Source of the DNA: Chromatiaceae bacterium
GTDB lineage: Bacteria > Pseudomonadota > Gammaproteobacteria > Chromatiales > Chromatiaceae
Assembly (NCBI GenBank): GCA_007693535.1
Contig: REDK01000130.1
Coordinates: 1 to 50,297 of the forward strand
Length of the DNA: 50,297 nt
Direction of reading: 5' to 3'
Part shown: positions 1 through 50,297 of the stretch, one piece after another
How positions within the stretch are numbered: position 1 is the first letter of the stretch
Layout: each line of letters starts with the position of its first letter
Made by a program: the position numbers and the translations under genes
Notes under the pieces: model-generated
Databases searched by the model: none
Told to the model about the DNA's origin: nothing
The model's input: only the letters and a program-made list of their open reading frames with translations

Positions 1-3000
1 CCGCGAAGTTGCGGCCGGTGGGACCCAGACAGACCATGATGCCGCCGGTCATGTATTCGCAGCCGTGGTCGCCGACCCCCTCCACCACCGCGGTTGCACC
101 CGAGTTGCGCACACAGAAGCGCTCGCCGGCAACCCCGCGGAAGAAGACTTCGCCCGTAATCGCGCCATAGAGTAGGGTGTTGCCGACGATAATATTATCC
201 TCAGCCCGCGCGATGCCGGAATGCGCCGGCGGATAGATGATGATACGACCACCGCTCAGACCCTTGCCGACATAATCGTTGGCCTCGCCCTCCAATTCAA
301 CGGTCACGCCGCGGGCCAGCCAGGCCCCGAAGGATTGGCCGCCGATGCCGCGCGCCTTGATGTAGATGCTGTCGTCCGGCAGCCCGGCATGGCCATAGCG
401 CTCGGCCACGCGCCCGGAGAGCATGGCGCCGACCGTACGATGGTAGTTCCTGACCTCGACCTCGATCTGCACCGGCTCGCCGCGCTCCAGCGCCGGCTCG
501 GCCTGACGGATCAATTCATGATCGAGTGCCCCCTCCAAGCCGTGATCCTGGGGCTCGCAGTTGTAAGTCGCGGCGGGCGGCAGGCCAGGGCGCTCGGCAT
601 CGGGCTTGGCCAGGATGCGTGAGAAGTCCAGGCCCTTCGCCTTCCAGTGGTCGATGGCACGGCGCATCTCCAGGCGGTCGCTCTGACCGATCATCTCGTT
701 CAGTGTCCGGAAGCCTAGGCGGGCCATCAAGGCGCGGACCTCTTCAGCGATAAAGAAGAAGAAGTTGATGACATGCTCGGGTTTGCCGGTGAATTTCTTG
801 CGCAGCTCCGGGTCTTGGGTGGCCACCCCCACCGGGCAGGTGTTCAGATGGCATTTGCGCATCATGATGCAGCCAGCAACGATCAGCGGCGCGGTCGCGA
901 AGCCGAACTCATCGGCCCCGAGCAGGGCGCCAATGACGACATCGCGGCCGGTACGCAATCCGCCATCCACCTGCACGGCAATGCGCCCGCGAAGGTGGTT
1001 GAGGACCAGCGTCTGATGTGTCTCGGCCAGCCCGATCTCCCAGGGTGAACCGGCGTGTTTGATCGAGGTGAGCGGTGAGGCGCCGGTCCCGCCATCGTAA
1101 CCGGCGATGGTGACATGGTCGGCATGGGCCTTGGAGACCCCGGCCGCGACCGTGCCGACCCCGATCTCCGAGACCAGCTTGACCGAGACCCGCGCCCGCG
1201 GGTTGACGTTCTTCAGGTCATGGATCAGTTGCGCCAAGTCCTCGATCGAGTAGATGTCGTGGTGCGGCGGCGGCGAGATCAGGCCAACGCCCGGCGTGGA
1301 ATGGCGCACGCGGGCGATGCGGGCATCGACCTTGTGGCCGGGCAACTGGCCGCCCTCGCCGGGCTTGGCGCCCTGGGCGATCTTGATCTGCAGGTCGTCA
1401 GCATTGACCAGGTATTCGGTGGTGACGCCGAAGCGCCCGGAGGCGACCTGCTTGATCGCCGAGCGTTCCGGGTTCATCGAGCCATCCGGTAGCGGAGTGT
1501 AGCGCTCCGGTTCCTCGCCGCCCTCGCCGGTATTGGACTTGCCGCCGATGGCGTTCATTGCCCGCGCCAGGGTGGAATGGGCCTCGTGGCTGATCGAGCC
1601 GAACGACATGGCCCCGGTGGCAAAGCGTTTGACGATCGCGCTGGCGGGCTCTACCTCGTCGATCGGGATCGGCGTCGCCGCCCATTTAAACTCCATCAGG
1701 CCACGGAAGGTCAGCAGCCGCTCGCTCTGCTCGTCGATGAGGCGGGAGAATTCGGCAAAGGTCCTAGCGTCGTTGGCACGAGTGGCATGCTGGAGTTTGG
1801 AGATCGTGTCTGGCGTCCAGACGTGATCTTCGCCGCGCAGGCGGAAGGCGTAGTCACCGCCCGGGTCCAGATGCCGACGCAGGATCTCCTCGCCGCTATA
1901 GGCGCGGGTGTGCCAGAGCACCGCCTCGCGGGCGACCTCTTCCAGCCCGACGCCCTCGACCATGCTGGCGGTGCCAGTGAAGTACTTGGCGATGAATTCC
2001 CGATTTAGGCCGACGGCATCGAAGATCTGTGCCCCACAATAGGACTCCAGCATCGAGATACCCATCTTGGACATGACCTTGAGCAGCCCCTTGCCGACTG
2101 CCTTGATGTAGCGCTGTTGGGCCTCTTCGAAGCTCAGCGGCCCGCTTCCAGCCTGGGGCAGCCGCGGCAGCAGCGACTCGATGGTATCGAAGGCCAGGTA
2201 GGGATTGATCGCCTCAGCGCCATAGCCTTCTAGGGTGGCGAAATGATGGATTTCCAGCGCCGCACCGGTTTCGACCACGATCCCGGAACTGGTGCGCAGC
2301 CCGCGGCGAATCAGATGATGATGGACCGCCGAGGTGGCGAGCAGGGCCGGGATCGGGATGAAATCGGCGTTCGTCTTACGATCCGACAGGATCAGGATGT
2401 TGTAGCCGTCGAGCACCGCCTGCTCGGCCTGCTGGCAAAGCCGCTCCAGCGCCGGAGCCATCCCGGCGGCACCCTCGGTGGCCGGGTAGACCATGTCCAG
2501 GGTGCGGGTGCGGAAGGCCCCGCCGAAGCTGTATTCGATGTGACGGATGCGTTCCAGATCCTGATTGGTCAGCACCGGCTGTGGCGTCTCCAGACGCCAG
2601 TGCTGCCCGGCCTCGTTCAGGCCCAGCAGGTTAGGTCGTGGACCGATCATGCACACCAGCGACATGACCAGCTCCTCGCGGATCGGATCGATGGCCGGAT
2701 TGGTGACCTGGGCGAAGTTCTGCTTGAAGTAGGTGGAGAGATGCTTGGAGCGCGATGACAACACCGAGGGCGGATTGTCGGCACCCATGGAGCCGACCGC
2801 CTCTTGCCCGGTCATGAGCATCGGCGTCAGCAGGAAGCGGATATCCTCCTGTGTATAGCCGAAGGCCTGCTGGGCATCGAGCAGGGTCGCCGCGTCCGGC
2901 GACATCGGGCCGACGTTGCTCGGTAGGTCTTCGAGACGGATCTGTGTCCGTTCTAGCCACTCACGATAAGGCCGCGCACTGGCCAGCACCGACTTGATCT

Positions 3001-4276
3001 CCTGGTCGTCGATGATGCGGCCCTGTTCCAGGTCGATCAGCAGCATCTTGCCCGGCTGCAGGCGCCATTTCTTAATGATGCGCGACTCCTCGATATCCAG
3101 CACGCCCATCTCCGAGCCCATCACCACCATGTCGTCGGTCGTGATTAGATAGCGCGCTGGGCGCAGGCCATTGCGATCAAGCGTCGCACCGATCTGGCGC
3201 CCGTCGGTGAAGGCGATCGCCGCTGGACCATCCCAGGGTTCCATCAGCGCGGTGTGGTACTCATAGAAGGCGCGGCGCTGCTCGTCCATCAGCTTGTTCC
3301 CGGTCCATGCCTCCGGGATCAGGATCATCATGGCATGGGCGAGCGAGTAACCGCCCATCACCAACAGCTCCAGGGCGTTGTCGAAGCAGGCCGAGTCGGA
3401 TTGGCCTTCCGGGATCAACGGCCAGATGCGATCGAGGTCCTCTCCGAGGACCTCCGAGCGCATAGTATGACGGCGCGCGGCCATCCAGTTGACATTGCCG
3501 CGCAGGGTATTGATCTCGCCATTGTGGCAGATCATGCGAAATGGCTGCGCCAGGTCCCAGGTCGGGAAGGTGTTGGTGGAGAAGCGCTGATGGACTAGGG
3601 CCAGCGCCGATTCGAAACGCTCGTCGTGCAGGTCGAGGTAATACTCGCCGACCTGATGGGCAAGCAGCATGCCTTTGTAGTTAAGAGTACGCGACGACAT
3701 CGAGGCTACGTAGTGGTCGGCCTTCTCCCAACCGCCGGCGCGGATGTCGTTGTCCATGCGCTTACGGATCACGAACAGCTTGCGCTCGAAAGCATCCTGA
3801 TCCGGGCAGTTGTCGCCGCATCCGATGAAGACCTGACAGACCGCGGGCTCAGTGGGCAGGACGCTTGCGCCGAGACCGCCGCTGTCAACTGGTACCTCGC
3901 GCCAGCCGAGCACCTGCTGACCGCCCTCATCTAGGTGACGCTCGACGGCTGCCTGCACCAAGGCGCGGGCCTCGGCGTCCTTGGGCAGGAACATCATCCC
4001 GACACCATACTGGCCAGGCGGTGGCAGTTCGAAGCCGACACTGGCACGGAGGAACGCATCCGGGATCTGCACCAGGATGCCGGCCCCATCGCCGGCCTTT
4101 GGGTCGGCCCCAACGGCGCCGCGGTGGGTCAGGCGTTCGAGGATCTCGAGCCCCTGGCGGACGATGTGATGGCTCTTTTGATTTTTGATATTGCAGACGA
4201 AGCCGACGCCGCAGGAGTCGCGCTCATGGGCGGGGTCGTACAGGCCCTGAGCAGGCGGAAAGGCACGAAGATTCAT
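1..4276 (-). CDS. gltB: Glutamate synthase (NADPH) large subunit, 3' end outside window
   Basis: Large (alpha) subunit of bacterial glutamate synthase, which makes glutamate from 2-oxoglutarate and glutamine for ammonia assimilation in the cytoplasm. The reading frame runs unbroken from ATG at 4276 off the left edge, about 1,425 of the usual 1,500 codons. A propeptide of about 21 residues precedes Cys22 in the context RDSCGVGF, the N-terminal nucleophile of the class II glutaminase domain. Further on are the FMN-binding synthase domain and the cysteine cluster [15 protein letters not shown] (minus strand near 850-890) for the 3Fe-4S centre. The start of the C-terminal beta-helix domain is also inside the window. 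A GAGG Shine-Dalgarno lies just before the ATG. The small subunit gltD would be expected beyond the edge. No frameshift was seen. Confidence 0.97.
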
Positions 4277-4883
4277 CGGCGGACCTCGTTATAGCCGGAG
4301 TCTGGGCGGGCATGGTCGCGGACCTGCGGCGGGCACCGGACCCACTCCCCGGGCCGGCCCGGCGCGGCGGTTTGCCGGCCCGCGCCGGGAGCGAGACCAC
4401 GTCGCCAGCGAAGGGCGCGGCCGGGGGATTGCCGTTGGGGGTTGTTCCTGCCGCAACCGGGTGGTTGCCTGAAGGCAGCCACCAGTGTGCGCGGCAGAGG
4501 AATTAGTTGCGCTGGAGCGCCCCCGCAACCCGGCACTAGCGCGGGTTAAGCCGGGACGAGCTGGCTGGCCCATGGGGCCCGGGCCAAAAATAATACGTGG
4601 GTAGCAGGAGCTATGCCAGTGCGGGGCCGATGCGGGCACCGCATGCGACAGTGTCGCGACGCGCACGAGCGGCACGGGGCGCACTGGACTAGGGCGATAC
4701 GAAGCTTGGCTGCTCGATTGTAGTGCAATCCGTACGCCGCTGCCGCTGGTGCGGCAATCATGCGGTTCGCCAGCCGGCGGTGACCTTGATGGCGGCGGCC
4801 CGGTGCGCCTGTCCGTTGCTGCTCGAGCGCTGACCGCAGCACCGGCCGAACCCGTTGCCGCTACATTGATGCCCGCTGATTGA
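4277..4883. other. gltB-aroB intergenic region, no gene seen
   Basis: About 600 bases without a convincing gene; the open frames here have poor codon use and no family resemblance. It should contain the gltB promoter and leader. A possible minus-strand -10 (TATTAT, complement of 4590-4596) stands in an A-rich patch but has no good -35. Nearer gltB there is a perfect GC palindrome, CCGGGCCGGCCCGG (about 4348-4361), and further GC-rich dyads that could fold in the leader RNA. The length is notable because the flanking genes are otherwise tightly packed. Confidence 0.5.
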
Positions 4884-6041
4884 TCATTCGCCCGCGGGCG
4901 CTCGGGACGCTGTTGAGGACACGCCGGCCGCGGCCTGCAGACAGCCGTCGAGAGTGGCGCGCAGGTGCCCGGCCGGAAAGTCGGCAGTGACCACGGCCGC
5001 CCCGATACCGCGCAGCAAGACCAGCCGCAACACCCCAGCCTGGACCTTCTTATCCACCGCCATCAGCTCCAACCAACGCGCTGCGGGCAGTTCGGCGGGC
5101 GGGTCCACCGGCAGCCCGAAGGCGGTGATCACGCGGCGGATACGTTCCAGCGCGGCCGCCTCCAGCCAACCCAGGCGCCAAGACAGATCCGCGGCCATGG
5201 CCATGCCAGCCGCCACCGCCTCGCCATGCAGCCAGGTCCCATAGCCCATGCCGGCCTCGATGGCGTGGCCGAACGTATGGCCCAGGTTGAGCAGGGCGCG
5301 CTGGCCGGCCTCGAACTCATCGGCGCCCACCACCTCGGCCTTATTGCGGCAGGAGCGTGCGATGGCTTCGGCCAGCAGGGCCGGCTCACGGGCGCACAGC
5401 CGGGTGCTGTGCCGCTCCAGCCAGGAGAAGAAGTCTGGATCGCGGATCAGGCCGTACTTGATCACCTCGGCGAAGCCGGCCGCCAGCTCGCGCGGTGGCA
5501 AAGTATTCAGGGTGTCAGTATCGGCGATGACCGCCCGTGGTTGATGGAAGGCCCCGATCATGTTCTTGCCGGCAGGATGGTTGACGCCAGTCTTGCCGCC
5601 GACCGAGGAATCCACCTGGGCGAGCAGGGTGGTCGGGATCTGGATGAATGCGACACCGCGCTGATAGCAGGCGGCCGCAAAGCCGGCCATGTCGCCGACC
5701 ACGCCGCCGCCCAGGGCGACGATGGTGCAATCGCGCCCACAGCGTTGCGTCAGCAACGCATCGAAGATCAGGTTGAGGTGGGTCAGATCCTTGTAGGCCT
5801 CGCCGTCGGGCAGGATGACGCTGCCTAAGTGGTAGCCGGCCAGCGTAGCTTGCACCCGGGCGAGATAGAGCGGAGCGATGGTCTCGTTACTAACGATCAG
5901 GACCTGCGACGCAACGATCTGCGGGCGCAGCAGCGCGGGGTCATCCAGCAGACCGGGGCCGATATGGATCGCGTAAGCGCGCACGCCGAGGGCGACCTGG
6001 AGCCGGCGCCGGCCATCGCCCGCGGCTATTGCCGAGGCCAT
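4884..6041 (-). CDS. aroB: 3-dehydroquinate synthase
   Basis: Second step of the shikimate pathway: converts DAHP to 3-dehydroquinate using NAD+ and a divalent metal. The 385 residues are slightly longer than the usual 360 or so; the extra is a short N-terminal lead before [10 protein letters not shown] and an Ala-rich tail. Visible signatures are the nucleotide-binding stretch [11 protein letters not shown], then [19 protein letters not shown] with the lysine/asparagine substrate contacts, and [12 protein letters not shown] carrying a metal-binding histidine. It follows aroK with one base between them, so the two are co-transcribed and probably translationally coupled. This matches the usual gammaproteobacterial aroK-aroB order behind pilQ. 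Confidence 0.97.
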
Positions 6042-6042
6042 G

Positions 6043-6567
6043 TCAGGGCGCTTCGCTCTCGAGCCGGCGGCGGATCTCCTTGACCACCGAGGAGGTCCCG
6101 CGCCGTTCGGTAGAGACGACCATATCGGCCACCTGGCGATAGATGGGTTCGCGCTCGGCCATCAGGTCGCGCAGCCGTTGCTGCGGATCATCGGTATCGA
6201 GCAGCGGCCGGTTGCGGTCGCGGGCGGTGCGGGCGTATTGCTGCTCCGGGCTGCAATGCAGATAGATGACGAAGCCGCGGGCGGCAAGCTGTTGGCGGTT
6301 TTCGGGGGTCAGCACCACGCCGCCGCCGGTCGCGAGCACAATGCCCTCTTGCTGCGCCAGTTCCTCGATGACCTGGCGTTCGCGGGCGCGGAAGCCGTCC
6401 TCGCCCTCGAACTCGAAGATGGTGGGGATGTCAACCCCGGTGCGGCGCTGGATCTCTTGATCGCTGTCGCGAAACTCGTAGCCCAGGGCGTCGGCGAGTT
6501 GACGGCCGATCGTGCTCTTGCCGGCCCCCATCGGGCCGACGAGGAAAATGTTCTGAGGTCGGATCAT
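6043..6567 (-). CDS. aroK: Shikimate kinase
   Basis: Phosphorylates shikimate at O3 with ATP, the fifth step to chorismate. The protein is 174 residues, the normal size. The start was placed at the ATG reading [14 protein letters not shown], because the open frame upstream (to 6810) encodes Arg/Pro-rich sequence unlike the family. The P-loop is GPMGAGKST at residues 11-19. The substrate-binding DSD motif is near 34-36, the GGG motif comes at ATGGGVVL, and the lid arginines lie in the RNRPLL segment. Its stop is one base from the aroB start. The Shine-Dalgarno is weak. Confidence 0.96.
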
Positions 6568-6645
6568 GTCTAACAGATATGCCAGATTTGGCCAGCGCGG
6601 GCAAGCGCGGAGCGGTCCATCCAGGGGCTGGTCCCCCCACTCCCC

Positions 6646-6667
6646 GGACCGAACCCGGACCGAACCT
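6646..6667. repeat. Two tandem 11-base GGACCGAACCY units
   Basis: Two head-to-tail 11-base units, GGACCGAACCC then GGACCGAACCT, sit in the 199-base space between aroK and pilQ. The surrounding stretch (6630-6740) is also rich in GGACC and GGTCC words. No gene covers it. No role is evident; it could have arisen by slippage or be a remnant of a dispersed GGWCC-rich element. Confidence 0.5.
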
Positions 6668-6766
6668 GGAGTGGCGGCGCCGGGACCGGCCAGCTCCGGG
6701 CGCGCCGCGCGCGCTCTCCCGGACCTGGACCCGCGGCGGCGCGAGTTGGAATTCAGGGCGGCGCGG

Positions 6767-9061
6767 TCAGCGGGTGGCCAGTTCACCCTTGAGGATCTTG
6801 GGGGTGACAAAGATCAGTAGTTCGGAGTTGTTGTCTTGGCGCTGCGTGGTCTTGAACAGATTGCCGAGCACCGGCAAATCGCCAAGCCACGGGACCTGTT
6901 CGCGGGCGAAGGTCTGTTCGCGCTCGTAGACGCCTCCCAGGACGACGGTCTCGCCGTTGTCTACCAGCACTCGGGTCTGCACCGACTGCGTCGTAATCGG
7001 CGGTACGTTATTCACAGTTGGGACGGCGCGGTTCGGTGAATCCTTGTTGACCCGCAGGTCCATGATGATGCGATCGTCGGGGGTAATGTGGGGGGTCACG
7101 TCCAGTTGCAGCACTGCGTCTTTGAACTCCGTCGTGGTGCCGGCGTTGTCGGCGGTTCCCGGCACTGGAATTTCCTCGCCGACCCTGATGATTGCCTGAT
7201 GCTGGTCCGACGTCACAACCCGCGGCGCAGAAACCACCTCGCCGCGGCCCTCGCGCTGCATCGCCGAGAGTTCCAGTTGCAGCAGGTGGGAGCCGACCTT
7301 GCCGAGTAGGAAATTGACCGCACCAGAGGGGGTCGGTGCCGGCAGGTTGACCCAAAGCGAGTCAGTGCCAGAGCCGGCAGGGATCTCGATACCGGAATTG
7401 AATGGAATCGACGGTTCTCCAGAACCTCGGAACGGCCCCTCGTTAGGCGATGGCGTTTGATAGAAACGAGGGTCGTAGGCGCCCATGAACGGCCCTTTGT
7501 TGATATCTGCCGTGGATAAATGTCCCGGCTGACCACCCGCGACCAACAGTTCATTGCTACCTATTGCCCCCATCGACCCGGACAGCCCGAAGCGCACGCC
7601 GAGGTCGCGGGCAAAATTGTTGCTGGCTAACACCACCCGTGATTCGATCATGACCTGCCGCACCGGGATGTCCAGCCTCGTCACCAGCCGGCGGATATCC
7701 TCCAGCTTTGCGGCAGTGTCCTGAATCAGCAGGGTATTGGTGCGATGGTCCACTGTCACATTTCCGCGCTCGGACATCAGGTTGTTCTGGTCGGACTTGA
7801 TCAACACGGCCAAATCGGCGGCGCGAGCATAATTGATTTGCACGAACTCCGAGCGCAGCGGGGCGAGTTCCTCGATCTGTTGACGCGATTCCAGCTCCAG
7901 TCGTTCCTGGGCAGCAATCTCCTGGGTCGGTGCGACCATGATCACGTTGCCGGTCTGGCGCATGGACAATCCCTTGGTCTTGAGAATGATGTCCAGCGCC
8001 TGATCCCAGGGGATATTCTGCAGGCGCAGGGTGATGCCGCCACGCACGGTATCGCTTGCCACCAGATTAAGGCCAGTGAAATCGGCAAGCAATTGCAGCA
8101 CCGCGCGGACCTCGATGTCTTGGAAGTTCAGCGACAGCCGGTCGCCGCTATAGACGATACGCTCGCGTTCCATCTGCTCGCGCTCGGCCGGGGTGAGTTC
8201 GCGGAATTCGACGGTAAAGATATTGTCGGTCTGATAGGCGAGAAACTCGAACTCACTGCCGGTTTTGATGTCCACCCGCACATCCCCGCCCACCGCGCGC
8301 GATTCAACGGCGGCGACCGGGGTGGCGAAGTCCACTACGTCTAGGCGCCGAAACAGACGTTGCGGTAGTTCAGTATTGGGGATATCCACGATCACATCGC
8401 GGCCCTCCTCGCGCACGCTGATACGGGTCTCCGCGCTCGGCAGGGTGATCACCACCCGACCTTGGCCGTCCGCGCCGCGACGGAAGTCGATATCCCGCAA
8501 GGTGCCGCGCGGACTGCGGCGAGCCGGGGCAGTAGAGGTTGCCCCGGGGGAGGTGGGCAGCCGGGTCTCGGTCACCGGGATCGGGGCCGGACGATCAGGA
8601 TTGAGCGCAACGGTGACGCGATTGCCCTGGGTACTGATTCTGTAGGGAACGCTATCGTTGAGGTTGATGACCACGCGGGTGCGATCGCTGGCCTCGATGG
8701 CGATGAGGCTATGCGCGACCCCCAGGCCGATCGGTAGCGAGCGGCGCTCCAGTGCGCTGGTCACCCCGGGAAAATCGATCGCAATGCGCGAAGGGTTCTC
8801 GGTGGCAAAGTCCTCTGGACGCGGCACGCCACCGGAGAAGACGAGGTCAATCTCAACCTGATTGCCTGGCAGCGACGCGAATTCCACATCCAGTAAGGTC
8901 ACCGTGGCACCTACCGGGGCCGCAGCCAGGGTCAGCAGTAGCCAGGCGGATTGCCCGCGCAGGTTCCTGCTTGGAGATAGCACCCGGCGCGCGGCTTGGC
9001 CTAGGGTCTTAACCAGCCTCTGACGCAGTGTCGGGCGCGGGGTTAGGGCAGGCGTAGTCAT
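6767..9061 (-). CDS. pilQ: Type IV pilus outer-membrane secretin
   Basis: Forms the outer-membrane ring through which the type IV pilus passes. The ATG at 9061 gives 764 residues. The open frame continues upstream to 9238, but that part is not family-like. The mature protein opens with TVTLLDVEFASLPGNQ, followed by AMIN-type domains (about residues 45-290) that bind peptidoglycan. A secretin/TonB short N-terminal domain follows (NFQDIEVRAVLQLLADF), then an N1/NHN domain (PLRSEFVQINYARAADL). The conserved secretin domain ends LGDLPVLGNLFK and ILKGELATR. It is the last gene of pilMNOPQ, 121 bases after pilP. The N-terminal Arg-rich lead before the hydrophobic segment is longer than a typical signal peptide, so the start could lie a little further in. 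Confidence 0.95.
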   Translation of the reverse strand: MTTPALTPRPTLRQRLVKTLGQAARRVLSPSRNLRGQSAWLLLTLAAAPVGATVTLLDVEFASLPGNQVEIDLVFSGGVPRPEDFATENPSRIAIDFPGVTSALERRSLPIGLGVAHSLIAIEASDRTRVVINLNDSVPYRISTQGNRVTVALNPDRPAPIPVTETRLPTSPGATSTAPARRSPRGTLRDIDFRRGADGQGRVVITLPSAETRISVREEGRDVIVDIPNTELPQRLFRRLDVVDFATPVAAVESRAVGGDVRVDIKTGSEFEFLAYQTDNIFTVEFRELTPAEREQMERERIVYSGDRLSLNFQDIEVRAVLQLLADFTGLNLVASDTVRGGITLRLQNIPWDQALDIILKTKGLSMRQTGNVIMVAPTQEIAAQERLELESRQQIEELAPLRSEFVQINYARAADLAVLIKSDQNNLMSERGNVTVDHRTNTLLIQDTAAKLEDIRRLVTRLDIPVRQVMIESRVVLASNNFARDLGVRFGLSGSMGAIGSNELLVAGGQPGHLSTADINKGPFMGAYDPRFYQTPSPNEGPFRGSGEPSIPFNSGIEIPAGSGTDSLWVNLPAPTPSGAVNFLLGKVGSHLLQLELSAMQREGRGEVVSAPRVVTSDQHQAIIRVGEEIPVPGTADNAGTTTEFKDAVLQLDVTPHITPDDRIIMDLRVNKDSPNRAVPTVNNVPPITTQSVQTRVLVDNGETVVLGGVYEREQTFAREQVPWLGDLPVLGNLFKTTQRQDNNSELLIFVTPKILKGELATR

Positions 9062-9182
9062 TGCGGTGCACTCTCGCGGGCGGCGATGGTGCAGGGGCCG
9101 GTTACGCCCGCGGTATGCGACCCATGCTCGCAGTCCCGGGCATACAGGGGCCGGTGGCTGCTCATGCCATGCCGCTGACCCG

Positions 9183-9707
9183 CTATTGCCGCAACGCGAT
9201 CGATGTCTGACGTTTTTGCCATTGGCCGGTGCCATCACTCACGATCTCGATAAGTTCGATCTGGGCTGCGTCGATCCGGATGATCTGGCCGTTGTTTTGG
9301 CCGAGGTAATTCCCGATCAGTACCCGGTGTAGGATGCCGTCCGGGGTGGTAATCAAGGCCCAGCGCGTGTCGTCTTGCTCAAGGGTTCCGACCATGCGCA
9401 GGGAGTCCAAGGCATACTGCTCCAATTCCTCCTTGCTACGTAACGGGTCCGGCGCGATATCGCCGGCGGTTTGCGGGGTTGCGGCCTGCAGGCTCTGATC
9501 GTCCATCATGAACGGGTCGCGGCGGCCGCCGGGGTCGAAAACGAAGGTCTCCACCGTCGGGATCTCTGGGAGTGGCTCCAGGGGCTGCGCTGGCCGCGCC
9601 TTGACCTCTTCGGTGAAGACAACCAGGTCGTCCATGCCGCCGGCGCCGCAGCCTGCCAGGCCGAGGATCAGGGCCAGGGCTGTGATGCTGATGCGCGCTG
9701 ATCTCAT
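9183..9707 (-). CDS. pilP: Type IV pilus inner-membrane lipoprotein
   Basis: A lipoprotein that links the PilMNO inner-membrane complex to the PilQ secretin. The ATG at 9707 was chosen because it places a clean signal sequence (MRSARISITALALILG) ahead of the lipobox LAGC, with the lipidated cysteine near residue 20. An in-frame start at 9761 would bury it. After a flexible Pro-rich linker (about 30-60) comes RRDPFM and the compact beta domain with LRMVGTL and WALITTPDGILHRVLIGNYLGQNNG, as in other PilP proteins. Mature size is about 155 residues. It lies 78 bases after pilO and 121 before pilQ. Confidence 0.94.
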   Translation of the reverse strand: MRSARISITALALILGLAGCGAGGMDDLVVFTEEVKARPAQPLEPLPEIPTVETFVFDPGGRRDPFMMDDQSLQAATPQTAGDIAPDPLRSKEELEQYALDSLRMVGTLEQDDTRWALITTPDGILHRVLIGNYLGQNNGQIIRIDAAQIELIEIVSDGTGQWQKRQTSIALRQ

Positions 9708-9785
9708 CACGATCTCATCGCCGGGTGGCCGGGATCGGAACCCCTCTATCGCTCGGCGCAAGCCGCGCGTGCGCTAGCGGCCTGC

Positions 9786-10403
9786 TCATTGCACCGTGGC
9801 GTCGTCAAGGTAACGGTAGGTCTTGACCGTTGCCTCCAGCTGCAACGGCTCGGACATCCGTGCGAACGGATCACCGGTACCGCGGCCGCTGGGCGAGATG
9901 CTGACGTTGTGGACGGTAACGATGCGTGGCAGGGCGGCTAGTCCACTGATGAAACGACCAAATTCGTGATACCGGCCGCTCACGCGCATGGTGATCGGCA
10001 GCTCGGCGTAGAAGTTGCGATTGACTTCGTCAGTGGGCTGGAACAGCTCAAATTCCAGCCCCGCCGCGAGCCCTGTCTGCGAGACATCCATCAGCAGCAT
10101 CGCGACCTCAGTGCGATCTGGTAACTGGCGGAGCATGGTATCGAAGGTCTTGCGCATTTCCTCCATCTGCTGGCGGAGCGCCTCTAGGTTGACAGCCTTC
10201 GCCTGCTTAGCCTCGAACGCAGCTTTCAATTCCGTCTCGCGGCCGCGCAACGACTGCAGGCGATCGATCTGCGCCTGGGTCACGAACTGATACCAGCCGA
10301 ATCCAAGCAGACCACAGACAAACAGGATTACCGCTGCCTTGATCCCCGTCGGCCATTCGCCGATGTTGTTGAGGTCGAGTTCGTTGAAATCGCTGAACTC
10401 CAT
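9786..10403 (-). CDS. pilO: Type IV pilus inner-membrane alignment protein
   Basis: Bitopic inner-membrane protein that heterodimerises with PilN to form the periplasmic platform of the type IV pilus machine. The ATG at 10403 gives 205 residues; a TTG two codons upstream is also open. The conserved cytoplasmic lead contains FNELDLNNIGEWP, followed by one membrane helix (about residues 23-41). A coiled coil (about 45-95) leads to the ferredoxin-like periplasmic domain containing GLEFELFQP and YHEFGRFISGLAALPRIVTV. The gene looks intact. It is separated from pilN by 400 bases, whereas in related operons these genes abut. No strong ribosome-binding site precedes the ATG. Confidence 0.94.
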   Translation of the reverse strand: MEFSDFNELDLNNIGEWPTGIKAAVILFVCGLLGFGWYQFVTQAQIDRLQSLRGRETELKAAFEAKQAKAVNLEALRQQMEEMRKTFDTMLRQLPDRTEVAMLLMDVSQTGLAAGLEFELFQPTDEVNRNFYAELPITMRVSGRYHEFGRFISGLAALPRIVTVHNVSISPSGRGTGDPFARMSEPLQLEATVKTYRYLDDATVQ

Positions 10404-10803
10404 GGTCAACCGGTGCGTATCGCGGGTGCGGGAATCAGGCAGGGCATCAAGTTCGCACTATCTGCTCCCGCATGATTGTGCAGGAGGACTGACCGAGACG
10501 CAACGCCGAGCGGGTAGGGCGCCAAGGCTACATCGATCTTGGTGCTGACAACAAGCGCCTGCAGGCCGGCCGATATAAGCACTAGGAACGGTTCAATAAT
10601 AGTTTAAAGATGTTGCGCGGGTTGCGAACTCGGCGTCGTGGCAAGGCAGCCGGCGTATCGGCACAGCCATGAACTGTGGCACGACGCACGAACACCGACT
10701 GCATCACATGGATCGCTTCATTCAGGTTGTTAGTGGCACATGCCCGACCCGGATCAGCCACTGTTCGAGCCGCCCGATCGAACTCGTCAGCCAGGTTTGT
10801 CAG
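10404..10803. other. Unusual 400-base gap inside the pilMNOPQ operon
   Basis: No family-recognisable gene lies between pilN and pilO. The stretch is less GC-rich than its neighbours, with a clear AT patch at about 10590-10610. On the minus strand the frame that continues past the pilN TAG stays open for about 72 codons but has unbiased third positions and no known resemblance. It may be an inserted or decayed sequence, or an internal leader or promoter for pilOPQ. No well-formed -35/-10 pair was found. Confidence 0.5.
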
Positions 10804-11412
10804 CTACTGGGAATTCGCCAGGATTGGTAAGATCACCCGAGATCCGGAAAAGCCATCGGGAATTATCTCGTCGCGCCGCTGCTGTCGGAAACCCAGCCGG
10901 AAATGACTGAGGCCGGTGCCGGTCTGATTCTTGTTCTCGATGAGCAACAGTTGCGGATCGCTGATCCAGGGCGACGCCTGGATTGCGCGCATCAGGGCCG
11001 AGACGCGTGCGTTGGATTGTGCGCGGCCTTCGACTACGACGTTGGTGCCGGTCTGTACCATCCGGGTCAGAAAGACCCCCTCGGGCATGGCCTCCACTAC
11101 CTCGTCGAACAGGTGGACCACCTCGGGACGAATGGCTTGCAGTTCCTGGATGACATGCATGCGCGCGAGCAGATTGGCCTTGGTTTCCTCGAGTTTTTCG
11201 ATCTCGCGGAGGCGCACGTCGAGGATGGCGATTGCATCGCCAAGGAAGCGGTTGCGTGCATCCTGGCTCGCGATCATCATTTCGATCTGAAAATAGAGGC
11301 CGAGACCGAATAGCAGGAACATGCCGAACGTGAGGCCGCCGGCAATGGCGAATTCGCGTTGCCGGCGGCGCCGCTCTGCCTCGCGCCAGGGCAGGAGATT
11401 GATGCGAGTCAT
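10804..11412 (-). CDS. pilN: Type IV pilus inner-membrane protein PilN
   Basis: Partner of PilO; its cytoplasmic N-terminus binds PilM. The 202 residues begin with the family hallmark MTRINLLPWRE, which docks in a groove of PilM. One membrane helix follows (about residues 24-45), then a coiled coil (about 50-95) and a ferredoxin-like periplasmic domain with MPEGVFLTRMVQTG and GRAQSNARVSALMRAI. The last 27 residues after HFRLGF are less conserved. It starts one base after the pilM stop, so the two are coupled. The long gap before pilO is the odd feature of this operon. Confidence 0.95.
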   Translation of the reverse strand: MTRINLLPWREAERRRRQREFAIAGGLTFGMFLLFGLGLYFQIEMMIASQDARNRFLGDAIAILDVRLREIEKLEETKANLLARMHVIQELQAIRPEVVHLFDEVVEAMPEGVFLTRMVQTGTNVVVEGRAQSNARVSALMRAIQASPWISDPQLLLIENKNQTGTGLSHFRLGFRQQRRDEIIPDGFSGSRVILPILANSQ

Positions 11413-11413
11413 G

Positions 11414-12484
11414 TCAGCCGAAGCTCCTCAGGGCCAAGCCCACGGCGACCATCAGCGACGGCGCTGCTCGCTGCAGTGTTGCCTGATTCACCCGTGGACC
11501 GATGGCCATTTGTTCGAAGGGGTTGGCGATGGCCACCGGAAAGCCGAGCCGCTCCTCGATCAGCGCATCGATATGCGGGATGCTGGCGGCACCGCCGGCA
11601 AGAATGATGTGATCGGCGCGGTTGAAGCTGCTGGCGGAATAGAAAAACTGCAGGGCGCGGGCAATCTGCTGGGCCAATGCCTCTTGGTACGGACCGAGCA
11701 CCTCGATGTGATAGTTTTCCGGCAGCTTGTCGGTCTCGATACGTTCCAGCGCTTGCTCCAGAGACAGGGTGTAGCGTCGCTGGACCTCCTCGACCAACTG
11801 GTTGCCACCGAAGTTTTGCTCGCGGGTATACACCGTTCGCCCGGCGTGCAGGACTTGGAGGCTGGTGGTGGCGCCGATATCGACCACGGCCACGGTCTGT
11901 TCACGGATGTCATTGCCGATGCCGCCGAGCAACAGGCCGCAGGCATTCTCCATCGCATAGGCCTCGACATCGACGATCTCGGCGACTAAGCCGGCGATCT
12001 CCAGTGCCGACACGCGGTCATCGACATTCTCGCGGCGCGAGGCGGCCAAAAGGACATCCACCATCTCGGTGTTTCCGGCCGTGGGGCCGAGGACATCAAA
12101 GTCCAGGTTGACCTCCTCCAGCGGATAGGGGATATACTGATCGGCTTCGAGTTGAATCTGCGCCTCCATTTCCGCATCGCTCAAGGCCGCATTCATCGCG
12201 ATGACCTTGGTGATCACGGCGGAGCCGGAGACGGCGACGGCAGTGCGCTTGGCGCGGGTGCCGGAGCGGGAGACGGCGCGGGCGATGATCTGGCCGACGC
12301 TCTCCACATCGGCCAACTTATTCTCGACTACGGCGTTGGCCGGCAGGGGTTCGATGGCGAAGGTCTCGACCCGATAGAATTCGTCTGCCGTGTCCGGTGT
12401 GCTGGCCAACTCGATCAGTTTGATCGCGGTCGAGCTGATATCGATACCGAGGAGCGGCCGTTGCTTGCGGCGTAGACCGAACAT
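11414..12484 (-). CDS. pilM: Type IV pilus actin-like assembly protein
   Basis: Cytoplasmic actin/FtsA-fold protein that binds ATP and the N-terminus of PilN. The ATG at 12484 gives 356 residues, normal for the family; a TTG two codons upstream is less likely. Visible elements are the phosphate-1 loop LLGIDISSTAIKLIEL (about 12-27), the insertion-like 1C domain, phosphate-2 VAVVDIGATTSLQVL (about 200-214), and the adenosine motif HIILAGGAASIPHID. It is the first gene of pilMNOPQ and faces an upstream gene of unknown function on the other strand. In many relatives a penicillin-binding protein occupies that divergent position, but none is present here. Confidence 0.96.
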   Translation of the reverse strand: MFGLRRKQRPLLGIDISSTAIKLIELASTPDTADEFYRVETFAIEPLPANAVVENKLADVESVGQIIARAVSRSGTRAKRTAVAVSGSAVITKVIAMNAALSDAEMEAQIQLEADQYIPYPLEEVNLDFDVLGPTAGNTEMVDVLLAASRRENVDDRVSALEIAGLVAEIVDVEAYAMENACGLLLGGIGNDIREQTVAVVDIGATTSLQVLHAGRTVYTREQNFGGNQLVEEVQRRYTLSLEQALERIETDKLPENYHIEVLGPYQEALAQQIARALQFFYSASSFNRADHIILAGGAASIPHIDALIEERLGFPVAIANPFEQMAIGPRVNQATLQRAAPSLMVAVGLALRSFG

Positions 12485-12650
12485 ATCCAACGATTCAGGG
12501 TCTGGGTGAAGGGTGGCGCGGCTGTCGTGGCTGCAGTTAGAAAAGGCACGGCGGGCAGCGCTCAGCCGATTTGTTGATATATCAGATTTGCGGCATTTGC
12601 AAGTGGCAGAGAAGAAACAGTCCGTTGCGATCGTGCGGCGTCATGAGTCG

Positions 12651-12666
12651 GCGGCGTCGACGCCGC
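12651..12666. repeat. Perfect 16-base palindrome in the pilM upstream region
   Basis: GCGGCGTCGACGCCGC reads identically on both strands. It sits in the divergent space between pilM and the hypothetical gene at 12751, about 170 bases upstream of pilM. Dimeric repressors can bind such sites, but GC palindromes are also common by chance in this genome. An AT-rich patch nearer pilM (about 12565-12605, TGATATATCA) is the more likely promoter zone. Confidence 0.35.
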
Positions 12667-12750
12667 TCGCGCCGGGTGGCGTAGTCGTCGGCGTTGGCCA
12701 GGGTTTCCGAGCGGTCGACCGCCACGCGCACGCGTGCGCGAGACACTGAG

Positions 12751-13443
12751 ATGGCACGTGGTCAAGATCGGCACCGTGGTGGTACGCCGCAACGTCAGGG
12801 GCGCGGCGGCGCGGCGGATGCGATGACGGCGGTGGGCCGCCGGGAGGTGCGGCGACAGCATCTAGCGTATGAATCCGCGCGGATGATGGCTGAGCAGGGG
12901 CTCGACGCGGAGCGCGCCCGGCGCAAGGCAGCGCGCCGTCTGGGGGTCTCCGACCGGCGTTGCTGGCCGGATCATGCCGAGATCGAGGTGGCCCTGCAGC
13001 GTCAGTACCGGCTGTTCCATGCAGCAGAACGGCGCGCGGTGACCACTGCGCTCCGGATTCAGGCGCTGGCGGCAATGCAGACTTTTGCCGCGTTTGCGCC
13101 GCGCCTCGTGGGGGCGCCGGTCAGTGGCACTACCCGGCGTGAGCGGGGACTGGAGCTGCGACTGTTTGCCGATGATCCGGCCGAGGTGGTCTTTGCGTTG
13201 ATCGATCGCGGTATCCCCTGGCAGGAAGGGGAGACCGCACTGCGCTATGCCGACGGCAAGATCCAGAGCCATCCGGTGTTTTCGTTCATTGCCGGCGAGG
13301 TGCCAGTGGAGCTGGTAGTGTTGCCGGTGCGGGCGCAGCGCAATCCTCCCCTGAGCACCGTCTCCGAGCGCCCTGATCCGGGACTCGGGCAGCGCGACCT
13401 GGAACAGTTGCTGAGCCTGCCCGAGGACCCGGCGCCGGATTAG
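12751..13443 (+). CDS. Conserved hypothetical protein, possible nucleotidyltransferase-like
   Basis: I do not know its function. The 230-residue protein has an Arg/Gly-rich lead and then a region resembling a conserved uncharacterised gammaproteobacterial family. That region comprises a helix pair (RRQHLAYESARMMAEQG), RRKAARRLGVSDRRCWPDHAEIE, and a core AFAPRLVGAPVSGT followed by LRLFADDPAEVVFALIDRGIPW. The PRLVGxxxxG and LRLFAD pattern recalls a small nucleotidyltransferase-like fold, a cautious inference. ATG 12823 (MTAVGRREVRRQ) is an equally plausible start, because the family begins near there and codons 1-24 look low in complexity. It is divergent from pilM and convergent with gltA. Confidence 0.7.
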   Translation: MARGQDRHRGGTPQRQGRGGAADAMTAVGRREVRRQHLAYESARMMAEQGLDAERARRKAARRLGVSDRRCWPDHAEIEVALQRQYRLFHAAERRAVTTALRIQALAAMQTFAAFAPRLVGAPVSGTTRRERGLELRLFADDPAEVVFALIDRGIPWQEGETALRYADGKIQSHPVFSFIAGEVPVELVVLPVRAQRNPPLSTVSERPDPGLGQRDLEQLLSLPEDPAPD

Positions 13444-13450
13444 CCTAGCC

Positions 13451-13478
13451 GACCCGGCGAAGACTCGCCGAGCCGGTC
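13451..13478. terminator. Candidate bidirectional hairpin between convergent genes
   Basis: Just past the stop of the plus-strand hypothetical gene and 48 bases from the gltA stop is a dyad. The outer pair is GACC/GGTC and the inner stem is CGGCGA/TCGCCG with loop AGAC. No T run follows on either strand, so it may act as a transcript end by processing rather than as a classic intrinsic terminator. Confidence 0.3.
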
Positions 13479-13525
13479 AGGGCGATTGCTTGCTCCGCGG
13501 CGTTTGTCAGCCGGCGCAGTAATGC

Positions 13526-14824
13526 TCAGCGTTTAGAGATAGGCAGGTAATCGCGCCGCTCGGGGCCGTTATAGACTTGGCGTGGGCGGCCGATGCGATT
13601 GGCGGGATCGCTCATCATCTCGGTCCAGTGGGTGACCCAGCCCACGGTTCGGGCGACAGCGAACATCACCGTGAACATATTGCGCGGCACGCCCAGGGCG
13701 CTGTAAATGATCCCGGAGTAGAAGTCGACATTGGGATAGAGCTTGCGCTCGACGAAGTACTCGTCGTTGAGGGCGATCTCCTCCAGCTTCATGGCTAGTT
13801 CGAACAGGGGGTCATCGCCGGCTCCGCTAACCTCCTCGAGCACCTGATGGCAGACCTCACGAATGATCTTGGCGCGGGGGTCGTAGTTCTTGTAGACCCG
13901 GTGGCCGAAACCCATGAGCCGGAAGGGATCGTCCTTGTCCTTGGCCTTGGCGATGAACTTGGGCACGTTGGCGACATCGCCGATTTCCAACAGCATGTCG
14001 AGCACCGCCTCGTTGGCCCCGCCATGGGCCGGCCCCCACAGCGAGGCGATGCCGGCGGCAACGCAGGCGAAGGGATTGGCGCCGGAACTGCCGGCCAGGC
14101 GCACGGTCGAGGTGCTGGCGTTCTGCTCGTGGTCGGCATGGAGGATGAACAGCAGATTCAGCGCCTTCTCCGCGATCAGGTCCGGCTTGAAGTCCGCGCG
14201 CGGGGTCGCGAACATCATGTGCAGGAAGTTGGCGCAATAGCGCAGCTCGTCGCGCGGATACATGATTGGCTCGCCGACGCTGTGCTTGTAGGCGGCGGCG
14301 GCGATGGTCGGGACCTTGGCGATCAGTTGCCGGGCGGAGATATCGCGGTAGTCGGGATCGTTGACGTCCATTGCCTCGTGATAAAAGGCAGACAGGGAGC
14401 CTACCACGCCACACAGGATAGCCATCGGGTGCGCGTCGTAATGGAACCCGTTCAGGAAGTTCTTCAGGTTCTCATTGATCATCATGTGTTCGATGATGTC
14501 GCGCTCGAAATGCAGCAGTTGCCGCTCCTGGGGCAGTTCGCCGTACAGCAACAGGTAGGCTACCTCGAGGAAGCTGGCACGGGTGGCAAGCTGTTCGATG
14601 GGATAGCCACGATAGAGCAGCACCCCTTGTTCCCCGTCGATATAGGTAATGGCGCTGTGGCAGCTTGCAGTGGCCATGAAGCCGGGATCATAGGTAAAGA
14701 TACCGGCATCCCGATAGAGGGCAGAGATATCTACCGCGCCAGGCCCGAGGGTGCCGGTCTTGAGTGGATACTCGTGACTGCTGCCGTCGGCATTGTTGGT
14801 GATGGTGATCATGTTCGAAGCCAT
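13526..14824 (-). CDS. gltA: Citrate synthase, hexameric type II
   Basis: Condenses oxaloacetate and acetyl-CoA, the entry step of the TCA cycle. The 432 residues match Gram-negative type II enzymes. The N-terminal small beta domain (about 1-50) carries typical sequence ending GIFTYDPGF. The main domain has the catalytic-site motifs [15 protein letters not shown] (about 229-243), [10 protein letters not shown] (His268), [13 protein letters not shown] (about 305-317) and the catalytic aspartate in VDFYSG (Asp367). The product ends DYLPISKR, like many relatives. It is a single transcription unit with a long upstream region of more than 700 bases. In this window sdhCDAB supplies the other clear TCA functions. 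Confidence 0.98.
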
Positions 14825-15600
14825 GCAAGCTACTCCCGGTTGTCGCGCACGGTCGCCGCGCGTGCCTGCCCCGTCTGAGTCGGGGCCGCGCGCTGCGCCA
14901 TGTTGAGTCAGATCGTCGCATCGATGGTGCCTTGGCGCACCGGTTTAGGGCACAGACGCCCATTGCGACCGACATTGCGCCGGTCTCGCCGCAGCGCACG
15001 ATCGCGACGACGATCCTCGTCGCAACGCGCCCCCCGCGGCCAGCCGGGACAGCCCTACTGGCGGGGCGGTGCAGCAGCACGGCGACCCGCTTGGCTGGCA
15101 CCGGCAGCGAGTACCGCATGCCAGGTCATGATGCCATGACCGGGCTACGATCGGCCGGTATCGGACCTGGTTGCTGGTTGCCGAGGGTCTGGTCGGTTAC
15201 TGCTGGCTGACCCCCGTTCAGCAGCGTGCCCGCCGATCCCTGCCACCGGATTTAGTCATGCAGGAACAGTGCCGCGGTCGGGCGCGGCAGCCCTTGCTCG
15301 CCCGATATGGACGACCAGGCATGCTGTGCCTGGCAACCTAACAAGCGGGCTGTTCGCAGCCCGTCCGCCGCGCCCCGCGGGCGCGGGGTCCGTGGTCGGG
15401 AGATATTGAATACTGAAGGCTTTCCCGATACGTCGGCAGCGCTGCACCGGCCCGAGTGTGCCAGAAGCCCGGACGGGCCGACTACTATTTCGAGTATTGA
15501 TGTTATCAATCATGCATCGAGACGACATCGACGATGACCGCTTGCTGGCGGCCCGTGAGGCCGAGGTCGGCCCGATGATGTCGTGCACGGGAAGGTGCGC
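14825..15600. other. Long non-coding region upstream of gltA
   Basis: Nearly 800 bases with no gene I can support. The open frames here have no family-like sequence. It contains the gltA upstream region, although no strong -35/-10 pair stood out, and the operator-like palindrome at 15496-15510. A short plus-strand frame at about 15501-15668 (MLSIMHRDDIDDDRLL...) overlaps the palindrome and the terminator hairpin and is probably not a gene. Confidence 0.5.
15496..15510. promoter_or_regulatory. Perfect inverted repeat ATTGAT-GTT-ATCAAT
   Basis: Two 6-base half sites in perfect inversion with a 3-base spacer, in a locally AT-rich island of otherwise GC-rich DNA. The form is that of a binding site for a dimeric helix-turn-helix regulator. 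It resembles an FNR box (TTGAT-N4-ATCAA) but has one base fewer in the spacer, so FNR is not assigned. No gene starts immediately beside it: gltA starts 670 bases to the left and the haem-protein gene about 695 to the right. Confidence 0.45.
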
Positions 15601-15624
15601 AAAAAAACCCCGCCAGAGGCGGGG
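15601..15624 (-). terminator. Strong intrinsic terminator for a minus-strand transcript
   Basis: On the minus strand a perfect 7-base stem CCCCGCC/GGCGGGG with a 3-base loop is followed directly by seven T residues. This is the clearest intrinsic terminator in the window. No recognised gene ends at it, which implies an unrecognised minus-strand transcript coming from about 15940. A second perfect dyad, GAGCTCC/GGAGCTC, lies 20-35 bases before it at about 15645-15660. Confidence 0.8.
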
Positions 15625-15942
15625 AATACGACAAGGAGTCAGAGAGCTCCTGGGAGCTCACTCGTTTTGAGACCGCCTAACGACGAAAGTTCGCCGCTGA
15701 GGCGGCGACAGAAACCCTTGTAATAAAGCAATTTTCGGCACCGGTGCCGGCCGCGACGGGTGGGTGCGCTCATCGGTATGATCGAGATTGGCCAGCGGCA
15801 GCGCTGGGTCGACCCGCTGCAGGAAGTTGGGTGAAAAGGTCTCGTCGCCGTCTACACTGGCTGGCAGGCAGCGGATGCCGCTGCCCCCGGCTGGTCGAAC
15901 CAACCACGGACTGCCTGCATCACGCCCTCGGTGGTGTCGGAG
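15625..15942 (-). ncRNA. Candidate short transcript (small RNA or small-protein mRNA)
   Basis: Inferred from its ends: a consensus -10 box (15949-15954) on one side and a strong terminator (15601-15624) on the other, giving an RNA of about 320-340 bases. It matches no RNA family I could recognise; tmRNA, RNase P and SRP RNA signatures are absent. A minus-strand frame ending at 15658 encodes GDETFSPNFLQRVDPALP...RRSQNE and could be a small protein of about 70-90 residues, but it lacks a convincing start. Another frame offers a 22-residue peptide beginning MQAVRGWFDQ. Either a small RNA or a short mRNA is possible. Confidence 0.4.
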
Positions 15943-15948
15943 TGTTGT

Positions 15949-15954
15949 ATTATA
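15949..15954 (-). promoter_or_regulatory. Consensus -10 box TATAAT
   Basis: The minus strand reads TATCTATAATAC in an AT-rich island, with a perfect sigma-70 -10 hexamer. A matching -35 at 16-18 bases upstream is not obvious; that position is A-rich. It would start transcription near 15942, toward the terminator at 15601-15624. The plus strand of the same island (TATTATAGAT) could also serve as a -10 for the haem-protein gene at 16205. Confidence 0.45.
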
Positions 15955-16204
15955 GATACGCTGCACATAACTTTTTCGCCGCGGTGTGCGTTCCTCGCAG
16001 ACCGCAAACGTCAGCTGCGACGGACCTTCGCCCGCTGCGTGGTCCGCGCGCCGCGGCCGTGCAACTTGCTTGCGGGCAGCCATGGTCCATGCCAGGCTGT
16101 TCGGTCACTGCCGCATCGGCGGTGGTGCCGGCCCCGGGTCGATCCCAAACCATGCCAACCCCGCGCGAGCCCCGATCATTCGTCAGCCAACAGGAGCCGT
16201 AGCC

Positions 16205-16807
16205 ATGCGCACCCCCGCTACCCAGTACCCTCGTCTGTCCCTCATTCCGACCCTGAGCCTGGCTCTGAGCCTGGCCCTGAGCCTCGGCCCCAACGCATGG
16301 GCCGCCGAGTCGTTGCACGACGAGGAGGCCCAGGCGACTATCGGGCTGTTCGCTGGCAACCTGATGCGTGAACTGACTGCCGCCCTCGGCGACGACGGCC
16401 CCATCGCGGCGGTCGCGGTCTGCCAGGAACGTGCCCCAGCCATCGCCGCGGAACTCTCCGCCGACTCCGGCTGGACCGTTGGCCGCACCAGCTTGAAGGT
16501 CCGCAATCCCGAGAATGCCCCGGATGCCTGGGAGCGCGGCGTGCTGGAGCAGTTCGAGGCGCGCAAGGCGGCCGGCGAATCGGTCACCGAGTTGACCTTT
16601 GCCGAGGTGATCACTGACGACAACGGCGGTCAGACCTACCGAGTCATGCGCGCTATCCCCACCGCTCCGCTCTGCCTGACCTGTCATGGCAGCAAGATCG
16701 AGCCCGATCTGGCGCAAGCCATCGACAAGGCTTATCCTGAGGATGAGGCGCGCGGCTTCGCCGAGGGTGATATCCGTGGGGCCTTCACCCTGTCGCGACC
16801 GCTCTGA
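16205..16807 (+). CDS. DUF3365 (Tll0287-like) periplasmic c-type haem protein
   Basis: Secreted single-haem protein of the DUF3365/Tll0287-like family, thought to be redox or haem-based sensors, often PAS-like in fold. The 200 residues begin after a good AGGAG ribosome-binding site. The signal peptide is MRTPATQ...AWA (about residues 1-31), with a core built from a repeated LSLA unit. The haem-attachment motif is CLTCH at residues 157-161, preceded by YRVMRAIPTAPL. The C-terminal GFAEGDIRGAFTLSRPL is typical of the family. The haem would be attached in the periplasm. It is a lone gene on the plus strand, possibly a soluble electron-transfer or signalling protein; its partner is unknown. Confidence 0.88.
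   Translation: MRTPATQYPRLSLIPTLSLALSLALSLGPNAWAAESLHDEEAQATIGLFAGNLMRELTAALGDDGPIAAVAVCQERAPAIAAELSADSGWTVGRTSLKVRNPENAPDAWERGVLEQFEARKAAGESVTELTFAEVITDDNGGQTYRVMRAIPTAPLCLTCHGSKIEPDLAQAIDKAYPEDEARGFAEGDIRGAFTLSRPL
16253..16288 (+). repeat. Three 12-base in-frame repeats in the signal peptide
   Basis: Three consecutive 12-base units CTGAGCCTGGCT, CTGAGCCTGGCC and CTGAGCCTCGGC encode the repeated LSLA hydrophobic core of the DUF3365 signal peptide. Because the unit is a multiple of three, copy-number change by slippage would lengthen or shorten the core without shifting the frame. A similar 12-base array lies at the start of sdhE (41695-41754). Confidence 0.75.
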
Positions 16808-17297
16808 CCCGCACGGCCGGGGGCGCACAACGCCTGCCGCCACGCGCCCCTGCCACCGGAGTCGCCAGCGGTACCAGTCCTCCGCTCGCGGGATCTGAAC
16901 CAGCGACCGTTACCCGTCGTACCGTGCTGCTGCTGTCGGAAACCCTGTGCGATGTCACCTTTTGCGGGCAGCTCGCCCCGGGCGCCTCGGCTGAGTTGGC
17001 CTGCCACCGCCGCCCGATCGCGAGCCAGCACCACCGGTGCCGTCGGCAGCATTCGATGCCGCCGCCGCGGCTGCTTTCGATCTCGATGCCGATGCCGATG
17101 CTGATCGCGTCGCCGAGGCAGACCTCACTGCCGTCCTGTCGCTGGCGCCGCCCGGCAAGCCGCTGGATGAGTGCGACGAGCGATCGCCGGTCTCGCTTCT
17201 GCACCACCGCTCCTGCCGGTCCCGTTAGCGCCCGAGCTTTTCAGTCACGGCCCGGCGATTACGATTGGCGGCCCGGTGCCGCGAGTGAGCAGTTTCT
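16808..17297. other. Intergenic region without a recognisable gene
   Basis: About 490 bases. It includes a low-complexity stretch (about 17045-17120, alternating GATGCCGAT-type triplets) that reads as Asp/Ala repeats in one frame and looks like slippage-prone sequence rather than a gene. No promoter or terminator stood out. Confidence 0.45.
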
Positions 17298-18512
17298 ATG
17301 CACGATCATCACTATGACCATGTCGTCGTCGGTGCGGGTATCAGCGGGCTCGCCGCTGCCCACTACGCGGCGTACGCTGGCCAGGAGACGCTGGTCCTCG
17401 ATGCCGCCGAGCGCCCTGGCGGCGCCATGCAGACCCATCGTTTCAACGCCCTAGATGGCTATTGGGTCGAGGCCGGCAGCCACAGTTGCTTCAACAGCTA
17501 CGGCAACCTGCTGGCGATCATGGAGCGGCTCGGGCTGCTCGGGCGCATCACCGCAAAAGCCAAACTCGGCTATCGACTATGGCGCGGCGGGCGACGCCGG
17601 GGCATCGTCTCTGCCCTGCATCCGCTGGAACTGCTTGGCGCGCTGCCGCGGTTGTTCACGAGTCCCAAGGAGGAAAAGACCGTTGCCGAGTATTACGGCA
17701 GGGTGCTGGGAAAGAAGAACTACCGCGACCTGTTCGGGCCAGCCTTCCGGTCCGTGATCTGCCAGAACGCCGATGACTACCCCGCCGAGGCGCTGTTTCG
17801 CAAGAAGCCTCGTCGCAAGGACATCCTGCGCAGCTTTAGCATGCCCGGCGGGCTGAGCGACATCCCGCAGGCCATCGCCGCCCAACCCGGCATCGAGCTG
17901 CGCCTGGGCGCTCGCGTCGGCGCGATTCACCCGCGGAGCGACGGGGTGTTGGTGCAACTGGAAGGCGGCGATACCTTCAGTAGCCCCCGGCTGACCCTGG
18001 CGGTGGCCCCGGACGTGGCCGCGTCCCTGCTGGCGGAGGTCAATCCGCAGGCCGCTGCTGTCGTTGCCGGCATCGGTATGGCCGAGATCGATACCCGGTT
18101 GCTGGTCTTTGCCAAGGAGGACCTGCCGGTGCCACCGCTGGCTGGGTTGATCAGCGTAGACGGGCAATTCCTGTCGGCGGTATCGCGAGACTTCCTGGAT
18201 GACCCCCGGTATCGCGGCTTTGCCTTCCATTTTCCTGGCGGGCTGTTCGATCAGGCGCAGCAACTGGCGGCTGCCTGTGCCGCCCTGACGACGACGCCGG
18301 CGCAGGTGGTCGCGACGGCGCAGATCAGCAATCGTCTGCCGAGCCTGCGCCGCGGGCATCTGCAAGTGATTGCCGCACTTGATGTCGCGCTGGCCAATAC
18401 CGCCATCGGAGTCACCGGTAACTGGTTCCTCGGCGTCTCCATCGAGGATTGCATCACCCGCAGCCGCGCTGAGCACGAGCGCCGTTTCAGCGCGTTGCCG
18501 GCAACCATCTGA
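17298..18512 (+). CDS. FAD-dependent amine-oxidase/protoporphyrinogen-oxidase-like protein
   Basis: Flavoprotein of the amine-oxidase/protoporphyrinogen-oxidase superfamily, 404 residues. The Rossmann dinucleotide fold is at the N-terminus (VVVGAGISGLAAAHYAA, about residues 9-25), with the acidic end of strand 2 at LVLDAAERPGGAM. It is followed by YWVEAGSHSCFNSYGN, the conserved substrate-side region of such oxidases. The C-terminal FAD signature is GVTGNWFLGVSIEDCI, close to the GN..G.g...C pattern of HemG/HemY-like proteins. No signal peptide or membrane helix is seen, so it should be cytosolic or peripheral. It is followed at 110 bases by an oxygenase-like gene and preceded by a haem protein. 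Which substrate it oxidises is not known; a role in tetrapyrrole metabolism is inference. Confidence 0.85.
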   Translation: MHDHHYDHVVVGAGISGLAAAHYAAYAGQETLVLDAAERPGGAMQTHRFNALDGYWVEAGSHSCFNSYGNLLAIMERLGLLGRITAKAKLGYRLWRGGRRRGIVSALHPLELLGALPRLFTSPKEEKTVAEYYGRVLGKKNYRDLFGPAFRSVICQNADDYPAEALFRKKPRRKDILRSFSMPGGLSDIPQAIAAQPGIELRLGARVGAIHPRSDGVLVQLEGGDTFSSPRLTLAVAPDVAASLLAEVNPQAAAVVAGIGMAEIDTRLLVFAKEDLPVPPLAGLISVDGQFLSAVSRDFLDDPRYRGFAFHFPGGLFDQAQQLAAACAALTTTPAQVVATAQISNRLPSLRRGHLQVIAALDVALANTAIGVTGNWFLGVSIEDCITRSRAEHERRFSALPATI

Positions 18513-18622
18513 CCAGGACCATAGAAGTTGTGCGCTTCGCCGGGACCCGCGCGCCCTGCAGCTGGGCCGGCGAGGGTGTGAGCGACAGGACTGGAACCAG
18601 CATTGGCACCGACAGACTCCGC

Positions 18623-19195
18623 ATGTCCGCCCTGATCCAACAGCCTCCGGGTCCCATCCTCGCCGCCTGGTTGCCCGACGCCGAGCAGATCAATGCCGGC
18701 CTGCTCGGCGCCTTTGCCGGCCTCGCGACCGACGACTTCGCGCGCCGCAGTCATTTCGTCGGCGGGCGCTTCGAAAATCTCTACCTCGATCCCGAACGCC
18801 TACCCGGGGTGGAGGCAGTGCTGGATTTCTCGTTGCAGTGCGCCCGCGACTGGCCCCGGCGTACCGGCCTGCCGGCGGCGGTCGCGTCAGGGCCGCTACG
18901 CTGCGGATTCTGGCTCAACGCCATGGCGCCCGGCGATGCCACCAGCGTGCACACCCATGCCGAGTCTGACGAGCTGCTCTCCGGCGTTTATTACGTCAGC
19001 ACGCCGCCTGGCTGCGGTGATCTGCTGTTTGCGGCGCCTCCGTTTCAGCTGCGGGTGACCCCGCAACCGGGACTGCTGCTGTTGTTTCCACCCACGCTGC
19101 CCCATGGTGTCGAGCCCAATGGCAGCGATGCCCTGCGCCTGTCGGTTGCATTCAATATCGGGCCGGCGGCAGAACGGCCCGCTGACGACGACTGA
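18623..19195 (+). CDS. 2OG-Fe(II) oxygenase-like protein (TIGR02466/PF13759 type)
   Basis: Predicted cupin-fold 2-oxoglutarate/Fe(II)-dependent oxygenase, 190 residues. The second half carries the family pattern: FWLNAMAPGDATSVHTHAESDELLSGVYYV (candidate ligands His110/His112 and Asp116), LLFPPTLPHGVEPN (His161) and LRLSVAFNIG (Arg172 for 2-oxoglutarate). These assignments follow the family and are not proven here. The ATG at 18623 was preferred; a GTG at 18530 is open but its added residues look non-family. It probably shares a transcript with the flavoenzyme upstream, and its stop is only six bases from the convergent gatB stop. Confidence 0.8.
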   Translation: MSALIQQPPGPILAAWLPDAEQINAGLLGAFAGLATDDFARRSHFVGGRFENLYLDPERLPGVEAVLDFSLQCARDWPRRTGLPAAVASGPLRCGFWLNAMAPGDATSVHTHAESDELLSGVYYVSTPPGCGDLLFAAPPFQLRVTPQPGLLLLFPPTLPHGVEPNGSDALRLSVAFNIGPAAERPADDD

Positions 19196-19201
19196 GGCTG
19201 C

Positions 19202-20650
19202 TCATTCGGTGTCTTCGCGGGGTGTCAGGCGGTCCTGCAACAGGGCATTGACCTGCTGGGGATTGGCCTTGCCCCGGCTCTGCTTCATCACCTGGCCGAC
19301 AAAGAAGCCGAACACCTTCTCCTTGCCGGCGCGATACTGTGCCACCTGCTCGGGATGGGCAGCCAGGATGCCGTCGATGATCGCGGCGATGGCGCCGCTG
19401 TCGGTGATCTGGGTCAGCCCGCGCGCGGCAATGATCGCATCCGCATCGCCTTCGGCAGCCCAGATGCCCTCGAAGACCTGCTTGGCGATGTTGCCGGAGA
19501 TGGTCCCATCCTGAATCCGCGCTAGCAGTCCGGCCAGGTGTTGCGGCGCGAGCGGACTGGCGGCGATCTCCAGGCCGGCCTTGTTCAGTGCCGCGGCCAG
19601 GGGGCCGTTGATCCAGTTGGCGGCGAGCTTGGCATCGCCGCCCGCTGCCACCGCCGCCGCGAAATAGTCCGCGGTCTCGCGACTGGCGGTCAGTAGCGCC
19701 GCATCGTAAGCGGACAGGCCGTACTGGCTGCACAGGCGCGCCCGCAGCGCCGCCGGCAGTTCCGGCAGATCGGCGGTGGCGGCAGCGATGAAGTCGGCAT
19801 CGATCTCTACCGGCAACAGGTCCGGATCGGGGAAATAGCGGTAATCGTTGGCCTCCTCCTTGCTGCGCATCGGGCGCGTCTCGTCCCTAATCGGATCATA
19901 CAGGCGGGTCTCCTGGGTCACCTCACCCCCGTCTTCGATCAGCTCGATCTGGCGTGCTACCTCGAACTCGATCGCCTTCTGCAGGAACCGAAAGGAGTTT
20001 AGGTTCTTGATCTCGGTGCGGGTGCCGAGGGCGGTGCTGCCGGCCGGGCGCACCGAGCAATTGGCGTCGACCCGGAACGAACCCTCCTGCATATTGCCGT
20101 CGCTGATGCCGATCCACCGCACCAGTTGATGGATGGCGCGGGCGTAGGCGAGCGCCTCGGCCGGCGAGCGCAGGTCGGGTTCGGAGACAATCTCCAGCAA
20201 CGGGGTGCCGGCGCGGTTGAGGTCGATCCCGGTCAGACCGTGGAAGTCCTCGTGCAGCGACTTGCCGGCGTCCTCTTCCAGATGGGCGCGGGTGATGCCG
20301 ATGCGCCGGCTGCTGCCGTCCGCGAGCACGATCTCGATCGCCCCGCGGCCGACGATGGGCAATTCATACTGGCTGATCTGATAGCCCTTGGGGAGGTCCG
20401 GATAGAAATAATTCTTGCGCGCGAAGACCGAGCGCGAGGCGATCTGTGCGCCAACTGCATGCCCGAAGCGCACCGCGCGCTGCACCGCGCCCAGGTTCAG
20501 CACCGGCAGCACGCCGGGCAGGCCCAGGTCCACCGCACAGGCCTGGGTATTGGGGGCGGCGCCGAAGGCGGTGGCGGCACCGGAGAAGATCTTGGAGGCG
20601 GTGGCGAGCTGGGTATGGATCTCCAGCCCGATGACGGTTTCCCATTGCAT
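19202..20650 (-). CDS. gatB: Asp-tRNA(Asn)/Glu-tRNA(Gln) amidotransferase subunit B
   Basis: Subunit B of the GatCAB amidotransferase, which converts mischarged Glu-tRNA(Gln) and/or Asp-tRNA(Asn) to the correct aminoacyl-tRNA. The 482 residues begin [22 protein letters not shown], the GLEIH signature of the cradle domain, which holds the kinase site and catalytic metal site. Further signatures are [16 protein letters not shown] and the helical YqeY-like tail domain (about residues 330-475) that grips tRNA. It is the third gene of gatC-gatA-gatB, 89 bases after gatA. Confidence 0.97.
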
Positions 20651-20739
20651 GCCGGGGGCCTTGATGCTGGTGTGGTGGCACGATTCGCCTGGCCCGGCCT
20701 GGATGTCTGTTGCGCCGGGCCGGTGATACGGGGCCGACT

Positions 20740-22194
20740 CTACGCGAACCCCGCCGGTCGTGCCTGATGCCAGTCGGTGGCTTGCTGCAGGCGGTGGGCG
20801 GCGTTGAGTAGGCGGCCCTCGGCGAAATAGTTACCGATGAGCTGCAGCCCGGCCGGCAGGCCAGCGACCGGGGCCACCGGGAGCGACAGCCCGGGCAAGC
20901 CGGCGAGGTTGGTGGCGATGGTGTAGATGTCGTTCAGATACATGGCCACCGGATCGCTGGTCTTGGCACCGAGCGCGAAAGCGGTGGTGGGGGTGGTTGG
21001 TCCCATGATCAGGTCCACCTGCTCGAAGGCGCGTCGGAAGTCGGCGGCGATCAACTGCCGGACCTGCTGGGCCTTGAGGTAATAGGCATCGTAATAGCCG
21101 GCGGACAGGGCATAGGTGCCGATCATGATGCGCCGCTTGACCTCGGCGCCGAAGCCCTCGGCGCGGCTGCGCCGATAGAGGTCGTCGAGGTCGCTGGGGT
21201 CGGCGCAGCGATGGCCGTAGCGCACGCCATCGAAGCGGGCGAGGTTGGATGAGCATTCGGCCGGGGCGACGACGTAATAGACCGGGACCGACAGCGGGCT
21301 GTTGGGCAGGCTGATGTCGCTCACCGTCGCGCCGAGGGATTCATAGACGCCGATGGCGGCGGTGACCGCGGCAGCGACGCCAGCGTCGAGGCCGGCACCG
21401 AAGTATTCCTGCGGCAGGCCGATGCGCAGGCCGGCGAGGTCGGCATCGAGCCCGGCGACATAGTCCGGGACCGGACGGTCCACGCTGGTAGAGTCGCGTG
21501 CGTCGAAGCCGGCCATGGCGCCGAGCAGCACGGCGGCATCGGCAGCGCTGTTGGCGAGCACGCCGGCCTGATCCAGGCTGGAGGCAAAGGCGATCATGCC
21601 CCAGCGTGAACAGCGCCCATAGGTGGGTTTGATGCCGGTGATGCCGCAGAAGGCCGCCGGTTGGCGAATGGAGCCACCGGTGTCGGTGCCGGTCGCGGCG
21701 ACACAAAGGCGTGCGGCGACCGCGGCGGCCGAGCCGCCGGAGGAGCCGCCAGGGACGCGGGTCAGGTCCCACGGGTTGTGCACCGGGCCGTAGTAGCTGG
21801 TCTCGTTGGAGGAGCCCATCGCGAACTCGTCCATATTGGTCTTGCCCAGCACGACGGCCCCGGCGGCCGCGAGCCGAGCGCTCACGGTGGCCTCGTAGGG
21901 GGCGATGAAGTGCTCCAGCATGCGCGAGCCGCAGGTGGTCCTAATCCCGGCGGTGCAGAAGATGTCCTTGTGGGCGATGGGGATGCCGGTGAGCGGGCCG
22001 GCCCGATCGGCAGCCAGGGCGGCATCGGCGGCATCGGCGGCGGCGCGGGCGGCATCCGCGGTCACCGTGATGAAGCTGTTCAGGGCGCCATCCAGGCGCT
22101 CGATCCGAGCCAGGTAATGCTCGGTGAGTTCACGGCTGGAGAAGTGGCGCGCCCGCAGCCCGGCGGCCAGCGCGGCGAGGGATTGGTCGTGCAT
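20740..22194 (-). CDS. gatA: Glutamyl-tRNA(Gln) amidotransferase subunit A
   Basis: Amidase subunit that releases ammonia from glutamine for the GatB reaction. The 484 residues contain the amidase signature with a Ser-cisSer-Lys triad. The lysine is in [11 protein letters not shown] (about residue 77). The serine-rich motif is [17 protein letters not shown] (about 147-163), and the nucleophile serine lies in [17 protein letters not shown] (about 167-183). Length and order match GatA of other bacteria. It starts 30 bases after the gatC stop. Confidence 0.97.
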
Positions 22195-22224
22195 GCGTGC
22201 GTGGGGCTCAGGTTGCGGTTGCGG

Positions 22225-22512
22225 TCATTCCACTACCCGGGGGACCAGGTAGAGCCCGCCCTCGGACAGGGGGGCGAGGCGCTGGAAGCGCTCGCGCTGA
22301 TCCGCTTCGGTGACCAGGTCCGGGCGCAGACGCTGGCTCTGGTGCAGTGGGTGGGCCATCGGCTCGACCCCGGTCGTGTCGATGCCGTTCATCTGCTCGA
22401 CCAGTCCGAGGATGCTGGTCAGTTCGGTGGCGTAATGCTCGAGTTCGGCGTCATCGACGGCGAGCTTGGCGAGCTGGGCGATCTTGGCAACGTCGCTGCG
22501 GTCGAGGTTCAT
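22225..22512 (-). CDS. gatC: Glutamyl-tRNA(Gln) amidotransferase subunit C
   Basis: Small stabilising subunit that wraps around GatA and tethers it to GatB. The 95 residues show the family pattern: [29 protein letters not shown], then the linker motif GVEPMAHP and the C-terminal [20 protein letters not shown]. It is the first gene of gatCAB and divergent from mreB, a common arrangement in Gammaproteobacteria. The presence of gatCAB suggests that at least one of Gln-tRNA or Asn-tRNA is made by transamidation. Confidence 0.96.
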
Positions 22513-24284
<1,772 letters not shown>

Positions 24285-24356
24285 AGCCAGGTGTGGCCGA
24301 GGCCGGTCGCGGGCCATGCCAAGGGCCGCTGACCGAGGGTCGGGGGGCATGCGCAT

Positions 24357-25319
24357 GTGCTCGCAACGGGTTGGTTGCCGTCGGCCCGGGTCGGCGGCGC
24401 GGAGGTAGGGGCCATCAAGCCGCTGTTTGTTCGAGGGCCATCACCGCTGCTGCGACTCGCGGTCGCGGTGACCCTGTCGCTCGCCCTCATCATCGCCGAT
24501 CGGCACTATCAGCACCTCGATTTGCTGCGCTCAACCCTCTCGGTGGTGGTCTATCCAGTGCATTATCTGGCGGCGCTGCCGAGCCGCCTGGCCCGCGCCA
24601 TGGACGGGCGTTTGGCCACCGAGGCTGACCTGCGCGAGCGTAATGCCTTGCTGGAGCGCGAAAACCTGGAGTTGCGCGGGCGCATGCAGACGTTCGAGGC
24701 GATGCTGGCGGAGAATCGCCGGCTGCGGGATCTGCTGGGTTCGTCGCTAAAGCTCGGCGAGCGGGTTCTGGTGGCGGAATTGCTGTCGGTGGACCTGGCC
24801 CCGTACCGCCAGCAGGTGCTAGTGGACAAGGGCTCGCTCTACGGGGTCTACGTGGGCCAGCCGGTGCTCGATGCCAACGCGGTGATGGGGCAGGTCGTCG
24901 CCACCAGCCCACTCACGGCGACCGTGTTGCTGATTACCGATCCCGCTCATTCGCTGCCGGTACAGGTCAATCGCAACGGCCTAAGGACCATTGCCACTGG
25001 TAGCGGCATCGTCAACCAGCTGAACCTCTCGCATCTGCCCAAGAATGCCGATATCCGCCGCGGCGATCTGCTGGTCACGTCTGGCATGGGCGGGGTGTTT
25101 CCGCCCGGCTATCCGGTGGCGCGGGTGACTCTGGTGGACGATGATCCCAACAGCCAGTTCGCGACCGTACTGGCGGAGCCCACCGCGCGCCTGGATCGCA
25201 GCCATGAGGTCTTGCTGGTTTGGACCCTCACGCCGCCGCTTGCCGATGGGGTGCTGAGCGCCGCCGAGGCAGGGTCGCAGGACGACCCGCCGCAGCGGGC
25301 GCCGGGGCCGCAACCATGA
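24357..25319 (+). CDS. mreC: Cell-shape protein MreC; true start uncertain
   Basis: Bitopic inner-membrane protein that organises the elongasome in the periplasm. One membrane helix lies in LLRLAVAVTLSLALIIA, a coiled coil follows (about DLRERNALLERENLELRGRM), and then the beta-rich domain with QQVLVDKGSLYGVYVGQPV and GDLLVTSGMGGVFPPGYPV. The coordinates use the first standard start in frame (GTG 24357; TTG 24375 is also possible). Relatives, however, begin M(I)KPLF.RGPS. Here that point is the codon ATC at 24414-24416, preceded by a strong GGAGG at 24401-24405 with ideal spacing. Either ATC is used as a start or the base is a mutation or error. The gene overlaps mreD by four bases (ATGA). 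Confidence 0.93.
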   Translation: MLATGWLPSARVGGAEVGAIKPLFVRGPSPLLRLAVAVTLSLALIIADRHYQHLDLLRSTLSVVVYPVHYLAALPSRLARAMDGRLATEADLRERNALLERENLELRGRMQTFEAMLAENRRLRDLLGSSLKLGERVLVAELLSVDLAPYRQQVLVDKGSLYGVYVGQPVLDANAVMGQVVATSPLTATVLLITDPAHSLPVQVNRNGLRTIATGSGIVNQLNLSHLPKNADIRRGDLLVTSGMGGVFPPGYPVARVTLVDDDPNSQFATVLAEPTARLDRSHEVLLVWTLTPPLADGVLSAAEAGSQDDPPQRAPGPQP

Positions 25320-25816
25320 GCGGCGCGCCCCCCCAGGGTACTGGCCTGATCCTTGCGACCCTGTTTGTCGCCCTGTGCCTGAGTGTACTGCCGATGCCGG
25401 TCTGGGCCAGCGCCTATCGGCCGCAATGGCTGGCGTTAACGCTGATTTTCTGGACCCTGACCCTACCCACGCGGGTTGGTGTGTTTTGGGCCTTTGGCGC
25501 CGGTATTCTCCAGGACGTGGTAGCCGGCTCGCTGCTGGGCGGTCATGCCCTGAGCCTGTCGGTAGTCGCTTATCTAACCCTGGAACTGCACCAGCGCATC
25601 TTGCCGTTTCCGCTTTGGCAGCAGGCGGTGTCGGTCTGGCTGTTGCTGCTGCTGGAGCGTCTGCTCTCGCTGTGGCTGCTGGGTGCCGCTGGCCAGCCGA
25701 CGCCGGCCTTGAACTACTGGTTGCCGACCTTCGTCGGTATGCTGTTGTGGCCCTGGTTGGCAACCGTGTTGCAGCGCCTGCGCCAGCGGTTTCGGGTCGG
25801 TACGACCGATCAGTAG
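25316..25816 (+). CDS. mreD: Rod-shape membrane protein MreD
   Basis: Small polytopic membrane protein of the elongasome, 166 residues. About five hydrophobic helices are visible. The conserved core holds YRPQWLALTLIFWTL, the family motif GVFWAFGAGILQDVVAGSLLGGHALSL, and YLTLELHQRILPFPLWQQ. The start overlaps the mreC stop (ATGA), so translation is coupled. The next gene, mrdA, begins 140 bases later, so all five shape genes may form one unit. Confidence 0.95.
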   Translation: MSGAPPQGTGLILATLFVALCLSVLPMPVWASAYRPQWLALTLIFWTLTLPTRVGVFWAFGAGILQDVVAGSLLGGHALSLSVVAYLTLELHQRILPFPLWQQAVSVWLLLLLERLLSLWLLGAAGQPTPALNYWLPTFVGMLLWPWLATVLQRLRQRFRVGTTDQ

Positions 25817-25956
25817 CGGGAATGTCCGCTGCTGGCTGCGCCCGTTCCTGGTGCCGATTCCGGTTCTGACCGGTCCAGGTCGATGCGCTGCCGCGCCCGG
25901 CGGCAGCAGCGTCGCCCCCGGCCGTCGATCCCTCTCATCACCCGCGTCCCGACTGC

Positions 25957-27828
25957 ATGCCTGAACTCGATTTCACCGACCACCGCGAGGATGCATCCCT
26001 GTTCACCCGGCGCGCCCTGATGGTGGCGCTGCTGGCGGTACTGGCTCTCGCCGCCGTGGTGGGCCGGCTGGTGCAATTGCAGGTCCATGAACACGAGCGC
26101 TTCTCGACCCTTTCGGAAGACAATCGCATCCGTATCCAACCGCTGCCGCCGAGCCGCGGGCTGATCTACGATGCCCACGGCGTACTTCTAGCCGACAACG
26201 TGCCCTCCTATTCGCTGACCATTACCCCGGAGAAGGTGTCGAACCTGCACGATACCATCGAGGCCCTGGGGCAGGTGCTGCCGATCAGCGACCTCGACCG
26301 CGAGCGCTTCCGCCGTCTGCTGCCCCATCGGCGTCGCTTCGAGGGGGTGCCGATCCGCCTCGATCTGGACGATCTGGACCGCGCCCGCTTCGCCGTGGTC
26401 AGTCATCGCTTCCCCGGCGTCGATATTCAGGCCGACCTCTCACGCTACTATCCTGAGGGTGAGCACACCGCTCATGTGGTCGGCTATGTGGGCCGTATCA
26501 GCGAGCGTGACATGGAGGAGATCGATGTCTCCAACTATGCCGGCTCCACCCACATCGGCAAGATCGGCGTCGAGCGCGCGCGCGAGGAGTGGCTGCACGG
26601 GCGCGTCGGCCATGAGCAGGCGGTTGTCAATGCCCGCGGCCGGGTGCTGGAGCGGCGCCGGCAGACGGCCCCGGTACCAGGGCGCGATCTGCATCTGTTT
26701 CTGGATATCGAATTGCAGAAGGCGGCCGAGGCGGCCCTGGGCAACGAGCGCGGCGCGGTGGTCGCACTGGACCCCAACACCGGCGGCATCCTGGCGCTGG
26801 CCAGCATGCCGACCTACGATCCCAATCCCTTCGTCGGCGGCATCGGCGTCAGCGCCTTCGCCGCGCTGCGCGACGACCCGGAGAAACCTCTCTATAATCG
26901 TGCCATTCGCGGCCAGTATCCGCCCGGTTCCACCATCAAGCAGTTCGTCGCCTTGGCCGGACTGGCCAGCGGTGTCATCGGCACCCGGGATCGTGTCCAT
27001 TGCAGCGGCGCCTTCCAGTTGCCGGGCCAGAGCCACCGCTATCGCTGCTGGCGGCGCAGCGGGCATGGCGGGCTGGCCATGCACGCGGCCATCGTGCAGT
27101 CCTGCGATGTCTATTTCTATCGTCTGGCCACCGATCTCGGCATCGAGCGCATGAACCGCTACCTGGCCAGCTTCGGTTTCGGCGAGCGCACCGGGGCCGA
27201 CATCGCCGGCGAACTCGGTGGACTGCTGCCGTCGCCGGAATGGAAGCGGCGCACCCGCAATCAGCCTTGGTTCGCTGGCGAGACGGTCATCGTCGGCATC
27301 GGTCAGGGGGCCTTCTTGGCGACGCCGTTGCAACTCGCCGCGGCTACGGCCGCGATTGCCAACCGTGGCCGTTTCGTGGTGCCACGGTTAGTGCGTGCCA
27401 CCCGCGCCGGTATCGGCGACCCGCTGGAGCCGACGCCGATGGAGGTTCGCGAGATCGATGACAAGGACCCGCAGCATTGGCAGGCGATCATCGATGCGAT
27501 GGTGGCGGTGGTGGAGGGGCCGGGTGGTACTGCCCGGCGCATCCGCAATCCGCATTACCGAATCGCCGGCAAGACCGGCACCTCGCAAGTCTTCAGCCTG
27601 CGCGGTGGCACCTACAACGCGGCCCGGCTGCCCAAGCATCTGCACGATCATGCCCTGTTCGTGGCCTTCGCGCCGGTGGAGGAGCCGCGCATCGCGGTGG
27701 CGGTGATCGTCGAGAATGGTGGCGGTGGTGGTGCCACTGCGGCACCCATCGCTGGTGCCCTCATCGACTACTATCTGCGTGGCACACCGATCCCCGGAAC
27801 CGCCGCGGCCAGCTCCTCGGGCCGCTAA
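25957..27828 (+). CDS. mrdA: Penicillin-binding protein 2 (elongation transpeptidase)
   Basis: Class B PBP that cross-links peptidoglycan during cell elongation with RodA. The 623 residues have an N-terminal membrane helix (about 20-40), then a pedestal domain starting RIQPLPPSRGLIYDAHG and the C-terminal transpeptidase domain. Catalytic motifs are GSTIK (Ser325, Lys328), SCD at 382-384 (the usual SxN position, with Asp as in many PBP2 proteins) and KTGTSQ at 539-544. The Ala/Ser-rich tail is short. It is followed by rodA 33 bases later, the standard partner. Confidence 0.97.
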   Translation: MPELDFTDHREDASLFTRRALMVALLAVLALAAVVGRLVQLQVHEHERFSTLSEDNRIRIQPLPPSRGLIYDAHGVLLADNVPSYSLTITPEKVSNLHDTIEALGQVLPISDLDRERFRRLLPHRRRFEGVPIRLDLDDLDRARFAVVSHRFPGVDIQADLSRYYPEGEHTAHVVGYVGRISERDMEEIDVSNYAGSTHIGKIGVERAREEWLHGRVGHEQAVVNARGRVLERRRQTAPVPGRDLHLFLDIELQKAAEAALGNERGAVVALDPNTGGILALASMPTYDPNPFVGGIGVSAFAALRDDPEKPLYNRAIRGQYPPGSTIKQFVALAGLASGVIGTRDRVHCSGAFQLPGQSHRYRCWRRSGHGGLAMHAAIVQSCDVYFYRLATDLGIERMNRYLASFGFGERTGADIAGELGGLLPSPEWKRRTRNQPWFAGETVIVGIGQGAFLATPLQLAAATAAIANRGRFVVPRLVRATRAGIGDPLEPTPMEVREIDDKDPQHWQAIIDAMVAVVEGPGGTARRIRNPHYRIAGKTGTSQVFSLRGGTYNAARLPKHLHDHALFVAFAPVEEPRIAVAVIVENGGGGGATAAPIAGALIDYYLRGTPIPGTAAASSSGR

Positions 27829-27861
27829 ACCGCCGGTCCAGCCCGAGCTTGCCATCCGCGC

Positions 27862-28986
27862 ATGTCGCTGCCTGGTTTGACACCGATCCTGGACCCGCGT
27901 CGCCCTGGCTACCTGGCGCGGCTGCATCTGGATCTACCGCTGCTGCTCGGGCTGCTGTTGCTGTGCGGCCTGGGGCTGCTGGTGCTCTACAGTGCGTCCG
28001 ACCATTCGCGCCTGCAGGTAGAACGCCAGGCGCTGCGCCTTGGGCTGGCGTTCCTGATCATGCTGATCCTCGCCCAGGTGCCGCCGGCACTGCTGAAGCG
28101 TTGGTCGCTGCCGCTGTTGCTGATCGGCTTGCTGCTGCTGCTGGCGGTGCTTGCCGTCGGCGAGGTGGGCAAGGGTGCCCAGCGCTGGCTGGACCTTGGC
28201 GTGGTCCGGTTTCAGCCGTCGGAACTGCTCAAGCTGGCAGTGCCCATGACCCTGGCCTGGTATCTGGCGCGGCGCCCGCTACCGCCGCGGCTATTCGACG
28301 TCTTGGTGGCGGCTGGGCTGGTCTCGGTGCCGGTGCTGCTGATTGCCAAACAGCCAGACCTCGGTACCGCCTTGCTGGTGGGCAGCGCTGGCGCCATGGT
28401 GCTGTTCCTGGCCGGGCTGCGCTGGTGGCTGATCCTGACCCTGCTCGCCAGCGCCGCGGCGGCGGCCCCGATCCTGTGGTTGGCGATGCGTGACTATCAG
28501 CGCCAGCGGGTGCTGACCTTTCTCGATCCCGGGTCCGATCCCCTCGGGGCCGGCTGGCATATCCTGCAGTCGCAGATCGCCATCGGTTCGGGCGGCATCG
28601 AGGGCAAGGGCTGGCTCAAAGGGACCCAGTCCCACCTGGAGTTTCTGCCCGAGCGCTCCACCGATTTCATCTTCGCCGTGATCGGCGAGGAGCTGGGGCT
28701 GGCGGGCACGCTGCCGTTGCTCGGTCTTTATCTGCTCATCGTGCTTCGCGGGCTCTATATCGCGGCCAAGGCGCCGGATGTGTTCGGCCGGTTGTTGGCC
28801 GGTGCGCTGTCGATGGTCTTCTTTGTCTACCTGTTTGTGAATGCCGGGATGGTGGTGGGATTGTTGCCGGTGGTCGGCGTGCCCCTGCCGCTGATCAGTT
28901 ACGGAGGTACCTCCGCAGTCACCATTCTGGCCGGCTTTGGCATGGTGATGTCCATTCACACGCATCGCAAACGCCTTCAATCGTAA
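27862..28986 (+). CDS. rodA: Peptidoglycan glycosyltransferase RodA (SEDS)
   Basis: Integral-membrane SEDS polymerase that makes glycan strands from lipid II with PBP2. The 374 residues form about ten helices. Conserved stretches include the ..GAQRWLDLG region (here VGKGAQRWLDLGVVRFQPSELLKL), PDLGTALLV, GWHILQSQIAIGSGGIEGKGW, FLPERSTDFIFAVIGEELGL and the C-terminal GVPLPLISYGGTS. The catalytic aspartate of the family lies in the WLDLG/PDLGT region. It starts 33 bases after mrdA. Confidence 0.97.
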   Translation: MSLPGLTPILDPRRPGYLARLHLDLPLLLGLLLLCGLGLLVLYSASDHSRLQVERQALRLGLAFLIMLILAQVPPALLKRWSLPLLLIGLLLLLAVLAVGEVGKGAQRWLDLGVVRFQPSELLKLAVPMTLAWYLARRPLPPRLFDVLVAAGLVSVPVLLIAKQPDLGTALLVGSAGAMVLFLAGLRWWLILTLLASAAAAAPILWLAMRDYQRQRVLTFLDPGSDPLGAGWHILQSQIAIGSGGIEGKGWLKGTQSHLEFLPERSTDFIFAVIGEELGLAGTLPLLGLYLLIVLRGLYIAAKAPDVFGRLLAGALSMVFFVYLFVNAGMVVGLLPVVGVPLPLISYGGTSAVTILAGFGMVMSIHTHRKRLQS

Positions 28987-28998
28987 CGGCTTCGCGCC

Positions 28999-29025
28999 TA
29001 TACTCCAAGTGTTGTATCAACAACA
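28999..29025 (+). promoter_or_regulatory. Candidate promoter/operator before the mltB-like gene
   Basis: In the 51 bases between rodA and the next gene there is a TATACT -10-like hexamer (28999-29004) with only a weak -35 match (TTCAAT). It is followed at 29010-29025 by a perfect inverted repeat, TGTTGT-ATCA-ACAACA. The repeat ends just before the GGAG ribosome-binding site of the mltB-like gene. It could be an operator at the start point or a small RNA hairpin affecting translation. Confidence 0.4.
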
Positions 29026-29037
29026 GATGGAGTCCCG

Positions 29038-30099
29038 ATGTCCAGTCCGAACACCCGCCGCACCGCCGCTTCCCGGCCCGCCTCCGGTCGGTCGGCCGCC
29101 CCGACGATGCGTATCCCGACCCTGACCCTGCTCCTCATGTCCCTGTTGCTTACTGTCACGACCGTGCTGGCCGAGCCGACGGCCTACGCGGCCGGACGGC
29201 GCGCCTTCATCGACCACATGGTGGCCGCCCACGGCCTGGACCGCGCCGAGGTCACTGCCCTGATGGCCGATGCCCGCTTCGAGCAGCGCATCATCGATGC
29301 GATGAACCGCCCCTTTGAGGCGCGGCCCTGGCATGCCTATCGCAGCCTGTTCCTGACCGACGAGCGAATTGCCGGCGGGGTTGCCTTCTGGAACGAGAAC
29401 GCCGACCTGCTGCGCCGGGCCGAGGCCGCCTACGGAGTGCCGGCCGGGATCATCGTTGCCATTATCGGGATCGAGACCAATTACGGCGGGCGGCTGGGGG
29501 ATTATCGGGCGCTGGATGCCCTGAGTACGCTGGGCTTTGCCTATCCGCGCCGGGCTGATTTCTTCCGCCGGGAACTCGGCGAGTTTCTGCTGTTGGCGCG
29601 GGAGGAGCAGGTCGATCCGCGCACCGCCTTGGGTTCCTATGCCGGCGCCCTGGGCAAGCCCCAGTTCATCCCTTCCAGCTATCGCGCCTACGCGGTGGAC
29701 TTCGATGGCGATGGGCGCCGCGACCTGTGGGACAGCAATGCCGATGTGATTGGCAGCGTCGGCAACTATCTGGCCCAGCACCGCTGGCGCCGCGGGGCGC
29801 CGATCGCCGCCCCGGCGCATCTGAGCCGCGGGCGGCCCGGGGTGGAGATCGGCGGTGGCCGCCCGCTGCGCCCCAACACCAGTGTCGCGGCACTGCGGGC
29901 GGCCGGGGTGGACGTCGCTGCCGAACTGCCGGGGTCGGCAACGGCAGCGCTGATCGAATTGGCCGGCGCGGATGGCCCCGAATACTGGGTGACGCTTGAC
30001 AATTTCTATGCCATCACCCGCTACAACCACAGCAACCTCTACGCCCTGGCCGTCCTGCAGTTGAGCCAGGCGATCGGCACCCAGCGTAGCGGCGACTGA
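29038..30099 (+). CDS. mltB: Lytic murein transglycosylase B-like
   Basis: Peptidoglycan lytic transglycosylase of the MltB/SltB family, 353 residues. The first 45 residues are a long signal region whose hydrophobic core is MRIPTLTLLLMSLLLTVTTVLA; there is no lipobox cysteine, so the product would be soluble or loosely attached. The SLT-like domain contains AIIGIETNYGG, with the catalytic glutamate at about residue 151. It also contains DALSTLGFAYPRRADFFRREL, LGSYAGALGKPQFIPSSYRAYAVDFDGDGRRDLW and the C-terminal NFYAITRYNHSNLYALAVLQL. A GGAG ribosome-binding site precedes the start. It is followed two bases later by rlpA, a common pair. Confidence 0.92.
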   Translation: MSSPNTRRTAASRPASGRSAAPTMRIPTLTLLLMSLLLTVTTVLAEPTAYAAGRRAFIDHMVAAHGLDRAEVTALMADARFEQRIIDAMNRPFEARPWHAYRSLFLTDERIAGGVAFWNENADLLRRAEAAYGVPAGIIVAIIGIETNYGGRLGDYRALDALSTLGFAYPRRADFFRRELGEFLLLAREEQVDPRTALGSYAGALGKPQFIPSSYRAYAVDFDGDGRRDLWDSNADVIGSVGNYLAQHRWRRGAPIAAPAHLSRGRPGVEIGGGRPLRPNTSVAALRAAGVDVAAELPGSATAALIELAGADGPEYWVTLDNFYAITRYNHSNLYALAVLQLSQAIGTQRSGD

Positions 30100-30101
30100 A
30101 C

Positions 30102-31100
30102 ATGGCCGGCTTGACCTGGCAACGGTGCAGACACTGGTGTCGTTGCGTTGTCGCCCGTCCCGGTGCTCGTCCCGGCGCCGGGCCGCCGCTGCTGATGGCG
30201 GGCGCAGCCGCGCACGCGACGGTGGTCGCCACCTTGTTGCTGGTCGGGATGCTGCTCGACGGCTGCGGCGCCAATCCGCGCCGCACCGACGCCGACGGTC
30301 CCTATGCCCCCGATGCGGTGCCGCGGGTCGAGCCCCTGGCGCGCACCGGCAATATGGAATCCTACGAGGTCTTCGGTCGCCGCTATTACACCCAGCGCAG
30401 CAGTCGCAATCATCGCGAGCGCGGCCTCGCCTCCTGGTACGGTGAGCCCTTCCATGGCCGCAAGACCTCCAGCGGCGAGGTCTACGACATGCACCGGATG
30501 ACCGCCGCCCATCGCTCCCTGCCGTTGCCGACCTATGTGCGGGTCACCAACCTGGAGAATGGGCGCACCGCCGTCGTGCGGATCAACGACCGCGGCCCCT
30601 TCGTTGGCGAGCGGGTGATCGACCTTTCCTATGCCGCGGCCCGCAAGCTCGGCGTGGTGCGCAACGGCACCGCGCAGGTAGAGGTGGTCTCGGTGGACCC
30701 GCGCGACCATGGTGGGCGAGTGCCGCGTCGGGAACGGGTTGCGGCGCGCGGCGCACCGGCATCGCGGCCGGCCATGGCGGGCGCAGATGTCGCCGTGCCG
30801 ACCACGGCGCCCCAGCTCGCGATAGCGACCTCCCAGCCCGCGGTAGCGACCCCCGGACGCGACCGGGCGATCTATGTGCAGGCCGGCGCCTTCGGGCAGC
30901 GCGCCAATGCCGAGGCCCTCAGCCGGCGCCTGCGCGGACAGCTCAGCGCCCCGGTGCTGTTGCGCGAACCGAACCGCAACGCCGGCGCGGCCCTGTATCG
31001 AGTCCAGATCGGTCCTTTCAGCGATCAGGCGGAGGCCCGCACCCTGATCCGCGAACTCGGCCGGCTCGGCATCCAGCGTCCGCTGGTGGTGGCGCGCTGA
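30102..31100 (+). CDS. rlpA: Septal-ring lytic transglycosylase RlpA family lipoprotein
   Basis: RlpA-type outer-membrane lipoprotein that cleaves or binds denuded glycan strands. The 332-residue frame holds a hydrophobic segment ending in the lipobox LLDGC at about residue 50. With the ATG at 30102 this leaves a long lead, so ATG 30195 (MAGAAAHATVV) may be the true start. The double-psi beta-barrel domain runs about 105-200 (GLASWYGEPFHGRKTSSGEVYDM, VRINDRGPFVGERVIDLS) with the conserved Asp in NDRGPF. The C-terminal SPOR domain (about 257-332; IYVQAGAFGQRANAEAL, YRVQIGPFSDQAEA) targets septal peptidoglycan. It starts two bases after the mltB-like stop. Confidence 0.92.
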   Translation: MAGLTWQRCRHWCRCVVARPGARPGAGPPLLMAGAAAHATVVATLLLVGMLLDGCGANPRRTDADGPYAPDAVPRVEPLARTGNMESYEVFGRRYYTQRSSRNHRERGLASWYGEPFHGRKTSSGEVYDMHRMTAAHRSLPLPTYVRVTNLENGRTAVVRINDRGPFVGERVIDLSYAAARKLGVVRNGTAQVEVVSVDPRDHGGRVPRRERVAARGAPASRPAMAGADVAVPTTAPQLAIATSQPAVATPGRDRAIYVQAGAFGQRANAEALSRRLRGQLSAPVLLREPNRNAGAALYRVQIGPFSDQAEARTLIRELGRLGIQRPLVVAR

Positions 31101-31305
31101 GCCGGATCGCCCCCCGTGATCTGAAAGCCCAGTAGCGCGGGCGTGCCGCGGTCCGCATCGCCCGGCGTCCCGCCGCGTGACCGTCCGCCGCCTGCGGCTG
31201 CCAGCCGCTGCTCGCAACCGCTACACTAGCCCGGTGCCGGCCCAACCGGTCAGGCGCCGATCGGTCACCTTGTCCCCTTTGCGGTCCCATTTCAGCGGTC
31301 TCTGC

Positions 31306-32445
31306 ATGTCTTCCAGCCGCCTTCTGCTGTCGTTGTCGATCCTGTTTCTGTTCACCGCCCTGGCGCGCGCCGAGGTTGGCGTGCCGGAGCCACCCCAGCT
31401 CAGTGCGCCGGGTTATCTGCTAGTGGACCATCACAGTGGCGCGGTGCTTGCCGCGGCCGATCCCGATCAGCGCATGGAACCGGCCAGCCTGACCAAGATC
31501 ATGACCGCCTATGTGGTCTTCCATGAGATCGAGGATGGCAATCTCAGCCTCGACGACGAGGTCTTCATCAGCGAGAAGGCCTGGCGGACCAAGGGCTCAC
31601 GGATGTTCGTCGAGGTCAATACCCGGGTCTCGGTGAAGGACCTATTGCTTGGTGTGATCGTGCAGTCCGGTAACGATGCCTGCGTGGCCCTAGCCGAGCA
31701 TATCGCCGGCAGCGAGGACAGCTTCGCCGATCTGATGAACCGCCATGGCGAGCGCCTCGGCATGACTGGTACCCACTATGCGAATTCCAGCGGCCTGCCC
31801 CATCCTGATCAATACACCACCCCGCGCGATGTGGCCATCATCTCGGATGCGACCATTCGTGAATATCCCGCAGAGTATGCCTGGTACAAGCTGCCGGATT
31901 TCACCTTCAACAACATCAAACAGGCCAATCGCAATCGGTTGTTGTTCCAGGACCCGAGCGTGGATGGGGTGAAGACCGGACACACCGATGCCGCGGGCTG
32001 GTGTCTGGCCGCCTCGGCCGCGCGCGACGGCCAGCGCCTGACCTCGGTGGTGATGGGCACCAACAGCGATCGCGCCCGCTCCGCCGACAGTCTGGCCCTG
32101 TTGAACTATGGCTTCCGCTTCTTCGAGACCCATCGGCCCTATGTCGCCGGCGAGACGGTGGAGCGGCTACGGGTCTGGTCCGGCCGCGAATCCTGGCTCC
32201 CGGTGGGGCCGGCGGGGGCGGCCGCGGCGGTGACCATCCCGCGCGGGCGCTACGCCGAATTGACCGCTGAACTGGTCCCGCTCGGCTCGATCGAGGCGCC
32301 GGTGGAGCAGGGGCAGGTGGTGGGCGAGATCGTTTTCCGGCTGGCAGGCGAGGAGGTGCAGCGTCATCCCGCGGTGGCCTTGGCCGAGATTCCCCGCGGC
32401 GGTGTCCTGCGGCGCCTGACCGATAGCGTCCTGCGGCTGTTCTGA
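31306..32445 (+). CDS. dacA: D-alanyl-D-alanine carboxypeptidase (PBP5/6 type)
   Basis: Periplasmic DD-carboxypeptidase that trims the terminal D-Ala of peptidoglycan stems, 379 residues from ATG 31306. The open frame upstream to 31177 is not family-like. A signal peptide (about 1-22, ending ARA) is followed by the penicillin-binding domain with SLTK (Ser61, Lys64), SGN at 121-123 and KTG at 224-226. The C-terminal beta domain (about 280-360) ends in an amphipathic helix (LRRLTDSVLRLF) that anchors such proteins to the inner membrane. The dacA name is by family; it could equally be called dacC. Confidence 0.94.
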   Translation: MSSSRLLLSLSILFLFTALARAEVGVPEPPQLSAPGYLLVDHHSGAVLAAADPDQRMEPASLTKIMTAYVVFHEIEDGNLSLDDEVFISEKAWRTKGSRMFVEVNTRVSVKDLLLGVIVQSGNDACVALAEHIAGSEDSFADLMNRHGERLGMTGTHYANSSGLPHPDQYTTPRDVAIISDATIREYPAEYAWYKLPDFTFNNIKQANRNRLLFQDPSVDGVKTGHTDAAGWCLAASAARDGQRLTSVVMGTNSDRARSADSLALLNYGFRFFETHRPYVAGETVERLRVWSGRESWLPVGPAGAAAAVTIPRGRYAELTAELVPLGSIEAPVEQGQVVGEIVFRLAGEEVQRHPAVALAEIPRGGVLRRLTDSVLRLF

Positions 32446-32555
32446 ACCGCTCGCCGTCCGGGCGGGTCTGCCAGGCGGTGCGCGGCGCCAGCGGCTGGAT
32501 CCAATCCTGGCCCCCCGTGTGCGCGGGAGCCGTTTTCTAAGGCGATGAATCTGCC

Positions 32556-33443
32556 ATGAACGAGGTCTTTCTGAACGGCGTCTTCGTGCCCCCGCAGCAG
32601 GCGCTGGTCCCGGTGTTGGATCGTGGTTTCCTGTTCGGCGACGGGGTCTATGAGGTCATCCCCGCCTATGCCGGACGTCCGCTGCGGGTGCGGCAACATC
32701 TGCAGCGTTTGGAAAACAGCCTGCATGGCATCGGCATGGAGCCCCCGCTGGCACCGGCCGCCTGGCAGACGGTCTTCACTCGACTGCTGGCAGGGGGCGC
32801 TGCCGACCATCATGCACCGGCCAGTCCGGCGGCGATCCCCGATCAGAGCATCTATGTCCAGGTGACCCGCGGTGCCGCCCCGGTGCGTGACCATCGCTTC
32901 CCGACTGGGGTGGCACCAACCCTGCTCGCGCTGGTCAAGCCGTTGCCGCCACGTGATCCCGTCATCGCTGAGGAGGGGGTGAGCGCCATCCTCCGCGAGG
33001 ATATCCGCTGGCACCGTTGTGACATCAAGGCGGTCTCGCTGTTGGCGGCGGTGCTGTTGCGCCAAGAGGCAGCGGCGTCGGGTGCCGAGGAGGCCCTGCT
33101 GGTGCGCGACGGGCTGGTGGTGGAGGGGTCGACCAGTAATCTCTTCATGGTCCGCGACGGGCAGCTAGTGACCCCGCCGAAGGGGCCGGCGCTGCTACCC
33201 GGCATCACCCGTGACTTGGTGCTGGAACTGGCCGCGGGGGCTGGTATTCCCTGCGCCGAGCGCGACCTCCCGGTGGGCGCGCTGGCCAGTGCCGATGAAC
33301 TCTGGATCACCAGTTCCACCCGCGAGGTGGTGCCGGTGACCCGACTCGATGGCGTCGCCGTGGGCAGTGGCCGGCCAGGGCCGTTGTGGCAGCGGATGGA
33401 TGCCCTGTATCAGGCCGCCAAGCGGGCGCCGGAGGCCCCATGA
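32556..33443 (+). CDS. D-amino-acid transaminase-like PLP enzyme (class IV)
   Basis: Fold-type IV PLP aminotransferase, 295 residues. The N-terminal block is VLDRGFLFGDGVYEVIPAY and the PLP lysine is in RWHRCDIKAVSLLAAVL (about residue 156). The phosphate-binding part is EGSTSNLFMV, followed by LPGITRDLVLELA. These features fit bacterial D-amino-acid transaminases, which make D-Glu and D-Ala for the wall, and the position after dacA in many relatives supports this. A branched-chain or aminodeoxychorismate role is less likely but not excluded. It overlaps the next gene by four bases (ATGA). Confidence 0.88.
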   Translation: MNEVFLNGVFVPPQQALVPVLDRGFLFGDGVYEVIPAYAGRPLRVRQHLQRLENSLHGIGMEPPLAPAAWQTVFTRLLAGGAADHHAPASPAAIPDQSIYVQVTRGAAPVRDHRFPTGVAPTLLALVKPLPPRDPVIAEEGVSAILREDIRWHRCDIKAVSLLAAVLLRQEAAASGAEEALLVRDGLVVEGSTSNLFMVRDGQLVTPPKGPALLPGITRDLVLELAAGAGIPCAERDLPVGALASADELWITSSTREVVPVTRLDGVAVGSGRPGPLWQRMDALYQAAKRAPEAP

Positions 33444-33736
33444 GCGACACCCCCAGCCCGCGCGCCGCAGCGCCCGACGACGAGACCCTGCACCGGTTCC
33501 CGTGCCATTTCCCGATCAAGGCGATGGGGCGTGCCGACAGTGCCATCGCGGCAGTGGTGGTGGAGATCGTCGCCCGCCACGCCCCTGGACTGAGCCCTGG
33601 CGCGGTCAGCACGCGCGCTAGCAGCGGCGGTAAGTGGCTGGCGGTGACGGTGGTCATCGAGGCCCGCAGCAAGGCTCAGCTCGACGCGATCTATCGGGAG
33701 CTGACCGCCCACGAACTGGTGGTCTACGCCCTCTGA
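33440..33736 (+). CDS. DUF493 (YbeD-like) protein
   Basis: Small cytosolic protein of the DUF493/YbeD family, 98 residues, ferredoxin-like (ACT-like) fold. Recognisable blocks are HRFPCHFPIKAMGRADSAIAAVVVEI, SSGGKWLAVTVVIEARSKAQLDAIYREL and the C-terminal LVVYAL. Its start overlaps the transaminase stop, so the two are coupled. In relatives the order dacA-dat-ybeD is usually followed by lipB and lipA; those are not in this window and the next gene is unrelated. The molecular role of the family is not established. Confidence 0.92.
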   Translation: MSDTPSPRAAAPDDETLHRFPCHFPIKAMGRADSAIAAVVVEIVARHAPGLSPGAVSTRASSGGKWLAVTVVIEARSKAQLDAIYRELTAHELVVYAL

Positions 33737-33935
33737 GCCCCGCACGGCTGCTGTGTGGTCGGACCCTTGCCGTGTCGGCGCCGGTGGCATCTGATGATGC
33801 TCGACCTGGGATCGGCTAGTAATGGCTGGATTGCCGCCGACTCGCGCAAGCCCCAGCGCACCGCGGGTTGTTACCGGCAAACAACAGCGTGTATGTTGCC
33901 ACGGTTTCATGCAATGGCTGTTGCCGAGGTGACCC

Positions 33936-34970
33936 ATGGTACGCGTGGTCTATATGCCGCCAGAGCCGGCCCCGACCGTCATCGACGAGCCGGGTCCGAT
34001 CCCGTTGACCCATCACGAGATCCTGGCCCTGGTCGGGCCGTTCACGCAACGCAACCGGCATGTGGACCTGGCGGCCAGCGACCGGCGGCAACGGCGGATC
34101 GACTTCAAACCCCTGGAACATCCGGCGCAGACGGGCGACCGGGGTGAGGCGGTGCCGGCCCTGCGCGAGGTGCTGACCCTGAAGAACCCCTATCCGGGCG
34201 AGTTCCAACTGGTGCGCACACTGACCGCGCCCTCGGGTCTGACCGCGACCCTGGAGATCATCGGGACCGATCCGGGCCTGCTGCTGGAGCAGGTCGAACA
34301 GGTGGCGCCGGCGCGACAGTTCCCGATCCGCGCCGGGGTGCCGATCGCCCGCAGTTATCGCATCGAGCCGCGCCCGGCTGCGGGTCCTGGCCAGGCACCT
34401 TACTGGCAGGTGGCGCTGCTGCGGGCCGAGGCGCGGGTGGCTGGTACGATTCTGCGCTTCAATGCCAAGACCGGCCGCGGCATGCCGCTGGAGTTCGAAC
34501 TGAACGCCGAGCGCGACCAGCGCCTGAAGGTACCGGCGGACCTATTCGCGGTGCTGGGCTGGGAATGGCGGCCAATGCGTGAGATCGGCAAGCATTGGCG
34601 TGGCTCGGTGCGTGTGGCCAAGGACGAGCCGGCGCGCAGCGCCGCGGCCGAGCAGTGCATCGGGCGCGCCATCGAGCATCTTGCCGGCACCCTGGCGCGA
34701 CCGCCGGCGGAGTTTCACAGTCGCTACAGCAGTGCCCGCTGGCGAGTCACCTTCCAGCGCGCGATCCCGCTGCTGGTGGGGCTGGGCCTGCTGTTCGCAA
34801 CCCCGGCCGTCCGCTTTCTGGAGCTGGACGACCACTCGCTGCTGCGGATGCTGATCTTCCATTCCCCGCCGATCCTGATGATCGGTCTGTTCGCATTACC
34901 GGAGATGCCGGTGATCGAGTTGCCGCCGTTTCCACGTCCGCTGACCACCACCGCCTGGGTCGCCACCTGA
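33936..34970 (+). CDS. Uncharacterised membrane-anchored protein next to MoxR/VWA genes
   Basis: I do not recognise a family. The 344-residue protein starts after a good GAGGTGA ribosome-binding site. The first 290 residues are soluble and mixed alpha/beta, with stretches LREVLTLKNPYPGEFQLVRTL and ILRFNAKTGRGMPLEFELNAERDQRLKVPADLF. The C-terminus holds one clear hydrophobic segment (AIPLLVGLGLLFATPAVRFL, about 280-300) and a second (LLRMLIFHSPPILMIGLFALP, about 310-330). No signal peptide is seen, so the large domain is probably cytosolic and tail-anchored. Codon use matches its neighbours. It precedes a MoxR ATPase and a VWA-like protein in the same direction, which suggests a membrane partner for that pair. 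Confidence 0.75.
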   Translation: MVRVVYMPPEPAPTVIDEPGPIPLTHHEILALVGPFTQRNRHVDLAASDRRQRRIDFKPLEHPAQTGDRGEAVPALREVLTLKNPYPGEFQLVRTLTAPSGLTATLEIIGTDPGLLLEQVEQVAPARQFPIRAGVPIARSYRIEPRPAAGPGQAPYWQVALLRAEARVAGTILRFNAKTGRGMPLEFELNAERDQRLKVPADLFAVLGWEWRPMREIGKHWRGSVRVAKDEPARSAAAEQCIGRAIEHLAGTLARPPAEFHSRYSSARWRVTFQRAIPLLVGLGLLFATPAVRFLELDDHSLLRMLIFHSPPILMIGLFALPEMPVIELPPFPRPLTTTAWVAT

Positions 34971-35105
34971 GGCGGGCGTCCTGCGGGCGTTCGCTAGGGC
35001 AACGCTCGAGCATCGAGCGTTGCCTGCGGGAGCGGGCGACCGCGGCGGCGGGTCCCGTGCCGGAGGCCCGGGCAAGCAGTCTCGCCATCGGGAGCAATAT
35101 CGCGC

Positions 35106-36200
35106 GTGAATATCCCCCCTGTCTCCATCGCCGCGGCCAAGGCGGCGCTCATCGAACAATATGCCGATCCGCTGCTGCGGCGCCGCGCCTCCATGCTCTG
35201 GGGGACGCGCGGGGTCGGTAAATCGTCCATCGTTGCCCAGGTGGCTGCCCATTACGACGTGCCACTCATCGATCTGCGCCTGACCACCATCGAGCCGGTG
35301 GACATCCGCGGTGCCATCTATGCCGATGACACCCAGTGCAAGACGGTCTGGTTTCCGCCCGAATTCCTGCCGAGCCCGGATCAACCCGAGGGCATCCTGT
35401 TCCTCGACGAGCTGACCGCGGCAGATCAGCGCCTGCAGATCTCGGCCTATTCACTGATCCTCGATCGTCGCGTCGGTCATTACCGGCTGCCCGATGGCTG
35501 GCAGGTGGTGGCGGCCGGCAATGCCAGCTTTCATGGCGCGGTCAGCCACGACATGGGCACCGCGCTTGCCGACCGGATGTTCCATTTCAACGTGCAGACG
35601 GTCATCGATGCCTTCCTGAGCTATGCGGTCGCCCACGACTTTGCCCCGGCGGTCATGGCCTATCTGAAGGTACGTCCAGACAAGCTCGACGATACCCAGA
35701 CCCAGCTCGCCAATGATCATCTCATCGGCGCCAGCCCGCGCGGCTGGGAAGATATCTCCAACGTGCTGCGCTCGGGCCTTTCCGAGGATGCCAAGCGGAT
35801 CTTCGTGCAGGGTCGCATTGGGGCTGCCAATGCCGCCGAGTTCTTTGGCGTGCTGCGCGAGATTCAGGCCGGCGTGGACGTGGTGGCACTGCTCGCGGCC
35901 GAACCCGGCGCGGCCACCGCGGCCCTGTTGCCACGTTCGCTCGACGGCCTCTACGGCATGATCTATGCGCTGCTGGCAGCGGCCAGCGATGCCCCCAGCA
36001 TGGCCCGGGCGTTGGCCATCATCGAACAGTTGCCGGATGTCCGCGGGCGGGTTCCGCTGCCGATTCGCGAGGCCCAGACCCTGGCCATGGAACTCCTGCT
36101 GGAGAAGGCCCTGGAGCGTGGGCTGGAGGGCACGGTACTGGCCAGCCCCGCCTACCGGCGCTATGCCGAGCAGCGTGTAGGGGACGGCGAAGGCCATTGA
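35106..36200 (+). CDS. MoxR-type AAA+ ATPase
   Basis: AAA+ ATPase of the MoxR class, 364 residues. The Walker A motif is GTRGVGKSS at residues 33-41, Walker B is ILFLDE at about 97-102, and a sensor-1 asparagine lies in VVAAGNASFHG. Family members act as chaperone-like ATPases, often with a VWA-domain partner. Here the partner is encoded 343 bases downstream. GTG at 35106 is the start used, with a GGGAG-like site upstream; no ATG fits better. After its stop the same frame continues for about 60 codons of coiled-coil-like sequence, treated here as a remnant. Confidence 0.88.
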   Translation: MNIPPVSIAAAKAALIEQYADPLLRRRASMLWGTRGVGKSSIVAQVAAHYDVPLIDLRLTTIEPVDIRGAIYADDTQCKTVWFPPEFLPSPDQPEGILFLDELTAADQRLQISAYSLILDRRVGHYRLPDGWQVVAAGNASFHGAVSHDMGTALADRMFHFNVQTVIDAFLSYAVAHDFAPAVMAYLKVRPDKLDDTQTQLANDHLIGASPRGWEDISNVLRSGLSEDAKRIFVQGRIGAANAAEFFGVLREIQAGVDVVALLAAEPGAATAALLPRSLDGLYGMIYALLAAASDAPSMARALAIIEQLPDVRGRVPLPIREAQTLAMELLLEKALERGLEGTVLASPAYRRYAEQRVGDGEGH

Positions 36201-36543
36201 TCTGCACGCGAGAATCGAACGTCGCGCCGCCAGACGCGGGAGCTGGAGGGCCGGCTGAAGCTGGAACTGGGGCAACTGTGCGGCAATCTGAGCGGTGAGC
36301 TGGTCCGGATTAAGGACGAACTGAGCGGCGAGCCGGCCCGGGTCAACGGCAGCATTGCCAGCGCCAAGCTGGAGCATCGTGGGGAGCAACTTCGGAACCG
36401 GCGGCCGGCTGCCGGCGCATGCCATCCAGATCCTTGGCGGGCTGCACCTGTCGCTGGCCCGAAGAATCGGCTGGCAACCGGGCGCGGCCGCCGGCCGCCC
36501 CCGCCGGCGCCGGACGGCGCGTCTCCCATCGCAGGCAAGTCTC
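36201..36543 (+). pseudogene. Coiled-coil gene remnant between MoxR and VWA genes
   Basis: Directly after the moxR TGA, the same reading frame encodes RRQTRELEGRLKLELGQL followed by GELVRIKDELSGEPARVNGS and IASAKLEH, a regular heptad-like coiled coil rich in Leu/Glu/Lys/Arg. It has no start codon and dissolves into Arg/Pro-rich sequence after about 65 codons. It recalls the repeated coiled-coil part of DUF1640-like membrane proteins, but that link is only inference. The most economical reading is a truncated, decayed gene. The rest of the 343-base gap contains no gene. Confidence 0.4.
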
Positions 36544-37965
36544 ATGACCAGCATCCAATCCGTTTCGCTCCATATCCACCGCGGTACCCGCGCGGTGCAG
36601 AAGATGGTGGAGTATGCCCCCTCCACCGGCGGCCTGGCCCTGTGGATACAGCACGTCGACGTGGCCGAGCTGCCGGCCCCGGAGTCGTCGCCAGCGCCAC
36701 GCCCACAGGGCTGGAAGGCGCGCTGGCCGGATGACCCCGAACCCCTGGCTGCCGCTAACGATGGCACCCGCATCTACTACGCGCCGGCCTTTGAGGCGCT
36801 GTCGTTGCCGCGGCAGATCGGCCTGGTGGCGCATCAGGTCCTGCATGTTGCCCTGCGGCATGCCCAGCGCTACGAGGCCCTGCAACGGCTCTTGGGCGAT
36901 GTCGATCACGGGCTCTACAACACCTGCGCCGATGCCATCGTCAACAGCAGTCTCAGCCATCTCGGCTGGCTCGAGCTGTCACCGCGGGCGGTCCTGCTGG
37001 AGAGCCTGCTGCTCACGGTCCTGCGGCAACAGCGCAGCGCTGGGGCGGCGCTGCTGGAGTGGGACGTGGAACGCCTCTATCGCGCCATCGACGATCGTCG
37101 CGGCGGGCGCGGGTGGGGCGATAGCGGTGGCGAGCGCCGCGAGCGCGTCGATAACCAGCGCTCGCGCCAGCGGGGCCGTGCCCGCGCCGAGGATGATGAC
37201 AGCGACAACGCGGGCGCCGGCACGGGCATCCGCGCCGCCCAGGTGCGCGCCCTGGCCGAGGATGCTCCGCCCGACCTGCTGCCCGCCGCGGATGCCGGGC
37301 GCCCGGAGCAAGCGGCGGAGCAGGCGCGGGAATGGCGCGAGCGCGTCACCCGCGGCCATGCTGGCGATGGCGCCCATTCCATGCTGCGGCAGTTGCTCGC
37401 CGATCTGCCCAAGGTGCGCATCCCGTGGGAGCACCTGCTGCGGACCCTGCTCACCCGCGGGCTGTCGCGCCAGCCGGGGCGCTCCTGGTCGCGGCCGGCG
37501 CGCTCCTATATCGCCAACCAGGGGCGTGCCCGCGGCGGGCAGCGGCTGCCCTGGGAGCCCGGCATCAGTTCTGCCCGCGCGGTGGCCCGGCTGGTCGTGA
37601 TGGTGGATGTCTCCGGGTCCATCGAGCCCGACCTGATGGGCCGCTTTGCCCAGGAGATCGAGGCGATCAGCCGGCGCACCGAGTCGGCTGTCACCATCGT
37701 CATCGGCGATCAGCAGGTGACCGGGGTCGAGACCTTCGAGGCCGGCCGTACCAACCTGCGCGAGATCCGCTTCATCGGTGGCGGCGGCACCGACTTCGCG
37801 CCGCTGCTGCGCGAGGCCGACCGCTTTCGCCCCGACATCGGTGTGTTCCTGACCGACCTCGACGGTTCTGCCGATTTCCGCCCGAATTGGCCGGTGCTGT
37901 GGGCAGTGCCGGGAGCAGCTGCTCATCGCCAGCAGCCGTTCGGGCGCAAGCTGGTGCTCGACTGA
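36544..37965 (+). CDS. DUF2201-type putative metallopeptidase with VWA-like domain
   Basis: Two-domain protein of 473 residues. The N-terminal part (about 20-240) matches the DUF2201 putative metallopeptidase domain (VQKMVEYAPSTGGLALWIQHV; CADAIVNSSL). Its metal-site motif reads HQVLHVALRH at residues 97-106, with Gln98 where the family has the catalytic Glu of HExxH. A charged linker (about 190-260) is rich in Arg/Asp. The C-terminal VWA-like domain carries the MIDAS sequence DVSGS at about residue 355 and later GGGGTDFAPLL and FLTDLDG. The ATG at 36544 was chosen because the upstream open frame is not family-like. It pairs with the MoxR ATPase upstream; such pairs are thought to remodel or activate protein complexes. 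Confidence 0.87.
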   Translation: MTSIQSVSLHIHRGTRAVQKMVEYAPSTGGLALWIQHVDVAELPAPESSPAPRPQGWKARWPDDPEPLAAANDGTRIYYAPAFEALSLPRQIGLVAHQVLHVALRHAQRYEALQRLLGDVDHGLYNTCADAIVNSSLSHLGWLELSPRAVLLESLLLTVLRQQRSAGAALLEWDVERLYRAIDDRRGGRGWGDSGGERRERVDNQRSRQRGRARAEDDDSDNAGAGTGIRAAQVRALAEDAPPDLLPAADAGRPEQAAEQAREWRERVTRGHAGDGAHSMLRQLLADLPKVRIPWEHLLRTLLTRGLSRQPGRSWSRPARSYIANQGRARGGQRLPWEPGISSARAVARLVVMVDVSGSIEPDLMGRFAQEIEAISRRTESAVTIVIGDQQVTGVETFEAGRTNLREIRFIGGGGTDFAPLLREADRFRPDIGVFLTDLDGSADFRPNWPVLWAVPGAAAHRQQPFGRKLVLD

Positions 37966-38337
37966 GGTCGGTGCGGTCGGGACGGCCCGCCCGCGCCGGC
38001 CGTTGCCGCCACCTGACCGCGCGGGCAGCGGGTCGCAAGGGCGCTACCCCGCCGCTTGTCAGATCGATCAACGGCCTATACTCTTGCTGCACTGCACAAT
38101 ATCCCAGTCCGCCGGTCTGCCACCCCGGGGTGGCCGAACCAACCGACTGTGCCTGCTGCTGCCACGGAGATCGGTCGGGTGCGCCCGATGCATGACGATC
38201 GTCACCACGGCGCATTCGGGCCGTGCCAGGAACCATCCCAGCGCCGCCGGTCAGATTGGGGCGCTGGCGGCGGCGTCACCCGCCGGCCGCGCGGCCGGGC
38301 CTGCCGGTGTCGCTTACCCAGACCACCGAGGAGAACA
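37966..38337. other. Leader region of the sdh operon
   Basis: About 370 bases without a supported gene. It carries the candidate sdh promoter at 38056-38082 and, just after it (about 38110-38160), a segment imperfectly similar to 15880-15910 that includes TGG[T/C]CGAACCAACC. The upstream extension of the sdhC frame is not membrane-protein-like. Confidence 0.5.
38056..38082 (+). promoter_or_regulatory. Candidate sigma-70 promoter for sdhCDAB-E
   Basis: TTGTCA (38056-38061), a 15-base spacer and TATACT (38077-38082), about 255 bases upstream of the sdhC start. The spacer is short by one or two bases, but both hexamers are close to consensus. This would give a leader of about 245 bases. Confidence 0.45.
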
Positions 38338-38709
38338 ATGACCAAAGCCCGTCCCGTCTTCCTGGAGCTATGGCGCATCCGACTGCCCATCTCTGCCCTG
38401 GTGTCGATCCTGCACCGGATCAGCGGCGTGCTGATGGTGCTGTCGATCCCCATCGCCGCGGCCCTGTTCGCCCAGGCCCTGTCCGGCCCCGCGGGCTTCG
38501 CCGCCAGCGCCGCCTTCGTCGGCCATCCGCTGATCCGGTTCGGCTTGCTGGTGATGTTGTGGGCCCTGCTGCACCACCTGTTTGCCGGTATCCGCTACCT
38601 GATCATCGATCTCGGCGTGGGTGTCGAGCGCCCGGTTGCCCGCCAGACCGCCAAGGCCGCCCTGCTGGCCGGACTCGCCGCCGCCGCGCTTGGGGGGATG
38701 TTCTTATGA
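38338..38709 (+). CDS. sdhC: Succinate dehydrogenase cytochrome b556 subunit
   Basis: Membrane subunit of succinate:quinone oxidoreductase that, with SdhD, binds haem b and ubiquinone. The 123 residues start after a strong GAGGAG ribosome-binding site. The family motif SILHRISGVLMVL (about 21-33) contributes to the quinone site, and the haem-ligand histidine lies in LLHHLFAGIRYLIIDLG (about 80-96). Three membrane helices are visible. It overlaps sdhD by four bases (ATGA). Confidence 0.95.
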   Translation: MTKARPVFLELWRIRLPISALVSILHRISGVLMVLSIPIAAALFAQALSGPAGFAASAAFVGHPLIRFGLLVMLWALLHHLFAGIRYLIIDLGVGVERPVARQTAKAALLAGLAAAALGGMFL

Positions 38710-39047
38710 GCCGTCAAGCCTCTGGCCTCAAGGCCTGGGTGGTACAGCGCGTCACCGCCGTCTATCTAGGCCTGTTTGCGACCTATCTGGCGCTGGTCTT
38801 TCTGGTGCTCACGCCGGCCGACCATGCTGCCCTGCTGGCCTGGGTGCGCGCGCCCCTGGTCACCCTCGGGCTGCTGCTATTCATCCCGGTGCTGCTGGCC
38901 CATGCCTGGGTCGGTATCCGTGACGTGTACATGGACTATATCAATGCGATCGGGGCCCGCGTCGTCGCCCTCGCGCTGACCGCCTTCGTCCTGCTCGGCG
39001 CCGGCCTCTGGGCCATGCAGGCGATCATCCTGGCCCAACTCCACTGA
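38706..39047 (+). CDS. sdhD: Succinate dehydrogenase membrane anchor subunit
   Basis: Second membrane anchor of complex II, 113 residues with three helices. The N-terminus GLKAWVVQRVTAVYLG is the conserved quinone-side region. LLAHAWVGIRDVYMDYI (about 60-76) has the haem-ligand histidine and the conserved Asp/Tyr pair. Its start overlaps sdhC and it is followed by sdhA after 19 bases. Confidence 0.94.
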   Translation: MSRQASGLKAWVVQRVTAVYLGLFATYLALVFLVLTPADHAALLAWVRAPLVTLGLLLFIPVLLAHAWVGIRDVYMDYINAIGARVVALALTAFVLLGAGLWAMQAIILAQLH

Positions 39048-39066
39048 CGCACCGCCCGAGGACATC

Positions 39067-40830
39067 ATGCCCATTCCCCATCGACGCTTCGATGCCCTGA
39101 TCCTCGGTGCCGGCGGCGCCGGGCTCAATGCCGCCCTGCGACTGGCCAGCGCGGATCTGCGCGTGGCCGTGGTCTCCAAGGTCTTTCCCACCCGCTCCCA
39201 CACCGTGGCCGCGCAGGGCGGGGTCAATGCCGCCCTCGCCAATGTACTGCCGGACGACTGGCATTGGCACATGTTCGATACCGTCAAGGGCTCGGACTAC
39301 CTGGGTGACCAGGACGCCATTGAATACATGTGCCGCGAGGCGATCCCGACTGTCTATGAGTTGGAACATGCCGGCGTGCCCTTCTCGCGGCTCGACACCG
39401 GCAAGATCTATCAGCGCGCCTTCGGCGGTCAGAGCCAGAACTTCGGTGGCGATCAAGCGGTGCGGACCTGCGCCGCCGCCGACCGCACCGGTCATGCCAT
39501 TCTGCATACCCTCTATCAGCAGAATGTGCGCGCCCGCAGCCATTTCTTCGACGAATACTTCGCCATCGATCTGATCCGCGACGACGAGGGCGCCATTCTC
39601 GGCGCCCTGGTGCTGGAGATCGAGACCGGCGAGCCGCTGGTGATCGAGGCCAAGGCAACCCTGATCGCCACCGGTGGCTATGGCCAGGTCTTTCGCACCA
39701 CCACCAACGCCTTCATCAACACCGGCGACGGGATGGCCATGGCCCTGCGCGCCGGGGTGCCGCTGCAGGACATGGAGTTCTATCAGTTCCATCCCACCGG
39801 GGTTGCCGGCAAGGGCATGCTGATCACCGAGGGCGCCCGCGGCGAGGGCGGCTTCCTGGTCAATGCCGATGGTGAGCGCTTCATGGAGCGCTATGCCCCG
39901 CGGGCACTGGACCTGGCCAGCCGCGATGTGGTCGCCCGCTCGATGGTCACCGAGATCCGCGAGGGGCGCGGGTGCGGGCCGGATAAGGACCATGTCCTGC
40001 TCAAGCTGGATCACCTCGGGCCGGCCGTGGTGCATCAGCGCCTGCCGGGTATCACCGATATCTGCCGGGTCTTTCTCGGCATCGATCCGGCCGAGCAACC
40101 CATCCCGGTCTTTCCCACCGCCCATTATGCGATGGGCGGCATCCCCACCGACCGCTATGCGCGGGTGGTGGCACCGGCCCGGCATGGTCCAGAAGAGGTT
40201 GTGCCCGGCCTCTATGCCGCTGGCGAATGTGCCTGCGTCTCGGTGCACGGGGCCAACCGGCTCGGCGGCAACTCGCTGCTGGATATCCTGGTGTTCGGCC
40301 GTGCCGCCGGTACCGACATCCTCCGTTACGTGGCCGAGAATCCCAATCATCGCCCGCTGCGCGAGGACTACCTGGAACCAGCCATCGCGCGCCTGCAGCG
40401 CTGGGATCGCACCGGCACCGGCGAGAGCGTGCATGTGATCAAGGCCGACCTGCGTAAGCTGATGGAGGATCACTGCGGGGTCTTCCGCGATCAGGAGACC
40501 ATGGCCGCAGGCGTGGAGAAGCTCAAGGCGCTGCGCGCGCGGGTGGACGGGGTACGGCTGCGCGATCACAGTCGCACCTTCAATACCGCCCGTATCGAGG
40601 CGTTGGAACTCGATAATCTGGTGGATGTCGGTATGGCCACCATCCTCTCGGCACTCTATCGCGAGGAGAGTCGCGGTGCCCATTCACGCATCGATCATCC
40701 GACGCGCGACGATGAGCACTGGATGCGCCATAGCCTTTACAGCCGCGCCGACGATCGGATGGACTACAAGCCGGTGCGGACCAAGCCGCTGACGGTGGAG
40801 TCGTTCCCACCCAAGCCGCGCGTCTATTAA
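39067..40830 (+). CDS. sdhA: Succinate dehydrogenase flavoprotein subunit
   Basis: Catalytic subunit oxidising succinate to fumarate, 587 residues. The FAD-binding start is ALILGAGGAGLNAALRLA. The histidine for covalent FAD lies in FPTRSHTVAAQGGVNAAL (about residue 45). Substrate-site residues are in FYQFHPTGVAGKGMLITEGARGEGG and HYAMGGIPTD, and the C-terminus has the SRGAHSRIDHPTRDD block. A GAGGA ribosome-binding site precedes the start. sdhE, the factor that helps attach FAD, is encoded at the end of the same operon. Confidence 0.98.
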   Translation: MPIPHRRFDALILGAGGAGLNAALRLASADLRVAVVSKVFPTRSHTVAAQGGVNAALANVLPDDWHWHMFDTVKGSDYLGDQDAIEYMCREAIPTVYELEHAGVPFSRLDTGKIYQRAFGGQSQNFGGDQAVRTCAAADRTGHAILHTLYQQNVRARSHFFDEYFAIDLIRDDEGAILGALVLEIETGEPLVIEAKATLIATGGYGQVFRTTTNAFINTGDGMAMALRAGVPLQDMEFYQFHPTGVAGKGMLITEGARGEGGFLVNADGERFMERYAPRALDLASRDVVARSMVTEIREGRGCGPDKDHVLLKLDHLGPAVVHQRLPGITDICRVFLGIDPAEQPIPVFPTAHYAMGGIPTDRYARVVAPARHGPEEVVPGLYAAGECACVSVHGANRLGGNSLLDILVFGRAAGTDILRYVAENPNHRPLREDYLEPAIARLQRWDRTGTGESVHVIKADLRKLMEDHCGVFRDQETMAAGVEKLKALRARVDGVRLRDHSRTFNTARIEALELDNLVDVGMATILSALYREESRGAHSRIDHPTRDDEHWMRHSLYSRADDRMDYKPVRTKPLTVESFPPKPRVY

Positions 40831-40961
40831 TGAGGGGATAGCGGCGGTGTCACCCGGCACCACCGCCAGCCGGCCGGGAATGCGGCGCGCGCGCCGGCAT
40901 CCAATCCCATGGGGCGGGGTCCGGTCCCTGGTCTCAGAAGCATGCCACCGAGTAACCAATA

Positions 40962-41654
40962 ATGAAGATTTCCGTGTACCGTTACCATCCAGAGACCGAT
41001 AGCAAGCCGCACATGCAGACCTTCGAGATCGAAGAGCGCCCCGGCATGATGTTGCGCGAGGCACTGTTGGAGATCAAGGTCCAGGATGAGACCTTTGCCT
41101 TCCGCCATTCCTGTGGCGAGGGGGTGTGCGGCTCCGACGGGATGAATGTAAACGGCCGCAACTGCCTTGCCTGCATCACCCCGATCGCGGAATTGAAGCA
41201 ACCCATCGAAGTGCGCCCGTTCCCCGGCCGCCCGGTGGTCCGCGATCTGGTCGTGGACATGAGTCAATTCTACGAGCAGTACCGCAATGTGCAGCCCTAT
41301 CTGGTCCGCAAGGATCCGCTGCCCGAGCAGGAGATCCTACAATCGCCGGCGGACCGCGAGAAGCTCGATGGTCTCTATGAATGTATCCTGTGCGGCTGCT
41401 GCTCCACCTCCTGCCCCTCGTTCTGGTGGAATCCGGATAAGTTTCATGGCCCGGCGGCCCTGCTGCAATCCTGGCGCTTCCTCGCCGACAGCCGCGATCA
41501 GGCCACCGATGAACGCCTCGATGACCTGGAAGGGCCCTACAAGCTGTTCCGCTGCCACACCATCATGAACTGCGTCGAGGTCTGCCCGAAGGGACTCAAT
41601 CCCACCAAGGCCATCGGCCACATCAAGGACCTGATGCTCGAGCGGTCGGTATGA
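40962..41654 (+). CDS. sdhB: Succinate dehydrogenase iron-sulfur subunit
   Basis: Electron-transfer subunit with three clusters, 230 residues. The 2Fe-2S ligands are in SCGEGVCGSDGMNVNGRNC followed by LAC (about 48-71), the 4Fe-4S cysteines in CILCGCCSTSCPSFWW, and the 3Fe-4S cysteines in CHTIMNCVEVCPKGLNP. NGRNCLAC carries an extra cysteine where many relatives have glycine. A 131-base gap separates it from sdhA, larger than elsewhere in the operon, with no clear promoter. It overlaps sdhE by four bases. Confidence 0.97.
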   Translation: MKISVYRYHPETDSKPHMQTFEIEERPGMMLREALLEIKVQDETFAFRHSCGEGVCGSDGMNVNGRNCLACITPIAELKQPIEVRPFPGRPVVRDLVVDMSQFYEQYRNVQPYLVRKDPLPEQEILQSPADREKLDGLYECILCGCCSTSCPSFWWNPDKFHGPAALLQSWRFLADSRDQATDERLDDLEGPYKLFRCHTIMNCVEVCPKGLNPTKAIGHIKDLMLERSV

Positions 41655-42004
41655 ACGCCGCTGCCCCGGCCCCAGACCCGGGTCCAGACCCGGCCCCAGA
41701 ACAGGTCCCAGAACAGGTCCCAGAACAGGTCCCGGACCTGGCACCGGACCTGGCCCGCGAGATCGAGCGTCTGCGCTGGCAATGCCGGCGCGGCATGCTG
41801 GAACTCGATCTGCTGCTCAACCGCTTCCTGGAGCGCGACTTCGCCGACCTCGCCGTGGAGCAGCGCATCGCCTTCGTGCGTCTGCTCGGCTATCCCGATC
41901 AGATCCTGCACGACTGGCTGCTGGGCCAGGCGGTGCCGGCCGAGCCGCTGCTGGGCGACCTCATCGGTCGCATCCGCGCCGCGATGACCACGACCGACGG
42001 TTAA
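41651..42004 (+). CDS. sdhE: SdhE/YgfY-type succinate dehydrogenase assembly factor
   Basis: Small protein that promotes covalent flavinylation of SdhA, 117 residues against the usual 80-95. The family core begins LRWQCRRGMLELDLLLNRFLE, including the essential RGxxE motif (RRGMLELD, about residues 47-54), and ends with the expected helical HDWLLGQAVP region. The first 35 or so residues are an unusual Pro/Glu/Val/Gln-rich lead built from 12-base DNA repeats. The start overlaps the sdhB stop (ATGA), fixing it at 41651. Confidence 0.9.
   Translation: MNAAAPAPDPGPDPAPEQVPEQVPEQVPDLAPDLAREIERLRWQCRRGMLELDLLLNRFLERDFADLAVEQRIAFVRLLGYPDQILHDWLLGQAVPAEPLLGDLIGRIRAAMTTTDG
41695..41754 (+). repeat. 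Five 12-base tandem units in the sdhE N-terminus
   Basis: Three exact copies of CCCAGAACAGGT (41695-41730) are followed by two diverged units, CCCGGACCTGGC and ACCGGACCTGGC (41731-41754). They translate as repeated PEQV and then PDLA. The units are in frame, so changes in copy number would vary the length of the SdhE lead peptide without loss of the core. Confidence 0.85.
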
Positions 42005-42071
42005 GCGGCCCGTCGCCGCGCACCGACCCAACCTGGGCCACAACAGGTCGGGGCAGCGGTGGTGGTGCCCA

Positions 42072-42240
42072 TCAGCCCCGGGTGATCAGCAGCACCAACA
42101 GCAACAGCCACAGGGCCGCCAAGCTGCCATGAAAGGCCAGTAGCGTTGGGCTGAATGCGATCCGCAGCACCTGCGTGGCCGGGGTCCGACCTCCAGGTGT
42201 TTCTCTTTTGGGTTCGCATTCATCGTATCGATGCCCTCTG
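42072..42240 (-). pseudogene. C-terminal membrane-helix fragment
   Basis: A minus-strand frame without a start codon encodes TPATQVLRIAFSPTLLAFHG followed by SLAALWLLLLVLLITRG and a stop. The order (short soluble part, hydrophobic helix, small charged end) and strong Leu codon bias look like the 3' end of a membrane-protein gene. The upstream part is missing. Chance cannot be excluded for so short a piece. Confidence 0.35.
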
Positions 42241-42516
42241 GATCAGCGGGATTGCGGGGATTCGACCAGCGCCTGCGGTGCGGCCACTGGTGGCTCGCTG
42301 CCGCGCGCTGCCAACCGCCGGGCGACCTTGGGCACTATGCTGGCACGGCAACCACCGGGGGAGAAGGGGGGAGAGGATCAAGGGCATCCCGAACTGGATT
42401 CTCGCCGAGGCGCCACCGCCATCCGGATCGCCACGATGTCCACAACCCCTCTGAGGCCCGACTGCTGTTCCTCGACGATCGCCTGTCTGCGCCACGCCTC
42501 GCCCTCGCCAGAACCC

Positions 42517-42545
42517 GTAGGGCGGATAAGCAAAGCGCATCCGCC
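42517..42545. repeat. Palindromic intergenic repeat (GTAGGGCGGATAAGC type)
   Basis: GTAG is followed by an imperfect palindrome with arms GGCGGAT (42521-42527) and ATCCGCC (42539-42545) around AAGCAAAGCGC. From memory, this resembles a short repeat dispersed between genes in many Gammaproteobacteria (GTAGGGYGGATAAGCGNAGCG...). It can form a cruciform or RNA hairpin. Only one copy is seen in the window. Confidence 0.6.
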
Positions 42546-42599
42546 ACCACCCCCAGCAACCGCGGGACCGATGAGTCTCCGCACCAGACGATCCGAAGA

Positions 42600-43268
42600 C
42601 CGGTGCTTAATCTCGCCGACGAGGCCGGCAAGACGGTCGTCGAGAGCCACTTCCAGTACAGCGCGCTGTTGCTCGATGCCCGCGAACCCCGCTTGCGGGA
42701 GTTGCGCGCCAGCCCCCGCTTAATCCACCTGGCGTCGGAGCGGTTCGCTGAGGAGGTCCGGGCGCTGACTCGTCTCGCGGACATGGCCTGGCGCGCCTTC
42801 GACAACGAGACCAACGCCGCGGACGCCGCGCCGACGCTGTGGCTGCTGGCGGCCTGGGTCCACGCCGGGCGCCCCCGAGCGCTTAGAACACTGGCAAGCC
42901 CTGTGGCTGCATGCAGGTCCGGGACGGCTGTTCGACGCAGATGCTGACCGGCTCGCCAACCTGCTCGGGTGGCTGGACCTCGACCGGATCATTGGGCAGG
43001 ACCCTTTGATCTGGTTACCGCTGCTGGCACTCGCGGTGCGCTATGGCGCACGCTGCTCGCCGCAAAGGCGCGCCCGGCGCCGGCAAGCCGCGACCGGTCT
43101 GGCGCGATCCGCTAGACTGGCGCGACGGTCGGCAAAACACCGGCGCAAAGCACCTGCGCAGGGGCATCGTCTTGGATCGTGCACTATCTGCTGCATCGCT
43201 ACATCCAGCACAGGCCGGTTCCACGCCGCGATCCAGCGTGGCAACGATGCCCAGATGCCGGCACCTAG
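42600..43268 (+). pseudogene. Multiply frameshifted gene of unknown function
   Basis: Coding-like sequence with strong codon bias jumps between frames. The first piece (about 42600-42870) reads LNLADEAGKTVVESHFQYS...LWLLAAWVHAGRP. After a shift near 42866-42880 it continues ERLEHWQALWLHAGPGRLFDADADRLANLLGWLDLDRIIG...LALAVRYG (to about 43045). A third frame gives GKPRPVWRDPLDWRDGRQNT (about 43080-43150), and a fourth gives WIVHYLLHRYIQHRPVPRRD to a stop at 43266-43268. I do not recognise the family. Sequencing error cannot be excluded, but several shifts close together suggest a dead gene. Confidence 0.5.
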
Positions 43269-43290
43269 ATCGCTTTTCCCGAGCGACCTG

Positions 43291-43656
43291 CTAAGGGCGC
43301 TGCCTGGCCTCGCGGTGCATCAATGCCTGATCGAGATTGGGCCGGGGCAGGCGGTTGACTTCCTCAAGCGTCAGCCAATGCCGCCCCATCACCGCCAGCA
43401 CCAGGTCGTACTGGCGGATCTGGCGGTCCAGCCAGTCGCGCCAGTCGACGCCGAGGGGGGTGTCGTCCACGTCCATGGACACCTGCCCGCGCGCGAAGTG
43501 GTGCTCCGGGTGGTCGTAGATGTGCCTGGCGGCGGGGCCGCTGTCCTCGCGGCGGCAGCAGATGAAGATCTTGGTCAAGTCCTGCGTGCGGGTCGGGGGC
43601 TGAATGCTGTCGCGGGGTGCCGCATCGGGACTCGCCGGTCGGGTAACCGGGTCCAT
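43291..43656 (-). pseudogene. TIR-domain protein fragment
   Basis: The 121-residue frame contains most of a bacterial TIR domain. It reads TKIFICCRREDSGPAARHIYDH (about 28-49), then QVSMDVDDTPLGVDWRDWLDRQI and YDLVLAVMGRHWL (about 83-95), close to the family consensus IFISYRREDS...VFMDVDxIPxGxDF...LLAVIGxxWL. After that the expected part with the conserved acidic residue and helix E is garbled, and the frame stops. There is no effector or sensor domain in either direction. TIR domains in bacteria often degrade NAD+ in antiphage defence; here it looks like a truncated remnant beside other dead genes. Confidence 0.6.
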
Positions 43657-43836
43657 GCCGTCATCAAGCGCCCGCGCGGGCGGCCCATGCGTCTTCGTGC
43701 GGCTGGGGCAGACCTAGCACGATGGGGGCGATGTCTTCGATGCCGCGGCTCACGGCCAGGTTTCAGGGACCGAGTCCACCACCACCAGGCAGGGCACTGG
43801 TTGGCAGGCGCTGGCAGAGCAGGCGGACCGCAGTGC

Positions 43837-44730
43837 TCAGGACGCGGGTAGCAGCCGGTCGATGAGGGCCTGGTCGATCAGCCCCGTCGCGCCGAAGCGT
43901 CGCGCCGCGGCCGTATACTCGGGCGCGTCTGTCATCAGCGCCCGCGCCAGTGCGTTGGCGGCCGCGTGCTGGCCGGCGTTCGCGAGCACTAGCGCTCGCC
44001 ACCAGGCGAGATCGGGGTCCACGGCCGGGTCTGCCTGCGCGTCCGGCAACGCCGCCAGGGCGTCCTCGGTGCGGCCGTCCAGCGTCAGCTCAAACGCCTC
44101 CACGGTCCGGTGATAGCGCCAGGTATGTTCCACCAACCGGCGCAGCTCGGCGAGTGGCGTGGGATGATCATCCACGCGCAGGTCGACGACCTGGTCATGC
44201 CAGGGGCGCCCGGAGCGCTCGGCGCATACCACCTTGATGGCCGCTGAGCGCTGGCCACGGATGTCGCCGCCGGCGGCCTCGGCGGCGTCGAGTGCATCCA
44301 GCAGGCGCCGCGGCAGCCATCCCGTGCTTGCCTGGTAGGCATCGAGCATCGCCGTCCAGACCGCCGGGGAGGCGACCAGATTGCCGAGCGCGGCACAGCC
44401 GTCGCCGAGGACGTGGCCGGCCGCTGCGATGCAGGCGGCGCCGGTGTAGGCGGCGATGTTGCCATGGCTGTCCACCATGGCCACCTGCCGGCGCTCCGGG
44501 TGCGGGTCGACGCTGCGCAGTGCCGTCAGCGCCTCCGCGGCGGTGAGGCCGGCGCTGAGCCCGTTGAGACCAAGCTCGCCGTACATGGGCTCGCCCATGG
44601 ACTGGGTCGCAATCACGCCGTGCCCAGGCGCGGCCCAGGAAACGCTGCTGCCCACCGAAAAGGCTTGGGACTGGGTCGCGATGCCCATGTGACCATCGAC
44701 AGGATCGCGGGCGACGATGGAGTAGGTCAT
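43837..44730 (-). CDS. DUF1028 family protein (predicted Ntn-type hydrolase)
   Basis: Member of the DUF1028 family, 297 residues, a predicted N-terminal-nucleophile hydrolase fold of unknown substrate. Conserved blocks are MTYSIVARDPVDGHMGIATQSQAF, GVIATQSMGEPMYGELGLNGL, GAACIAAAGHVLGDGCAALGNLV and the DIRGQRSAAIKVV motif. The last 90 residues (after HTWRYHRTVEAFEL) are helical, like a TPR-type tail seen in some members. A GGAG site precedes the start. It stands alone, 218 bases after the hydrolase gene on the same strand. Confidence 0.88.
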   Translation of the reverse strand: MTYSIVARDPVDGHMGIATQSQAFSVGSSVSWAAPGHGVIATQSMGEPMYGELGLNGLSAGLTAAEALTALRSVDPHPERRQVAMVDSHGNIAAYTGAACIAAAGHVLGDGCAALGNLVASPAVWTAMLDAYQASTGWLPRRLLDALDAAEAAGGDIRGQRSAAIKVVCAERSGRPWHDQVVDLRVDDHPTPLAELRRLVEHTWRYHRTVEAFELTLDGRTEDALAALPDAQADPAVDPDLAWWRALVLANAGQHAAANALARALMTDAPEYTAAARRFGATGLIDQALIDRLLPAS

Positions 44731-44948
44731 GGCTCAGGACTCCGGCGTGGGTTGGGGCTTGCGCCCGCGTCACGGCCACGAGCCAGCCGCACCGCTGGCA
44801 CGGGTACTGCGCGGGTTGACGGGTGCCACCATAGCAGAGCCGCCGGGGGGAAGCGCCCCGCCGCCTGGGCCTCCGCAGCGTTCGTCTCTGGCGCAGCGAA
44901 CGTCATCGATCCAGCGACGGGCGCAAGCGCCGCGCCCGGGCGACCCAC

Positions 44949-46514
44949 TCAGGCGCTGAGCGGGAAGCTCACCGCCACCGCGACCGCGAAGGCGTAGGCA
45001 TTGGTGACGGCGGCGAGTCCGGGATGGCCGCTGCGCCGATAGAGCCAGCGGCTGAACAGGCCGAACAGCAGGAACAGCAGCAGGATGGCGGGGATGATGA
45101 TGACCAGGAAGAACAGCTGGTTCAGGTCCAGCACCACCGCTAGCAGCAGCGAGGCCAGGAACAGCAGCTTGGTCAGCGGATAGCCCAGCCGCGGTGGGCG
45201 CGGGCCGCGGGTGAGCCATTCATCGGCACTGGTCCACAGCAGGCTGCCGGCGAATAACACCAGCACCGTCAGCAGGCGCTGCGGCCCGGGCAGGAAGCTG
45301 GCGATGAAGCGATCGGCCGGCAGCAGCAGGGCCAGCGTGGTGAAGGCGCCGACGAGCAGGATGCCCAGCACTAGCGCCCACCAGCGGGTGTCGGTCAGGC
45401 GCGGGCGCTGCCCGAGCAGCCACAGGCCGGCCCAGGTCAGCGCCCCGTAGAGGGCGAAGTGCAGGGCTAGATAATCGCCGATGATGATGCCGAGGAAGTC
45501 GGTCGGCAGCGGTCGCAGCAACAGCGGGGTCAGCAGGGGCGGCAGCAGGGCCAGCAGCGCGAAGCGCCCGCGGCCGAGCCGGCCGTCGGCGGCCCCGAGC
45601 GGCGGCCAGGCGGCCACCGGTAGCAGCCGACTCAGCGGCCAGGCGAGCAGTCCCACCCCCAGGAAGTAGAGCCCGAGCCAGGGGCCGCGCAGGTCGAGTG
45701 GACCATTGCCGGGGCGCGCGAACAGATCGTCGAGCCAGGCGCGGGCAGCGGCCAGGCTGCCGCCGCTGTAGAGCACGCTGATGTGCTCCACCCCGGGGAC
45801 AATCACCAGCCGGCGGGCGCTGCCGTCGGCAGGCTCGCCGTAGGTGACCGCCGGTTCGACCGCCTCCGGGGTCAGGTCGGCGGTCACCGCCGCGACCGCA
45901 GCGCGGCCCTGGTCGAGCAGCAGGGCCGGCTCCAATGCGCCGTAGATGAGCAGCAGATTGGCCGGACCGCTGGCGTCCGGGGTCTGCGACAGATAGGGGG
46001 AGACGGCGATCAGCGCGGCGACCTGCGGATGCGCCAGGGCATAGCGCACCTGGATGTCGGCCGCCATCGAGTGGCCGAGCAGAGCCAGACGGCCATCGCT
46101 GCCGGGCAGGCGGCGGGCCTGATCGGCGACGCTGGTGAGCGTGGTCAGCAGGCTGGCGACGCGCTCGGGCGAGCCCAGTTCGCCGCGCAGCGGGGCGCGG
46201 TGGCGGCCGTGGCCGGGGAAATCGAAGGTGACCGCCAGGTAGCCCGCGCGCGCCAGGCTGAGTGCAAAGGGCAGCATCAACTGCTGCGAGCCGGCGAAGC
46301 CATGGCCGATCACTACGACTGGGGCCGGCATCCGGGCCGGGTCGACGAAGGTGGTCACCGGCACCCCGCCGATCTCCGTGCGCTCGACCGCGAGGCCGCG
46401 CGTTGCCTGCAGCAGCGGCCACAGCCCGGCGCCGATCAGGGCCAGGGCGAGCAAAGCCGCCAGCCAGTGGGGCCAGCCCCAGGCGGCCGGCGGGGGACCC
46501 GCGCCGGCCGCCAT
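44949..46514 (-). CDS. Alpha/beta hydrolase fused to a polytopic membrane domain
   Basis: 521-residue membrane protein. One N-terminal helix (about 18-36) is followed by an alpha/beta-hydrolase domain (about 45-265). That domain has the oxyanion loop VVVIGHGFAGS, FDFPGHGRH, the nucleophile motif LLGHSMA (Ser149) and a plausible C-terminal histidine in PGVEHISVLY. The remaining half has about seven further hydrophobic helices and no family I can name. The catalytic domain probably faces the periplasm if the first helix is a signal anchor. It starts directly after the fabA stop, so proS, fabA and this gene form one operon. A lipid or acyl-ester substrate is a guess from that context. Confidence 0.85.
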   Translation of the reverse strand: MAAGAGPPPAAWGWPHWLAALLALALIGAGLWPLLQATRGLAVERTEIGGVPVTTFVDPARMPAPVVVIGHGFAGSQQLMLPFALSLARAGYLAVTFDFPGHGRHRAPLRGELGSPERVASLLTTLTSVADQARRLPGSDGRLALLGHSMAADIQVRYALAHPQVAALIAVSPYLSQTPDASGPANLLLIYGALEPALLLDQGRAAVAAVTADLTPEAVEPAVTYGEPADGSARRLVIVPGVEHISVLYSGGSLAAARAWLDDLFARPGNGPLDLRGPWLGLYFLGVGLLAWPLSRLLPVAAWPPLGAADGRLGRGRFALLALLPPLLTPLLLRPLPTDFLGIIIGDYLALHFALYGALTWAGLWLLGQRPRLTDTRWWALVLGILLVGAFTTLALLLPADRFIASFLPGPQRLLTVLVLFAGSLLWTSADEWLTRGPRPPRLGYPLTKLLFLASLLLAVVLDLNQLFFLVIIIPAILLLFLLFGLFSRWLYRRSGHPGLAAVTNAYAFAVAVAVSFPLSA

Positions 46515-47030
46515 TCAGAAGCCTTCGACGCTGGTGAACAGCCCCACCCGCAGGTCGCGGGCGGTGTAGATCTCGCGCCCATCCACATCCATCACGCCAT
46601 CGCCGATGCCAAGCACCAGCTTGCGGCTGATGACCCGCTTCATACAGACCCGATAGGAGACCTTGCTGGCCGTCGGCAGCACCTGGCCGGTGAACTTGAC
46701 CTCACCGACGCCGAGCGCGCGGCCATGGCCGGGGTTACCGATCCAGGCCAGGTAGAAGCCGACCAACTGCCACATCGCATCGAGCCCCAGACAGCCGGGC
46801 ATGACCGGGTCGCCAGGGAAATGGCAGCCGAAGAACCAGAGATCGGGATGGATATCGAGTTCGGCGCGGATCTCGCCCTTGCCGTAGCTGCCACCGACAT
46901 CGGCGATGTGGGTGATGCGATCCATCATCAGCATGTTCGGGACCGGCAATTGGGCATTGCCGGGGCCAAACATCTCGCCATGGCCGCAGGCGAGCAGTTG
47001 CTCGCGGCTGAAGGACTCGATTCTACTCAT
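46515..47030 (-). CDS. fabA: 3-hydroxydecanoyl-ACP dehydratase/isomerase
   Basis: Dehydrates 3-hydroxyacyl-ACP and isomerises trans-2-decenoyl-ACP, the branch point to unsaturated fatty acids. The 171 residues match E. coli FabA closely, including the active-site His70 in [21 protein letters not shown] and Asp84. The start overlaps the proS stop by four bases (ATGA). fabB, the partner often next to fabA, is not here. Confidence 0.97.
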
Positions 47031-48802
47031 GGGGTCTTCGGTTCCTGTGGCAGGTCCGCGCGGGGCGGTGCGGCAGTGGCCGCGAGCTTGCGTTCGAGAA
47101 AGGGCACGATCTCGGCCAGCGGCAGCAGTTGCATGTCGCTGTCGCGCCGGCCCTTGTATTCCACCTGGCCCGCGTCGAGGTGTTTGTCGCCGACCACCAC
47201 CCGATGCGGGATGCCGATCAGTTCCATATCGGCAAACATGAAGCCAGGACGCACGTCGCGGTCGTCGAGCAGGACCTCGATGCCGACTGCGCGCAATTGC
47301 TCGTAGAGGTCCTCCACGGCCTCGCGCACGCGGTAGGACTTGCCGAGCTTCATCGGCAGCAGGGCCACCTCGAACGGGGCGATGCTGGCTGGCCAGCAGA
47401 TGCCGCGCTCGTCGTGATGCTGTTCAATGGCGGCGGCCACCACCCGCGACACCCCGATGCCGTAGCACCCCATGGTCATGGTCACTGCCTGGCCAGATTC
47501 GTCCAGCACCACCGCCCGCATCGCCTCGCTGTATTTGCGGCCCAACTGGAAGATGTGGCCGACCTCGATCCCGCGGGCGATGCCGAGCCGGCCCTGGCCG
47601 TCCGGGCTGGGATCGCCGTCGCGCACGTTGCGCAGGTCGGCCACCGGCGGCAGCGGCAGGTCGCGGCCCCAGTTGAGCCCGAACCAGTGCCGGCCGTCCT
47701 GATTGGCCCCGGCGCTGAAGTCGGCGGTGATGGCGACGCTGCGATCGGCGATGCAGGGGATGGGCAGGTCGCGCGGGCCCAGCGAGCCGGGTCCAGCGCC
47801 GATGGCGGCGCGGATCTCGGCCTCGTCGGCCAGGCGCAGCGGCGCCATCACCTGCGGCAGCTTGGCCGCCTTGACCGGGTTCAATTCGTGATCGCCGCGC
47901 ACCAGCAGCGCGATCAGCCCTACCTCGCTCCCGGTGGCCGGATCGGCGGCCGCGACCACCAGGGTCTTGACCGTGCGTTCGATAGGTTGCTCGAACTGTG
48001 CGACCAGGTCGGCGATGGTGCGGGCGTTGGGGGTCGCCACCAGGCGCGCCGCTTCGCCTGGGGCCGGGGCTGCCGCGGCCGAGGCCAGCGCCTCGGCCAG
48101 TTCCACGTTGGCGGCATAGTCGCTGGCGTCGGAGAAGGCGATGGCATCCTCGCCGGCGGCGGCCAGGACGTGGAACTCGTGCGAGGCATTGCCGCCGATG
48201 CTGCCGGTGTCGGCCTGCACAGCGCGAAAATCCAGCCCGCAGCGGCGGAAGATGCGGCTGTAGGTCGCGTGCATCTGCGCATAGGTCGCGGCGAGCGAGG
48301 CGTCGTCGAGATGGAAGGAATAGGCATCCTTCATCAGGAACTCGCGCGCGCGCATTACGCCGAAGCGCGGGCGCACCTCGTCGCGGAACTTGGTTTGGAT
48401 CTGATAGAAATTGACCGGCAGTTGCCGGTAGCTGCGGATCTCATTGCGGGCCAGATCGGTGATGATCTCCTCATGGGTCGGTCCGAAGCAGAAATCGCGC
48501 TGATGGCGATCCTGGAAGCGCAGCAGTTCCGATCCGTACTGCCCCCAGCGCCCGGACTCCTGCCAGAGTTCCGCCGGCTGCACCGCCGGCATCGCGACCT
48601 CCAGCGCCCCGGCCCGGTCCATCTCCTCGCGCACGATACGCTCCACCTTGCGCAGCACCCGCAACCCGAGCGGCAGCCAGGTATAGAGTCCGGCGGCAAG
48701 CTTGCGGATCATGCCGGCGCGCAGCATCAGCCGGTGGCTGGCGATCTCGGCATCGGCCGGCGTCTCTTTGACGGTCTGCAGCGGAAACTGGGAGGTGCGC
48801 AT
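47027..48802 (-). CDS. proS: Prolyl-tRNA synthetase (prokaryote type)
   Basis: Class II aminoacyl-tRNA synthetase charging tRNA(Pro), 591 residues from ATG 48802 ([19 protein letters not shown]). Motif 1 is in the first 100 residues, motif 2 in [21 protein letters not shown], and motif 3 in [19 protein letters not shown]. Between motifs 2 and 3 is the YbaK-like editing insertion (about 225-385), which hydrolyses Ala-tRNA(Pro). This marks the bacterial long form. The C-terminal anticodon-binding domain has VEVLLDDRD-like sequence (here [26 protein letters not shown]). It overlaps fabA by four bases. Confidence 0.97.
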
Positions 48803-49011
48803 GGCAGGCAGTGGGCGGTAGCGGGGCAAAGCGGGCAAGTCTACCCCGACACCCGAATGGGTGACCACAGCCGCGCGCTGGAGGCAGCGCTGACGCACGA
48901 GCCGAGAACTGCTGATGGGAGAAGGGATCCAGGGGTAGGCGGATAAATTTCTTTCGCAAAAGGGCTAGACACGGCGATTTTGGCCAGGAATAATCGAGCG
49001 TGATCCGATCC

Positions 49012-49027
49012 GCCTGGGGGAACAGGC
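49012..49027 (+). promoter_or_regulatory. Hairpin holding the ribosome-binding site of the DruA-like gene
   Basis: Stem GCCTG/CAGGC with a six-base loop GGGGAA lies three bases before the ATG at 49031. The loop contains the purine-rich Shine-Dalgarno-like sequence. Insertion sequences often hide their ribosome-binding site in structure to block read-through expression from outside; this could be such a device. Confidence 0.4.
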
Positions 49028-49030
49028 TCG

Positions 49031-49951
49031 ATGTCCGAGACCGAGACGGTGCTGTTGCGCCATGGCAGTTGTGAGCTGCGTGGCGAGGACGTTGCGTACA
49101 TCCGCGGTTTTCTCGCCGACTTTCCGACGCTCTCGCGTACCGAGACGATCCTGACGCTGGCCGAGCATCTGGGCTGGACCACCCCGGCGGGTGGCGCCCG
49201 CAGCGCGGCGGCCACGCAACTGCTCGAGCAGCTCGAGCAGACCGGTGCGATTCGGCTGCCTGCGCTCGATTCGCGCTACCAGACGACGGTGGGCAAGAAG
49301 CTGCAACCACGCAAGGCGGTACACGTGAACGCGGGGGTGCCGATTGGCTGCAGCCTGGCGGAGCTGGCGCCGGTGCGGCTTCGCGCCCTCACGGCAGCCG
49401 AGGAGCAGGCGCGCTTTGACGCCTACCTGCGGACGTTCCACCCGCTCGGCTACGCGAAGCCGTTCGGTTGCTTCGCGCGCTACTGGATCGAAGCCGCCGG
49501 CCAGCCGCTGGGTGCGATCCTGCTGGGCGGCGCGGCGCGTGCGCTGGCACCGCGAGATCACTTCATCGGCTGGAACGTACACGTGCGCCGTCGCAACCTG
49601 CCATGGGTGGTGGGCAACAGCCGCTTTCTGATCTTTCCCTGGGTCCGGGTGCCGCACCTGGCGAGTCACGCGCTGGCGCAGCTCGCGCGCCAACTGCCCG
49701 AGGATTGGGCGCGGCGCTGGTCGTTTCGGCCGCTGCTGCTGGAGACCTTCGTCGACCCCGCCCACTACTGCGGCAGCTGTTACCTCGCCGCCGGCTGGCA
49801 GCCACTCGGCCACACCAGCGGCCGCGGCCTCGCGCGCCCCGGCCACCGCTATCGCAGCACGCCGAAACTGATTCTCGTCAAGCCGCTGGCGCACCCCTGG
49901 CGCGAGCGCCTGTGTTCCGCTTCCCTGGCGACCGGAGTATCCCTCCCATGA
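49031..49951 (+). CDS. DUF4338 (DruA-like) protein of an insertion element
   Basis: Protein of 306 residues from the DUF4338 family, which includes DruA of the Druantia antiphage system. The conserved core is PLGYAKPFGCFARYWI, ARALAPRDHFIGWNVHVRRR, VVGNSRFLIFPWVRVPHLASHAL, LLETFVDPAHYCGSCYLAAGWQPLGHTSGRG. The N-terminal third (about 20-75) is helical and contains ADFPTLSRTETILTLAEHLGW. Here it is not next to other Druantia genes but overlaps a transposase gene, so a role in transposition is more likely than defence. Its stop overlaps the next start (ATGA). Confidence 0.85.
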   Translation: MSETETVLLRHGSCELRGEDVAYIRGFLADFPTLSRTETILTLAEHLGWTTPAGGARSAAATQLLEQLEQTGAIRLPALDSRYQTTVGKKLQPRKAVHVNAGVPIGCSLAELAPVRLRALTAAEEQARFDAYLRTFHPLGYAKPFGCFARYWIEAAGQPLGAILLGGAARALAPRDHFIGWNVHVRRRNLPWVVGNSRFLIFPWVRVPHLASHALAQLARQLPEDWARRWSFRPLLLETFVDPAHYCGSCYLAAGWQPLGHTSGRGLARPGHRYRSTPKLILVKPLAHPWRERLCSASLATGVSLP

Positions 49952-50297
49952 GCACGTCCTCCCGCGTTGTGCGGCGCAAGGCCGCCGCCGAACTCCACGG
50001 TAAAAAAAACACCCGCAGCACGCCCTGCGCGAGGCCCGCGCGCGGGCGGGCCTGAACCCCGCCACGCGGCCGGGTCCGGCCAACCACCGCAGCCCGCTGT
50101 CGACGGTCGCGGACGAGCGCGCGGCGCGTACGGACACCGTTGCCGAGCAGATGCGGGTGATCCGCGCGCAGTTGCCCACGCTGCTGCAGCGCCTGGCGAA
50201 GATCCCCGACCCGCGCCAACCCGGCAAGGTCAAGCATGCGCTCACGAGCCTGATGCTGTTTGGTCTGCTGTGCTTCGTGTTGCAGCTCAGTTCGCGG
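49948..50297 (+). CDS. Transposase-like gene with predicted -1 frameshift, 3' part outside window
   Basis: ATG 49948 opens MSTSSRVVRRKAAAELHGKK and reaches a stop (TGA) after 35 codons. A -1 shift at the A8 run (50002-50009), which contains A AAA AAC (50004-50010) in the correct phase, joins it to a long frame. That frame reads HPQHALREARARAGLNP...MRVIRAQLPTLLQRLAKIP, then DPRQPGKVKHALTSLMLFGLL, running off the right edge. The DPRxPxKVKHxLTxLxLxG pattern is typical of the N-terminal domain of ISNCY-like and related DDE transposases. Transcriptional slippage on A8 is an alternative. A plain disabling frameshift is also possible. Confidence 0.7.

Follow-up and report, generated by a model that had tools for sequence, protein, structure and literature searches.

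The most common known route to the fused transposases of insertion sequences (IS) is -1 ribosomal frameshifting, and IS with runs of eight or nine A's (A8 or A9) have been described earlier as well (PMC1088944). In IS1447, the A-run slips in both directions, at about 16% each, and seven A's suffice; ten-A runs were found in 8 of 52 and eight-A runs in 9 of 52 cDNA clones, with 0 of 30 among DNA clones (PMC6211511). A survey of frame transitions reported that orthologues with ribosomal frameshifting keep one direction and that families with two directions point to transcriptional realignment, with the caution that orthologues may use different recoding mechanisms (PMC3711429).

A comparable arrangement is present in a stretch of 50,297 nucleotides of DNA from a Chromatiaceae bacterium, which is called the window here and makes up the whole of contig C144 in a draft genome of 4.16 Mb and 186 contigs. 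The feature is an IS that is bounded by terminal repeats, measures about 2.8 kb, and carries a two-gene operon. The reading that we favour, and regard as reasonably probable, is that of an IS with a DruA-domain gene and a Tn5-like DDE transposase, the two frames of which are joined by RNA polymerase slippage at a run of seven to nine A's. Slippage in IS is known, and a DruA-coupled, Tn5-like family appears to be a new example; among the papers listed in literature searches on slippage and on ISAs1, none dealt with the family described here.

Organization of the element

The region singled out in the first-pass annotation of this DNA is part of a larger element, which has its left end at 48885 (Table 1). 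Element ends were set by comparing copies within genome G076, within G107, and between G015 and G119, and these comparisons gave lengths of 2807, 2809, 2807, and 2812 bp; L134 of G105 measures 2818 bp. The terminal repeats of the relatives start with CAGCCCTGACGCA or CAGCCCTGAAGCA. Perfect 9-bp target duplications were found at 8 of the 11 copies assessable at both ends (L131, L133, L137 to L141, and L144) and were absent at the other three (L132, L134, and L145). L135, which was not assessable, and the truncated L142 were left out of this count.

The window ends within the transposase gene because the contig ends there. Its final 55 bases recur at positions 12714-12768 of contig C151, in which a 410-aa open frame continues the window transposase and is followed by the right end. 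Since the same 9-mer, CGCTGGAGG, stands on both sides, the 3' part of C151 looks like the right half of the window's element. Together, the window part and the C151 part measure 2829 bp. A second left end is joined to the transposase 3' part in C151 (12703-14184, L006) at the 8-mer CACGAGCC. As the right flank carries the 9-mer of the window's left end, this join may be an assembly effect or a real deletion derivative or rearrangement.

Table 1. Features of the element in the window (positions 1 to 50,297)
Feature	Position	Strand	Remarks
Presumed 9-bp target duplication, left copy CGCTGGAGG	48876..48884	.	Same 9-mer after the right terminal repeat in C151
Left terminal inverted repeat CAGCGCTGACGCACGA	48885..48900	+	Right repeat TCGTGCGTCAGCGCTG in contig C151
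DruA-domain (DUF4338, GNAT-like) gene, first of the element	49031..49951	+	306 aa ORF; Pfam PF14236 85.4 bits
Transposase zero frame: N-terminal segment to the run, then out-of-frame tail	49948..50055	+	35 codons plus stop
A8 run, proposed slippage site	50002..50009	+	A7-A9 in eight further lineages
Transposase body, -1 frame, cut by the contig end	50010..50297	+	Continues in contig C151 (L006)

The first-pass annotation had proposed that two transposase frames are joined by a -1 shift at the A8 run, that the heptamer A AAA AAC lies there in the correct zero-frame phase, and that a DruA-like gene ends in an ATGA overlapping the transposase start. In the window, all of this was borne out. The transposase ATG (49948-49950) overlaps the TGA of the DruA-like ORF (49949-49951), so that the ATGA spans 49948-49951. 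From this ATG, the zero frame reads MSTSSRVVRRKAAAELHG-AAA-AAA-AAC, with the heptamer at 50004-50010, and it stops at 50053-50055 to give a product of 35 aa. The body frame, at -1, is closed by a TAA at 50001-50003; its first lysine codons follow directly, with no further stop up to 50297. When the two frames are joined at 50002-50009, the transposase would comprise 511 aa and matches DDE_Tnp_1_assoc with 41.5 bits, against a cut-off of 32.3. The A8 run is the sole A- or T-run of eight or more in the 50,297 bases, and the A content of the window predicts 0.010-0.017 A-runs of this length on this strand. The only other A-run of six or more in the window is an A7 at 15601-15607.

None of the libraries searched has a curated name for the transposase family, which appears to be Tn5-like. 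Four relatives compared with NCBIfam scored at best 22.4 bits for IS1380 (cut-off 180) and 13 for ISAs1 (cut-off 70), the C151 transposase part scored 13.3 for IS1380 (cut-off 180), and no curated NCBIfam IS family reached its cut-off. A model of the in-frame relative L045, which is of low confidence (pLDDT 55.9), had Tn5 transposase as its top five Foldseek matches and a "transposase inhibitor" as the sixth (E 1e-8 to 4e-7). By sequence, the PDB contained no match for the transposase.

Distribution and frame pattern among relatives

Matches were found in 21 of 194 genomes in the family search and in 29 of 210 in the order search, counts that include the window's own genome plus distant or partial matches. 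A single scan of genome contigs returned 34 loci, many of which are copies in one Accumulibacter genome. The wider samples, in which each count includes the genome on which the sample was centred, had matches in 10 of 369 genomes for the class, 2 of 398 for the phylum, 1 of 3 for the family of G404, 1 of 1 for the order of G229, 1 of 62 for the order of a Hydrogenovibrio genome, and 3 of 150 for the family of an Accumulibacter genome. No additional full-length member came from these samples (class, phylum, and four further ones). The viral contigs gave 21 pattern matches, none of them confirmed, the phage collection contained no relatives, and the plasmid collection held three distant matches only, all below 26% identity.

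From these loci, 17 dereplicated lineages were obtained, the window included. Loci identical around the site were dropped before the count; there, L010 equals L041 (Halochromatium salexigens), L011 equals L038 (Lamprobacter modestohalophilus), and L009 equals L040. Loci with a missing or disrupted 5' end (L015, L061, L085, L087, and L100/L109) were dropped as well. The ATGA overlap of the transposase ATG with the preceding TGA is present in 17 of 17 lineages. The ORF that ends at the ATGA has at least 300 aa in 12 of them and is shorter, broken, or cut by a contig end in L018, L021, L042, L058, and L063.

The first-pass annotation had suggested a search of other copies for a conserved A-run with both frames, and the pattern proved to be recurrent. 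An A7-A9 run near codon 20, accompanied by mismatched frames, occurs in 9 of the 17 lineages, which is the configuration of two coding frames meeting at a conserved A- or T-run of about seven or more that serves as the test for transcriptional slippage in IS. The remaining eight lineages (L012, L013, L018, L021, L043, L045, L058, and L062) lack a run at the site, and a single frame passes through it uninterrupted; in L018, an A5 lies slightly further downstream. The frame is thus broken at the run in 9 of 9 run-bearing versus 0 of 8 run-less lineages (p = 4e-5 in Fisher's exact test, and 0.002 once close relatives are merged to give 6 versus 5), although both tests are rough, as the lineages were treated as independent though related. 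If run lengths were random, all nine lineages would be out of frame with p 0.026, and six with p 0.088, so the lack of in-frame runs is not strong evidence when taken alone.

The direction of the shift differs between lineages. It is -1 in five, namely the window (A8), L042 (A8), L063 (A9), L014 (A9), and L016 (A9), and +1 (or -2) in four, namely L009, L010, L011 (A8 each), and L039 (A7). A tree of 17 transposase rows, to which L044 (identical to L013) was added and from which L021 was left out, separates the nine run-bearing lineages from the rest by a branch that has a support of 80/86 and is present in 76% of bootstrap trees. The row of the window has a long branch and its placement is less sure. 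If the run has one origin, the run-bearing lineages would have diverged to less than 60% identity while out of frame. A sequencing error was considered and rejected as the source of the break; an error in the window only is insufficient, as breaks at runs of seven to nine A's occur in nine lineages from different genomes.

Proposed transcriptional slippage and competing explanations

According to the proposed mechanism, RNA polymerase would slip at the A-run, so that a minority of transcripts would have A's added or missing. Unslipped RNA, when translated from the ATGA, would give a peptide of 24-35 aa, and the transposase of about 510 aa would come solely from slipped RNA of the right phase. 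Such a dependence on slippage would keep the transposase scarce. Recoding in cells, its transcriptional nature, the coupled translation of both genes, and the limiting of transposition as its purpose are what we infer from these patterns, and the transposase is probably expressed by slippage. As both shift directions occur among orthologues (5 versus 4 lineages), the family falls on the transcriptional side by the criterion of the frame-transition survey (PMC3711429). Several observations count against slippage, however. A body-frame ATG is located just upstream of the run in L009, and decay elsewhere is seen in L063 and L016/L031. The A7 of L039 and the A8 runs are also short for slippage, since selection against slippage was seen mostly from nine A's on in the earlier study (PMC1088944).

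Under a programmed -1 ribosomal frameshift of the kind known from IS1 and IS3, ribosomes would slip back by one base at the heptamer A AAA AAC, and a small fraction of them would make the fused transposase. The heptamer is in phase in the window and in L042, A AAA AAG stands in its place in L014/L016, and the direction fits 5 of the 9 lineages, for which ribosomal slippage at either heptamer would also do. A proven A_AAA_AAC case in an IS is noted as having no established stimulator (PMC4066793). A conserved direction would be expected of ribosomal -1 frameshifting, but 4 of the 9 lineages need the opposite one. The heptamer is not conserved overall, and the downstream RNA, folded without pseudoknots, is no more stable than shuffled sequences in three of the four members folded (z -0.44 and 0.85 for the window, -0.47 for L010, and 1.19 for L016); L042 is mildly structured (z -1.56). 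Two stretches of upstream RNA showed no excess structure (z 0.75 and 1.25). We consider it unlikely that ribosomes make the shift, although they may do so in the -1 members. The claim of a -1 programmed ribosomal frameshift holds for the window as far as the phase of the heptamer is concerned, and is not supported for the whole family, with four lineages in the opposite direction, run lengths of A7-A9, and a heptamer that comes and goes.

Poly-A runs mutate easily. Replication slippage at the run could cause phase variation, or the elements could be decaying, in which case the sequenced copies would be off-states or dead. Run length differs between lineages, and decay outside the site is seen in some copies. 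The frame of L063 is broken at one more place, that of L016/L031 of G105 is broken downstream, and so is that of the run-less L018 and L021. On the other hand, no in-frame member was found among the nine run-bearing lineages, the out-of-frame copies L131, L133, and L144 are flanked by perfect target duplications, and both sides of the run are constrained between relatives. These points make phase variation or decay rather improbable, in our estimate.

This constraint can be followed in pairs of run-bearing relatives; the pairs share members, the window is in neither set, and L063 was left out of the set for the body. Over the 17 N-terminal codons, 8 of 9 pairs have a pN lower than pS when read in the zero frame, the exception being L014/L016 with a single difference, and pN exceeds pS in 9 of 9 pairs when the same DNA is read in the two other frames. 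Over the first approximately 50 body codons past the run, pN is below pS in 8 of 8 pairs. Both the N-terminus and the body thus look constrained in these pairs. In G076, three full copies that are 98.9-99.5% identical all share A9, with no stop in the DruA gene or in the body, which again speaks against phase variation or decay. Synonymous/non-synonymous differences between these copies are 0/0, 3/0, and 3/0 in the N-terminus, 3/1, 6/7, and 9/8 in the body, and 5/5, 6/8, and 1/5 in DruA, and 349 non-coding bases are identical among the three. Given the ratios in body and DruA and the invariant non-coding bases, constraint within G076 is visible at the N-terminus only. Perfect 9-bp target duplications flank two of the three G076 copies and also L144, a copy with A8.

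In a separate observation, L134 and L135 of G105 are approximately 99% identical over 2.7 kb, and both carry a downstream break in the transposase frame (L016/L031), which would fit a broken copy that was mobilized in trans or duplicated.

Alternatively, the body could have a start of its own that is translationally coupled to the stop of the short frame, and the N-terminal segment would be dispensable. The short frame does end inside the beginning of the body, and in L009 the body frame contains an ATG just ahead of the run. In the window, however, the first possible body-frame start (ATG, GTG, or TTG) beyond the TAA lies at 50151, by which point 47 codons of the conserved region have passed, and the eight other run-bearing lineages have no body-frame ATG around the run (in a scan for ATG only). 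Moreover, the eight run-less lineages carry this N-terminal segment and the body in one uninterrupted frame. A separate start for the body is consequently very improbable.

The first-pass annotation had named two kinds of evidence that would speak against its view, namely uninterrupted frames in intact relatives and a run length that varies with no fixed phase. Both were observed, the former as the eight run-less single-frame lineages and the latter as A7-A9 runs with two directions. They weaken the -1 version, the place of which is taken by polymerase slippage and not by decay. If recoding is kept in a clade while the slip direction flips, selection would be acting on slippage itself, and the members of this clade are directly testable.

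The DruA-domain partner gene

With the Pfam DruA model PF14236, which has a cut-off of 27 bits, the window protein scores 85.4 bits; four further partner proteins of the family (L010, L045, L043, and L009) were scanned and reached 87-122 bits. DUF4338 has been termed a GNAT domain (PMC10853773). GNAT enzymes make up most of the top fold matches of a low-confidence model of the window protein (pLDDT 62.3), and these matches include phage Mu Mom; none of the Foldseek matches was significant (best E 0.29), and the best Z was 7.1. A sequence search of the PDB gave one chance match for the DruA protein.

The first-pass annotation had connected this gene to defence, and that link turned out to be weak. 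The PADLOC DruA model gave 14.7 bits for the window protein, 22.2 for the protein encoded on contig C65, and no match for L010. Druantia is recognized by DruA plus other Druantia proteins, and the only other gene in the element is the transposase. A Druantia match in PADLOC was likewise absent from the eight flanking genes, four in the left flank and four in the right flank on C151; right-flank genes matched the other PADLOC models mad2 (79 bits) and LeoC (15.6).

A search with PF14236 found a match in 10 of 28 related genomes and returned 20 loci. Directly downstream of the DruA-like gene, 9 of the 20 have a gene with a transposase domain: IS66 in L149, L151 (C65), L152, and L156, Tnp_DNA_bind, which we take to be Tn5-like, in L147, DDE_Tnp_1_assoc in L159, and the window's own transposase family in L153, L157, and L158. 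The DruA-like gene of L146 precedes an AstA gene, and the ten others are partial, weak, or without a clear downstream transposase. With several transposase families downstream at these nine loci, the DruA-domain partner appears, as judged from gene order, to be a recurring accessory of transposons and not a component of a defence system. In the window's own genome, contig C65 carries a DruA-domain gene (114 bits; L007, 1073-1954, minus strand) that overlaps the start of an IS66-type transposase (1-1083, minus strand).

The recurrent pairing with IS66, Tnp_DNA_bind, and DDE_Tnp_1_assoc suggests a frequent role for DruA as an accessory of transposons, and this would alter the interpretation of "DruA" annotations as defence genes. 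A link between DruA and transposases was not found in the titles or abstract openings of the literature searched. More tentatively, it is conceivable that the transposase of this clade has been out of frame throughout a long evolution in which the length of the run drifted and the required direction flipped, so that dependence on polymerase slippage was itself selected. The DruA/GNAT protein would, on the same reading, be a coupled transposition accessory of several unrelated transposase families and a possible source of the DruA of defence systems.

Comparison with known systems

The DruA of Druantia shares the PF14236 domain with the window gene, which differs by its setting in an IS and by its weak PADLOC score. 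Tn5 transposase (4dm0, 1muh) provides the best fold matches of L045 (E 1e-8), at an identity of 12-14% and with low model confidence. Clusters of transposase genes with frame transitions combine +1 and -1 in one family, as observed here, and were taken as evidence of transcriptional realignment; DUF4338 has 0 occurrences in the main text of that survey (PMC3711429). IS from Deinococcus and Nostoc keep a run among copies, with a length of 8-10, that fuses two frames (PMC1088944). Unlike in the window's family, a DruA partner is not mentioned for these A8/A9 elements in the part of the paper available. The IS1447 group of the IS3 family is likewise split at A7-A9, slips in both directions, and needs only A7 (PMC6211511). 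Unlike IS1447, which has the OrfA/OrfB organization of IS3, the window's family breaks approximately 20 codons into the gene, appears to be Tn5-like, and has a DruA-domain partner.
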